This document shows positions 1-47,595 of a DNA stretch of 47,595 nt, one piece after another. The first letter of the stretch is position 1; each line of letters begins with the position of its first letter. The stretch is taken from the NCBI GenBank assembly GCA_029262315.1, contig JAJCZP010000014.1:1-47595 (forward strand), written 5' to 3'. The stretch is from Deltaproteobacteria bacterium (GTDB lineage: Bacteria; Desulfobacterota; Binatia; UTPRO1). Below the pieces are notes generated by a model. It was not told where the DNA came from, made no database searches, and saw nothing but the letters and a program-made list of their open reading frames with translations. Made by a program: the position numbers and the translations under genes.

Positions 1-212
1 GGCGTGGCCGTCACGGTCGGCGTCACCGTCGCCGTGGCCGTTACGGTCGGGGTCACCGTCGCCGTCGGCGTCACGGTCGGCGTGGCGGTGACGGTCGCGG
101 TCGGTGTGACGGTCGGGGTAACCGTAGCAGTCGGTGTCACCGTGGGAGTAGCCGTCGCCGTGACCGTCGGAGTCGCGGTCACGGTGGGCGTCACCGTCGC
201 AGTCGGCGTGGC
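1..212 (-). repeat. Low-complexity tandem repeat encoding the Thr-Pro stalk
   Basis: Imperfect repeats of 6- and 12-base units (GTCACG/GTGACC with GTCGGC-type neighbours) encode about 70 codons of T-P, T-V and T-A on the minus strand. It is coding DNA inside the secreted-protein gene, not a CRISPR array. The repeat continues off the left edge and is prone to slippage and assembly error. Confidence 0.85.
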
Positions 213-1997
213 GCACATATAGCCGTCGCAAGTCGTGTTGCAACAGACATCGAGGCCCGGATCGCACACCTCACCTGTCTGCAAGATGGAATCACCGCAC
301 ACCGGGCAATTGGGGAAACCGTTCGGGGAGACGATGAGCGTCGGGCCCGTATCGAAAGAGACGCCACCCGCGATGATTGGAGGCTGGCCAGCTGGGTGCC
401 GGAGCATGATATCGCCGCCTGGTCCTGCGAAGAACTGCGAGCCGGTCTGCAGGTCCATCGAACGCCGCGAACTCAACTCGATGTCGGAGCCACCGTTGAT
501 CATGTTCGCGCTGACTCCGTGGCGGCCGTCGATCTTGGCCCCCTCGACGACGACCTGACATGCCGTCAAGGCGATGTTCTGCCCGTCACCGCTCATCAGC
601 CCGCCAACACCGAGGATGTTCTTCCGGAGAAAGATATTGCCGCTGCCAGCCTCGTCCGTCGCCAGTCCGGCGAGGAAATCAATGAAGCCACCCTCACCTT
701 CCGAATTGCCGGCTTCGGCCGTAATCACTCCGTTAAGGATAATTGCCCGCCCCGCGTCACCCTCGATCGTCCCTGCGATGGCCTGCCCGATGAGAACGAC
801 GTCGGCAGTGAGATTGATGTCTCGGCCGGCGCTCATGACGAGTTCGCCACCGTCGCTGTCGATGTCACCGCCGCGGGCCGAAAACAGACCGTCGAAAACG
901 ATATCGCCATCCAATGGCCCGAGCACGGCGGGCTGGTTGTCGCCTGTCTCCATCGTAACGACACCACCGGATCCATCGAAGTTGGTGGCGGCATCGTTGC
1001 GCAGGATCACGTCGTCGAAATTGATGGTGCCCAACGCGGTATAGGTGGACTCGCCACCATCCCCGCCGAATTCATCGGTGGAACTCCCGCGGCTGGCAAT
1101 GGTGATGTTGGTGACCGTGATGTTGCCACCCGGAACGGCATCGCCGCCCGGATCCTCGCCGGCCGACATCTCGAGGGTGCCGCCAAATCCGCCACCGCCG
1201 GCGCTATCGAGATCGATCGCCTTGGTGACGGTGATGTGGTCGCCAGCGAACACCTCGAGCGTACCGCCGTCGCTCCCTCCGCCGGTCAAGTCGACCTTGC
1301 CATCGAAGTTGACGTCTTTGTTCGCGTCGAGTGTGACCTGTCCGCCCTCTCCGAGGCTCTGGCCGGTCATAGTCACGCTGCCAGAGATCTGGATGGTCCC
1401 ACTGTTCGCGGTAACGTCGAACGAACCGGCGTCGGCGAAGCGCTCACCCTCGTCCAAGAACGAGCTGACGCCGTTCCCCATCACGGTCGAGCCGTTCTCG
1501 AGAGTGACGTCGCCTCCGGCGGTGATCGAGATGTCCCCCGCGCTGTCACCGGTCACGTCGAGCAAGCCGTCGTGACTCACGTTCCCGGCAGCGTTCAAGG
1601 AGATCATGCCACCACCGATGATGAAGCCCGCCGGCTTGACGAAGTCTCCACGCGCTTTCAGCTTCCCGGTGCTGGTAATCGTGATGTCATCGGCATTGAT
1701 GACCGAGATGAATCCATTGAAGAGACCGAACCGGCCCGTGACGTTCAGCGTCTTCTTGAAGGTGATGTCGCGCCCACCGAGATCGAACTGACATCCGACA
1801 CCGTCGGTGACGTCGATGCTGTTGTCGACTTCGACCATGAAGGCGTCGCACGTGACGTTCGATATCGCGCACAGAGCATCCGTCGCCTGTAGCGCGGTGA
1901 GCCCGCTACAACTCAGCGCCTGGGCGGCCTGCGAGTACCCGGCACTGCCTAGAACCAGGGCAACAGCCGCGATGATGCTTACCGCTCTCGTCGTCAT
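1..1997 (-). CDS. Secreted beta-helix-like protein with Cys-rich motif and Thr-Pro stalk (3' end beyond window)
   Basis: An uninterrupted minus-strand frame of about 665 codons runs from the ATG at 1997 off the left edge, so the C-terminus is missing. The first ~25 residues look like a signal peptide (charged start, then SIIAAVALVLGSAG, Ala-rich end). Residues ~30-560 are Gly/Asp/Thr-rich, with repeated short strands of the type (I/V)T(V/I)T, VTLDANKDVNFDGKV and GGTLEVFAGDHI, like filamentous-haemagglutinin or polymorphic outer-membrane beta-helix repeats. Residues ~564-593 carry a Cys motif, CGDSILQTGEVCDPG followed by a CC pair. The rest is Thr-Pro/Thr-Ala/Thr-Val repeat, probably an extended stalk before an unseen C-terminal domain. 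The order ectodomain, Cys motif, Thr-Pro stalk resembles other secreted proteins in this window. A surface-exposed or secreted role is inferred; no enzymatic motif is visible. Confidence 0.82.
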   Translation of the reverse strand, partial: MTTRAVSIIAAVALVLGSAGYSQAAQALSCSGLTALQATDALCAISNVTCDAFMVEVDNSIDVTDGVGCQFDLGGRDITFKKTLNVTGRFGLFNGFISVINADDITITSTGKLKARGDFVKPAGFIIGGGMISLNAAGNVSHDGLLDVTGDSAGDISITAGGDVTLENGSTVMGNGVSSFLDEGERFADAGSFDVTANSGTIQISGSVTMTGQSLGEGGQVTLDANKDVNFDGKVDLTGGGSDGGTLEVFAGDHITVTKAIDLDSAGGGGFGGTLEMSAGEDPGGDAVPGGNITVTNITIASRGSSTDEFGGDGGESTYTALGTINFDDVILRNDAATNFDGSGGVVTMETGDNQPAVLGPLDGDIVFDGLFSARGGDIDSDGGELVMSAGRDINLTADVVLIGQAIAGTIEGDAGRAIILNGVITAEAGNSEGEGGFIDFLAGLATDEAGSGNIFLRKNILGVGGLMSGDGQNIALTACQVVVEGAKIDGRHGVSANMINGGSDIELSSRRSMDLQTGSQFFAGPGGDIMLRHPAGQPPIIAGGVSFDTGPTLIVSPNGFPNCPVCGDSILQTGEVCDPGLDVCCNTTCDGYMCATPTATVTPTVTATPTVTATATPTVTPTATVTPTVTPTATVTATPTVTPTATVTPTVTATATVTPTVTAT

Positions 1998-2072
1998 ATG
2001 CGCGTGGTTCTCCAGCCGGAGTAGACAAACCTCGACGCCCTTCGACACTCACCGCCACGAGTTGCTTCGAAA

Positions 2073-2144
2073 GGGAAACTTCCCCTGGGGGGATGCGAGA
2101 GGCTCAGGAGGCTCCGGTTCATGTTGTGGATTTCGCAAGCGAAA
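2073..2144. promoter_or_regulatory. Two short dyads upstream of the secreted beta-helix gene
   Basis: The 268-base gap between the secreted-protein start (1997) and the DUF427 stop (2266) holds two dyads: GGGAA-AC-TTCCC at 2073-2084 and TTTCGC-AA-GCGAAA at 2131-2144. Both lie 75-150 bases upstream of the minus-strand ATG, where a promoter or operator would sit. I could not place a convincing -35/-10 pair. Regulatory function is inference. Confidence 0.3.
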
Positions 2145-2265
2145 GATACCGAATCAGCCGGAAGTGTGTCAACTGACTTGGGCAACAATCCCGCCACTCG
2201 AGCCGTGCATCACTGCACGAAAGAAGCGGCAGAACCGGCAGGCTAGCGCCGCGCCAAGAAACACC

Positions 2266-2658
2266 TCACGGATCGACGCGGATCTCCACGAGATCGCCGA
2301 GGAGTTCACCGTAGAACGCAATATAGTCTCTGAGCCCCGCGACCTCGGCCATGGGATCCTCGTAGGACCAGGCAGTGTTGGTACTCGTCCGATTCGCGAT
2401 GCGCACGTGCCAGTAGCGCGCGTGACCTTTGAACGGGCAGTAGGTCGTGTGATCGACGGGCTCGAGATGCTCCATCCGTACATCGCAGCGGGGGAAATAG
2501 ATCTGCGCCTCGTGCTTCGTCTCGAGCACCCGCAGGGCAGCGGCACTCTCGGCAACCACGAGGCCGCGGCACCGCGCGCGAACCACACCGGCAATGTGGT
2601 CGAGATCCACGCGGTAGCCGGGAAACTGGTCGTAGGCCGATTTGGTCGTGTCGCTCAT
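2266..2658 (-). CDS. DUF427 domain protein
   Basis: A 130-residue cytoplasmic protein. The central part matches the DUF427 fold: AQIYFPRCDVRMEHLEP, then TTYCPFKGHARYWHV and a WSYEDP block, the conserved CPFKG and YxxP elements of that family. The biochemical role of DUF427 is not established. The ATG at 2658 overlaps the stop of the upstream PLP-enzyme gene by four bases (ATGA), so the two are probably translationally coupled. The frame extends much further upstream, but those residues are Arg-rich shadow of the PLP gene, which rules out a longer protein. Confidence 0.85.
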   Translation of the reverse strand: MSDTTKSAYDQFPGYRVDLDHIAGVVRARCRGLVVAESAAALRVLETKHEAQIYFPRCDVRMEHLEPVDHTTYCPFKGHARYWHVRIANRTSTNTAWSYEDPMAEVAGLRDYIAFYGELLGDLVEIRVDP

Positions 2659-3815
2659 CGCTTCGCCTTCGCCAACGCGTACTCGAGATCGGCGATTAGA
2701 TCGTCCGGATCTTCGATACCGATCGAGAGCCGTAAGAGATCGTCTGGCACGGGAGTCCCCTCGCCTTCCACGCTCGCGCGGTGCTCGACCAGGCTCTCCA
2801 CACCCCCAAGAGAACTCGCTTGACGAAACACGCGGAGCGCGGCCGAAACTGCCCGCGCCGCCTCCCGCCCGCCGTGCGGCCGGAACGACACCACCGAGCC
2901 GAAACCACCGGTCATTTGTCGTGCCGCGATTCCGTGCCCAGGATGGTCCGGGAGTCCGGGATAAAAGACCGCTGCAACGGCTGGATGTTCGGCGAGCACC
3001 TCCGCCACGCGTTGCGCACCGGACGCACTCGCCGCGACACGCAGATAGAGCGTGCGCAGCCCGCGCTGGAGCAGCCACGCCTCGAACGGGCCGAGAACCG
3101 CACCGCGATAGCCACGCTCGAACCGAATCCGATCCCAATGCGGACCTGTGGCCGCCGTGATGAGCGCACCCGCCAACACGTCGGTGTGGCCGTTCAGCTG
3201 CTTGGTCGCGGAATGCATGACGAGATCGGCGCCCAGCGCAAGCGGCCGGCACAAAACGGGCGTCGCCAGGGTACCATCCGCCACGACCATCGCGCCCGCC
3301 GCGTGCGCGATCTCTGAGACCGCGGCAATGTCGGTGATCACGCCAGTCGGATTCGACGGCGTCTCGATCCACACGACCGCGGTACGCCCAGGCAGCATCG
3401 CCGCCCGCAGGGCGTCGAGATCGTCGGTCGGCACCTCGTCCAGCACGATCCGTCCACGCGCAGCGAGATCCCGGAGCCACAACCGCAACGTCCAGTACAT
3501 CATCGCCGGGGCGACGACGTGCGCGCCCGGTGCCAGGGTCTCGAACACTGTCGTCGCTGCGGCCATTCCCGAACCGAACAGCAACGCCTCGCACCCTCCT
3601 TCGAGGCGGGTCAGCAGCGCCTCGACCTGATCGTAGGTCGGATTCTGATCCCGGGTGTAGCTATGGCCACCGGGGTAGCGACCGTCGGACGTGCGGGTAT
3701 ACGCCGCCGACGGATGAATGGGCGGGACAACGGCATGGACGGACGGTTCCGTCCACCCGAGAGCCTGGGCCGCCAGCGTGGCCGGCTTGAGAGGCGGCGC
3801 GTCGGCCATGGCCAA
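2655..3815 (-). CDS. Cys/Met-metabolism PLP-dependent enzyme (cystathionine gamma-synthase/lyase family)
   Basis: A 386-residue fold-type I aminotransferase-like enzyme of the trans-sulfuration family. Visible signatures are the SYTRDQNPT loop (~52-60), the phosphate-binding GSGMAA (~81-86), the ETPSNPTG block (~151-158), the cofactor-binding Asp in VVADGTLATP (D180) and the Schiff-base lysine in MHSATKQLNGH (K205). Members catalyse gamma-synthase, gamma-lyase or O-acetylhomoserine sulfhydrylase reactions on sulfur amino acids; which one applies cannot be read from the sequence. The usual VVDNTFATP is slightly altered (ADGTLATP), hinting at a divergent substrate. It is first in a two-gene operon with DUF427 (four-base overlap). 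A second in-frame ATG lies two codons inside. Confidence 0.88.
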   Translation of the reverse strand: MAMADAPPLKPATLAAQALGWTEPSVHAVVPPIHPSAAYTRTSDGRYPGGHSYTRDQNPTYDQVEALLTRLEGGCEALLFGSGMAAATTVFETLAPGAHVVAPAMMYWTLRLWLRDLAARGRIVLDEVPTDDLDALRAAMLPGRTAVVWIETPSNPTGVITDIAAVSEIAHAAGAMVVADGTLATPVLCRPLALGADLVMHSATKQLNGHTDVLAGALITAATGPHWDRIRFERGYRGAVLGPFEAWLLQRGLRTLYLRVAASASGAQRVAEVLAEHPAVAAVFYPGLPDHPGHGIAARQMTGGFGSVVSFRPHGGREAARAVSAALRVFRQASSLGGVESLVEHRASVEGEGTPVPDDLLRLSIGIEDPDDLIADLEYALAKAKR

Positions 3816-3910
3816 TTAGCCTAGCGGCGACGTGCACACGACGCAAAGGATTGCGGGCGGTTTCGCGTTTGGCAGTTGCGAGATAACTTCGGAGATCGTA
3901 GTCATTTGCG

Positions 3911-4297
3911 ATGCCCCGCTCGCCCCCGAAGACCCGGCGCAAGACCGCCGCCACGCCTACACGTACAAGGCCCTCCGCGCGGGGCTCACGCACGGGGCGT
4001 CCCGTCATGCAGGTACTCGACATCCTCGGCAGGCGTTGGGCCCTTCGCATCGGATGGGAGCTCCGCAGTGAGGCACTCAGCTTCAACGACCTGCAACGCG
4101 CCTGCGACGACGTCTCCCCGAGCGTCCTCAGCCAACGCCTGCGGGAAGGGCTCGAGCTCGGCACGATCGATCGCGACGACGAGGGGCGCTATGGCCTCAC
4201 CGCCTCAGGGCGCTCGCTATCGCAAATCCTCCGGCGGCTGGATGGCTGGGCGCAGCGCTTGGCCCCGAAAGCCCGCCGCGCTCGGCGCCGCGCATGA
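3911..4297 (+). CDS. HxlR-family winged-helix transcriptional regulator
   Basis: A 128-residue protein. After an Arg/Pro/Thr-rich basic N-terminus (~1-30) comes a compact HxlR DNA-binding domain: VLDILGRRWALRIGWEL, a LSFNDLQRACDDVSPSVLSQRLREG recognition region and a RYGLTASGRSLSQ wing. HxlR proteins are small MarR-related dimeric repressors or activators, often sensing electrophiles or redox change. Its stop overlaps the start of the downstream hydroxylase-like gene by four bases (ATGA), so that membrane enzyme is probably co-expressed and may be its target. The basic tail is unusual for the family; a later start is possible, but no other ATG precedes the domain closely. Confidence 0.8.
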   Translation: MPRSPPKTRRKTAATPTRTRPSARGSRTGRPVMQVLDILGRRWALRIGWELRSEALSFNDLQRACDDVSPSVLSQRLREGLELGTIDRDDEGRYGLTASGRSLSQILRRLDGWAQRLAPKARRARRRA

Positions 4298-4962
4298 CAG
4301 CATCGACGACGGCACACCCCGCGGGCCCTGAGACACTCGGCGCAGCGGGAGCGTTTTTCCTCCGCCAAACGAGCCCGCGCATCCTCCTCGTCAGCTTCGC
4401 GATCGCCGCGAGCGTGCGACTCTCGCTCGGTGACTGGACGCAATGGGATCTCCTGCCTCCGCTCGCCGTACTCGCATACTGGCCGATCAACGAATGGCTG
4501 ATCCACGTGTTCATCCTCCACTTCCGGCCGTTTCGACTCTGGGGCCATACGGTCGACTTTCGTGTTCCACGCAGCCATCGCGCCCATCACGCCGACCCCT
4601 GGAATCTCGGCATCCTCTTCATCCCCATCCACTCGTTCACCTACTCGCTGCCACTGCTCGTCGCGACCGCCTGGTTGCTCACACCCACCTGGGCACTCGC
4701 GGCCACGGCGGTCACGTTCTACGTCGCGATGGCGCTACACTACGAATGGGTCCACTTCCTCGCGCACACCCGCTACACGCCGCAGACCGCGTACTACGCC
4801 CGGGTCGTGCGGAATCATCGCCTGCATCATTTCAAGAACGAGCACTTCTTTTTCGGGGTGAGCATGACGCTCGGGGATCAGATCTTCCGCACCGCTCCGG
4901 AGCCGAAGAGCGTGCCAATCTCGGGCACGGTGCGGGACATCATTCAGATGGCACGCGAGTAG
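4294..4962 (+). CDS. Fatty acid hydroxylase/sterol desaturase superfamily membrane protein
   Basis: A 222-residue integral membrane protein with hydrophobic stretches at ~30-45, 55-75, 105-130 and 132-150. Between them lie the His clusters of the fatty-acid-hydroxylase superfamily (PF04116-type): HVFILH, HRAHH, HYEWVHFLAH and NHRLHHFKNEH. These bind a non-haem diiron centre used for O2-dependent hydroxylation or desaturation of lipids. All clusters look intact and the length is typical of the short bacterial form. It is translationally coupled to the preceding HxlR regulator. The substrate is unknown; sterol, fatty acyl and carotenoid are all possible. Confidence 0.85.
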   Translation: MTASTTAHPAGPETLGAAGAFFLRQTSPRILLVSFAIAASVRLSLGDWTQWDLLPPLAVLAYWPINEWLIHVFILHFRPFRLWGHTVDFRVPRSHRAHHADPWNLGILFIPIHSFTYSLPLLVATAWLLTPTWALAATAVTFYVAMALHYEWVHFLAHTRYTPQTAYYARVVRNHRLHHFKNEHFFFGVSMTLGDQIFRTAPEPKSVPISGTVRDIIQMARE

Positions 4963-5004
4963 CGGCGGCCAGAGGGCATGCCCGTAGCGGCGCGGCGGGC
5001 GGCG

Positions 5005-6834
5005 CTACTCGGAACGGGCGCGGAGCAGCGTCTCGTCGTTGGTCCGAATACCAGCGGCGTCGTACCGCGCCTCCCAACAGATGCCGTTGTCGGCGAGCAG
5101 TTGGACCCTGAACGGAGGCGCGAGTGGCAGTGCAGGCAGCGTGAGCTGCTCCCCCCGCGCCTGCATCGTGATCTTCGCCTTCCCGGACACGGCCCCCTCC
5201 TTCAAATCAAGCTTCAACGCGCCATCGGGCGTGAGATCCTTGTCCAGGTACTTGAGCCCGGATCGACGAAGACGCCAACACGCACGGCCACGGCAGGTCT
5301 CGCCAGCCGGAATGCGAACGCGCGCACGAAGCGCGCTGCTCGCCTGCCCGTCCTCATAGAGGCAGAGAGTGTAATCGTCGGTCGTCTCGGGACTCCCGAA
5401 ATCCTCGAGCAACGTCACCGGACCGCGCGTCCACTTCCACACCAGCTTGTCTTTCTCATCGACGGGCTTGTCCTTGATCATCAGGGTGGCTTTGCCCGCC
5501 ACGGTCGGCCGACGACAGTCGGGGGCCGGCACGGCGCGATGCTCGCAACTCCCGGCCCCATCGCACGCGTCGATGGTGGTGCAGGCGTTGCCATCGTCCG
5601 GACATGGCGTCCCCGCGAGATCCAGGAGACACGATGCTGAGCAGCAATCACCGTCGAGCGTTCCGCCATCGTCACAGGACTCGCCCCGCGTCGCGTTGAG
5701 CGTCGCGTCGCCGCACACCGCCGTGGTGCAATCGGCATCACACGCCACCGACTCGCCGGCCGCATCGCACGCCTCGCCCGCACTACTGTTGATCGTCCCA
5801 TCACCGCAGGCCGCGGGCGTGCAATCGGTATCGCACAGGGCCGACTCACCGCCATCGTCACACCCCTCGCCGGCCGTCGCGTTGGTGACACCATCGCCAC
5901 AGGCTACCGTCGTACAGTCGCGATCACAGATCGCGGATTCGCCCTGATCGTCGCATTGTTCACCGAGGGCGGGATCGAGGACCCCGTCACCACACGTGGG
6001 AATCGTGCAATCCGCATGGCAGGCAATGGTCTCGCCGGCCTCGTCGCACTCTTCGTCGCTCTCGACCAGACCGTTGCCACAGCCGAGGTGGAGCGCATCC
6101 ACATCTTCGTCGTCGGAAAACGCACTCTCCGCCAGAAACAACGACGCCTCGTCGGTCACGGGGTCGTAGAGCACGATGTCGCCGTCGCGAAACGTGATTC
6201 CGCCCAACCCGGCACCAACGTCGCGTTCCACTGACAAGGCCACACGGCCGTCGGGCAGCAGATGGACCGCATCCACGTTCTCGCCGCCGTCGACGAAACG
6301 ACCGGACGGCACGAGGATCGACGCGTCACGAAGGACGGGATCGTACGCCACGAGGTCGCCGCCCGTGAATGCGACCGGCGGGTCGCCGAGCGACGCCGCA
6401 TCGCGCGTAGACAGCACGAGCGTTCCGTTCGCCCGGACGAACACCGCATCGATGTCTTGGTTTCCAGTGAAGTGCGCGGACTCGCTGAAAATCACGCTGG
6501 CGGTATCGTGCAGCGGGTCGTAGGCCACGAGGTCCCCGTCTCGAAACGTCAGCGGCGGTGACCCGAGCGTGGCCGCCGCCGCGGTCGAGAGCACGATCAG
6601 TCCGTTGGTGAGCACATGCACCGCATCGACATCCTCCGCATTCGGAAAGCTCCGCTCGTCAAAGAAGAGTCGCGCGAAGGCCCGACTGGATTGCAGCTCC
6701 GCCACGGCGCCCCGATGCACATCGAGGCCACCGAGGCTCGATGCGCCGGCGGTCGAGAGCCGAATCGGCTCGGCATGCGCCACCGTCGCCAGGGCGACGA
6801 GCGTGAACGAGAGAATGCAATGGCGAACGCGCAT
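5005..6834 (-). CDS. Secreted Cys-rich repeat protein with lineage-type C-terminal domain
   Basis: A 609-residue exported protein. The start at 6834 is chosen because a GAGGA Shine-Dalgarno lies about six bases upstream and it gives a clean signal peptide ([21 protein letters not shown]). An in-frame ATG at 6846 is the alternative. Residues ~35-245 hold four repeats of about 60 residues with the pattern VDAVHxL..NG...LS....LG..P..F.DGD(L/I)V.YDP, possibly beta-propeller-like. Residues ~248-425 hold six or seven Cys-rich units of the form CGDG..N...GE.CDDGGES..CD.DC, as in DUF4215-like myxobacterial repeats. Residues ~430-609 form a separate beta domain ([31 protein letters not shown]). A surface or extracellular location is inferred; the function is unknown. 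Confidence 0.85.
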
Positions 6835-7191
6835 GGGAATCCTCATGGAGTTGGGTGCGGGCAGGCGCAGGGTCGTCGGCAAAGCACGGCGAACCGCATC
6901 CGAAACGGGAGCGAACTGCGTGCCAGGCGCCCTCATCCCTTGGGATCGTCGACGATCGAGCCCCCGAATGCCGACGGCTCCGCACCCACGGCCTCTGCAC
7001 GTTCCCCGAAGGGGAGCATCGGGAACGACGCACGCGCACGAGCCATGGCGCACGCCAGGTCAGCTCGTGCCGCGCTGCTGCGCGAGGTCGACAGGATCCC
7101 GCACCCGCGCACGAGACCGCGGGCCAGGCCCAGACGTGCGTTGGCTACAGCTGGTAGCGACTGATACAGAACGCGCCCAGGAGGACGCCGC
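6835..7191. promoter_or_regulatory. Divergent intergenic region with a perfect 14-bp palindrome and a UUCG-type hairpin
   Basis: These 357 bases separate two divergent genes and contain no credible gene. At 6944-6957 lies the perfect palindrome GATCGTCGACGATC, an operator-like site about 110 bases upstream of the secreted-protein start. At 7003-7015 a short hairpin reads, on the minus strand, TCCCC-TTCG-GGGA with a stable C(UUCG)G loop, within the likely leader of the minus-strand gene. An AGGAGG Shine-Dalgarno at ~7179-7184 serves the plus-strand gene. No strong -35/-10 pair is visible in either direction. Confidence 0.4.
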
Positions 7192-8217
7192 ATGTCGATG
7201 CCCAACGCCGAATCGGTGAACCAGCTCGAGAGGCTCGATCGGGATCTCGAGACCGTTCTGACGTCGTTCGATACCGCCTACGCGTGGAACTATCGCAGCG
7301 TCAAAGAGGGCCTGCGCGACCTCTACGAGAAAGCCAAACGCGATCAGTGGAACGGCACGACCCAACTCGCCTGGGATACCGATGTCGACCCCGAGCGCGG
7401 CATCCTCCCCGACATCGCCAACCCGCTGGTCGGGTACGCACCCTTCGATCGCCTGACCGAGAAGGAGAAGAGCCACGTCCGTCACGGCCAAATCGCGCTC
7501 CAGCTCTCGCAGTTTCTGCACGGGGAACAGGGCGCGCTGATCGTCGCGTCGCAGCTCGTGGGCGCCGTGCCGTGGATGGACGCCAAGTACTACGCCGGCA
7601 CCCAGACGCTGGACGAGGCCCGTCATGTCGAGGTCTTCAGCCGCTACGTCGACGAGAAGCTCGAATGGCAGTGGCCGGTCAACGACAATCTGAAAGAACT
7701 CCTCGACGCCACGATCAAAGATGGCCGCTGGGATTTCAAGTATCTCGGAATGCAAATCATCATCGAGGGACTGGCGATGGCGGCGTTCGGCAACCTCTAC
7801 CAGCTCACCAACGAGCCGCTCCTGAAAGAGCTCATTCACTACGTGATGCGCGACGAATCTCGTCACGTGGCCTTCGGCGTGGTTTCCCTGACCGGCTACT
7901 ACGAGGCAATGCCCGACAACGAGTTGCGCGATCGTGAGGACTTCGTGATCTACGCCTGCGAGCTGATGCGGAACCGCCTGGTCGGCGATCAGATCTCGCG
8001 GGCGATGGGCTGGAACCACGCAGAGGTCAAGCAGTGTGTGCTCGAGTCAGCAACGGGCCAAGCCTTTCGCCGCGCACTGTTTGCCCGGGTCGTACCGAAC
8101 TTGAAGCGCCTCGGCCTCCTCAGCCCACGGGTGCGCGAGGCCTTCGCCAAGCTCGATCTGCTCGAATACGAGAACGCCGACCCCGAGGCTCAGGATCGCG
8201 AGCTGGGCTTCGCGTAG
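7192..8217 (+). CDS. Ferritin-like diiron protein (R2-like/oxygenase type)
   Basis: A 341-residue helical protein with a complete carboxylate-bridged diiron ligand set in the expected order: E112 (HGEQGA), E142 and H145 (DEARH), E192 (IIEGLA), E222 and H225 (DESRH). This matches the ribonucleotide-reductase R2-like/ferritin-like superfamily that includes N-oxygenases, fatty-acid oxidases and R2-like ligand-binding oxidases. There is no C-terminal R2 tail or partner R1 gene, so an O2-activating oxygenase or oxidase is more likely than a reductase subunit (inference). The start is fixed by AGGAGG seven bases upstream of the ATG; a second ATG lies two codons later. It appears monocistronic, facing a convergent gene. 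Confidence 0.87.
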   Translation: MSMPNAESVNQLERLDRDLETVLTSFDTAYAWNYRSVKEGLRDLYEKAKRDQWNGTTQLAWDTDVDPERGILPDIANPLVGYAPFDRLTEKEKSHVRHGQIALQLSQFLHGEQGALIVASQLVGAVPWMDAKYYAGTQTLDEARHVEVFSRYVDEKLEWQWPVNDNLKELLDATIKDGRWDFKYLGMQIIIEGLAMAAFGNLYQLTNEPLLKELIHYVMRDESRHVAFGVVSLTGYYEAMPDNELRDREDFVIYACELMRNRLVGDQISRAMGWNHAEVKQCVLESATGQAFRRALFARVVPNLKRLGLLSPRVREAFAKLDLLEYENADPEAQDRELGFA

Positions 8218-8221
8218 CGAC

Positions 8222-8240
8222 GGCGGCGCAGCCAGCCGCC
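8222..8240. terminator. GC-rich hairpin between convergent genes
   Basis: A perfect inverted repeat GGCGGC (8222-8227) / GCCGCC (8235-8240) lies just after the ferritin-like stop and before the convergent stop at 8269. There is no U-tract, so it is at best a weak or factor-assisted terminator. Confidence 0.3.
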
Positions 8241-8268
8241 CAGTCTACGAGACCCGGATGCTCTTCCC

Positions 8269-8949
8269 TCACCAGCGGAGAGGGATCAGCGGGCCGCGGC
8301 GTTTGACCGCACGGGCGGCCGCACCTGCCAGCGGCTGCACGGCCGGCGCGATGGTTTTCCCGGTCAGGGCGAAGTACGCCGTCGCCTGATAGTCCGGGTG
8401 ATACGAGCCGTACATCTCGAACCCGAAACGCCACCCCGCGAGCTCGATCTTGGGACGCAACATCAGCCGAGTCCCGACACCCAGGAAGCGCAGCGCGCCC
8501 TTGTCGAGGCTGTGCTCGTTGTAGACCGTCAGCGAATAGCGTTGACTCTTGAGCAAGTCGGAGATCAGCCACCGCTGGTGCAACACCCGGTCCTCCTGGT
8601 CCGCGGTGCTCCCCATTTTGGTCAACGATACGAGTGTCCGCCCGCCGGCACGGGCGACAAACGCGAAGCGCGGCGGCTCGATCTGGGTCGGCGCGCCGAT
8701 CTCGGGCGCCTCCGCGGGCAGCAATGTGAACAGTGAACCGACACCGAGTTCCTCGTGCTCAAGGTAGTCGACGAGCTGATTGAGAAAGCGCTCCGGTGCG
8801 AGCGGGTGCCGCTTCGGGAACGACTCGATCGTTCGCATGATCTCGTGCGTGTTGAGATGGATCTGGCGTCGCGCCTCTTCCGCCCGCGCCAGGACAGGGC
8901 TCGCCATCGATATTGAGGCGAACACGATCAAGGCAATGGGGGCGCGCAT
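8269..8949 (-). CDS. Secreted protein of unknown function
   Basis: A 226-residue protein with a signal peptide (MRAPIALIVFASISMASPVLARA, cleavage near residue 23). The start is supported by an AAGGGA Shine-Dalgarno about eight bases upstream. The mature part begins with an amphipathic stretch (HEIMRTIESFPKRHPLAPERF). It then runs through alternating hydrophobic strands such as RFAFVARAGGRTLVSLTK, WRFGFEMYGSYHP and QATAYFALTGKTI, which suggest a beta-rich periplasmic or outer-membrane-associated fold. I do not recognise the family. Cys is absent from the mature part, so it is neither a lipoprotein nor disulfide-stabilised. Confidence 0.7.
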   Translation of the reverse strand: MRAPIALIVFASISMASPVLARAEEARRQIHLNTHEIMRTIESFPKRHPLAPERFLNQLVDYLEHEELGVGSLFTLLPAEAPEIGAPTQIEPPRFAFVARAGGRTLVSLTKMGSTADQEDRVLHQRWLISDLLKSQRYSLTVYNEHSLDKGALRFLGVGTRLMLRPKIELAGWRFGFEMYGSYHPDYQATAYFALTGKTIAPAVQPLAGAAARAVKRRGPLIPLRW

Positions 8950-9200
8950 AGCGACGTTCCCTTCACGGAGAGAGATCCGTTACGTTCCGACTATACTCCC
9001 GGGCCACGAGCGGAAGGAACCCATTTTTCTATACACCCTTCCACATGCGAACATATTCCGTTTCCTGTGGCGTCTGCCTAGGCATCCGGCATGGCCCCCA
9101 TTCCACGGCATGAATCAGGAGACGAATGGGCGTGCACGGACCTTTCCGACGCACCGCGTCTGCGACTTCCGCCATCCGTAGACGCACCGCCAGCCAGACG

Positions 9201-9215
9201 GCCGCCGCAGGCGGC
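9201..9215 (-). terminator. Hairpin downstream of the lipoprotein-sorting-like gene
   Basis: A perfect GCCGCC-GCA-GGCGGC hairpin begins about 13 bases past the stop of the minus-strand gene ending at 9229. It lacks a U-tract, so intrinsic termination is uncertain. The remainder of 8950-9228 shows no gene. Confidence 0.3.
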
Positions 9216-9228
9216 ATACGCGCGCGGG

Positions 9229-10101
9229 CTAGCTCCGGCCCTCGAGCAGCACCGACAAACTGAAGTCGCGATCGCGGAGAGACGGATTCGGATCGAGTTC
9301 GTCGAGGTGCATGGTCGAGGCGGTCTCTTCCCGGAGGTCGGTCATCCGGGACTCGGTCGGAACCCACGCGCCGTCGAAGTCCTTGATCTTCGATTCCGGA
9401 GAGACGAGCTCCTTCACCTCCACGCCATCGTCCCAGTAGCGCGTCCGCAAGGGCACGTAACGCTCCTTTTCGATGTAGCTGACGGTCTTGCTGTACTGAG
9501 AACTCGCATCCGGTTTCATCGTCGCGGTGACGACGTACACAGGCGTGCCGTCGATTACCTCGTCGGGCAGTCGGTTGTAGTCGGCGTCCTCGATATCATC
9601 GACGCTGACCAGGAAATCGTCGAAGCTGAAGTCGGTACCAGCAAGACTCTGCCCCTTGAGGGAGATCCGCGACACGCGGCGCCGACTGGGCGCGTAGCTG
9701 AACTGGTCGTCGGCCCGATCGGACCGATGCACGTACAGATAGCCGGACCATCGGATCTCGTACGGCCCCACGAGCTGGATCACGGTCTTCGAATAGAGAC
9801 CGTCCACCGGATTCTCGTCGGCATCACGGTAGTCCTTGGCGTGCTGCTTGAACCGCGTCTCTTGTGGATTCCCCGCGCCGTCGCGAGACAAGATTCGCCC
9901 CTCTTGCGACGCGGTCCGTAGCTTCCGCCGATTGCGCAAGAAACGATCGTAGATCTCCTTGCCCGTGAGCGACTCGCCGGCAGGCAAGGTCTTTTCCACC
10001 TCGGCCGCGGTTGGCGCGTCGATGCGTTTTTCTCCAGCCTGCACACTAACCGCGCCCATCAGCATCGTCGCCAGCGCGACGACGGATGCCCAGGCCTTCA
10101 A
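9229..10101 (-). CDS. Outer-membrane lipoprotein-sorting-like protein (LolA-fold, COG2834 type)
   Basis: A 290-residue exported protein. It starts at TTG (10101), the only start giving a clean signal peptide (KAWASVVALATMLMGAVSVQA). That TTG overlaps the TGA of the upstream hspQ-like gene as TTGA, implying translational coupling. The mature protein has the signatures of the LolA-like outer-membrane lipoprotein-sorting family: GYLYVHRSDRADDQFSYAP, RRVSRISLKGQSLAGTDFS, DDFLVSVDDIEDADYNRLPD, then a TATMKPDASSQYSKTV strand and a KDFDGAWVPTESRMTD block. Such proteins are often encoded beside RND/MMPL-type lipid exporters and are thought to carry lipids across the periplasm. No exporter is adjacent here. 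The substrate is unknown. Confidence 0.8.
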   Translation of the reverse strand: MKAWASVVALATMLMGAVSVQAGEKRIDAPTAAEVEKTLPAGESLTGKEIYDRFLRNRRKLRTASQEGRILSRDGAGNPQETRFKQHAKDYRDADENPVDGLYSKTVIQLVGPYEIRWSGYLYVHRSDRADDQFSYAPSRRRVSRISLKGQSLAGTDFSFDDFLVSVDDIEDADYNRLPDEVIDGTPVYVVTATMKPDASSQYSKTVSYIEKERYVPLRTRYWDDGVEVKELVSPESKIKDFDGAWVPTESRMTDLREETASTMHLDELDPNPSLRDRDFSLSVLLEGRS

Positions 10102-10415
10102 TTGAGCACCCCAGCCGAACGGTAGCGCCCATCCGTGAATTCCTCGAAGTACTCCGTGAGCAGCGGATGACGAATCGGCTCGGCGCTGTCGCTCGCCGCG
10201 AGGTTCCGCTCCGCAACGTACGTGACACTGTCGGAGTCGTGCACCAGCACGTGATACCAGGGCTGATCCTTGGGCGGGTGGCTCCGGGCGACTTCCTCGT
10301 ACCATTCGGCACTCAACCCGAAGTCCGGATCGACATCGATGATGACTCCCCGGTAACCAAACAACTGATGTTCGATGAGCTGCCCAACGGCAAAGCTCGC
10401 AGTGCTCGTCTCCAT
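10098..10415 (-). CDS. hspQ: HspQ/YccV family (hemimethylated-DNA-binding-like) protein
   Basis: A 105-residue protein matching the HspQ/YccV domain across its length: VGQLIEHQLFGYRGVIIDVDP, a WYHVLVHDSDSVTYVAERNL core and a C-terminal HPLLTEYFEEF. In enterobacteria HspQ promotes degradation of selected proteins by Lon and was first named for hemimethylated DNA binding. The ATG at 10415 has no obvious Shine-Dalgarno. The gene is first in a two-gene unit with an exported LolA-fold protein, an unusual partnership (four-base TTGA overlap). The symbol rests on family resemblance only. Confidence 0.85.
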   Translation of the reverse strand: METSTASFAVGQLIEHQLFGYRGVIIDVDPDFGLSAEWYEEVARSHPPKDQPWYHVLVHDSDSVTYVAERNLAASDSAEPIRHPLLTEYFEEFTDGRYRSAGVLN

Positions 10416-10537
10416 ACGCGGGAACTAAACCATCGTCGCGACCTGGCCAAGCCCCTCGTCGACATCGTATTCCGGCCCGGATGAGACCGCCGCGGAGCGG
10501 CCCTACCTCCCGCCCGGCAAAGGTGTACGATGTCGGC

Positions 10538-11704
10538 ATGGGTCTCGGGGAGCGCGGGGCGTATCGGACCACGCAGCGCTGGCAAGCCATGCTGCTCGGC
10601 GTGATCCTCATTGGATGTTCGCCGGTCGACCGCGCGCGCTTCGGCTTCGAGGGGCTCAAGGTCCGCTGGCACCGGGTCGCGCTCGCCGAGGCAGCGGTCG
10701 ACGAAGAGCTCTCCGCCGAGTGGCGAAGAAAGATCGAGCTCGTCATCGCCGTCCGCCGCTTCGCCACGCGGCTTGGCCTCGACCCAGGTGACGCCTTCGC
10801 GACGTTCACCCGGCTACATCTCGACCATCCAGGATACGTGCTCTCCGCATGCCCACGTGCCAGCTTGCAGGCGTACACGTGGTGGGCACCCCCCGTCGAC
10901 GCCGTCCCGTACAAGGGTTTTGTCGAGCTTCGGCAGGCGCGCGATGAAGCTTCACTGCTCGAAGCGCGTGGCTACGACACGTACATCCGCATCGCCAGCA
11001 CCTTTCGGAGCTTCGGCTGGCTCGCCACGCCACTGCTCGACCAGCACCTCGAGCGCGACGATGTGGCCCTGACGCGACTGGTCCTACGAGAGATTCAACG
11101 CGACGCCGTGGCGCTACCCGGGGCCCGGGCCCTCCCCTTCAACGAGTCCTTCGCCGCCTTCGTCGCCTACCGCGGCGCGATCGCCTTCTTCAAGGAGCAC
11201 GCCCCGGACAGCGATCTCGTACGCCTCGCGCGGGTGGGATGGAAAGCCGAGCGCCGCTACGGTGCGTACCTCCAACGACTCGCCAGCGACCTGGAAGGCG
11301 CCTATCACGCGGCGGCCGACGAGGACGCTGCGGTGGAAGCCAAATCACGCCTACTGGAGGCCGCCCAGCTCGACCTGGACACTCTCTCCGAGCACTACGA
11401 GTCGCTTGGCATTCCCCGCTTCCGCTCACCCGGGAACAACGCGGCGCTCCTCTACGCCCTCCACCGAACGAGCGGGTTCGATCTCTTCGAAGCGGTCCAC
11501 GCGCGGACCCGCGACCTCCCAAGGACGATCGACCTGATCACACGCGCCGCGACCGCGCGCCCCGAGGCGCCCTACGAAGGAATTCACGACACCTTGGCCG
11601 AAGGGGTGCCCACCCCACCCGTGCGTGACCTCATCCCTCCAGCCCCGTCCTCCACGAGCCCCGACGATTCGGAACCCGCCGAGGACGACGTGGACGCTGG
11701 CTAG
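10538..11704 (+). CDS. COG4324 predicted-aminopeptidase homologue (lipoprotein) lacking the HEXXH zinc motif
   Basis: A 388-residue protein with a lipoprotein signal (AMLLGVILIGC, acylated Cys ~27). The body matches the predicted aminopeptidase family (PF10023/COG4324): GYVLSACPRASLQAYTWW, VPYKGF, ARGYDTYIRIASTFRSFGW and FNESFAAFVAYRG (~201). In the family the segment before FNESFA carries HELAH; here the aligned residues 184-188 are R-E-I-Q-R (codons CGA GAG ATT CAA CGC near 11086-11100). The Glu remains, but both zinc-ligand His are Arg. It is therefore probably not an active metallopeptidase. The frame is intact for the full family length, so this is a pseudoenzyme rather than a broken gene. 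The start is not certain; GTG at 10523 is possible. Confidence 0.8.
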   Translation: MGLGERGAYRTTQRWQAMLLGVILIGCSPVDRARFGFEGLKVRWHRVALAEAAVDEELSAEWRRKIELVIAVRRFATRLGLDPGDAFATFTRLHLDHPGYVLSACPRASLQAYTWWAPPVDAVPYKGFVELRQARDEASLLEARGYDTYIRIASTFRSFGWLATPLLDQHLERDDVALTRLVLREIQRDAVALPGARALPFNESFAAFVAYRGAIAFFKEHAPDSDLVRLARVGWKAERRYGAYLQRLASDLEGAYHAAADEDAAVEAKSRLLEAAQLDLDTLSEHYESLGIPRFRSPGNNAALLYALHRTSGFDLFEAVHARTRDLPRTIDLITRAATARPEAPYEGIHDTLAEGVPTPPVRDLIPPAPSSTSPDDSEPAEDDVDAG

Positions 11705-11727
11705 CGGAACCGCAACTCACGCGCGGG

Positions 11728-12741
11728 TCAGGGAACCAGGCCGGGAGCCCACAGGTACATGAATCGCGGCGACACGCCCGGCATGGCACCGAGATCGATG
11801 GGCAAGACGTTCACCTGCGGCGATCCGCCCGGCGGCCGCGAGTAAATCGTCTCGCGCGTCTCGGATCCCCGGCTATACATGACGACCCGCGGCTCCTCGA
11901 GATCGGCACGCGCACCTGCCTCGGCGATCGCGACACGCAGACCGCCGATCGCGTCCACCAGGCCGAGCTCTCGCGCCCGCGCCGCGACGATGACGCGACC
12001 GTCGGTCGCTTCCGCAAGAGCGGCCTCGCTCATCGCCGGTCGACTGGCGTGGACGATACTAATGAACCGCGCGTGCAGATGATCGAGAATCTGCTGCACC
12101 ATCTTCCGCTCTTCGCGCGTCACCCCACGCAGAGGTGAGAGTAGGTCCTTATACTCACCCGCCCGGAATGTCTGGTTCCGCACGCCGATCTTCGCGAGAA
12201 GCTCCGTGAGATCGAGGCTCATGAGGATGACACCGATCGAGCCGGTCACCGTCGTCGGGCGCGCGATGACGACATCCGCGGCACAGGCGACGTAGTACCC
12301 GCCCGAAGTGGCGCGGTCCCCAAGCGAAGCGATGATCGGCAGTCCACGATCCTCCTTGAAACGCATGAGCGTCTCGTACATCGCATCGCTCGCCGTCACC
12401 CCGCCGCCCGGCGTATTGATCCGCAGCACGACCGCACGAATGCGATCGTCTTCCGTCGCCCGTGCGAGCTCGGCCTCGAGACGTGCGAGACTGCTCTCTT
12501 CCTCGAGGAGACCGAACGCGCGCCGCCCGGGCGCGTCGGTCAGTACCCCCGAGACGTCGATGAGCAGAACCTTCTCCCGACCAGCACCCGAAACGACGAC
12601 CTCTTCCAATCCCTCGCTGCCGGAGAAGAGACTGGTCGGTCCACCAACCGTCACCAGAATGCACCCCTGGGCCCCGACACTCAGCAGCACGGCGCACACG
12701 GCGCCACGTATCCAACCGAACGGTCCTTGCGTTACAGGCAT
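11728..12741 (-). CDS. sppA: Signal peptide peptidase SppA, short form (S49 family), lipoprotein
   Basis: A 337-residue S49-family serine protease. An N-terminal membrane segment ends in a lipobox-like VGAQGC (Cys27), so it may be acylated rather than a classical transmembrane anchor. The protease domain (~55-270) shows RINTPGGGVTASDAMY, the catalytic Ser in ATSGGYY (S146), TGSIGVI and the catalytic Lys in AGEYKDLLSP (K198), the Ser-Lys dyad of SppA. The length matches the single-domain 36-kDa type. It degrades cleaved signal peptides in the membrane. It converges on the aminopeptidase homologue with 23 bases between the stops. Confidence 0.9.
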   Translation of the reverse strand: MPVTQGPFGWIRGAVCAVLLSVGAQGCILVTVGGPTSLFSGSEGLEEVVVSGAGREKVLLIDVSGVLTDAPGRRAFGLLEEESSLARLEAELARATEDDRIRAVVLRINTPGGGVTASDAMYETLMRFKEDRGLPIIASLGDRATSGGYYVACAADVVIARPTTVTGSIGVILMSLDLTELLAKIGVRNQTFRAGEYKDLLSPLRGVTREERKMVQQILDHLHARFISIVHASRPAMSEAALAEATDGRVIVAARARELGLVDAIGGLRVAIAEAGARADLEEPRVVMYSRGSETRETIYSRPPGGSPQVNVLPIDLGAMPGVSPRFMYLWAPGLVP

Positions 12742-12788
12742 CCGCCTCGCCTACGCAGTTGCGGGCACTTGGTCAAGGCCGGCCAGCG

Positions 12789-14192
12789 TCACCCGCCCTC
12801 GCCACGTACGCGCTCGACAAAGGCTCGCGACCCGGCACGCAATCGGCGCTCCTGCGTGGCGAAATCCACGGCATAGAGGCCGAAGCGCATGTCGAACCCC
12901 TCCGCCCACTCGAAGTTGTCCAGCAATGACCAATAGTAGTAGCCGCGCACATCGACGCCTTCACGATGGGCAACCGACAGCGCGTAGAGATAGCGGCGAA
13001 TGAACGTCTCGCGCCGATCATCCCGGGCGTCGGCGATCCCGTTCTCGGTCACGATGATCGGCTTCCCGAGACGGGACACGCGACGCAACGCTCGATAGAG
13101 CCCTTCAGCGTAGATCGGATACGGCATGTCGGTGATGACATCGTCGGCGCGAAGCATCCGCTCGAGGGGCCATCTCGGGTCGAAGCGGGTCTTGATGTAC
13201 GTGTGCGAATAGTAGTTGAGGCCGATGAAATCGGTTGCTCCCTGGCCGTCCGGATAGGACTCCACCCTACGCACCCGCCCCGGCACGTACATCCGAAACT
13301 CGCCATCCTCCAGGAAACCGAGGATCGAGCGATTGTACGCGGCATCGAGCAAGCGAGCGACGAGCCAGTCGAGCGGATGCCAGCGGCGATACGGATCGAA
13401 CTGCAGGACGTTCTTGACGAGACCAATCTCCGCGCCTTCCCCCTTCGGCAGCGCCTTGAGTCGCCGATAGACACGTGCGTGCGCGACCAGCATGTTCCGG
13501 AGCACCGTTGCCGCCGTGGCAGGGTCGGCGCGGCCGGGCGGAAAACGTCCCAGCACGTACCCCATTGTCACGCACACCCCGGGCTCGTTGATCGTACACC
13601 ACAAGTCGACCCCGTCGGCGTACTCGCGAAACATGCGCTCACCGAACGCCACGAAGTGCTCGATGTTGGCGGCGCGCTCGAAAGCCCCGAGATCCTCGAA
13701 CCAGAGCGGATGCGTAAAGTGATGCAGCGTCACCATCGGCCGCATGCCGGCCGAGCGCAGCGCGTCGATCACCTCGTGATAGTGCGCGACCGCCTCACGA
13801 TCGATGCGCCCCGGCTCGGGCTCGATCTTGCTCCACTCGAGCGAGAACCGGTACGAGCGCACGCCGAGTGCACGCATGCACTCGATATCCTCGCGAAACC
13901 TGCTCCAGTGCTCACAGGCTGCCCCGGAGCGCTGCCCGCGCCGGATACGGGGTCGCCCGTGAACATCAGCGGATTGCTCCCAGCGCGACCAGTTGTTTCC
14001 ATCACATCCGCCTTCGACCTGATGTGCCGCGGTTGCCGTGCCCCACAGAAAATCCGGAGGAAGCGACGTGCGCCCGAGATCGATCTGGTCCCATTGCCAA
14101 CGCAGCTCTGGATGTCGACTATCGAGCACACTCAGCGCGGCCACGACGCCGAGTACGGCAACGGCGACACCCAGAAAGAGCAGAAACAACAT
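12789..14192 (-). CDS. Family 1 glycoside hydrolase (beta-glucosidase type), membrane-anchored
   Basis: A 467-residue GH1 enzyme. Signatures are FLWGTATAAHQVEGG (~48-62), the acid/base Glu in CTINEPGV (E203) and the nucleophile in IIVTENGI (E383), with YYYWSLLDNFEWAEGF near the end. It hydrolyses beta-linked glucosides or related glycosides by the retaining mechanism. Unusually, residues ~1-24 form a hydrophobic helix without a cleavage site (LFLLFLGVAVAVLGVVAAL), so the catalytic domain is probably tethered to the inner membrane. GH1 enzymes are usually soluble. The gene lies 12 bases downstream of the lipase-maturation-factor-like gene, so the two form an operon. Confidence 0.9.
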   Translation of the reverse strand: MLFLLFLGVAVAVLGVVAALSVLDSRHPELRWQWDQIDLGRTSLPPDFLWGTATAAHQVEGGCDGNNWSRWEQSADVHGRPRIRRGQRSGAACEHWSRFREDIECMRALGVRSYRFSLEWSKIEPEPGRIDREAVAHYHEVIDALRSAGMRPMVTLHHFTHPLWFEDLGAFERAANIEHFVAFGERMFREYADGVDLWCTINEPGVCVTMGYVLGRFPPGRADPATAATVLRNMLVAHARVYRRLKALPKGEGAEIGLVKNVLQFDPYRRWHPLDWLVARLLDAAYNRSILGFLEDGEFRMYVPGRVRRVESYPDGQGATDFIGLNYYSHTYIKTRFDPRWPLERMLRADDVITDMPYPIYAEGLYRALRRVSRLGKPIIVTENGIADARDDRRETFIRRYLYALSVAHREGVDVRGYYYWSLLDNFEWAEGFDMRFGLYAVDFATQERRLRAGSRAFVERVRGEGG

Positions 14193-14204
14193 GCGAGCCG
14201 TGCG

Positions 14205-15710
14205 CTAGCGGCGCCGAGAACGACGGTCAAGCGATGGCCGGACTTCAAGAGGTCCGGCGTAGGGGCCGATCCACTCGCGACGCCACCAGTCATCGCCCTC
14301 CACGCTGTATCGATAGACGTAGCGCACCGCACGCACTGCACGGGGCGGTGCGTCGGGGAACGGATTCGACGCGAGCAGCCCCAGCACGGCGGGCGTACCG
14401 GTCAGGAGACGAGACAGAAAGGGCCTGAACCACGGGGTGGATCCTTCGGTACCGAGCGCCGCAAACCACAGCTGCCAGTCGAGCCTTGGCTGATACGGCG
14501 CCACGAAGCGCGGCCGCTGATCCACAGCGCCGGGCTTCCAACGAAACGTGTAGGGCTTCCACGTCCGACCATCCGCCGTCCCCTCGACGACGATCTCCGG
14601 ACGTGACTTCGTCATGCGCGCGAAGAGCCCATAGGCGTTCACGCTGCGGAACGGACGCACCGCTGCTGCCAGCCGTTCGACCGAGGCAGGCCAGCCAATG
14701 TCGAGGCCGCCACCGAAGCGGCCGAGCGCCCGATCGACCTGCCCTGCCAAGATCACTGTACTCACGAGCAGCACGAGTGTACCGACCGGCATCGCAACCA
14801 CCCCGAACCAGGCACGCGCCAGCCGCGGCACACGGGGCCTCTGCAATGTCACCGCGTGATGACGCCGCGCTCGTGGCCATGCGTCGTCGTCGAGCAGGAG
14901 GAGACAGGCGGTAACCGTCAACAGGTTGAAGAATCCGTAGTTGCCGGTGGCGGCGATCCCCAGTTGCTGTGCGAGAAACACCCAGAAGGCCAGCCGACGC
15001 AACCGCACCGGGCCGAACACGAAGAACGGCACGACCAACTCGCTGAACAAGACGAGAAAGCACGAGCCCTGGTGCACCCACATCGGGGCACGGTGCAGGT
15101 ACCATCCGACCCACACTGGAAGGCACGTGGTCTCGTAGTGGTACGCAAGCGCCGTCAGGTCAGGCCACCATGCGGGATCGCCGCTCGCCAGCTTGACGAG
15201 ACCCGACCCGAGCATCAGTCGAAATACCAACCAGCGAAAAAGGAACACGCCAAACCGTGACACCGGCAGCCCCGTGCCGCGCCCGAGCCGCCACCCCGGG
15301 GCTACGAGGAGGATCGCCAGGAACCCGACCTCGAGCAACAGATTGTCCCACTGAAAGCCGAGGAACGTCTGCCCAGCAACCGTCAGAGAGAGATAGACCA
15401 CCCACGCCGCAGCGAGGGCAACGACGGGCACGAACCCCGTCAGCAACACGCCGCCCATCAGGACACCCAGCGCGCACAAACCGTGCAGCATCGCGTCGCC
15501 GGGGGCGAGCCAGAGGAGCGTTGGCGCGACCCACGTCGCAGCGTTGCCCAACCGACTCGCGACCCGCTCCAGATAGTCCGCGGCGGGCAGAATCCCCTCG
15601 CTTCCGATCAAGCCGTCGACTTGCCACCACAGCGAGCCCACGGCGAGCACGTAGACGAGACCGAGTACCCGCACGAAGATCGCCGCGGTCAACGTGCTCT
15701 CGGAGCGCAT
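14205..15710 (-). CDS. Lipase maturation factor (LMF1)-like membrane protein
   Basis: A 501-residue polytopic membrane protein with about seven or eight hydrophobic helices over residues 8-340. Family features are the FLGFQWDNLLLEVGFLAIL segment, FRWLVFRLMLGSGLVKL, a YHYETTCLP motif and a C-terminal globular region with WKPYTFRWKPG, DQRPRFVAPYQPRLDWQLWFA and NPFPDAPPRAVRAVRY. These match the lipase maturation factor family (PF06762). In vertebrates LMF1 acts in the ER in folding of secreted lipases; the bacterial role is unknown. Upstream partner of the GH1 gene. The function is inferred by family only. Confidence 0.88.
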   Translation of the reverse strand: MRSESTLTAAIFVRVLGLVYVLAVGSLWWQVDGLIGSEGILPAADYLERVASRLGNAATWVAPTLLWLAPGDAMLHGLCALGVLMGGVLLTGFVPVVALAAAWVVYLSLTVAGQTFLGFQWDNLLLEVGFLAILLVAPGWRLGRGTGLPVSRFGVFLFRWLVFRLMLGSGLVKLASGDPAWWPDLTALAYHYETTCLPVWVGWYLHRAPMWVHQGSCFLVLFSELVVPFFVFGPVRLRRLAFWVFLAQQLGIAATGNYGFFNLLTVTACLLLLDDDAWPRARRHHAVTLQRPRVPRLARAWFGVVAMPVGTLVLLVSTVILAGQVDRALGRFGGGLDIGWPASVERLAAAVRPFRSVNAYGLFARMTKSRPEIVVEGTADGRTWKPYTFRWKPGAVDQRPRFVAPYQPRLDWQLWFAALGTEGSTPWFRPFLSRLLTGTPAVLGLLASNPFPDAPPRAVRAVRYVYRYSVEGDDWWRREWIGPYAGPLEVRPSLDRRSRRR

Positions 15711-15795
15711 GCCCCCATGTCCCCGACCAGGCGCAACGGGTCAATCCTCGGACACCAGCTTGCGGCTCGGAAACGCCTGCGCTAGTCGCGACGAC

Positions 15796-16524
15796 ATGCG
15801 ATCGCTTCGAGCACCAGCCGTCGGGATCATGGGCCTCCTCTGCGGACTGAGCGCGGGCTGCCAAGTCTACCTCAACGGCGGACCGGGCAGTGGGTCAGAG
15901 AGAACGCCGCCCTACGACGAGCACGCGGCTCCGCACGCATCCCCCCACGCCGACCCCCACGCGAGTGTGCCCGTGCACGCGCCCGTGCCCCGGCCGTCAA
16001 CTCTCCCCGCGGCTCCCCCTGATGATCTCACCGCTGATCCCGCCGCGCCTGCTCCCGCGCCCCCTGCCGCCGTCGCGCCCGCCACGGAGGCGACGGTCAC
16101 CTCCGGCGCGGCACCGCCGCGCCGGGGAGGCGCGACATCCCCCGGGGAACGGTACTACGCCGCCGGGCGGACGTGGATCGTGCTCGACGCCGTCGAGGAT
16201 GCACTCGAAGGGGCAGACTTCCACGTCCTGAGCTCGGGCACGTCGACGCGCGGTGGTGAGGTCCACGCGGAACGACGCCAGCGCCTCGGGTCGCCCCGCA
16301 CGAGTACCAGCCCGGTGTGGGCTGTGCAGGCGGCAGTGATCCGCATTGCCGGCTCGACCTGGGAAGACTGCTGCTACGTCAAAGCGACCTTCACGACCAC
16401 GCGCCTCAACTCGCGGGGCGACGTCCTCGGCACGACCGCCACCGACGAACCCGAGAATCAGGTCCTCAGGTCCTGGTTCTTTGACGACGTCGCGGCGCGG
16501 GTTCCCCCCGAGCCCGCCTACTGA
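15796..16524 (+). CDS. Putative lipoprotein with Ala/Pro/His-rich linker
   Basis: A 242-residue protein. The N-terminus has a lipoprotein signal ending GLSAGC (Cys ~22). Residues ~35-110 are low complexity (HAAPHASPHADPHASV, then Pro/Ala), probably a flexible linker. The C-terminal ~120 residues form a compact alpha/beta domain (RTWIVLDAVEDALEGADFHV, WAVQAAVIRIAGSTWEDCC, ENQVLRSWFFDDV). I do not recognise the domain. The start at 15796 gives the shortest sensible signal; longer in-frame starts would add non-signal sequence. Its stop overlaps the convergent YhcB-like gene by seven bases. Confidence 0.75.
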   Translation: MRSLRAPAVGIMGLLCGLSAGCQVYLNGGPGSGSERTPPYDEHAAPHASPHADPHASVPVHAPVPRPSTLPAAPPDDLTADPAAPAPAPPAAVAPATEATVTSGAAPPRRGGATSPGERYYAAGRTWIVLDAVEDALEGADFHVLSSGTSTRGGEVHAERRQRLGSPRTSTSPVWAVQAAVIRIAGSTWEDCCYVKATFTTTRLNSRGDVLGTTATDEPENQVLRSWFFDDVAARVPPEPAY

Positions 16525-17153
16525 GGTGCGGCGCCGGGCCCGGGTCGATCAGCTCCGCCGCCATCGGCGAACGCCGTCGTCGTCTCATCGCCGGCTGCCG
16601 GCGTCGTCTCATCACCGGCTGCCGTCGGGGCCGACGTCTCCGGACCGCCAATACCCGACGCCTCGGGTAGGCCCTCGCTGACCGCCCCTCCTCCGGCCTC
16701 ATCCGCACTGGCCTCGCCCCCGGGTTCCTGAGAGGCGGGGGCCTCAACGGGGTTCGGCTCCGACATGGGGTCGGTATCGTGCGCGATGGGATCCTGTGGC
16801 AACCGATCCTGCTCGGCGCCATCGACGATCAAGCGCGGCGCACCGAATCCATGCGAGGTGAGGGCCGGGTCGCTCAACGTTCGCGCACCCGAGGCGAGAT
16901 GCTCGTAGACGGCCTTGTAGCTGGACGTCAAATCGCCAACCAAGACCGCCGTCGTCTGAAAATGGTCTGTGACGCTGCGCTGGTATCGATCGTGGTCTCC
17001 CCGCAGCGCCTCGATCTCCGCCTGCAGACGGCGCGCACGCCCGGCAGCCGGCAGGACGAAGATGCCGGCGATGAGGCCCAGCGCCACGCCGATGACGAGT
17101 AGTCCCAGCGTAACGAACGGTGCGGTTTGGATCGTGTTGATCATCTCGAACAT
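16518..17153 (-). CDS. YhcB/DUF1043-like inner-membrane protein
   Basis: A 211-residue protein with an N-terminal transmembrane helix (FVTLGLLVIGVALGLIAGIFVLP, ~13-35). Next comes a short coiled coil (RARRLQAEIEALRGDHDRYQ), a domain resembling DUF1043 (VTDHFQTTAVLVGDLTSSYK, YEHLASGARTL) and an acidic Ala/Gly/Pro/Thr-rich tail. YhcB (ZapG) in E. coli links cell division and envelope synthesis; the same role here is inference. The start is set by GGAGG about seven bases upstream of the ATG at 17153. The long disordered tail, with a repeated AAGDETT segment, exceeds the E. coli protein (~130 residues). Confidence 0.8.
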   Translation of the reverse strand: MFEMINTIQTAPFVTLGLLVIGVALGLIAGIFVLPAAGRARRLQAEIEALRGDHDRYQRSVTDHFQTTAVLVGDLTSSYKAVYEHLASGARTLSDPALTSHGFGAPRLIVDGAEQDRLPQDPIAHDTDPMSEPNPVEAPASQEPGGEASADEAGGGAVSEGLPEASGIGGPETSAPTAAGDETTPAAGDETTTAFADGGGADRPGPGAAPQ

Positions 17154-17259
17154 GGAGTCCCTCCGACGCGGAATACCGCAGTGTACCCAGACAAGGGATC
17201 CCTGAAAAGCACTCCGGGCGCTTGACAAGCGCCTCCGGCGTCCGCGTAGTGCGCTCCCG

Positions 17260-18135
17260 ATGCAGATCGGCATGAACCTTCCCGTCATGGTCCCGGGCCT
17301 GACGCGGGATCTGATCATCGAATGGTCGCGACGGATCGACGGTGGCCCCTTCTCCAGCCTGGCGGCCGGCGAGCGGATTACCTTCCCGAATCCGGAAATC
17401 ATCGTCACCCTCGCGACGGCCGCCGCGGTCACCGAGCGGGTACGCATTGTCCCCACGGTCGTCGTATTGCCAATGCACCCGGCGGGACTCGTGGCCAAGC
17501 AGATCGCGACGCTCGATGTCGTGTCGAACGGCCGCGTCACACTGGGAGTCGGCGTCGGCGCACGTGCGGAGGACTACCGCGCCATGGAGATCCCGTTCGA
17601 ACAGCCGAAGCTCCGCCGCCTCGAGGCCCAGGTCGGTGAGCTGCGCCGGGCGTGGTCGGGCGCGCCTCTCTTCCCTGGCGACCAACCCATCGAGCCGCTC
17701 CCGGTACAACCCGGCGGCCCTCCCATTCTGGCCGGCTCCCTCGCCCTGCCGTCGATTCGCCGGGCCGCCCGCTGGGCGGACGGCCTCTGCGGTTTCAGCT
17801 TCGGCCCCTCGTGCGATGAGATCCAGCAGTCCTTCGACGCCGCTCGCGCCGCGTGGCGAAACGCCGGACGCACCGAGCCCCCGCGACTCGTCACCAGCTG
17901 CTGGTTCGCGTTGGGCAGCGAGGCCCGCACCCAAATGGACGGCTACATCGAACGCTATCTGAACTTCCTCGGCCCTGGAGTCGCCGAGCAGATCGCACCC
18001 ACCTGCTCGGTCGTATCCGCGGCGCGACTGCGAGAGACGGTGGCCGACATCGCCAGCCTCGGCTGCGATGAGCTGATTCTCGTCCCGACGACACTCGATC
18101 CGAACGAACTCGACCGCGTCGCGCGGCACTTGTAA
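17260..18135 (+). CDS. Luciferase-like (LLM class) flavin-dependent oxidoreductase
   Basis: A 291-residue TIM-barrel protein of the bacterial luciferase-like family. Visible elements are the N-terminal MQIGMNLPVMVPG, the barrel core VRIVPTVVVLPMHPAGLVAK, LDVVSNGRVTLGVGVG and a GPPILAGSL-type segment. Members use reduced FMN or F420; which cofactor is unclear, though two deazaflavin-type oxidoreductases occur at 25.3 and 28.7 kb. The C-terminal region (~240-291) is normal in length. Divergently transcribed from the YhcB-like gene. The substrate is unknown. Confidence 0.87.
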   Translation: MQIGMNLPVMVPGLTRDLIIEWSRRIDGGPFSSLAAGERITFPNPEIIVTLATAAAVTERVRIVPTVVVLPMHPAGLVAKQIATLDVVSNGRVTLGVGVGARAEDYRAMEIPFEQPKLRRLEAQVGELRRAWSGAPLFPGDQPIEPLPVQPGGPPILAGSLALPSIRRAARWADGLCGFSFGPSCDEIQQSFDAARAAWRNAGRTEPPRLVTSCWFALGSEARTQMDGYIERYLNFLGPGVAEQIAPTCSVVSAARLRETVADIASLGCDELILVPTTLDPNELDRVARHL

Positions 18136-18150
18136 GAGCCCCCGTGCGCG

Positions 18151-18207
18151 CGAGCGCTACGCGCTCGTGCTCCGATGGGCGTCGCGAACCGTGGCAAAGC
18201 CACGGTT
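18151..18207. terminator. Two hairpins between convergent genes (bidirectional terminator candidate)
   Basis: Two perfect stems fill the gap between the LLM gene stop (18135) and the SDR stop (18246). CGAGCG (18151-18156) pairs with CGCTCG (18162-18167). The nine-base arm AACCGTGGC (18187-18195) pairs with GCCACGGTT (18199-18207) over a three-base loop. U-tracts are short or absent. The position suggests termination from both sides. Confidence 0.45.
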
Positions 18208-18245
18208 GCTCCCCGGCGGGACGGGGAGGCGGCGGACCCGGACGG

Positions 18246-19004
18246 TCAGAATTTGTCGGGGCGGATTTCGGCGTCGTTGCCGCCGTCGATGTAGTAGACG
18301 GCACCGTGGATCCAGGAGGCGTCGCTCCCAAGCAGAAACGTAACGAGCGTCGCGATCTCCTCCGGACGCCCGGTCCGGCCGAGCGGCACCGAGAGATCGC
18401 GTATCGCGTTGCCGATGCGTGGATCCTCCCGACCACCCGCGAGCAGCGGGGTCTCCACCGGTCCCGGAGCAACGGCGTTCAAGCGCACGCCTGCCCGGCC
18501 CCACTCGCCCGCGCGCCGCCGCACCGCACGACCCACCGCATGTTTCGAACCCATGTACGCGTGCGCAGGATTGCTCGCGTCGATGATGCGAGCGGCCTCG
18601 GCCTCATCGTGCGCCAAGAGCGCTTGGACGAACGGATCATCGTCGAGAGGAAGCATCTGCGCCGAGTTCGAGCACATGACGACCACCGCGGCCTCTGTCC
18701 CCGCCCGCAGAAGATCGAACAGTCCGTCGAGCAGATCCACCACTCCGAAGTAGTTGACGGCGGCCACGCGTGACGGCGGATCGACGTGCGGCCCGAGCCC
18801 TGCGCAGAGCACCAATCGATCGATGCGAGGACCGGCCTGCTCGCGAATGTCCGTGATCGCCGCTGCGCGACCTTCCGGCGAGGCGAGGTCGGCTGTCACT
18901 TCGGCGTCGCGCAGGTCCACACCCAGAATCCGATCCTCCCCCTCCATCCGACGCCGAACCGCGGCCCCGATACCCGAGGCCGATCCCGTAATGACCGTGG
19001 TCAT
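18246..19004 (-). CDS. Short-chain dehydrogenase/reductase (SDR)
   Basis: A 252-residue classical SDR. TGSASGIGAAV is the NAD(P)-binding TGxxxGxG loop near the N-terminus, LVLCAGLG replaces NNAG, the catalytic Ser lies in VMCSNSAQ and the YxxxK pair in AYMGSKHAVG. A PGPVETPLL substrate loop and a C-terminal IHGAVYYIDGG complete the fold. It resembles the hydroxysteroid-dehydrogenase-like SDRs. The ATG at 19004 overlaps the CoA-transferase stop by four bases (ATGA), so the two are coupled and probably serve one acyl-CoA or alcohol catabolic route. Confidence 0.9.
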   Translation of the reverse strand: MTTVITGSASGIGAAVRRRMEGEDRILGVDLRDAEVTADLASPEGRAAAITDIREQAGPRIDRLVLCAGLGPHVDPPSRVAAVNYFGVVDLLDGLFDLLRAGTEAAVVVMCSNSAQMLPLDDDPFVQALLAHDEAEAARIIDASNPAHAYMGSKHAVGRAVRRRAGEWGRAGVRLNAVAPGPVETPLLAGGREDPRIGNAIRDLSVPLGRTGRPEEIATLVTFLLGSDASWIHGAVYYIDGGNDAEIRPDKF

Positions 19005-20215
19005 CCGATCACCTGCGCCGACTTGAGGGTCGCGATCTCTTCCCATTCGTAGCCGAGTTCCAAGAGAACTTCCTCGGTGTGTTGGCCGAGCTCTGGTGCC
19101 GCGCCGCGTACCTGCGAGGGCGTATCGCCAAAATCCGCCGGGCTTGCCACCACCTCCGCGGGCTCGCCGTTCGGAAGGGTCACCGGTTGAAAGCCCCCGA
19201 CGGCGCGGACCTGTTCATCCGCGACGACCTCCGCCACGCTTTGTACCCGCCCCCAGTAGACGTCGTTGGCATCGAAACGGACATGCCACTCGGCCTCGCT
19301 CCGGGTTGCGAGAACCTCATCCAGGATGGCGATCAACTCCGTGTGATGCTCGAGCCGGTCGGCGACAGTCGCGAAGCGCGGATCGTCCAACAAATCTTCG
19401 CGCGTGATCGCTTTGCAGAATCCCGGCCAATGTCGATCCGGTTGCAGCATGATCAGCTGCACCCACCGGCCGTCGCCGGTCTGATAGTGGTTGAAGAGTG
19501 GATTGGGCGCCCGGCGGCGGCCGGGCGGCCGATAGGCGAAACCAGTGTTGAGACAGATCTGCAGATCGGCGCTGTGGAACCACACCCCAGTGCGCAGGAG
19601 TGAGAACGTCAACTCTTGCCCGTTGCCGGTCCTCTCACGCGCAACGAGCGCCGCCGAGATCGCACCCGCCATCGCCAGCGCGGTGGCGTGATCTCCCATG
19701 CCCGGGCGTTGGTTCGGCGGCGGCTGATCCGGCTCGCCAATCGACGCCATGATCCCGCCACGTCCCCAGAACGCCGCGTAGTCGAATGCCGCACGCTCGG
19801 CCTCCGGACCGGTTGGGCCGTAGCCGGTCAACGCGGCGTAGATCAGGCGTGGATTCGCCTCCCGGAGCTTGGCGTAGGTGAGCCCGACCCGCGCCAACAC
19901 CTGCGTCCGCAGATTGGTGACGAACACATCCGCGCCCGCAATCAGGCGACGCACGACATCCGCGGCACCGGGCTGCGTGACATCGAGCGCGAGACTTCGC
20001 TTGCCGCGATTGTCGAGCAGGAACACCGGATTGACCTCGAGGTCGCCGCGCATCAACCCCGTCGCTGCCAGCCCACGGAGCGGATCGCCACGCTTGGGAT
20101 CCTCGAGCTTCACGACGTCGGCTCCCCAGTCGGCAAGCACAGCGCCCGCCGCCGGCGCCGCGACCCATATCCCCAGTTCGACGACCTTGAGCCCAGCGAG
20201 CGGTCCTTCAGCCAT
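19001..20215 (-). CDS. CaiB/BaiF family (class III) CoA-transferase
   Basis: A 404-residue formyl-CoA-transferase-like enzyme. It starts GLKVVELGIWVAAPAAG and continues with DWGADVVKLEDPKRGDP, NRGKRSLALDV, LRTQVLARVGL, LIYAALTGYGPTGP and AFDYAAFWGRGG, whose Asp is the expected catalytic aspartate. It then has NPLFNHYQTGDGRWVQL. It moves CoA between carboxylic acids through a covalent aspartyl anhydride. The start at 20215 is fixed by GGGAGG five bases upstream. It forms a translationally coupled pair with the downstream SDR. The substrate is unknown; bile-acid, carnitine and racemase-type relatives exist. Confidence 0.92.
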   Translation of the reverse strand: MAEGPLAGLKVVELGIWVAAPAAGAVLADWGADVVKLEDPKRGDPLRGLAATGLMRGDLEVNPVFLLDNRGKRSLALDVTQPGAADVVRRLIAGADVFVTNLRTQVLARVGLTYAKLREANPRLIYAALTGYGPTGPEAERAAFDYAAFWGRGGIMASIGEPDQPPPNQRPGMGDHATALAMAGAISAALVARERTGNGQELTFSLLRTGVWFHSADLQICLNTGFAYRPPGRRRAPNPLFNHYQTGDGRWVQLIMLQPDRHWPGFCKAITREDLLDDPRFATVADRLEHHTELIAILDEVLATRSEAEWHVRFDANDVYWGRVQSVAEVVADEQVRAVGGFQPVTLPNGEPAEVVASPADFGDTPSQVRGAAPELGQHTEEVLLELGYEWEEIATLKSAQVIG

Positions 20216-20341
20216 ACGCGCCTCCCAGTGCTGGGCGCGCGAACTCACCGATGCGGCAGCGGATCTCGGGCGCCTCGATCATGGCGTCCGGCGTAACATG
20301 GAACCGTTGCGGCGGTCCAAGTCCGACCCGCAACGGCAACG

Positions 20342-20974
20342 TCATCCAGTGCGCCAACCTGGCTCCGGCACGACGAAGAGGCCCTGCCCTTCGGCCGTCA
20401 CCTCCCCGTCGGCCGTCAATGTGGCGCGTGTCACGGCCTTCCGACCGGTCACCGTGGGAGGGGCGACGTCAAATCGGAGCTCGGTTTCGAGCGGTGTCGG
20501 ACGACGATAGCGCACCGTCAACGAGCCGGTCACCGCACCGATCCCCTGCATCACGGTCGCGTACCCAAGCACCTGGTCGAACAGATGCGCAACGATACCG
20601 CCGTGCACGCACCCGGGGGGTCCTTCGTAGGCAAGGCCCAACGTCACACGCGCCGTCAGGGAGCCGCCGTCGCGCTCGATCGCAAGCGGAGGATTGATGG
20701 GATTGAAGTCCCACGCGCGCGCATTTCCGCCATAGAACGGACGCGCATCGTCTGGTCCGACTTCCGCGGTGAATCGCGGAGTCGCCCCGCGCCGCCCAAT
20801 GGCTTCGAGACGGGTCGCAATGTCGTGGACAGCCACGCGGGCGTCCCGAAGCTCCGCGTGGGGCTCGTCGATCACGACCATACGCTCCATGAGCACCCGC
20901 ACGGCCGCAGCAAGGTCGCGGAGTTCCTGCGGGGGTTCGAGCCAGTAGGATGAAGGGTCGTCGGGATTGGGCAC
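20342..20974 (-). CDS. PaaI-type hotdog thioesterase
   Basis: A 210-residue protein. The C-terminal ~120 residues form a hotdog domain with GPPGCVHGGIVAHLFDQVLG (the HGG segment of PaaI-like thioesterases), followed by TGSLTVRYRRPTPL and RKAVTRATLTADGEVTAEGQG. The N-terminal ~90 residues (helical, with AWDFNPINPP) precede the domain as in many actinobacterial-type acyl-CoA thioesterases. It probably hydrolyses acyl-CoA, consistent with the adjacent CoA-transferase. The start is GTG (20974) with no clear Shine-Dalgarno, so the N-terminus is uncertain. Confidence 0.82.
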   Translation of the reverse strand: MPNPDDPSSYWLEPPQELRDLAAAVRVLMERMVVIDEPHAELRDARVAVHDIATRLEAIGRRGATPRFTAEVGPDDARPFYGGNARAWDFNPINPPLAIERDGGSLTARVTLGLAYEGPPGCVHGGIVAHLFDQVLGYATVMQGIGAVTGSLTVRYRRPTPLETELRFDVAPPTVTGRKAVTRATLTADGEVTAEGQGLFVVPEPGWRTG

Positions 20975-20998
20975 GCGTCCAGATACTCGGCGAAACGG

Positions 20999-21688
20999 CT
21001 AGTCGTTGATCGGGGGCGTCGCCGGGGATTCGTCCATACCCGCGTCGACGCCCGCAACCGGGTCGGCGGGCGCCGCGCCGTCCGCCTCCTCGGCGAGCAG
21101 AACAGGCGTCACCAGCTCCGGGAACTTCCCAACCACCTTCGAGTAAAAAGCCCGAAGGATATCCATGTCGGCTTTCATGTTGCCGGTGGGATGGAAGGCG
21201 GGGCCGATGCTGCCGACCTTGCGGCGGTAGTCGAGCGCAGTAGCCATCACCGGCACCCCGGCACCGCGAGCGATGTGGTAGAATCCTGACTTCCAATGTT
21301 TTGCCCGGCCCCGAGTCGCGGATGGCGGAATCACGACGTACAACCGATCGGTGGATCGGTACACATCGACGACCTGTTGCACGATGTTGTGACGCGAGCC
21401 GCGGTCGATGGGCAAACCACCCAACCACCGCATGAAGCCACCGAAGGGCCAGCGGAAAAGTTCCTTCTTGCCGAGCCACGACGGATTGATACCGTGCGCG
21501 TAGGCCACCGCGAGCATGATCGGCATATCCCAGTTCGTGGTGTGGGGCGCCGCAATAACGACGGCCTTCGTCCCCTCCGGGAGCTTCCCCTCGAGGGTCC
21601 ATCCCAGGCTCCGGAGAAACAACGCTCCCAGCCCGCGGCCGAACCTGCTGGTACCCTGATGCGCGTTCGCGTTAATGGGAGCAGACAT
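20999..21688 (-). CDS. PlsC-type 1-acylglycerol-3-phosphate acyltransferase family protein
   Basis: A 229-residue acyltransferase. The catalytic HX4D motif is seen in APHTTNWDMP, then KKELFRWPFGGFMRWLGGLPIDRG (second and third blocks) and PPSATRGRAKHWKSGFYHIA. The architecture matches short bacterial PlsC homologues that esterify lysophospholipids or related lipids at the membrane. The ATG at 21688 is chosen; an earlier in-frame ATG at 21718 would add ten residues. The C-terminus ends in an acidic Ala/Pro/Asp tail (~30 residues). It lies 24 bases upstream of the thioesterase gene and is probably co-transcribed with it. Confidence 0.85.
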   Translation of the reverse strand: MSAPINANAHQGTSRFGRGLGALFLRSLGWTLEGKLPEGTKAVVIAAPHTTNWDMPIMLAVAYAHGINPSWLGKKELFRWPFGGFMRWLGGLPIDRGSRHNIVQQVVDVYRSTDRLYVVIPPSATRGRAKHWKSGFYHIARGAGVPVMATALDYRRKVGSIGPAFHPTGNMKADMDILRAFYSKVVGKFPELVTPVLLAEEADGAAPADPVAGVDAGMDESPATPPIND

Positions 21689-21792
21689 CAGCTGTCTACG
21701 AGACAAGACAAGGCCCATGAAGTCAACCAGATCGGGTATCAGTGTAACTTCGGCAGCGTCCGGCCCCGATGCTCCTGGTAGAGGAGAACCCA

Positions 21793-22929
21793 ATGGACAT
21801 CGAACCTGACACGCCACGCACGACGCCCGCGCGCGGCTCCGCCCGCATGATCGCACTCGGGCTCGCCGCGGGGCTCGGGCTCGTGACCCTACTCGCCAAC
21901 GCGGGAACCACGCCCAAGGTTGACGCCACGACGGAGAAGACCGGGCAAGCCTCGAAGATTGCTACGTTCGCGGGCGGGTGTTTCTGGTGCATGGAGCAGC
22001 CGTTCGAGAAGCTTCCCGGCGTCTCCGAGGTCATCTCCGGCTACACCGGTGGACAAACCCCAAAGCCGACGTACGATCAGGTGTCGGCGGGTATCACCGG
22101 CCACGCCGAAGCCGTGGAGGTGCACTACGACCCGCGCCAGGTCACCTACGAAACCCTGCTCGACGTCTTCTGGCGCCAAGTCGACCCCACGGACGCGGGC
22201 GGGCAGTTCGTCGATCGGGGCACACAATACCGCACCGGCATCTTCGTCCACGACGATGCGCAGCGCCGACTGGCGGAGGAATCCAGGCAGGCCCTCGCGG
22301 ATAGCGGTCGGTACGGCAAGCCCATCGTGACGGGCATCGAGGCGGCCTCGACCTTCTATCGGGCCGAGGAGTATCATCAGGACTACGGCACGAAGAACCC
22401 GGTTCGCTACAAATACTATCGCTATCGTTCGGGACGGGACGAGTACCTAAAGGAGGTCTGGGGCACCATGAAAGACGAGCAGGCACGCGAATATCAGAAA
22501 CCGAGTGAGGAGAAGCTCCGGGCACAACTCACCCCGCTGCAGTACGACGTCACCCAGGAAGATCAGACCGAGCGACCGTTTGCGAACGCGTTCTGGGACA
22601 ACAAAGAGGAGGGGCTCTATGTCGACGTCGTCAGCGGCGAGCCCTTGTTCACCTCAACGGACAAATTCGACAGCGGCACGGGCTGGCCGAGCTTTACGCG
22701 ACCGATCGAACCAGAGAACGTCGTCGAACACGTCGATGGATCGCTCTTCATGAAGCGCACCGAAGTCCGGAGCAAGACGGGCGACAGCCACCTCGGACAT
22801 GTTTTTCCGGATGGTCCCGCTCCGACGGGTCAGCGCTACTGCATCAATAGCGCATCCCTACGTTTCATCCCCAAGGCGGATCTCGAGAAGGAAGGCTACG
22901 GCGCCTACCTTGACCGCATCAGCAAGTAG
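21793..22929 (+). CDS. msrAB: Membrane-anchored fused peptide methionine sulfoxide reductase MsrA-MsrB
   Basis: A 378-residue fusion. Residues ~18-36 form a single hydrophobic helix ([18 protein letters not shown]), so the enzyme is probably periplasmic and membrane-tethered. The MsrA domain (~55-215) has the catalytic GGCFWCMEQ (C63). The MsrB domain (~245-375) has [21 protein letters not shown] and the catalytic Cys in [11 protein letters not shown]. The paired CxxC zinc motifs of many MsrB proteins are absent, so this is the zinc-free form. It repairs both S- and R-methionine sulfoxides. The start is supported by GAGGAG five bases upstream. It is followed by crcB after 15 bases. Confidence 0.93.
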
Positions 22930-22944
22930 CGCCCGCACCGACGC

Positions 22945-23319
22945 ATGACGCACACGGCGCTGGTTGCGCTCGGCGGACTCCTTGGCTCGGTCGCACGCTA
23001 TTGGCTGGTGGGCCTCACGACGCGGCTGCACGGGTCGCCCTTCCCGCTCGGCACGCTGGCCGTCAACGTGATTGGCAGCTTCGTACTCGGCCTGGTGATG
23101 GTGCTGGCGCTCGAGCGTGAATTCATCGGTGCGCATGCGCGGACCTTCCTGACGATCGGCGTGTGCGGCGGCTTCACCACCATGTCGACCTTCAGCCACG
23201 AGACGGTCGTGCTCTTGCGCGACGGACAGGCCGTCCTCGCGTTCGCCAACGTCCTCGCCACGACCTGCGCCTGTTTCGCCGCCATCTGGCTCGGGCACAC
23301 CATCGCCCGCAGCCTCTGA
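22945..23319 (+). CDS. crcB: Fluoride ion channel CrcB/Fluc
   Basis: A 124-residue protein with four hydrophobic helices and the family motifs GGLLGSVARYW near the start, GTLAVNVIGSFVLG and GVCGGFTTMSTFSHE. CrcB forms dual-topology dimers that export fluoride. The gene is close behind msrAB and likely shares its transcript. No fluoride-riboswitch-like leader is possible in the 15-base gap. The length is typical. Confidence 0.93.
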   Translation: MTHTALVALGGLLGSVARYWLVGLTTRLHGSPFPLGTLAVNVIGSFVLGLVMVLALEREFIGAHARTFLTIGVCGGFTTMSTFSHETVVLLRDGQAVLAFANVLATTCACFAAIWLGHTIARSL

Positions 23320-23335
23320 CGCCAGTGCGGACAGC

Positions 23336-23405
23336 CCCGGTCGACACCTGACGGACCGGGCCTAGTACCGCTCGGGCCGCGCTCCGTCCTCGCGAAGCGC
23401 GGCCC
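23336..23405. terminator. Tandem GC-rich hairpins between crcB and the convergent secreted-protein gene
   Basis: Two perfect inverted repeats fill the gap: CCCGGTC (23336-23342) / GACCGGG (23354-23360), and the ten-base GGGCCGCGCT (23374-23383) / AGCGCGGCCC (23396-23405). A C8 run follows on the plus strand. This is a plausible bidirectional terminator, though no U-tract is present. Confidence 0.5.
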
Positions 23406-23418
23406 GTCCCCCCCCGAC

Positions 23419-24960
23419 CTATGGCGCCTGAACCGCCGAGGGCACGCACAGCTCCGTCGGCCGCGTGAAGTTGTACTCTTCCGGACCGAACTGATTGTCG
23501 ACGAAGATCGGCCCACGGAAACTGGTCCGCTGCGGCCGCGTCTTCACCGAGTAGCACATCAGGTGTGCGGTCGGGTCGTTTATACCTTCGGCGTTCTTGT
23601 CGGCGGCGATACAGAGGCGGCGGGGTCGCTTGACGTCAACGGACAATGAGCCGAACTGATCGGTGACCGCAAGACCCTTCACGCGCGTCTTTGCGCGAAC
23701 CACACGGTAGCACTTGTAGTGATCGAGCATCGTCATCCCGAGTGGCGGCGCCGGATCGGTGAGGCTCTTGGCACTCGGGGCCATCAGTCGATCAGGCCGA
23801 ACCATATCGACAGTGACCGTCCCGAACTGATTGGTGACCTCCACGTTCTTCACCCGCGCGAAGCGTACGTTCGTCTGCTTCGCCTCGTAGCTGATGAGAT
23901 GCGCCGAGAGATTGATCGCGTTCGGGTTCTCGTTGTTCTTGCTCGCCGGGTTGCAGATCCGCTTCGGACGCTTCAAATCGACGACACCAGGGCCGAACTG
24001 GTCGTCGAGCGTCAGGCCCGTCACACGCGTGTAGGGCTTTCGAGACAACTCGTAGCACTGGAAATGCGGTAGCGGCGGAATCCCCGGCGTCAGCTGCCCG
24101 GTAGGCGTCGAGACCGGCGTCGGCGTCGCAGTCTGCGTGACGGTCGCGGTAGCCGTCGGCGTTGGCGTGACCGTCGGCGTCCCCGTTGGCGTCGGCGTGA
24201 CCGTCGGGGTCACCGTTGGCGTCGGTGTGACCGTCGGGGTCACCGTTGGCGTCGGCGTGACCGTCGGGGTCACCGTCGGCGTGGGCGTGGGCGTCACCGT
24301 CGGCGTTGGAGTCGGGGTCGGCGTCACGACGAGATTGCAGATCGGCACGTCCGCATCGATCGGGAACTGAGTACTCCCATCCGGAGTCACATCCCGAAAG
24401 CTCGTGCCGTCGAAATAGCGCGCGACGGCTCGGACACTCCCAGGTTTGGTGCACAGCTGGTCCGTCACGTCCGCGAAGGAGACTGTGTAGGGGATCTGAT
24501 CGGAGCGCAGGAAATCCACACCCACGGGATTGCAGCCGACACCGCCGGGACAAACGAGTGGAATACCTCCGAGCGGCGTCACGTCACAACACTGATTGGC
24601 GAAGACCGGCGGCCCGACGGCTGGATGCATGGCGGGGCACGGCCCCGCCCCGGGCACATCGATGCACACGCTACCACCTTGGTAGCCACAGGCATCGGGA
24701 ACAGTCGTGAAGCCCAGGGTGGCCCGATAGTAGATGGTCTCGCCAGCGATCTTGGGACCCACGACCGGCGTTTCACCGATCTGGTCGTCATTCACCAGGT
24801 CGCGGAGTTCGGTCAACGTCAATGCGACCGACACCTCGGTACACGTCAGCGGATTGTTGCTGTCGAGCGCCGCAGCGAGCCCGGGAGTGGCGGTCACGCC
24901 GACCGCAAGCGAGAGAACCAGGAAAGATCTTGTCAGAGCAAGAGGAGCTCGGCCGCACAT
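23419..24960 (-). CDS. Secreted protein: Cys-containing ectodomain, Thr-Pro stalk, four C-terminal repeats
   Basis: A 513-residue exported protein. The start at 24960 is fixed by GGGAGG eight bases upstream; a GTG at 24969 falls inside that site. A signal peptide (~1-31) precedes an ectodomain to ~205 with several Cys (QCCDVTPLGGIPLVCPGGVGC). Next comes a Thr-Pro/Thr-Val stalk (~206-285). Finally there are four repeats of about 50 residues, each starting HFQCYELS, HLISYEAK, HYKCYRVV or HLMCYSVK and containing V.DQFG, VD(V/L).RP.R(L/I)C and a KN(N/A)E segment. The end-repeat type is familiar from Binatota-like genomes but has no known function. Surface display is inferred. Confidence 0.85.
   Translation of the reverse strand: MCGRAPLALTRSFLVLSLAVGVTATPGLAAALDSNNPLTCTEVSVALTLTELRDLVNDDQIGETPVVGPKIAGETIYYRATLGFTTVPDACGYQGGSVCIDVPGAGPCPAMHPAVGPPVFANQCCDVTPLGGIPLVCPGGVGCNPVGVDFLRSDQIPYTVSFADVTDQLCTKPGSVRAVARYFDGTSFRDVTPDGSTQFPIDADVPICNLVVTPTPTPTPTVTPTPTPTVTPTVTPTPTVTPTVTPTPTVTPTVTPTPTGTPTVTPTPTATATVTQTATPTPVSTPTGQLTPGIPPLPHFQCYELSRKPYTRVTGLTLDDQFGPGVVDLKRPKRICNPASKNNENPNAINLSAHLISYEAKQTNVRFARVKNVEVTNQFGTVTVDMVRPDRLMAPSAKSLTDPAPPLGMTMLDHYKCYRVVRAKTRVKGLAVTDQFGSLSVDVKRPRRLCIAADKNAEGINDPTAHLMCYSVKTRPQRTSFRGPIFVDNQFGPEEYNFTRPTELCVPSAVQAP
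24103..24329 (-). repeat. Tandem repeat encoding the Thr-Pro stalk, with a 30-bp unit
   Basis: Three nearly identical 30-base units lie at 24191-24220, 24221-24250 and 24251-24280. They differ by single C/T changes and sit within a longer 6/12-base T-P/T-V coding repeat. The near identity suggests recent slippage or unequal recombination. In frame with the secreted protein on the minus strand. Confidence 0.85.
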
Positions 24961-25157
24961 ATCGTCCACCTCCCAGCAACCGCCACAACCGCGATGAGGC
25001 GGCTCCGCAAACCATCGTTCAGCCGGTGTCGATCCCGACGTCGGAACGTCGTCACACCGGCATCACCCCAACACCAAATCCCGATACCCTTCGCGACGCC
25101 GCGGCGGGTATCCTGACCCATTCACACAACCCTGTGTAGGAATGGTGTAGCGAAATT

Positions 25158-25186
25158 CATATAGCGATCCACTTAGTAATGGTCAA
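25158..25186 (-). promoter_or_regulatory. Sigma-70-type promoter for the Thr-Pro stalk protein
   Basis: On the minus strand TTGACC (25186-25181) and TATATG (25163-25158) are separated by exactly 17 bases. These are five of six and four or five of six consensus matches in an AT-rich patch. The start point would be near 25150, about 190 bases before the ATG at 24960. Confidence 0.65.
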
Positions 25187-25254
25187 GCAAATTCACACAT
25201 GATTTCCAGTGGATAGATGCGAGACTGCTCCATTTAAGATCACGACACGGATCG

Positions 25255-25288
25255 CGACATGGCGGACGACACAGTGTCCGCCATGTCG
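25255..25288. terminator. 13-bp perfect inverted repeat downstream of the deazaflavin-type oxidoreductase
   Basis: CGACATGGCGGAC (25255-25267) pairs with GTCCGCCATGTCG (25276-25288) over an eight-base loop. It lies about 46 bases past the stop of the minus-strand gene at 25335 and upstream of the promoter at 25158-25186. It could insulate the two transcription units or act as an operator. No U-tract follows. Confidence 0.45.
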
Positions 25289-25334
25289 TCCGAAGCCGAC
25301 CGCTCCGCGGCGAACGAGAACCGCGTCTCCGGAC

Positions 25335-25772
25335 TCAGCTGGCCGCTGGATCGAGCACGACAACCGGGATCTGGCGGGTCGTTCGTTCCGCATACGTCGC
25401 GTAACCGCCCTCGGCCGCCACAGCCTCCCGCCAGAGCGTCTCACGCTCGTCCCCCTCGGCCTCGCGCGCAACGACGCGGGTCACGACGCCGCGACGCTCG
25501 ACGGTTGCGTGGGGATCGGCCTGCAGATTGAGCCACCACGCGGGATGCTTCGGCTCCCCCGCGAACGACGCAATGACCACGCACGCGTCCCCTTTCGGGA
25601 GATACATCAACGCGCGCGTCCGCTGCTCGCCGGTCTTCCGCCCCTTGGTCGTCAGGAGCAGTACAGGCATTCCCATCATCGAGCCGAGCAAGCGGCCCCC
25701 ACTCGTTCGATAGATCCACGGGTGGATCTTCCACACGAACTCCATCAACTTCGTCCGTCGTACGGCTGGCAT
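25335..25772 (-). CDS. Deazaflavin (F420)-dependent nitroreductase-family protein (Ddn-like)
   Basis: A 145-residue split-barrel protein. The family signature is LLTTKGRKTGEQRTRALMYL, followed by VIASFAGEPKHPAWWLNLQADP and a C-terminal TTRQIPVVVLDP. These match the nitroreductase/deazaflavin-dependent oxidoreductase family around M. tuberculosis Ddn, which uses F420H2 to reduce quinones and nitro-compounds. The start is supported by AGGGGG about eight bases upstream. Whether this organism makes F420 cannot be seen here. Divergent from the Fe-S aldo/keto reductase gene. Confidence 0.87.
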   Translation of the reverse strand: MPAVRRTKLMEFVWKIHPWIYRTSGGRLLGSMMGMPVLLLTTKGRKTGEQRTRALMYLPKGDACVVIASFAGEPKHPAWWLNLQADPHATVERRGVVTRVVAREAEGDERETLWREAVAAEGGYATYAERTTRQIPVVVLDPAAS

Positions 25773-25942
25773 GAGGCACCCCCTAAATCGATCTCAGTCG
25801 CTTAGCGCGCACGCCGAGCCGTGCCAACTCGGACCAGGCGCTCGCCCTGAGCACGCAGCCACCGCTGCCTAGAACCGAGTCTTTCCCCATAGTTGCTCGG
25901 CCGCTGGAGGTGTGCGACCTTCACCCACCGGGGGGGAAGCAT

Positions 25943-27415
25943 ATGCGCTTGGCAAACGGCAGGATGGTGCTCGTGTTGTGGATCGGCACCGTCGCGTTGA
26001 GTCTCGTCGGGATCGGTCGATTCCTCGACGAGTCGATCACGGGCCTCCTCTTCGCCAAAATCTCCGTTGGAATGGCCGCCCTCGCCGTCCTCGCGCTGAT
26101 CGTATCGATCACAGCGACCGTAGCCTGGGCGCGGCGCCTCGGGAACGTGTCGGCCGACGGCTCACGCACGGTGAGTGGACGCCGACGCTTCCTCCTCGGC
26201 GCGGCGACCGCGACGGGCGGCCTCATAGCCACGGCGGCGGCGGCACTGGTGCGGCCGCGCGGGTGGCTCAACGTCGTCAGCCCGGCGATTACCCCCGAGG
26301 CCCCGACCTCGGCTCCCGAACCACGGAGCGAGTGGGAGGGCGCACGCGTCCAATCGTACCGACGGCTCGGCCGCACCAACTTCGAGGTGTCCGACATCTC
26401 TCTGGGCTCTGGACGGCTCAAGGGAGACCGGGGCGAAGAGATTGCGCGCGAGGCCATTGCGCGCGGCATCAACTACTTCGACACGGCGCCCGACTACTCC
26501 GCTGCCGGCTCCGAGCTCGCCCTCGGGCGCGCGATGCAAGGCCATCGGGACAAGATGTTCCTGGCCACCAAGTTCTGCACGCCGACAGGACACCTGCAGC
26601 CCGGCAGCTCGGTCCAGGAGTACATCGACGTGGTCGAGGGCAGTCTGAAACGTCTCCAGACGAACTATGTCGATCTGGTGCACGTGCATGCGTGCGACAC
26701 CGTCGAGCGGCTCCTCGACCCGAATCTGCACGAGGCATTCGCGCGCTTGAAAGAACAGGGGAAGGCCCGCTTCCTCGGATTCTCGAGTCACACACCGAAC
26801 CTCGAAGCCGTCACCGAGGCCGCCATTGCCGATGGGCGATTCGACGTCATGATGCTGGCCTACCACCACGGCGCGTGGCCGAAGCTCGCGGCCTTGATCG
26901 ATCGCGCCGCCGAGAAAGACATCGGCGTCGTCGCAATGAAAACCCTCAAGGGCGCCAAGCATCGCGGGCTGCTCGATTTCCGCCCCGAGGCCGACTCGTA
27001 CACGCAGGCGGCGTTCAAGTGGGTACTCGGCAATCCGTCCGTCGGCTGTCTCGTCATCTCGTTCTTCGAGCCGCAGCACGTCGACGAGTATCTCTACGCC
27101 TCCGGAAAACAGCTTTCCGATCAGGACCTCGCCGTTCTGGACCGCTACGACGAACTGATTGCCGGGAAGCACTGCTTCCCGCACTGCGGCGAGTGCCTGG
27201 ACGCCTGCCCCGAGCAGCTCGCGATCAACGACGTGCTCCGCTACCGTATGTACTTCGAGGACTATGGCGACGAAAAGGAAGCGATGCGTCTCTACGCGGC
27301 ACTCGACAAGCACGCCGACGTCTGCATCGGCTGCCCGGCGCCCTGCGCCGACGCCTGCCCCCACGATGTCCCCATCCGCGAACGCATGATGGGCGCCCAC
27401 CAGATGTTGTCGTAA
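25943..27415 (+). CDS. Aldo/keto reductase with C-terminal 4Fe-4S ferredoxin domain and N-terminal membrane/Tat-like segment
   Basis: A 490-residue multidomain protein. Residues ~8-26 and 37-63 are hydrophobic helices. Residues 80-86 read RRRFLLG, a twin-arginine-like motif followed by an Ala/Gly-rich hydrophobic stretch. The aldo/keto-reductase barrel (~125-400) shows GINYFDTAPDYSAAGSE, FLATKFCTP, DLVHVHACDT and ARFLGFSSHTPNLE. The end holds two cluster-binding motifs, CFPHCGECLDACP and CIGCPAPCADACP, as in the COG1453 type. The likely role is a membrane-associated redox enzyme with two 4Fe-4S clusters. The start at 25943 is preceded by a G-rich stretch; GTG at 25910 is an alternative. Confidence 0.85.
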   Translation: MRLANGRMVLVLWIGTVALSLVGIGRFLDESITGLLFAKISVGMAALAVLALIVSITATVAWARRLGNVSADGSRTVSGRRRFLLGAATATGGLIATAAAALVRPRGWLNVVSPAITPEAPTSAPEPRSEWEGARVQSYRRLGRTNFEVSDISLGSGRLKGDRGEEIAREAIARGINYFDTAPDYSAAGSELALGRAMQGHRDKMFLATKFCTPTGHLQPGSSVQEYIDVVEGSLKRLQTNYVDLVHVHACDTVERLLDPNLHEAFARLKEQGKARFLGFSSHTPNLEAVTEAAIADGRFDVMMLAYHHGAWPKLAALIDRAAEKDIGVVAMKTLKGAKHRGLLDFRPEADSYTQAAFKWVLGNPSVGCLVISFFEPQHVDEYLYASGKQLSDQDLAVLDRYDELIAGKHCFPHCGECLDACPEQLAINDVLRYRMYFEDYGDEKEAMRLYAALDKHADVCIGCPAPCADACPHDVPIRERMMGAHQMLS

Positions 27416-27417
27416 CC

Positions 27418-27432
27418 CGGCGCGTAGCGCCG
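27418..27432. terminator. Short hairpin between convergent genes
   Basis: CGGCGC-GTA-GCGCCG immediately follows the aldo/keto reductase stop and faces the convergent NMO-type gene. A six-base perfect stem without a U-tract, so weak evidence for termination. Confidence 0.3.
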
Positions 27433-27454
27433 CGCGCAACGGGGGCTCCCTTGC

Positions 27455-28579
27455 TCAGCCCTCTTTCGGCATAAGAGAATCGAGGCGTTCCACGGCGTCC
27501 AGGTACTCCTGGACCATTCCATAGATGACGTCGCGCGATGGACGTACCGCGTTCATCTGCCCGACGATCTGTCCGACGGGATTGAACGCGACCGCCTGCG
27601 CCTTGCTCGCGTACTGATGCACCCGGGAAACAGCATCGGCCGTCACCATGAACTGAAGCGGCATCCCGAGAGGCTTCGGGGTTTCCGGATCCTCCCAAGC
27701 CTCCGTCCACTCGTTCTTCAACATGCGGCACGGCTTCCCGGTGTACGATCGCGAGCGCACCGTGTCGCGACTGGTCGCTTTCAGGAACGACTCCTTCTGC
27801 TCGGGCGGAGCCTCCGCTTCGGTAACCGTGAGCCAGAGCGAACCGGTCCAGACGCCTTGCGCCCCCACGGCGAGCGCTGCCGCCATCTGCCGCCCGGTAC
27901 CGATTCCGCCTGCAGCCAGCACCGGAATAGGCGCGACCGCGTCGATCACCTCGGGCCAGAGCACCATGCTGCCGATCTCACCCGTGTGCCCACCGCCCTC
28001 GGTGCCCTGCGCGATCACGAAGTCGACCCCGGCCTCTTTGTGGCCGAGGGCGTGCTTGACGCTGCCACACAGAGCGCCGACGAGCCGCCCCGTATCCTGG
28101 ATCTCTTTGATGACGTCCGCCGGCGGCGTGCCGAGCGCATTGGCGATGACCTTCACCTTGTCGTGCTTGAGCGATTCCTTCACCTGCAGTCCGGCGGTCG
28201 CCTCGGTCCAGCCGAGCAACTCCCGCGGCTTCTCGTCGGCCGGGAGCTCCGGCACTCCGTGCTCGGCCAGGACCTTCTTGGCGAAGTCGCGATGCCCCTG
28301 CGGAATGGAGGCCTTCAGCATCGCCTCGAGCTTCTCGACATCCATCTCGCCCTGGCCCTCGTACTTCCCGGGGATGACGATATCGACGCCATACGGCTTG
28401 TCGCCGATGTGCTCGTCAATCCAGTCGAGCTCGACCGCGAGCTGCTCGGCCGAGAATCCAACCGCACCCAGCACGCCGAACCCTCCTGCCTTGCTCACCG
28501 CGACGACCACGTCGCGGCAGTGCGTGAAAGCAAAGATCGGGAACTCGATGCCGAGTCGCTTACAGAGTTCGGTGCGCAT
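27455..28579 (-). CDS. Nitronate monooxygenase-family (NPD-like) FMN protein
   Basis: A 374-residue TIM-barrel flavoprotein. It starts RLGIEFPIFAFTHCRDVVVAVSKAGGFGVLGA and has a DFVIAQGTEGGGHTGEIGSM segment with the family His, PVLAAGGIGTGRQMAAALAVGAQGVWTGS, and a YTGKPCRMLKNEW block. These match the 2-nitropropane dioxygenase/nitronate monooxygenase family; relatives also act on other substrates such as enoyl-ACP. The start at 28579 is set by AAAGGA about eight bases upstream. A perfect 14-base palindrome lies 35 bases before the ATG. Confidence 0.88.
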   Translation of the reverse strand: MRTELCKRLGIEFPIFAFTHCRDVVVAVSKAGGFGVLGAVGFSAEQLAVELDWIDEHIGDKPYGVDIVIPGKYEGQGEMDVEKLEAMLKASIPQGHRDFAKKVLAEHGVPELPADEKPRELLGWTEATAGLQVKESLKHDKVKVIANALGTPPADVIKEIQDTGRLVGALCGSVKHALGHKEAGVDFVIAQGTEGGGHTGEIGSMVLWPEVIDAVAPIPVLAAGGIGTGRQMAAALAVGAQGVWTGSLWLTVTEAEAPPEQKESFLKATSRDTVRSRSYTGKPCRMLKNEWTEAWEDPETPKPLGMPLQFMVTADAVSRVHQYASKAQAVAFNPVGQIVGQMNAVRPSRDVIYGMVQEYLDAVERLDSLMPKEG

Positions 28580-28613
28580 GGATGGATTCCTTTCGTACTG
28601 CGGAGCGATTCGC

Positions 28614-28627
28614 CAAACGATCGTTTG
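28614..28627. promoter_or_regulatory. Perfect 14-bp palindrome upstream of the nitronate monooxygenase-type gene
   Basis: CAAACGATCGTTTG reads identically on both strands and lies 35-48 bases upstream of the start at 28579, overlapping the likely promoter. Symmetry and length resemble TetR-type operators. No TetR gene is in the window, so the regulator would be elsewhere. Confidence 0.5.
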
Positions 28628-28691
28628 TCGCCTGATTGTGCTGGGCTCGTGGCCAGCCGTCAAGCCACCGCCCGGGCCCGGCGCGTAGTCG

Positions 28692-29135
28692 CTACCGCGC
28701 GGGTGCTATGCGCACGATCGCTGCCTCTACACCAAGGTGGCGAACCTGCTCGTCGGTGAGCCCGCGCCGCCGGTCGTAGCGGATGCCGAACTGTCGGCCG
28801 AGGAATGGGAGGCGCTGAAAGGTCTGCCCCGCCCAGCCACGGAACTCCTCGCTTGCAGGGTGCACGAGCAACGCCAAGCCTTCGACCTCCTGCCCACGGA
28901 GCAGCATTCTAATCGGCCGCTCTTCGCGGAAGTTCCGCCACCATTGCTTGGCCGGCGCATCCGAGACCAGCACGATCACCAGCTCGCCGTCGCGCTGGTA
29001 CCCGACAGGAATGGTGTACTCCCGCCCCGTCCGCCGCCCGGTGATAGTCAGCAGGACGAGCCCCGGACTCACCACCCAATGGAGCGGCGACCGCAGAAGC
29101 CACATGAACAGCGGGTTTACTGGAGTCCAATCCAC
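28692..29135 (-). CDS. Deazaflavin (F420)-dependent nitroreductase-family protein
   Basis: A 147-residue split-barrel protein. The signature segment is LVLLTITGRRTGREYTIPVGY, with WWRNFREERPIRMLLRG and a C-terminal HLGVEAAIVRI. It belongs to the same family as the protein at 25335-25772 but is clearly divergent from it. Co-directional with the downstream NMO gene and 12 bases downstream of the dehydrogenase gene at 29148-30209, so possibly one operon. Cofactor F420 is inferred from the family. Confidence 0.85.
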   Translation of the reverse strand: MDWTPVNPLFMWLLRSPLHWVVSPGLVLLTITGRRTGREYTIPVGYQRDGELVIVLVSDAPAKQWWRNFREERPIRMLLRGQEVEGLALLVHPASEEFRGWAGQTFQRLPFLGRQFGIRYDRRRGLTDEQVRHLGVEAAIVRIAPAR

Positions 29136-29147
29136 CGCCGCGGGTCC

Positions 29148-30209
29148 TCAGGATTCGGCGCGTAACCCCTTGCCGGTGATGAGCGGCAGATCGAGCGACG
29201 TCAGCATCCCCGGCGGCGCCGCCACCACGGCTGGAATCGCGTTCACGATGCGCGTGGCGGTCAGGAGCACGCCCCCCACCGCATGATCACCGTGCTCGTC
29301 CTGAAACTCGAACTCGCATTGCATCGCGGGCACGCCCTTGATCAGGACACGATAGCTGCCGTTCCCGGTCGGCCAGTCGGGCGCAAGGTCGTCGTCGAGC
29401 CGCGTGACGTGCTCCACCACGAGTGCCGACTTCCCGCCGACGACACCCCGGACCTCGAAACGCAACGCCGCCATCGTCCCCGGCTCGACGACATGGTCGC
29501 CAATCCGAATCTCTTTGGTGGCGGGCAGGCGCTCGAATTCCTGACTGATCTCGTCGAGCTCGACGCCGAGTCCGTCCGCCAGCAGCCGAATCGTACCGCC
29601 CCATCCCATCGAGAGCATCCCGGGTGCCAGGAGGAGCGGCACGTGATCCATCGCCTTCCCGAAGCCCATGGTCTCGAAGAGCACCTCGGGCTGGTCGTAG
29701 GTCGCGTAGTTGATCACCTCGAGGATGCGAATCTCTTCCCAGCGTTCGCACAGACCCGACAGCGTGAGCGGCAAGACATCATTGGCGAAACCCGGGTCGA
29801 TACCCGACGTAAAGAACGACGCTCCACCCTTTTCGCACGCCGCGGTGATCTGAGCCTTGATCTCCGGACCCAACGTCAGGGGATGCACGAGCGGAACGAT
29901 CGAGCTCGAGACCACGTTCTTCCCCGCCTCGAGGATGCGACACACGTCCTCCACCGCATCGAACGGCCGCACGTCGGCCGTCGCCGTGTAGCAGACACAG
30001 TCGGCAGACGAGGCCAGGATCGCGTCGATATCGTTCGTCGCCTTGATGCCGGTCGCGGGCAGGCCACACAGCTCACCGGCGTCCTTCCCCACTTTCGAGG
30101 CACCATGCGCCACGACGCCTGCAAGCCGCAGCTCGGGGTGATTGACGATGCAGCGGAGCGCGAAGGCACCCACGTTCCCGGTGCTCCATTGAATGACATC
30201 ATAGGCCAT
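29148..30209 (-). CDS. NAD(P)H-binding dihydrodipicolinate-reductase-like dehydrogenase
   Basis: A 353-residue protein with an N-terminal Rossmann domain (YDVIQWSTGNVGAFALR, VVAHGASKVGKDAG). The middle, EAGKNVVSSSIVPLVHPLTL, is followed by SFFTSGIDPGFANDVLPLTL and INYATYDQPEVLFETMGFGK. It matches the dihydrodipicolinate reductase N-terminal-type family that includes 2,4-diaminopentanoate dehydrogenase. The exact substrate is unknown. The start is fixed by GGGGGAGA about six bases upstream of the ATG. In Binatota- and mycobacteria-like genomes this family commonly neighbours lipid-catabolism genes, as here. Confidence 0.85.
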   Translation of the reverse strand: MAYDVIQWSTGNVGAFALRCIVNHPELRLAGVVAHGASKVGKDAGELCGLPATGIKATNDIDAILASSADCVCYTATADVRPFDAVEDVCRILEAGKNVVSSSIVPLVHPLTLGPEIKAQITAACEKGGASFFTSGIDPGFANDVLPLTLSGLCERWEEIRILEVINYATYDQPEVLFETMGFGKAMDHVPLLLAPGMLSMGWGGTIRLLADGLGVELDEISQEFERLPATKEIRIGDHVVEPGTMAALRFEVRGVVGGKSALVVEHVTRLDDDLAPDWPTGNGSYRVLIKGVPAMQCEFEFQDEHGDHAVGGVLLTATRIVNAIPAVVAAPPGMLTSLDLPLITGKGLRAES

Positions 30210-30284
30210 GCGTGTCTCCCCCTCTCGGTCCGTGCAGTCGTAGCAGAGTCATCCGCGAAGCCAAGATGACCGTGCGGTCGGCGA

Positions 30285-31103
30285 CTACGACCCGATCGGC
30301 TTGTCGAGGTCGTGCGATGACACCCGCGAGAAATCTGCCGGACGCTTCTCCAAGAACGCGGTGACTGCCTCGATATTCTCGGGCGAGCCGACGCGGCGCG
30401 CGAAACCCTGGTTCTCACGCTCGCGCGCCAGGCGCACCTGATCTGCCCGCGTCTCGAGCACGAGCCGTTTCGTGTAGCGCAGCGACCCCAGGGGTTTCGC
30501 TGCCAGCGCCTGCGCCCGTGCCATCGTCGCCTCGAGCAGCTGCTCGGGCTCGCAGAGCGTCGTCGCCAGCCCGAGTTCCACCGCACGCTCGGCATCGATG
30601 AAGTCCGACTCGAACAGCAGGTCGATGGCTTGACGATAGCCGATGATGGCCGGCAGGAGATAGCTGCTCGCCGCCTCCGGCACCACGCCGAGCGTGACGA
30701 ACGGCGCGCGCAAGCGCGCTCCGCGCGCGATGAAAGCGTAGTCGCAGTGGAGCAACAGCGTCAGCCCGATCCCGACACCGACACCGTTCACCGCCGCCAG
30801 CAACGGCTTGTCGAACACACACAGCGCGTCCATGAACCGATCGAACGCGGTACCAAACTCCCGCTCATCGACCCCGGGAGGACGCTGTCCCCCCATCTCG
30901 ACGAGATCCTGACCTGCGGTGAACGCGCCCCTAGCGCCGGTCACGACGACGACCCGCACGGCGTCATCCGCGTACGCGTCAGCCAGCGCCTCACGCGCGT
31001 CACACCACATCCGATAGTTGAAGGCGTTCTTCTGCTGCGGACGGTTCAGGGTCAGGACGAGGACGCCGTCGTGGCGCTCCTCGAGAATGGTCTCACGTGC
31101 CAT
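30285..31103 (-). CDS. Enoyl-CoA hydratase/isomerase family protein
   Basis: A 272-residue crotonase-fold protein. Signatures are VLVLTLNRPQQKNAFN near the start, the oxyanion-hole segment VVTGARGAFTAGQDLVEMGG, a second loop FDKPLLAAVNGVGVGIGLTLLLHCD and RAPFVTLGVVPEAASSYLLP. The Glu at the second catalytic position is present (VPEAASS). It hydrates 2-enoyl-CoA or isomerises enoyl-CoA. The start at 31103 is supported by AAGGAA seven bases upstream and overlaps the preceding gene by 11 bases, so it is the last gene of a four-gene operon with the reductase at 35.2 kb. Confidence 0.9.
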   Translation of the reverse strand: MARETILEERHDGVLVLTLNRPQQKNAFNYRMWCDAREALADAYADDAVRVVVVTGARGAFTAGQDLVEMGGQRPPGVDEREFGTAFDRFMDALCVFDKPLLAAVNGVGVGIGLTLLLHCDYAFIARGARLRAPFVTLGVVPEAASSYLLPAIIGYRQAIDLLFESDFIDAERAVELGLATTLCEPEQLLEATMARAQALAAKPLGSLRYTKRLVLETRADQVRLARERENQGFARRVGSPENIEAVTAFLEKRPADFSRVSSHDLDKPIGS

Positions 31104-32343
31104 GGATCGTTCCTTTCCGGGCCGGGCCGCGCACGGCGGCCACGAGCCGGACGTACAGGTAGACCAAGGCGCCGTTCCGCGCCACCAGGATGGCGAGTGC
31201 CGTGTCGAAGTGCTCGCCGCGCGCGCCGAGTTGATCGTACCCGAACGGATACACCAGCGCGGTGAGCAGAAAGACTGCCGCTGTCGCCACGAGCGTCCCC
31301 ACGTGGGCAGGCACGACCAGCGCCAGCAACGGCGCTGGCCAGACGAGAAACTGGGGGGAGAGAATCTTGGCGCCGACGAGGACGCCAACGACAGTCGCGG
31401 CCGCCGCGGATAGCACGCGCCGATCGTCGAGCCCCGGGCTTCCCATCGGCAACCGATCATCGCGGGCCGTTCGCCAGGCGACGATCCAGGGCAGCAGGAT
31501 CAGCATCCCCGAAACCGGCGTCGTCCACGATGCGAGCCACTCCGGCACGACGCCCACGAGGTGCCAGCTGCCATGATCGTGGCTATTCTGACTGACGATC
31601 CACCCGACACGATCGAGCACGAACACCACCCCCGCCCACACGGACTCGACCTGCAGACTGCGTTCGGTGTGGTACGCGATCCAGGTCACGGCGGCGGGCC
31701 CCGCCACCACGAGGAGCGGCACCCACGGCAGTGCCACGCCAATCGAGGTGCCCGCGACGACGCGGGCGGCGCCGCGCACGTGCTGCGCCCGATAGGCCGC
31801 GACAAAGGCGATCGGCACCAACACGATCGGCCAGAGCTTGGTCGCAACCGCCAGACCCAGAAGCACACCACCGATACCGGGCGCACTGCGCGCCACGATC
31901 CAGAACAGCGCGCTCACCGCCAGCGCCGCGGGTACGACATCGAAACGGCTGTAGAGCACGTTGTGGAGGGCGGCCGTCATCCCCAGATAGCTTCCGACCG
32001 CCAACCATTGGCGTCGTGGCTCGTCGGACCAGAGGCACCGCGCCCATGCGGCGACGACGATGACGCACAGGAGGTCGAACGCCATCATCTCGAGCTCGAA
32101 CCACAGGATGTACGCACGCCTGACATTGCCGCTCAGAAGATACGGCGGCACGAACGCGAGGAGTGCCCCGGGGGGATACTCGAGCGTGGAGTCCCGATAC
32201 GGGATGGTCCCCTCGGCCCAGCGGTGCACATGGCCCAGGAACGCGTATGGATCGTGCCCCCAGCCAAAGCGCGCGTACAGGACCTGACCGAGGCGCACCA
32301 CCGCCCAGATGAGTACGACACGCAACTGAGGCGCGCGCCACAC
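31093..32343 (-). CDS. GT87-type (DUF2029) membrane glycosyltransferase
   Basis: A 416-residue polytopic membrane protein with 9-11 hydrophobic helices. The N-terminal loop carries GHDPYAFLGHVHRWAEGTIPY and then DSTLEYPPGALL, the acidic/YPP loop of GT-C polyprenyl-phosphate-mannose-dependent transferases (GT87/DUF2029). Later come ALHNVLYSRFDVVPA and KLWPIVLVPIAF. It probably adds a sugar to a lipid or protein outside the membrane. The start is GTG at 32343 without a clear Shine-Dalgarno, 11 bases past the previous stop. It overlaps the enoyl-CoA hydratase by 11 bases. Confidence 0.82.
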   Translation of the reverse strand: MWRAPQLRVVLIWAVVRLGQVLYARFGWGHDPYAFLGHVHRWAEGTIPYRDSTLEYPPGALLAFVPPYLLSGNVRRAYILWFELEMMAFDLLCVIVVAAWARCLWSDEPRRQWLAVGSYLGMTAALHNVLYSRFDVVPAALAVSALFWIVARSAPGIGGVLLGLAVATKLWPIVLVPIAFVAAYRAQHVRGAARVVAGTSIGVALPWVPLLVVAGPAAVTWIAYHTERSLQVESVWAGVVFVLDRVGWIVSQNSHDHGSWHLVGVVPEWLASWTTPVSGMLILLPWIVAWRTARDDRLPMGSPGLDDRRVLSAAAATVVGVLVGAKILSPQFLVWPAPLLALVVPAHVGTLVATAAVFLLTALVYPFGYDQLGARGEHFDTALAILVARNGALVYLYVRLVAAVRGPARKGTIHGT

Positions 32344-32354
32344 CCGCGACGATG

Positions 32355-32933
32355 TCAGGCGGCGAGTCGCTCGAGGAGCGTCGCCGTCGTAACCGGTTCC
32401 GGCGTGGTCACTGTGATCGCGAAGCGCTCTTTCGGATCAAGCTCGTGCGCCAACCGACAATCCACGCCCGGGTAGAGCGTCGCAAGCAACGCCGTCAACG
32501 TCGGCTGAAACGCAGTCGCGGTCGCCTCGGTATTGGGGGCATTCAGGCGGTCGTGCGCAAAGACCTGCATCTCCTGCGCGCGAAAGGTCACCCTGCCCTG
32601 CAACTCGGGCTCGCTCGTCAGCTGCTCGCACGCACGCAGGGCCGTCCGTGTGACCGCCGCCACGCCGGCCGCGAGCTCGCCGTCGAAGGGACGCCGCAGA
32701 TAGTACACCAGACCGCGCCGACCGCCGGTCTCGTCGATGCCGAAGATCCCTTCGTGCGCGACCAGAATGATCCCTGGCCCGGACGGGACGTGGCTGTAGT
32801 CGGCCACATCGATCAGCGTTTCGGGCATCACCTTCGATTGGATCCAGCGATGGAAGATCGGAATGAACTCCGGCAACGCCACACCACCGGCGTCCTCGCA
32901 GAAAAACTTGACGCCGAGTCGTTCGATTCGCAT
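32355..32933 (-). CDS. Conserved unknown protein in the nitrite/sulfite reductase operon
   Basis: A 192-residue soluble protein beginning four bases after the reductase stop, so almost certainly co-translated with it. Recognisable segments are ALPEFIPIFHRWIQ, then ADYSHVPSGPGIILVAHEG, a GRRGLVYYLRRPFDG block and a C-terminal half with EMQVFAHDRLNAPN and FAITVTTPEP. The pattern looks like a conserved family, but I cannot name it. Adjacency suggests an accessory role, such as electron delivery, assembly or regulation of the reductase. The longer upstream frame is the reverse shadow of the reductase C-terminus. Confidence 0.75.
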   Translation of the reverse strand: MRIERLGVKFFCEDAGGVALPEFIPIFHRWIQSKVMPETLIDVADYSHVPSGPGIILVAHEGIFGIDETGGRRGLVYYLRRPFDGELAAGVAAVTRTALRACEQLTSEPELQGRVTFRAQEMQVFAHDRLNAPNTEATATAFQPTLTALLATLYPGVDCRLAHELDPKERFAITVTTPEPVTTATLLERLAA

Positions 32934-32937
32934 CGCG

Positions 32938-35223
32938 CTACGCACCCGCCGGCGCGCCGGGCAGCGGCGCGACTGCACCCTGCTCGAGAATCCGCCCGTG
33001 ACACGCGTGCGCCGCTTCGATGAACAGATTGGCCTCCTCGGCCAGATGATGCGCGGCCTCCTGCGTAAACGTGCGGTTGGTGTCCTCGAAGCGATGGAAC
33101 AGATACATCGCGAACTTTCCGCCCGCATACTTGTCATGGAACAGCGCCGTGTCGTGAAAACGTGTCCGGAACTCGCTGATGATGGCGTTGGGCTCGTCAG
33201 GCACGTCGTAATACTGGGTCCGGATCAACCCGTGCGCCGCCGTCAACATTGCGCGATAGGCCGTCTCATCGGCCTTCTGATGCTCGCCGTCGTCGAGCAG
33301 GATCTGGGCCTCGAATGCGAGACGCTCGGCTTCCTGAAGGTCGAAGTCGATCCGCTCGACGACCTCGCCGGCACACTCACCCGTCCCGAGATCGCTGATC
33401 GTGAATTCGCGCGGATCATTCCAATCGGAGTAGAGCGTGCGATCCTCCTCGTACGGCGGCACGGTGGTGAACTGCTCGACGACCGTCTTCAGCTCTTTCT
33501 TGCCGACCCGTCGAATGAAATCCTGGAAGCTCTCGCCCTTCTCGCGCTCGCGGACGTACTTGTCGGTGATGGCCGTGACAAAGTCGGGAACGCGCTTGGA
33601 TGGGACCGCACCGATGGCGAGGCCGTAGGCACCTCCGTTCTCTTCCCACTTCCCACCCAGCATCACCTGGAAGTGCGGCACGGTCGTACCGCCGACTTTC
33701 CGACTGACCCCGTAGAACCCGAGATCGGAGATGTGGTGTTGCCCACACGAGTTGAAGCAGCCGCTCACCTTGATGTGGAGATCGCGCACCGCCTCGTCGA
33801 GCTCGTGCGCCTTGACCGCGAGCCGCCCGCTCAACTCGCCGGCAAGCCCGCGCGACGACGCGATCCCCAGCTTGCAGGTATCGGTGCCAGGGCACGACGT
33901 GATGTCGACGATCGTCCCCGCACCCGAGGTGCCGAGCCCGACGGCATCGAGATCACGATAAAGATCCGGCAGGTCGGCCTGGCTGATCCAGCGGAGCACG
34001 ATGTTCTGCTCGACGGTCGTCCGCACGTTGTCCCCACAGTATCGACGCGCGATGTCGGCCAGACGCCGCATCTGCCACGACGTGAGATCGCCGAGTGGCA
34101 GCACGACCGTCGCAACCGCGTAGCCGTCCTGGCGCTGCTGGTAGACGTTCGTACCGCGCCACACCTCGAACCCTTCCGGGACCGCCGCGCCGTTCAGCGA
34201 GGCCCCGGTCTTCAGTGGCGCCTCTTTGTAGTTCGGCAGCTCCGGGATGTAGCCCGCCCACGCGTCGTCGTGCGGGAGCTTGGCTCGCTCTTCCAGCACC
34301 AGGCGTTTGAACTCTTCCATGCCGAGTTTCGCTAGCAGAAACTTGACACGCGCACGGGCACGATTGCGCTTCTCTCCGAGGCGCGCGAAGACGCGCGCGA
34401 TGGCCTGCGACAGCGGGAGGATCTCGTCCTCAGCTACGAACTCGTCGAACAGCTTGGCCTGATGCGGCACGGTTCCGAGTCCGCCTCCCACGTACATCTC
34501 GAAGCCGCGTTGCTCCTTGCCATCCACAACGCGGGTGCGCGCGATCAAGCCGAGGTCGTGCAGGCTAGTGAGTCCGCACGCATGCTGCGCGCAACCCGAG
34601 AACGCCACCTTGAACTTGCGCCCAAAGTCCTGCGCATCGGGGTGGCCGAGCAGAAACTGCATCGTCGCCTTGGCGTACGGTGTGACATCGAACGTCTCGT
34701 CACGACACACACCCGCGAGTGGGCAGGCGGTCAGATTCCGTACCGTGTTGCCACAGGCTTCGCGGGTCGTGATCCCGACCGCGCCGAGCCGACGCATCAG
34801 ATCGGGCGTGTCGTCGATGTGAATGAAATGAAACTGGAAGTCCTGCCGCGTGGTGACGTGACAGATGGCGTCGGAATACTCCTCGGCGACATCCGCCAGC
34901 ACGTCCATCTGATCAGGGGTAAGCCCGCCAAACGGGATCTTGATGCGCTGCATCCCCGGCGCGTCCCACATCGTCTCCGGCCCCTTGGTCAGCTCGCCCG
35001 AAGGAAACGCGATCTGTTGGGCCGCCACGCCGTCGTGCCGGTGACCGTTGTCGTACCGCTGACCGTACACGCCGCGACGGAGTCGCGTCTCGGCGAACAG
35101 CTTCTCGTCAATCTTGCCCTGCTTTTTGAGGTCGATCTGACTCTGAAAGGCGTCGATTTCTCCCCCGAGATCGTCGGGCAGCTGGTCCGCCAGTCGTTCT
35201 TTCCATGTGGTCGTCATTGTCAT
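32938..35223 (-). CDS. Sirohaem-Fe4S4 nitrite/sulfite reductase with extra C-terminal helical domain
   Basis: A 761-residue protein. Two ferredoxin-like/sirohaem half-domains are visible. The first half has TACPLAGVC (C167, C173) and SGCAQHACG (C211, C216). The second half has the functional ligands C444 and C450 (SCPGTDTC) and C489 and C493 (SGCFNSCGQHH). It reduces nitrite to ammonium or sulfite to sulfide by six electrons; sequence alone does not decide which. Residues ~610-755 form an added helical region (AERLAFEAQILLDDGEHQKA, AMLTAAHGLIRTQYY, AHHLAEEANLFIEAAHACHG) resembling HEPN-type bundles and absent from standard NirA/Sir. The start is fixed by GAGGAAG about six bases upstream. Confidence 0.9.
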   Translation of the reverse strand: MTMTTTWKERLADQLPDDLGGEIDAFQSQIDLKKQGKIDEKLFAETRLRRGVYGQRYDNGHRHDGVAAQQIAFPSGELTKGPETMWDAPGMQRIKIPFGGLTPDQMDVLADVAEEYSDAICHVTTRQDFQFHFIHIDDTPDLMRRLGAVGITTREACGNTVRNLTACPLAGVCRDETFDVTPYAKATMQFLLGHPDAQDFGRKFKVAFSGCAQHACGLTSLHDLGLIARTRVVDGKEQRGFEMYVGGGLGTVPHQAKLFDEFVAEDEILPLSQAIARVFARLGEKRNRARARVKFLLAKLGMEEFKRLVLEERAKLPHDDAWAGYIPELPNYKEAPLKTGASLNGAAVPEGFEVWRGTNVYQQRQDGYAVATVVLPLGDLTSWQMRRLADIARRYCGDNVRTTVEQNIVLRWISQADLPDLYRDLDAVGLGTSGAGTIVDITSCPGTDTCKLGIASSRGLAGELSGRLAVKAHELDEAVRDLHIKVSGCFNSCGQHHISDLGFYGVSRKVGGTTVPHFQVMLGGKWEENGGAYGLAIGAVPSKRVPDFVTAITDKYVREREKGESFQDFIRRVGKKELKTVVEQFTTVPPYEEDRTLYSDWNDPREFTISDLGTGECAGEVVERIDFDLQEAERLAFEAQILLDDGEHQKADETAYRAMLTAAHGLIRTQYYDVPDEPNAIISEFRTRFHDTALFHDKYAGGKFAMYLFHRFEDTNRTFTQEAAHHLAEEANLFIEAAHACHGRILEQGAVAPLPGAPAGA

Positions 35224-35468
35224 CGACACTTCCTCGCGTGGTCGTGCCGCCCCGGCTGGCGGAGGCGGCTTGATCTGGCAGCTACCATAGCAGGCGGGGC
35301 GCGCCCCGTCCCGGCAAGCTTTCGGCGCATAGGGCCGCCGAATCGAACACTTATCCGCACCCCACAGTCGATTCAACGGGGCGACGGGGCGGCACGGTTT
35401 CCCAACGCCCATCTCGGGGTGACCAGCAGTTTGCGTCCTCCGGGGGTCCTCCGCCAAACTCCGCCCCG

Positions 35469-36599
35469 ATGGGTCCAGGAACGATCCGCGATCGGCGCGC
35501 TCCTTCCACGCCCTCGCCGCCCGCACCCGGCGTAATCGCCTATCTCGCCACCGGCGGCTTCCGAAACACGATGCGCGAGTACCTCGACTCGTGGGGCCGT
35601 GACCTGGCGGGCGCGATCACGCCGCTGGTCTACGAGGATCTCTTCCACTGCCGCATGCTCCGAACCGGGACCTACATCTTCTCCGACGTGGAACGCCTGC
35701 GACCCACCGACGCCCAGCGAGCCGCCGACATCCGCACCGCCCTGGCACGCGCCGGCCTGCGGGTTCTCAACGACCCACTCCGGTCGATGCGACGTTACGA
35801 ACTCCTGCGCGCCCTGCATCGAGAGGGCATCAACCAATTCAACGTCTACCGAGTACGGGACGACGAGCGCCCCCGACGCTTCCCGGTCTTCCTACGGATC
35901 GAGAACGATCACGGCGGCAGTCTGACGGGCCTCATCCCGACCGCTGAGGCCCTGGATACCGCGCTCCGGGAACTCCAGCGGACGGGGCGAAACGACGAGG
36001 ATCTCCTGATCACCGAGTTCTGCGACACGTCGAGTCACCATGGCGTCTACCGCAAGTACTCGGCGTTCATGATCGGCGGGCGCGTCGTGCCCGGCCACGT
36101 CTTCTACGCACACGAGTGGCTGGTGAAGTTCCCCTCGCTCCTCGAGCCGGAGATGCTTGCGGAGGAGCAACGCTACATCGATACCAATCCGCACGAGGAG
36201 CAGCTGCTCGCGATCTTCCGCCTCGCGCGCATCGACTATGGACGCATCGACTACGCCGTGCTGGATGGGACGCTGCAGGTCTGGGAGTTGAACACGAACC
36301 CTTGGATCATGTCCTATCGAGACATCGGGAGCGAAGAGCGGCTCCCAGCGCGCGTCGCCGGGGCGGCCGCACTCCGCGCGGCATTCATGGCAATCGCCGA
36401 TCAGCGTCCGCCCGCGCGCGTGCCGATCCCCCTACAAGCCGGCGTCTTCGACTCGTGGCGCGCATCGTTGCCGACCCATCTTGGGCGCGCGCTGCTCCGA
36501 CGCACCGGACTCCTGTGGCACGAAGAGACCCTCCGCACGACGCTGCTCCGACTACGAGGTCGTCAGCCGACGCCGCCGGGCGCCACGCCGTCAACGTAG
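35469..36599 (+). CDS. ATP-grasp-like protein, candidate partner of a peptide-modification locus
   Basis: A 376-residue soluble protein. The second half has an ATP-grasp-like signature: LRIENDHGGS (nucleotide-loop position, ~142-151), LLITEFCDT with E183, then RIDYGRIDYAVLDG and the metal motif WELNTNPW (D261, E273, N275, N277). ATP-grasp enzymes join a carboxylate to an amine, thiol or hydroxyl through an acyl-phosphate. No family name is recognised. It converges with the HEXXH gene, their 3' ends overlapping by 37 bases (36563-36599). That favours a shared locus but gives no evidence of co-transcription. The start is uncertain; ATG at 35571 is possible. Confidence 0.7.
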   Translation: MGPGTIRDRRAPSTPSPPAPGVIAYLATGGFRNTMREYLDSWGRDLAGAITPLVYEDLFHCRMLRTGTYIFSDVERLRPTDAQRAADIRTALARAGLRVLNDPLRSMRRYELLRALHREGINQFNVYRVRDDERPRRFPVFLRIENDHGGSLTGLIPTAEALDTALRELQRTGRNDEDLLITEFCDTSSHHGVYRKYSAFMIGGRVVPGHVFYAHEWLVKFPSLLEPEMLAEEQRYIDTNPHEEQLLAIFRLARIDYGRIDYAVLDGTLQVWELNTNPWIMSYRDIGSEERLPARVAGAAALRAAFMAIADQRPPARVPIPLQAGVFDSWRASLPTHLGRALLRRTGLLWHEETLRTTLLRLRGRQPTPPGATPST

Positions 36600-38008
36600 C
36601 GCTCGTAGTGCGCCGCAACCGCCTGCAGAACGCTGAGTTCGCGATCCCCCGAGAGGCTCCGCTCGCGCTGGATCGATCCATCGATGGCACATCGCAAGGC
36701 CGGAGCGTCGGCCGGAATCGATGCGCGCCGCACACGCGCGGCGATCGCGGCCCGGGCCTCCCGCAACTCCGCGAAGAGCCGCGCACCCAACGGCGTAAAT
36801 CGAGCTTGGGCTTCCAGCTCGCGGATCGCGAGATCGAGCTGCGCCGGGATCCGGATGACGCGGTCGGTAGCGTAGTCGCTCACCTCCGCCGGTCGGGCCG
36901 CGTCATCGTACACCGCCAACCAGAATTCGCAGACCGGAGTGTAGACGAAAAGCGCGTGCAACAAGCCACGCAATGGCCGCGGCTCGTCACGCCACGGTGA
37001 GTAGTAGCGCTCGTCGGTAAGCGCGTTCTGGGCGGGATCGAAGAACGAGCCCTCCTCTTCGATACAGAACAAACGATTGTGGTAGTACTCGTGCACGATT
37101 GCGTCAGCGAGTTCGAACGGATGGTGCATCACCCCGAGGACGAAGGCGCCGGGCAGATCGGAATGGCTGACGTTGGTGTAGCCACCAGCGCTGGCCGGCT
37201 TCAGTGGCACGACCTGCGTCACCTCGGCGAGCACAGCGAATGTCGCCGGGTCGTAGCGGGCAACCAGAGCCAATGCTCGTTCGACGAGTGGCCGATGCGT
37301 TTCCTGGTAGTCGAGCCCGGCCGTGACGGCAGCAGCCGCGAAATCGAGGCCCGGGCGGGTCAGCGCGTACGGTTGGAGAGACAACGTACATGGCCCGTGC
37401 CGTGCTACCGGACTGTGCTCGAGTCGCATGTCGGCCATCGGCATGTCGACGGCAACGCGCTGACCGGATGAAGCGCCGCCCCCCGAACGCACGTCGGCTG
37501 GCGTGATCTCCAGACATCCGCCACTCGTGCCAACGATCGACACCGGCCCGCCACCGTTCAGCACCAAACCAGTGCCAGGAAGCACGAACGGCAAGGTCAC
37601 CGTGAACGGCGTCGCGAACGTCTGGGACGCTCCCGCGAGGAAGTGCATCGCCAACGCCAATCCTTTGAACTCCTCGAGATGGCGCGTCAATGCCAGCGCT
37701 GGCGTCGGCGCATTCAATGCGCGGCAGTGCTCAGCGACGGCCGCAGGCCAACGCTGACCGGAGAGCGATGCGCCGACCAACTCGTACGCACGATGCAGCC
37801 AGAAGTACGCCAACGGATCCAGCCAGACGCGGGTGAACACGGCCGCCGGCAGTGCGACGACCTCGTCGTAGACGGCCAGGAACTCCCGCCTCCCGGCAAC
37901 CGCGGCATCGTGTCGTCGCAGTGCACGTGCGACGGCAATCAGGCCCGCCGCGCTCTTTTCCCAGCGGTCGTCAAAGACGGCGGCATCGCCGCGCAGCAGC
38001 CGCGGCAT
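36563..38008 (-). CDS. HEXXH-motif putative peptide-modification protein (alpha-ketoglutarate-type hydroxylase family)
   Basis: A 481-residue protein. Its key motif is IVHEYYHNRL, with HEXXH at residues ~306-310. It is followed by a YYSPWRDEPRPLRGLLHALF block, with the Arg and downstream His (~H351) expected as further ligands or co-substrate contacts. This matches the HEXXH putative peptide modification family (TIGR04267-like). From my general knowledge, members of this family fused to radical-SAM enzymes act as alpha-ketoglutarate-dependent beta-hydroxylases on RiPP precursors. There is no transmembrane segment or signal peptide. The start at 38008 is the only ATG near the preceding peptide gene (31-base gap); a GGAGG lies very close upstream. 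No radical SAM or protease gene is adjacent. Confidence 0.82.
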   Translation of the reverse strand: MPRLLRGDAAVFDDRWEKSAAGLIAVARALRRHDAAVAGRREFLAVYDEVVALPAAVFTRVWLDPLAYFWLHRAYELVGASLSGQRWPAAVAEHCRALNAPTPALALTRHLEEFKGLALAMHFLAGASQTFATPFTVTLPFVLPGTGLVLNGGGPVSIVGTSGGCLEITPADVRSGGGASSGQRVAVDMPMADMRLEHSPVARHGPCTLSLQPYALTRPGLDFAAAAVTAGLDYQETHRPLVERALALVARYDPATFAVLAEVTQVVPLKPASAGGYTNVSHSDLPGAFVLGVMHHPFELADAIVHEYYHNRLFCIEEEGSFFDPAQNALTDERYYSPWRDEPRPLRGLLHALFVYTPVCEFWLAVYDDAARPAEVSDYATDRVIRIPAQLDLAIRELEAQARFTPLGARLFAELREARAAIAARVRRASIPADAPALRCAIDGSIQRERSLSGDRELSVLQAVAAHYERYVDGVAPGGVG

Positions 38009-38039
38009 CGCCTCCGAGCCAGACGCCGCCGGGCGAGGC

Positions 38040-38321
38040 TCAGGTCTGTGGCTTGCCACCGGCCTTGCCGGTAGCCGTGAACTGCCGACCCCAAGGCGAG
38101 ACCGCCGCCGGGGCCTCCGGCTTCCCGGAGGCCGCCAAATTCTCGGCCCAGGACGACTGTCCTGCGGGCGCCTTACCTGCGGCCGTGTACTGCTCAGTCC
38201 ACGTGCCGCCCGCCGAAGACGCCGTCTTCGAGTCAGTCGCGCGCTCGAGCGCGCCAAGCAATGCATTCGGACGGTCCGTCATCGCGATCTTCTCTAGATC
38301 CAGGATCTTCTGCGTCTTCAT
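38040..38321 (-). CDS. Candidate RiPP precursor peptide with three W..G-K core repeats
   Basis: A 93-residue peptide. The leader (1-39) is helical and charged (MKTQKILDLEKIAMTD) and ends in SSAGG. Three copies follow of the pattern W-x-x-(Q/N)-(Y/L/F)-(T/A)-A-(A/S/T)-G-K, at residues 41-50, 58-67 and 77-86, joined by Ala/Pro/Gly-rich linkers. Trp, the hydrophobic fifth position, Ala and Gly-Lys are invariant or nearly so; the sixth position is T, A, T. A G-rich Shine-Dalgarno eight bases upstream fixes the start. The gene lies 31 bases before the HEXXH protein on the same strand. There is no signal peptide or Cys, so it is not a lanthipeptide. That it is a substrate is inference from context and repeats. 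Confidence 0.75.
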   Translation of the reverse strand: MKTQKILDLEKIAMTDRPNALLGALERATDSKTASSAGGTWTEQYTAAGKAPAGQSSWAENLAASGKPEAPAAVSPWGRQFTATGKAGGKPQT

Positions 38322-38355
38322 GTCGTTGCTCCCCCCACTTGATTACCCACCAGAC

Positions 38356-38385
38356 ATGAATTGGTGCTGTAAAGCCGGATGTCAA
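38356..38385 (-). promoter_or_regulatory. Candidate promoter of the precursor/HEXXH operon
   Basis: A perfect TTGACA lies on the minus strand at 38385-38380, about 60 bases upstream of the precursor ATG. The best -10 at 17-18 bases spacing (AATTCA or ATTCAT, 38362-38356) is weak, so the -35 carries most of the evidence. Confidence 0.4.
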
Positions 38386-38484
38386 GCGGATCGCGGCGCC
38401 GCGGCACACCCACCCGCGCCCGGCGCGCCCGCGTGCGGCAACGGTTTGCGGGGCGGCCACGAGTGCGCTAGCGGACGACCCACG

Positions 38485-38745
38485 ATGACGACCCCGCAAA
38501 AGCTGCTGATTCCCGTCTGGCTCTTCGCGATCGCCTGCCTGTTTGCGAGCTCCCAGGCTCTCGTTTTCACGCTTGGCCGTTGGACGTTCTGGCTGATGCT
38601 CGCCGCCCATGTCGTGGAATCGCTGCTCTTCCTGCCACGACTCCGCGCCGCCGGGGGGCCGCTCGGCCCGCACCTCGTACGGACGATGGTGTTTGGCATG
38701 TTCTACGTCCAGACGCTGCCACCCGCCGCACAGAAAACGGCGTAG
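38485..38745 (+). CDS. Small membrane protein of unknown function
   Basis: An 86-residue protein with two clear transmembrane helices (LLIPVWLFAIACLFASSQALV and WTFWLMLAAHVVESLLFLP), a positively charged loop and a third weaker hydrophobic segment (VRTMVFGMFYVQTL). It lies divergently from the precursor peptide and just before the FAD-dehydrogenase gene. I do not recognise the family with confidence; DUF1145-like small proteins are one possibility. Its position near the peptide locus leaves open a role in export, but co-expression with the FAD gene is at least as likely. Confidence 0.65.
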   Translation: MTTPQKLLIPVWLFAIACLFASSQALVFTLGRWTFWLMLAAHVVESLLFLPRLRAAGGPLGPHLVRTMVFGMFYVQTLPPAAQKTA

Positions 38746-38763
38746 CGAAGCGTGGCCCGCGAC

Positions 38764-40215
38764 ATGGGAAAGGCGACCGCCCTCCGGTCGGTCGCCACCG
38801 TCTCGCAATGGGACGACGAGGCCGACGTGGTGATCGTCGGCTTCGGCGGCGCGGGGGCGTGTGCGGCCATCGCGGCCCGCGAGGCCGGAGCCGATGTGCT
38901 ACTCCTGGAGCGCGCCGGTGGCGGGGGCGGCACCACCGCCCTCTCGACCGGGCAGATCTATCTCGGCGGCGGCACCGCGATCCAGACGAAATGCGGCTTC
39001 ACCGACTCCAGCGAGGAGATGTGCAAATACCTGTTGGCGGCCTGCGGCCCCGGTGCCGACGAAGCCAAAATTCGCCTGTTCTGTGACGAGAGTGTCGCGC
39101 ACTACGAGTGGCTCGTCGCCCACGGCGTGCCTTTCAAGGAATCGTACTATGGTGAGGGCTCCTACACCCCCACCGACGACTGTCTGAGCTACTCCGGCAG
39201 CGAACTCGCGTGGCCCTACCGCGATCTCGCGACCCCAGCCCCACGCGGACATACCGTGCAACAAGACGGCATCGAAGCCGGCGGCATGCTGATGCGAAGC
39301 CTGGTCGGTGCCACCGAGCGCTCGGGCACGCGCATACAGTCCGATACGCTGTGCGAGACGCTCGTGGTCGACGACAACCGCACCGTCGTCGGCGTCGTCG
39401 CGCGCGTCGATGGCGCGGAGGCCTGCTACCGCGCTCGGGGCGGCGTCATCCTGGCCGCTGGCGGCTTCATCAACAACAAGGAGATGGTGCAACGCTACGC
39501 GCCGCTCCTCCGGAAGTGCCGCTTTCGCGCCGGCTGCGACGGCGACGACGGCCGTGGCATTCGCATGGGCATGGGCGCTGGCGCGGCGGCCATTCGCATG
39601 GACGTCGGCTGCATCGTCCTACCGTTCACGGTGCCGAAGCAACTGATCAAGGGCATCTTCGTCAATCGCCGCGGCATGCGTTTCATCGCGGAAGATCTCT
39701 ACCAGACCGTCGTCGGCGAAGCCGCGCTCCTCCACCAGGACGGCGAGGTCTTCCTGATCACCGACAACGAGATCTTCGCCCGCCCCTTCCCGGAAACCGA
39801 AATCACCGGCGTCGAGGATTCCATCGAAGAGCTCGAACGCACGCTCGGCTTCCCGCCCGGCAGCCTGCAGCAGACGGTTGCGACCTACAACGAGCATGCC
39901 GCCAACGGCGAAGATCCACAGTTCCACAAACACCCCGACAATCTCACGCCCTTGATCCATCCACCCTTCGCGGCGCTCAACTACTCGACCGACAAGGCGC
40001 TCTACACCGTGTTCACTCTCGGCGGCCTCCACACCCGGCCCTCGGCCGAAGTGCTCAGTGCCGACGGCGATCCGATTGTCGGTCTGTATGCCGCGGGGCG
40101 AACGACCTCGGGTCTCGCGGCGCAGGGATACAGCAGCGGCCTGTCGATCGCCGATGCCACGTTCTTTGGTCGACAAGCGGGACGTTCGGCCGCGGCACGG
40201 TCGCAGGCTCGTTGA
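38764..40215 (+). CDS. FAD-binding dehydrogenase (3-ketosteroid dehydrogenase/fumarate reductase-like)
   Basis: A 483-residue flavoprotein. The N-terminal ADVVIVGFGGAGACAAIAARE is the ADP-binding GxGxxG-type motif. Then come ERAGGGGGTTALSTG, GVILAAGGFINNKEMV and a C-terminal GGLHTRPSAEVLSADGDP with GLYAAGRTTSGLAAQGYSSG. The architecture fits the fumarate reductase/3-oxosteroid 1-dehydrogenase FAD family. The substrate is unknown; steroid or polycyclic compounds are possible. The start is uncertain between GTG at 38752 and ATG at 38764; I chose ATG. It follows the small membrane protein closely and may share its transcript. Confidence 0.87.
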   Translation: MGKATALRSVATVSQWDDEADVVIVGFGGAGACAAIAAREAGADVLLLERAGGGGGTTALSTGQIYLGGGTAIQTKCGFTDSSEEMCKYLLAACGPGADEAKIRLFCDESVAHYEWLVAHGVPFKESYYGEGSYTPTDDCLSYSGSELAWPYRDLATPAPRGHTVQQDGIEAGGMLMRSLVGATERSGTRIQSDTLCETLVVDDNRTVVGVVARVDGAEACYRARGGVILAAGGFINNKEMVQRYAPLLRKCRFRAGCDGDDGRGIRMGMGAGAAAIRMDVGCIVLPFTVPKQLIKGIFVNRRGMRFIAEDLYQTVVGEAALLHQDGEVFLITDNEIFARPFPETEITGVEDSIEELERTLGFPPGSLQQTVATYNEHAANGEDPQFHKHPDNLTPLIHPPFAALNYSTDKALYTVFTLGGLHTRPSAEVLSADGDPIVGLYAAGRTTSGLAAQGYSSGLSIADATFFGRQAGRSAAARSQAR

Positions 40216-40228
40216 TTGAAGGCCGACT

Positions 40229-41245
40229 CTACGGCCGCCAGAACACTGGCTTGCTCGACGGTTCGGCGAGCGCCTCGGCCGCGTCCTCCCAGCGGACGAG
40301 TTCCGATTCCACGAGTCGCGGATCGATGGTGCCCCGGGCAAGTTCGTCCAACACCTGAGGCATGAACGTACGCGCATGGCAGTACGACGAGTGAAAGTGC
40401 ACGCCCGAATAGTGCATCGCGAAGAGCGGCAACGATACGTCCTCGAAGAAGATCACGACGTTCTCGCAGACCGCACCGGGAGCGGCCAGGCGTAGCGCTC
40501 TCTGCAGCGGCTCGCTACCAGCGCGAGCGTTCACCACGACGTCGTACGCGGGCGTCAAGGACGCCACGTCTGGGTATGGCACCGCGCGGGCCCCCAGGGT
40601 TTCGGCGCTCGCGAGCCGGCCGGCGTCGTCATCGACGAACGTAACCGACGCGGCACCGGCAGCGACCGACCATTGCACGGCGTAGAGACCGTAGCCCCCC
40701 TGCCCCAGGATGAGTACACGAGCATCGCGACGGGCGCGGATATGGGGAACGGTCGTACTCCAGGTGTCGCTTAGGTTGTCGCCCGCCGACACCGCCGCGA
40801 GCGGATCGACGTCGGGGGGAAGAGGCACGAGTGCGTAGTCCGCGTACGGGACACGGACGAGATCGGCGAACATTCCACCCCATGCCCCCGCGTGCGGAAA
40901 TCCGTACGACGGAATCATCCCCTTCCCGAGGCGTTCGCAATGCAGCGGCAGGTCCGCCTCGCACGCCGCGCAGTGCCCGCAACACCGGTGGTACGGCACG
41001 GACACCACCTGCCCCACGGACAGATCGCGCACCGCGGGACCGAGCTCGACGACTTGCGCCACGCATTCGTGCCCGATCGCGAACGGCCCCGTGAACGGCG
41101 ATGCCCCGCGGATGACTGCCTGATCGACGTCGCAGGTGCTCGCGGCGATCGGTCGGACGAGCACCTCGTGATCGGCCTCGAGGCTCGGATCGGGCGTCTC
41201 ACGCCACGACAAGGTATGCGGCCGTTCGAAAATCAGTTCCTGCAC
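40229..41245 (-). CDS. Zinc-dependent MDR alcohol dehydrogenase family protein
   Basis: A 338-residue medium-chain dehydrogenase. Catalytic zinc ligands are visible in STCDVD and GHECVAQV. The structural-zinc lobe is VPYHRCCGHCAACEADLPLHCERLGKG. The Rossmann region is RVLILGQGGYGLYAVQWSVAAG with FVDDDAGRLASA. It oxidises alcohols or reduces carbonyls with NAD(P). A GTG start at 41245 with AAGGGGG upstream is preferred over TTG at 41248. Divergent from an HxlR regulator across a 78-base gap that contains paired direct repeats. Confidence 0.88.
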   Translation of the reverse strand: MQELIFERPHTLSWRETPDPSLEADHEVLVRPIAASTCDVDQAVIRGASPFTGPFAIGHECVAQVVELGPAVRDLSVGQVVSVPYHRCCGHCAACEADLPLHCERLGKGMIPSYGFPHAGAWGGMFADLVRVPYADYALVPLPPDVDPLAAVSAGDNLSDTWSTTVPHIRARRDARVLILGQGGYGLYAVQWSVAAGAASVTFVDDDAGRLASAETLGARAVPYPDVASLTPAYDVVVNARAGSEPLQRALRLAAPGAVCENVVIFFEDVSLPLFAMHYSGVHFHSSYCHARTFMPQVLDELARGTIDPRLVESELVRWEDAAEALAEPSSKPVFWRP

Positions 41246-41264
41246 CAAAGCCCCCTTCAGTCCT

Positions 41265-41303
41265 ATGATGCAACCTATACTCAGAACGTCTCATCATGCA
41301 ACC
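41265..41303. promoter_or_regulatory. Direct repeats in the divergent ADH/HxlR promoter region
   Basis: ATGATGCAACC (41265-41275) and ATCATGCAACC (41293-41303) differ at one base, start 28 bases apart and sit between the divergent starts. Such phased direct repeats are typical of binding sites for a dimeric regulator, here plausibly the adjacent HxlR protein. The spacing is close to three helical turns (10.5 x 2.7). Confidence 0.4.
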
Positions 41304-41323
41304 GAATACGCTATGCTGGGCCC

Positions 41324-41830
41324 GTGCGTAGAAAGAGTTTCGAAGACATCGAGTGCGGCATTGCCCAGGCCCTCGAACGGATCGGCGACCCCTGGACGCT
41401 ACTGATCGTGCGCGAGGTCCTGCTCGGCACGAGCACGTTCGAGGAGCTCCGCGACCATCTCGGGATCGCCCGCAACACCCTGGCGGCGCGGCTCCGATCA
41501 CTCACCGCCGCTGGAATACTCGAACGCCACGAGCATCTGCGGGATGGCCGGCGCACCCGGTACCGTCCGACGGAATCCGGACGCGAACTATTGCTCGTGC
41601 TCGCAACGCTGCAGCAATGGGGGAACAAGTGGGCCTACGGGGACCGCGGCGCCCCAACCACGATGGTCGAACGGCGCTCGCAGAAGCCCATTGCCCCCAT
41701 CGAGCTGCGGAACCAGAACGGCCGACGCCTACGGCTTCGTGACGTGACCCTGCGCCCCGGACCGGCGGCCTCTCCGGCGCTGCTCCGCCGTTTCGAGCTC
41801 AGCCGCGAGCAGGGTTCCGACGCACCCTAG
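41324..41830 (+). CDS. HxlR-family transcriptional regulator
   Basis: A 168-residue protein beginning at GTG (41324; VRRKSFEDIECGIAQALERIGDPW). The winged-helix domain (~15-105) shows TLLIVREVLLGTSTFEEL, LGIARNTLAARLRSLTAAGI and a GRRTRYRPTESGREL wing. The C-terminal extension (~110-168) has PIELRNQNGRRLRLRDVTLRP, as in longer HxlR members. It probably controls the divergent alcohol dehydrogenase, and perhaps itself, through the direct repeats in between. Confidence 0.87.
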   Translation: MRRKSFEDIECGIAQALERIGDPWTLLIVREVLLGTSTFEELRDHLGIARNTLAARLRSLTAAGILERHEHLRDGRRTRYRPTESGRELLLVLATLQQWGNKWAYGDRGAPTTMVERRSQKPIAPIELRNQNGRRLRLRDVTLRPGPAASPALLRRFELSREQGSDAP

Positions 41831-41846
41831 CTGAAGTCGCGCGACC

Positions 41847-42455
41847 TCAGCCGGCCGCCCGGAGCCGGGCGACTTCGGCTTCGAGTTCCGCGACGCGATC
41901 GCGGAGCTGTCGCACGACCGGCTCGACCTCCTCCGACGTGAAACGAGGCGTGATGTGCTGCGGGCAATTCACGTCCCACGCCTCGACCCGGAAGCGGAAG
42001 AGACGCTCGGGCTTGCCGACATACGAGGGGTCGGCCAGTGCGGTCGTCGTTGCCGGGTCGTTCTCGATCACCTCACAGCGGCCCCAGATCTTGATGCGGC
42101 GTCGGTGAGCGTAGTCCATGAGGAAGATGAACGCCTGGTCGTTGTCCGTGAGGTTTCCCATGGAGATGTACTGGCGATTGCCTCCGAAATCCGCGAAGGC
42201 GAGCGTGTGCTCGTCGAGCACTTTGAGAAAACCTCTGGGCCCACCGCGATGCTGGATGTACGGTCGGCCATCAGCGCTTGCCGTACCCAGGTAGAAGGAA
42301 TCGCGAGCGGCAATGAAGTCGGCGAGTTCGGGTGTGATGATGGTGCTCCAGCCCCCGCTCTGCTCCATCTTCGCGTACGCGGCGCGTGAACCGAGCCGCG
42401 CCTGAATGGCCTGCACGGTGGGCGTGAAGGCGACGTCGCTGGCGGGACGGGTCAT
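41847..42455 (-). CDS. PPOX-class (pyridoxamine-phosphate-oxidase-like) flavoprotein
   Basis: A 202-residue protein. The split-barrel core is visible in AARDSFYLGTASADGRPYIQHRGGPRGF, LAFADFGGNRQYISMGNL and AFIFLMDYAHRRRIKIWGRCEVI. It ends with a short coiled coil (VEPVVRQLRDRVAELEAEVARLRAAG). Such proteins bind FMN or related cofactors; the role is unknown, but 'pyridoxamine 5-phosphate oxidase-like, general stress' types are close. The ATG at 42455 has GGAGG eight bases upstream. It is the second gene of a putative sigma-54-dependent operon with the 77-residue protein, 39 bases apart. Confidence 0.85.
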   Translation of the reverse strand: MTRPASDVAFTPTVQAIQARLGSRAAYAKMEQSGGWSTIITPELADFIAARDSFYLGTASADGRPYIQHRGGPRGFLKVLDEHTLAFADFGGNRQYISMGNLTDNDQAFIFLMDYAHRRRIKIWGRCEVIENDPATTTALADPSYVGKPERLFRFRVEAWDVNCPQHITPRFTSEEVEPVVRQLRDRVAELEAEVARLRAAG

Positions 42456-42494
42456 GGCGTGATCCTCCGTGGCATGTGTCGGCGGGCGCGGCAT

Positions 42495-42728
42495 TCATCC
42501 ACCCATCATCCCCTGCGCCGGTAGAGCCGTCTCGGAGACCTTGCGCCTGGCCCCATCGCCTGCGCGCGCCCCCTCATTGCCTGCGCGCACGACCTCGACC
42601 GCGGCACCCACCCTGCGCGGGCGCGCGGCACCGATCCCGACATTGTCGTCACCGCGGAGATAGCGAGCCCAACGTTTCCGGATATTGGACACGGTCACAC
42701 TCGCTCTGCGGCTCACTGTTGCTTTCAT
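42495..42728 (-). CDS. Small basic unknown protein downstream of a sigma-54 promoter
   Basis: A 77-residue protein. The start at 42728 has a near-perfect Shine-Dalgarno (AAAGGAG, five-base spacing), the strongest evidence that it is real. The N-terminal half is basic (VSRRASVTVSNIRKRWARYL) and may be amphipathic. The second half is Gly/Ala/Arg-rich (VGIGAARPRRVGAAVEVV). No signal peptide or domain is recognised. It is followed by the PPOX gene after 39 bases. A sigma-54-type promoter lies about 23 bases before its Shine-Dalgarno. It may be a regulator of, or partner to, the flavoprotein; the function is unknown. Confidence 0.6.
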   Translation of the reverse strand: MKATVSRRASVTVSNIRKRWARYLRGDDNVGIGAARPRRVGAAVEVVRAGNEGARAGDGARRKVSETALPAQGMMGG

Positions 42729-42760
42729 GGTCGCTCCTTTCGTGGCTATGGCGACCATGG

Positions 42761-42777
42761 TTGCGAGCGCCGTGCCA
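42761..42777 (-). promoter_or_regulatory. Sigma-54 (-24/-12) promoter for the small protein/PPOX operon
   Basis: On the minus strand TGGCAC (42777-42772), five bases, then TCGCA match the TGGCAC-N5-TTGCA consensus with one mismatch. The GG-to-GC spacing is exact. The start point would be near 42751, giving a leader of about 20-25 bases before AAAGGAG and the ATG at 42728. The enhancer-binding protein gene ends only 130 bases upstream of the -24 element on the same strand. Confidence 0.65.
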
Positions 42778-42819
42778 GGCGCTCCACACACGCCAACCGC
42801 CCGATATCGCGAGCGACTT

Positions 42820-42875
42820 GCCACGTGGCTCGCGCTCGTCTGGCGCACGGGAAGTGGTGACGACGGAATCCCGTG
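42820..42875. promoter_or_regulatory. Candidate enhancer (UAS) dyads upstream of the sigma-54 promoter
   Basis: Two dyads lie upstream of the -24 element. The perfect palindrome GCCACGTGGC (42820-42829) is flanked by GCGAGC (42809-42814) and GCTCGC (42828-42833). The inverted repeat CACGGGA (42846-42852) / TCCCGTG (42869-42875) has a 16-base spacer. They are centred about 70 and 110 bases upstream of the predicted start point, a typical range for enhancer-binding proteins. The second could also be a weak terminator for the regulator gene. Confidence 0.45.
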
Positions 42876-42906
42876 ACGAAACCTCGTGGCGCCGCCGCCG
42901 CGCTGG

Positions 42907-44532
42907 TCAGTCCGGCCTCTTCAGCCCCAGCTTCTTGATACGCGTCGAGAGCGTCGTCGGTTTGATGCCCAGCAACTCCGCCGCGCCGCCCTCGCCGTAG
43001 ACCTTCCACCCCGCTTGCTGGAGAGCAGCCAACAGATTCTGACGCTCGCGACGCCGCATCTCCTCCTCGGTGACAATGCCGTCGATCGCCCCAACGGGGG
43101 AGACGTGGGCGGTCGTATCCGCGAGCGGCGCGATCACGTCGCCGGGCAGGTCGAAGCGCAGCGTGCCACAGCGCGCCGTGATGGCAGCCCGCTCGATCAT
43201 GTTCTGCAGCTCCCGTACGTTGCCCGGCCAGTCATAGCGCTGCAGTGTCAACACGGCGGCCTGGGTGAGTCGAGCGCGGGTGCAGTTCAGCTTCCGAGCC
43301 GCCTGCTCCAGGAACTCGGCCGCAAGCTGGGGAATGTCCTCTTTGTGCTCGCGCAGCGGCGCCACCTCGATCGGGAACACATTGAGGCGATAGTACAGAT
43401 CCTGCCGGAAACGCCGCTGCTCGACCTCCTCCTTCAGGTCACGGTTGGTGGCAGCGATGATCCGCACGTCCGTCTCGCGCGTACGCTCGTCACCCACGCG
43501 TTCGTAGGTGCCCTCCTGCAGAACCCGGAGCAGCTTGCTCTGGAGCTCGAGCGGGATCTCGCCAACCTCGTCCAAGAACAGCGTCCCCCCGTCGGCCAAC
43601 GCGAAGCGTCCCGACCTATCCTTGACCGCGCCCGTGAACGCCCCGCGCACGTGGCCGAAGAACTCGCTCTCGTACAGATCCTTCGGCACCGAAGCGCAGT
43701 TGACCTTGATGAGCGGGCGGTCGCTACGCTGGCTGCGTTCGTGAATCTCGCGCGCCACGAGCTCTTTGCCCGTACCGGACTCGCCCGTCACAAGCACGCT
43801 GGCGTCGGTGGGAGCGACCAGCTCGATCTGCCGCAGTAGGTTGCGCAGCGCGGGACTGCTGCCGACGATGCGTCCGAACGACTGCGCCTCCACGACCTCC
43901 TCGCGCAGGTAGTCGTTTTCGAGGGCGAGCTGGTCGCGCAGCCGCTCGATCTCTTCAAAGGCGCGCGCGTTGGCGATGGCTACGGCCGTGTGGTCGGCGA
44001 TCAGCCGAAGCCACGAGATCCCTTCCTCCGTAAGCGGAGCGCGGGAGAACACCGCGATGACGCCCAGCAGGTCGCCCTGGTGCAACAACGGCTGGCCGCC
44101 GAAGCTGCGAATACCCTCCCGCGTGCCCCAATCGGGTCGCGCCAGCCAAGAGCCGTCCTCTTCGACATCTCGCAAGTAGACCGCCTGGCGCGTCCCGGCG
44201 ACGCGGCCCACCTTGCGCACCCCGATCGGAAAGCGGCGGAAGTCTCCGTTCAACCGGGACCAGTCGGCGCTCGTGTCGGCCTGTGGCAGCCCCGCGCTCG
44301 CAACCAAGTGCAGACACGTTGCCCGGTCCGCGCACTCGGGCCGCATGATGCACGAATCGCAGACATCCCCGGGCCGCGTCAGCCAGATTCTGGCGAGCGC
44401 GACGTTCGGACGCTCACTCAGGCGCCGGACCACCAGCGCGAGGAGCGAATCGAGCGAGCGCTCCTGCGCCATGTCTAGCAGAAGCGTCTTGAGAGACTCG
44501 ATTTCGGGCTCCGGTGCGGCCATCTCGGGCAT
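42907..44532 (-). CDS. Sigma-54-dependent transcriptional activator (GAF-AAA+-Fis)
   Basis: A 541-residue enhancer-binding protein. The N-terminal GAF region (~10-205) has a Cys cluster (VCDSC, C67 in RPEC, C73 in ATC; CX2CX5CX5C) that may bind metal or sense redox. A short helical linker leads to the AAA+ domain (~222-450) with VLVTGESGTGKELVAREIH (Walker A), the sigma-54-contacting GAFTGA loop and FLDEVGEIPLELQSKLLRVL (Walker B). The C-terminal Fis-type HTH (~495-541) is QNLLAALQQAGWKVYGEGGA with a PTTLSTRIKKLGL recognition helix. It activates transcription from -24/-12 promoters by ATP hydrolysis. The likely target is the small protein/PPOX operon just downstream. Confidence 0.92.
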   Translation of the reverse strand: MPEMAAPEPEIESLKTLLLDMAQERSLDSLLALVVRRLSERPNVALARIWLTRPGDVCDSCIMRPECADRATCLHLVASAGLPQADTSADWSRLNGDFRRFPIGVRKVGRVAGTRQAVYLRDVEEDGSWLARPDWGTREGIRSFGGQPLLHQGDLLGVIAVFSRAPLTEEGISWLRLIADHTAVAIANARAFEEIERLRDQLALENDYLREEVVEAQSFGRIVGSSPALRNLLRQIELVAPTDASVLVTGESGTGKELVAREIHERSQRSDRPLIKVNCASVPKDLYESEFFGHVRGAFTGAVKDRSGRFALADGGTLFLDEVGEIPLELQSKLLRVLQEGTYERVGDERTRETDVRIIAATNRDLKEEVEQRRFRQDLYYRLNVFPIEVAPLREHKEDIPQLAAEFLEQAARKLNCTRARLTQAAVLTLQRYDWPGNVRELQNMIERAAITARCGTLRFDLPGDVIAPLADTTAHVSPVGAIDGIVTEEEMRRRERQNLLAALQQAGWKVYGEGGAAELLGIKPTTLSTRIKKLGLKRPD

Positions 44533-44715
44533 TGCGCACAACCTGCACGGAAATCCGCGGTCTCGGCAACTGATCTCTGTTGTTGGCGAAATCCCGTGCC
44601 CTTGCCCCAAAGACCGATCGATACGGAAACCCAACCAAGTCAGGCCATTACCACGCGCCGCGCCGGTGGTACGGCCTCTGCTGAAGGGATCACAGCCGAA
44701 ACGCACGCCGATGAC

Positions 44716-45051
44716 TCATGTCGAATCGTCCGCGGCGGTGTGATCCTCTGGATCGAGATGGCGAGTGGCGAGCGCGCGAAACGTCGTGTCGCTTTCCGGC
44801 AGACGACGCACTGAGAGCACCTCCTCGAGCTTCTCGAGTTGCAACACGACCTGCGGCAAGCGGTCGTACTCGCGAACCTGCAACCACATGCGACTGGTAC
44901 TCCCGTCGCCGACGGGCAGACACAGAATACCCTCCAGGCTGAACGCACGGCGCGCGAACAGGCCGCAGATATGCGACATCGTGCCCGCGTGGTTGTCGAC
45001 ATGGAGTTCAAGCACTGCTTCGGTGGACTGTGATTCACGCGAGGGCTGCAT
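44716..45051 (-). CDS. ilvN: Acetolactate synthase small (regulatory) subunit
   Basis: A 111-residue ACT-domain protein: VLELHVDNHAGTMSHICGLFARRAFSLEGIL, then MWLQVREYDRLPQVVLQLEKLEEVLSVRRLP. It is the regulatory subunit that confers valine feedback on the catalytic IlvB subunit, in the short single-ACT form similar in size to E. coli IlvN. Its ATG (45051) overlaps the ilvB stop by 17 bases, so the two are translationally coupled. The longer upstream frame is the shadow of ilvB. Confidence 0.9.
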   Translation of the reverse strand: MQPSRESQSTEAVLELHVDNHAGTMSHICGLFARRAFSLEGILCLPVGDGSTSRMWLQVREYDRLPQVVLQLEKLEEVLSVRRLPESDTTFRALATRHLDPEDHTAADDST

Positions 45052-46795
45052 GGCGGGTCTCCTTCGTCGATGCGACGGTCGTGCTGGCCGTATGGTCGAT
45101 GGCGTCCACGTTTGCCGCTCCCGGGGGGACCATGGGGAGCACGTGCTCGGCGTAGTCGACCGGACAGTGAATGAGAACGCTTCCCGGCGCTGCCAGCGCG
45201 GTCGTGAGCATCTGCTCGGCCGCCTCGGGATCGGCGCAGTCCCCCAGATCCCAGGCATGTAGTCCGAAGGCCCGCGCCAACGCAGAGAAGTCCGGAGCCA
45301 CCGACAGATCGGCACCGAAGAGCTGGCCGGCGTAGAACATCCGTTGCTGCTGATGCACCAGGCCGAGCGATTGGTTGTTCATCAGGATGATCTTCACCGA
45401 CACGCCCTGTTCAACCGCGGTGGCCAGCTCTTGGATGTTCATCAAGATGCTGCCGTCACCAGTAAACAGGATCACCGGGCGCTCCGGTGCCGCCAGCGCC
45501 GCGCCGATGGCCGCCGGCAGCCCGAACCCCATCGTCCCGAGCCCGCCAGAGGTCAGCCATTGGCGCGGACGCGAGAATGGATAGGCTTGCGCGGCCCACA
45601 TCTGGTGCTGACCGACGTCGGTGGCAACGATCGCGTCCGGGCCGACCGCGCGTGCCACCGCACGGATCAAGCCGTACGGCGCGCGCGCGTCGTCGCCGCC
45701 GGGCATCTCCAGCGGGCACGTTGCGCGCAGTCGGGCGATTTCCGCACGCCATCCGGCGCGCGGGCGTGCACGTGTACGGGGGACCACCGCGTCGAGCACG
45801 GCGGCGACATCTCCGGTCAGCGGCAGGTGCGCGTGCTTGATCTTCCCGTGCTCGCTCGGGTCGATATCGATGTGAATGACCTTGGCATGCGGACAGAATG
45901 CGGCCACCTTGCCGGTGGCGCGGTCGTCGAAACGTACCCCGACCGCGATCAACAAGTCGCAGGCGTCCAGAGCTTCGTTCGTGTAGCGCGCGCCATGCAT
46001 ACCGAGCATGCCCAGGAACAGAGGATGATCGGCGTCCATCGCCCCAAGCCCCATCAACGTACTGACCACTGGGATTCCATTGCGGTCGGCGAACGTCCGA
46101 ATCGCGGCGCCGGCCCCCGAAGCGATCGTCCCGCCGCCGATGTAGAGGATGGGCTGCGCGGCCGCGTCGATCATGGCCGCCGCCCGCTCGATATCCTCGG
46201 TCGCCGGCAAAGGAACGGGCGCGCGCCGGCCCGGCGCCGGCCACTCCCCAACCTCGATGGCCTCGTTCTGCACGCACTTCGGAATGTCGATGAGAACGGG
46301 CCCCGGGCGACCGGATGCCGCCAGGCGAAACGCCTCGGGGATGACGCGCAGCAACTCGGCCGCACTCCGAACAAGGTAGTTGCGTTTGGTGATCGGGATG
46401 CTCAATCCGTACGTATCGACTTCCTGAAACGCATCGGTACCGATCAACGCGAGTGGAACCTGCGCCGTGATGCAGACCAGGGGAATGGAGTCGAGTTTCG
46501 CGTCGGCCACGGCCGTCAGGATGTTGGTCGCCCCCGGTCCAGACGTCGCGATGCACACCTGAGGCTGCCCGGAGACCCGCGCCATCCCTTGCGCGATGAA
46601 GCCCGCGCCCTGCTCATGGCGAGCCAGGACGTGCCGGATAGACGCGCTCTTGCCGAGCGCATCGTAGAGCGGCAGGGCCGCGCCGCCGGGAATGCCGGCG
46701 ACGATTCTCGTCCCCTGGCGCTCGAGCAGACGCACAATCAGCTCTGCCCCGGTCAGGGTCTGCTTTGGTGCCCGATTCTCGTTGTGGTTGTTCAT
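45035..46795 (-). CDS. ilvB: Acetolactate synthase large (catalytic) subunit
   Basis: A 586-residue thiamine-diphosphate enzyme. Segments: TLTGAELIVRLLERQGTRIVAGIPGG, the TPP-activating Glu in HVLARHEQGAGFIAQG, a VCIATSGPGATNILTAVADA block, the middle FAD-type domain (PVVSTLMGLGAMDADHPL, GVRFDDRATG) and the TPP-binding FTGDGSILMNIQELATAVEQ with VKIILMNNQSLGLV. It condenses pyruvate (or 2-ketobutyrate plus pyruvate) in branched-chain amino-acid synthesis. The start at 46795 has AAGGAG nine bases upstream; in-frame ATG/other starts at 46816 and 46840 are alternatives. It is preceded by a valine-leader attenuator. Confidence 0.93.
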   Translation of the reverse strand: MNNHNENRAPKQTLTGAELIVRLLERQGTRIVAGIPGGAALPLYDALGKSASIRHVLARHEQGAGFIAQGMARVSGQPQVCIATSGPGATNILTAVADAKLDSIPLVCITAQVPLALIGTDAFQEVDTYGLSIPITKRNYLVRSAAELLRVIPEAFRLAASGRPGPVLIDIPKCVQNEAIEVGEWPAPGRRAPVPLPATEDIERAAAMIDAAAQPILYIGGGTIASGAGAAIRTFADRNGIPVVSTLMGLGAMDADHPLFLGMLGMHGARYTNEALDACDLLIAVGVRFDDRATGKVAAFCPHAKVIHIDIDPSEHGKIKHAHLPLTGDVAAVLDAVVPRTRARPRAGWRAEIARLRATCPLEMPGGDDARAPYGLIRAVARAVGPDAIVATDVGQHQMWAAQAYPFSRPRQWLTSGGLGTMGFGLPAAIGAALAAPERPVILFTGDGSILMNIQELATAVEQGVSVKIILMNNQSLGLVHQQQRMFYAGQLFGADLSVAPDFSALARAFGLHAWDLGDCADPEAAEQMLTTALAAPGSVLIHCPVDYAEHVLPMVPPGAANVDAIDHTASTTVASTKETRHAALA

Positions 46796-46857
46796 CGACG
46801 CAGTCTCCTTCGACATTCGAAAGTCACTGCCCCGCTCCAACCTGCTACGACGGGCAC

Positions 46858-46892
46858 AAAAAACCCCGCCAGCAGCAGATGCCGCGGCGGGG
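46858..46892 (-). terminator. Intrinsic terminator (attenuator) upstream of ilvB
   Basis: Read on the minus strand, CCCCGCC (arm 46892-46886) pairs with GGCGGGG (46870-46864) across a 15-base loop and is followed directly by TTTTTT (46863-46858). This is a textbook Rho-independent terminator, the only strong one seen in the window. It lies between the leader peptide and the ilvB start. Confidence 0.85.
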
Positions 46893-46916
46893 TGTGAAGG
46901 TTCTAGGACCTCTCCG

Positions 46917-47012
46917 CTACGGCATGCCGCCTACGACGACTACGACCACTACGCCAAGACCCACGACGACACCGACCGACGGAGCGGCCATGGTGCCGGG
47001 ATCACGCAGCAT
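46917..47012 (-). CDS. Valine-rich ilvB leader peptide
   Basis: A 31-codon minus-strand frame from ATG 47012 to TAG 46917, or 24 codons from the inner ATG at 46991. The core has eleven Val codons and one Leu: SVGVVVGLG then seven Val in a row and GGMP before the stop. The stop lies 25 bases before the terminator stem. The final codons (GGCGGC-ATG-CCG) are complementary to parts of the terminator 5' arm and loop, so a translating or stalled ribosome can choose between antiterminator and terminator, as in ivbL of E. coli. Neither start has a strong Shine-Dalgarno. Confidence 0.8.
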   Translation of the reverse strand: MLRDPGTMAAPSVGVVVGLGVVVVVVVGGMP

Positions 47013-47076
47013 ATTGGTTGTCGAAGCGCTCATAGTGTGAGGTCACGTCCACGCGCACCAGGCGCGCAATGTCGTG

Positions 47077-47105
47077 ATCTTGGAGAACCCGAGCGACAAT
47101 GTCAA
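47077..47105 (-). promoter_or_regulatory. Candidate promoter of the ilvBN leader
   Basis: A perfect TTGACA (47105-47100, minus strand) is followed at 17 bases by a weak CAAGAT (47082-47077). The start would be near 47070, about 60 bases before the leader ATG, a fitting position. The weak -10 lowers confidence. Confidence 0.4.
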
Positions 47106-47124
47106 CGGGGTTTTCGTCGTCGCG

Positions 47125-47595
47125 TCACTGCGCAGGGTCCGACTGCGGCGCCAGCGGCGGTATCGTCTCCGCCCCACCGCGCGGTACTTCCTCTGCGCCA
47201 CCGCGCAAGGCCTGCACGTCTTCGAGGATCATGTACCACGCCGGCACGAGAACGAGGGTGACGGCCGTCGCGAACAAGACCCCGAATGCCAGGGAGACCG
47301 CCATCGGAATCAGAAACTGGGCCTGCACGCTCCGCCCCAACATCAGGGGAGTGAGCCCTGCGGCAGTGGTCAGCGACGTGAGCAGGATTGGACGGAACCT
47401 ACCCACCCCCGCCTCGCGCGCCGCCTCGATCGCGGTGAGCCCACGCGCCCGCAGACGGTTCACGTAGTCGACCAGAACCAGACTGTCGTTCACCACGACG
47501 CCGGACAGGGCAACCATCCCGATGCTGGAGAAGAAGTTGAGATCCCACCCCGTCAGCACGTGCCCCCAGATGGCGCCGATCAGGCCAAACGGTAT
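47125..47595 (-). CDS. RND-family efflux transporter C-terminal fragment (5' end beyond window)
   Basis: The minus-strand frame is open to the right edge, so the N-terminus is missing (first visible residues IPFGLIGAIWGH). About 156 residues are visible. The segment LTGWDLNFFSSIGMVALSGVVVNDSLVLVDY, then GVGRFRPILLTSLTTAAGLTPLM and FGVLFATAVTLVLVPAWYMI, is the conserved C-terminal transmembrane region of AcrB/CusA-type (AcrB/AcrD/AcrF) pumps. The tail ends shortly after TM12 with a Gly/Pro-rich end. It probably exports drugs, lipids or other hydrophobics. Its stop lies about 20 bases upstream of the candidate ilvB promoter. Confidence 0.9.
   Translation of the reverse strand: MPFGLIGAIWGHVLTGWDLNFFSSIGMVALSGVVVNDSLVLVDYVNRLRARGLTAIEAAREAGVGRFRPILLTSLTTAAGLTPLMLGRSVQAQFLIPMAVSLAFGVLFATAVTLVLVPAWYMILEDVQALRGGAEEVPRGGAETIPPLAPQSDPAQ

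Follow-up and report, generated by a model that had tools for sequence, protein, structure and literature searches.

Within a 47,595-nucleotide contig of a Deltaproteobacteria bacterium (assembly GCA_029262315.1, JAJCZP010000014.1; Desulfobacterota, Binatia, UTPRO1), analysed here at its full length and referred to as the window, we find what is probably a small RiPP-type cassette, in which a precursor peptide with a leader and three cores would be modified on those cores by an HExxH oxygenase, with a further step performed by an ATP-grasp-like protein. The reading is built on gene content and comparison across genomes, and three genomes only carry the system. In the scheme that we propose, the N-terminal part of the precursor (LDLxxI...ALL) would be the leader to which the enzyme binds, while the C-terminal half would provide three cores built on the pattern W-x3-[F/Y/L]-x-A-[S/T/A]-G-K, each of which the HExxH protein, judging from its family, would oxidise using Fe(II), O2 and 2-oxoglutarate. 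The oxidation would most likely be a beta-hydroxylation of a conserved side chain. Since the Lys occurs in all ten cores and the aromatic residue in nearly all of them, these two are the foremost candidates; for aKG-HExxH enzymes already published, the hydroxylated residues are Asp, His, Gln and Pro, with the beta carbon as the usual site (PMC12636437, PMC13060819). The convergently encoded ATP-grasp-like enzyme would then probably introduce an amide or ester linkage on the peptide. Coordinates of all features are collected in Table 1.

Table 1 Features of the predicted cassette, in window coordinates
Feature	Position	Strand	Remarks
ATP-grasp-like protein gene	35469..36599	+	376 aa; convergent with the enzyme gene, whose 3' end it overlaps by 37 bases
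aKG-HExxH-type peptide oxidase gene (predicted)	36563..38008	-	481 aa; TIGR04267 match
Precursor peptide gene (predicted)	38040..38321	-	93 aa; putative leader at the N terminus (residues 1 to about 39), then three core repeats
Core repeat 1, WTEQYTAAGK	38172..38201	-	residues 41-50
Core repeat 2, WAENLAASGK	38121..38150	-	residues 58-67; coordinates derived from residue 58
Core repeat 3, WGRQFTATGK	38064..38093	-	residues 77-86
TTGACA, possible -35 element	38380..38385 (about)	-	no good -10 partner

The preliminary description of this DNA had pointed to a 93-residue peptide with three core-like repeats lying 31 bases before an HExxH gene on the same strand. Both observations hold, the gap running from 38009 to 38039 and the strand, which had been left unsaid, being the minus strand. 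The precursor reads MKTQKILDLEKIAMTDRPNALLGALERATDSKTASSAGG-TWTEQYTAAGK-APAGQS-SWAENLAASGK-PEAPAAVS-PWGRQFTATGK-AGGKPQT, with W-x3-[YLF]-x-A-x-G-K as its repeat unit in three copies. When pairwise BLOSUM62 scores were summed over the three 10-residue units, the peptide scored 95 against a mean of 38.7 and a maximum of 74 for 1000 shuffled versions, none of which reached the observed value; by the same kind of test, the repeats are non-random in three precursors, counting those of the related genomes described below. Residues shared between the repeats are encoded by different synonymous codons in 5 of 15 same-residue pairs, which indicates constraint on the peptide rather than a fresh duplication of the repeats at the DNA level. 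The precursors matched no known leader family, and a tblastn search of plasmids with the window precursor returned no match. Scanning 395 genomes of the phylum for the DNA-encoded pattern W-x2-Q-[FY]-T-A-x-G-K gave the window locus and a single further match, in G087, which we set aside as a chance occurrence, the motif being absent from all the ORFs listed there.

The pairing of precursor and enzyme is well supported by comparison with related genomes. Across 148 genomes of the class, full-length homologues of the enzyme occur at four loci in three genomes: the window genome, a member of the same family (G003) and a member of another family (G497), which has two. The check that had been suggested for the pairing, a search for precursor homologues near HExxH homologues, found a short ORF bearing the motif [FYL]xA[STNA]G(x)K immediately upstream of the enzyme gene and on the same strand at all four loci, so that a leader-and-core precursor genetically tied to its putative modifying enzyme, as expected of a RiPP pair, is found at each of them. 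The number of core copies varies, from three in the window and two in G003 to four at the first G497 locus (C86; one copy degenerate, LAASVK) and one at the second (C69). The G003 precursor, MSIPRLDLKAIES...DAFTASGKASGKPQVSAGWVPQFTASGKVTGKQPI, ends with a stop codon 4 bases before the likely GTG start of its enzyme, in a cassette that is split across the ends of two contigs; the C86 precursor has the four units GFPSSFSASGTK, KWPAHFRASGTK, RWPTGFLAASVK and RWPTRFVASGAK, and the C69 precursor comprises 51 residues with the single unit AAYRANGAK. Among the ten cores so compared, Ala and Lys are present in every one and Gly in nine, the first aromatic position is F, Y or L, and a Trp stands four residues ahead of that position in seven. 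A pattern summarising these features, [FYLW]xA[STNA]G(x)K, matched 4 of 2153 small ORFs at 21 loci, which are exactly the four precursors; since the pattern was composed after the peptides had been seen, this count is a check of specificity and not an independent discovery. None of the compared loci of more distantly related HExxH genes has a small ORF with the pattern.

The window enzyme, whose start is best placed at the ATG at 38008, is by sequence a member of the known aKG-HExxH family. The assignment to a TIGR04267-like family made in the preliminary description is upheld by a match to TIGR04267 with an E-value of 1e-33 and 116.8 bits (curated cut-off 40), in which residues 242-415 align to the whole of the profile (positions 1-177 of 177), while a search against Pfam, its peptidase families included, matched nothing. 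The protein contains HEYYH (residues 306-310), SPWRDEPRP (337-345) and GLLHA (348-352), and its relatives in the PDB are 8s5f (ChlH; E-value 7e-13) and 22nu, which is a radical SAM core domain-containing protein; alignment to 8s5f shows HExxH and the downstream SPWR..RP and G..HA to be common to the enzyme and ChlH. An alignment of the four full-length homologues, which are 36-48% identical, likewise shows HExxH, SPWRxxPRP and GxxHx to be conserved. AlphaFold2 models computed from single sequences reached a pLDDT of 35 for the HExxH enzyme and 38 for the ATP-grasp-like one, too low to bear on active-site geometry or peptide binding. Proteins of the TIGR04267 family are rare, occurring in 1 of 395 sampled genomes of the phylum, and scans with the enzyme gave one weak, partial match in genome contigs and none in viral contigs. 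The class also contains a second HExxH subfamily (HLSASYREA...VHEFQHNK; L015-L021, L043), present in more genomes than that of the window and with no motif-bearing small ORF close by, as well as a locus with two tandem HExxH-type stretches on the same strand (L044:2486-3920, G445 C275), again of a subfamily different from the window enzyme.

The preliminary description had taken the enzyme to stand alone. Neither a peptide transporter nor a radical SAM candidate turned up beside the cassette, and to that extent the description stands; it had missed the convergent ATP-grasp-like gene that is present both in the window and in G003. The protein that this gene encodes matched no Pfam or NCBIfam model. 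A profile built from five relatives, however, matched D-Ala-D-Ala ligases in a profile-profile comparison (hhalign) with 95.8% probability over 167 columns that include RIDY and the catalytic end E-x-N-T-N-P, whereas shuffled, reversed and unrelated controls gave at most 0.9%, and it is this similarity over the catalytic part that places the protein in the ATP-grasp superfamily and earns it the label ATP-grasp-like. A profile search of the PDB with the alignment returned non-significant matches only, to antibodies (E-values of at least 0.26) and to D-Ala-D-Ala ligases (1.7). In the window genome, a 45% identical paralogue comes directly after a gene for a PaaK-like AMP ligase (G000 contig C91, L028:6714-9006), and its surroundings hold no HExxH gene. 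A PaaK-like ligase 28% identical to the one on C91 is encoded divergently beside the C86 precursor of G497 (L041:7864-9123).

As to processing and expression, the Gly-Gly with which the leader had been said to end is particular to the window peptide, for none of the three homologous precursors has it ahead of its cores; a search for C39 peptidases (PF03412) in seven genomes (the window genome, G003, G497 and four other relatives) found none, while the control search was positive in 8 of 14 known genomes. Cleavage of a Gly-Gly leader by a C39/PCAT system is thus not borne out. Neither a dedicated protease nor an exporter was seen near the cassette, the adjoining ORFs look like housekeeping genes, and a CxxxCxxC scan near the four loci gave no radical SAM candidate, which sets the cassette apart from the radical SAM-HExxH (cyclophane) clusters. 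The TTGACA element that had been reported upstream is present, and TTGACA recurs 55-66 bases before the precursor at two of three related loci; the window copy has no convincing -10 partner, and no sigma-70-like promoter pair at the window locus passed a consensus scan. Flanking the C69 cassette of G497 are a glycosyltransferase gene of the PMT type and a gene for a flavin amine-oxidase-like protein, both pointing to the HExxH gene (L042:3088-5777); these could be tailoring genes or mere neighbours. In another genome (G044, L023:2131-4086), a 651-residue ORF, seemingly a radical SAM-methyltransferase fusion, lies near a truncated HExxH gene.

Several other readings of the locus have to be weighed. 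We consider a link between the ATP-grasp-like gene and the peptide pathway probable; that the gene is instead an unrelated neighbour, leaving a system of precursor and HExxH enzyme only, would be compatible with the rest of our proposal and is a doubtful but still appreciable possibility. Both G497 loci lack the gene, which lies on the strand opposite to the rest of the cassette, and relatives without an HExxH gene are found in a polysaccharide locus of Paracoccus, on a plasmid of Deinococcus or alone, as well as in the window-genome paralogue beside its PaaK-like ligase, for which reason the link is not certain. Against coincidence, the gene was found in 2 of 145 genomes of the class and not in the other 143, the two being the window genome and G003, both of which have the cassette; the orthologue in G003 is 50% identical, and the two genomes retain the convergent layout even though their proteins are only 45-50% identical and the outer flanks, having changed, are unrelated. 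An ATP-grasp enzyme with a multi-core precursor is also the layout of graspetides, and the Thr/Ser and Lys residues of the cores could take part in macrolactones or macrolactams that link side chains of the cores, the hydroxylase then having a tailoring role. This we regard as most improbable, for core 3 of the window and core 2 of G003 (WVPQFTASGK) lack an Asp or Glu that could serve as acceptor and the ATP-grasp protein, as noted, matched no curated family. An acidic acceptor together with an OH or NH2 donor is thus not present in each core, and we rejected membership of the graspetides.

Other alternatives concern the reaction that the HExxH protein would catalyse. Instead of, or besides, oxidising side chains, it might oxidise the backbone, cutting the chain through alpha-hydroxylation at Ala or Gly and releasing the units as C-terminal amides. 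PosC and PflC, of the same family, cut the backbone at the ARMD Ala, with an amide as the result (PMC12636437), the Ala of the cores is invariant and the Gly nearly so, and oxidative cleavage by the enzyme would explain a multi-core precursor that has neither protease nor transporter adjacent to it in a genome in which no C39 peptidase was found. PosC, however, cuts its substrate only at sites close to the C-terminal end (PMC12636437), while the window cores span half of the peptide, and members of the family more commonly hydroxylate side chains, so we hold backbone cleavage to be a serious rival but an unlikely one. An extension of the idea, in which one aKG-HExxH oxygenase would both mark and release each W-x3-F-x-A-S-G-K unit by cleavage at Ala/Gly before the ATP-grasp ligase acts on the freed units, is decidedly speculative; if true, such a marking-and-releasing oxygenase would make a protease unnecessary in a self-contained multi-core RiPP system. 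HExxH is a signature of zincin proteases too, and PflC shows hydrolysis when its leader peptide is missing (PMC12636437), yet it is very unlikely that the window protein is an ordinary zinc protease with the small peptide as inhibitor or regulator: the oxygenase model was matched far above its cut-off and no Pfam peptidase at all, SPWRxxxRP and GxxHA, shared with ChlH, are conserved downstream, and a repeated core of variable copy number suits a substrate better than an inhibitor.

The cassette offers a compact test case for target recognition, with a clean short motif in one to four copies and a single oxygenase, in a group of enzymes that has been recognised recently and whose reactions are not yet predictable from sequence (PMC13060819). 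The same precursor family lends itself to asking whether an aKG-HExxH enzyme works along a chain of cores. The cassette would furthermore add RiPP-type chemistry to a lineage known here from draft genomes, and it points to ATP-grasp proteins without a family model as possible partners.

The preliminary description regarded a stand-alone hydroxylase with a dedicated substrate as a kind of system not yet described, a view that has been overtaken by reports of PosC/PflC, PesO and BpmH, stand-alone aKG-HExxH enzymes that act on Gln, Pro and biphenomycin precursors in clusters containing other modifying enzymes (PMC12636437, PMC13060819, PMC12257519, PMC12707348). PflC and PosC of the Pseudomonas pfl and pos clusters come with one dedicated precursor and no protease gene, as here, and modify several residues per peptide, as the window enzyme would do; their precursor differs in having a nitrile-hydratase-like leader, a Gln run and a C-terminal ARMD in place of a repeated core motif, and they are accompanied by an MNIO-nitroreductase fusion, an acetyltransferase and transporters, the cluster as described having no gene of the ATP-grasp type (PMC12636437). 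PesO of the nitrilobacillin cluster is likewise a stand-alone hydroxylase of a RiPP precursor, acting on Pro, but its precursor is a different one and its partners are an MNIO and an enzyme resembling asparagine synthetase (PMC13060819). ChlH and the radical SAM-HExxH fusions (8s5f, 22nu) share the catalytic domain and motifs of the window enzyme but are described as acting on Asp and His after cyclophane formation by radical SAM (Morishita et al. 2024, as cited in PMC13060819), whereas no radical SAM gene was found with the window cassette. Graspetide clusters resemble it in the ATP-grasp-type enzyme adjoining a multi-core precursor and differ in their acidic acceptors, which not all of the cores here possess, and in the curated family models that the ATP-grasp protein of the window lacks. 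The open-access papers that were searched describe neither precursors of this motif family nor a multi-core precursor or an ATP-grasp partner for an aKG-HExxH enzyme. Compared with these systems, three things are new as far as could be found: the family to which the precursors belong, their multi-core architecture and the pairing with an ATP-grasp-like protein.
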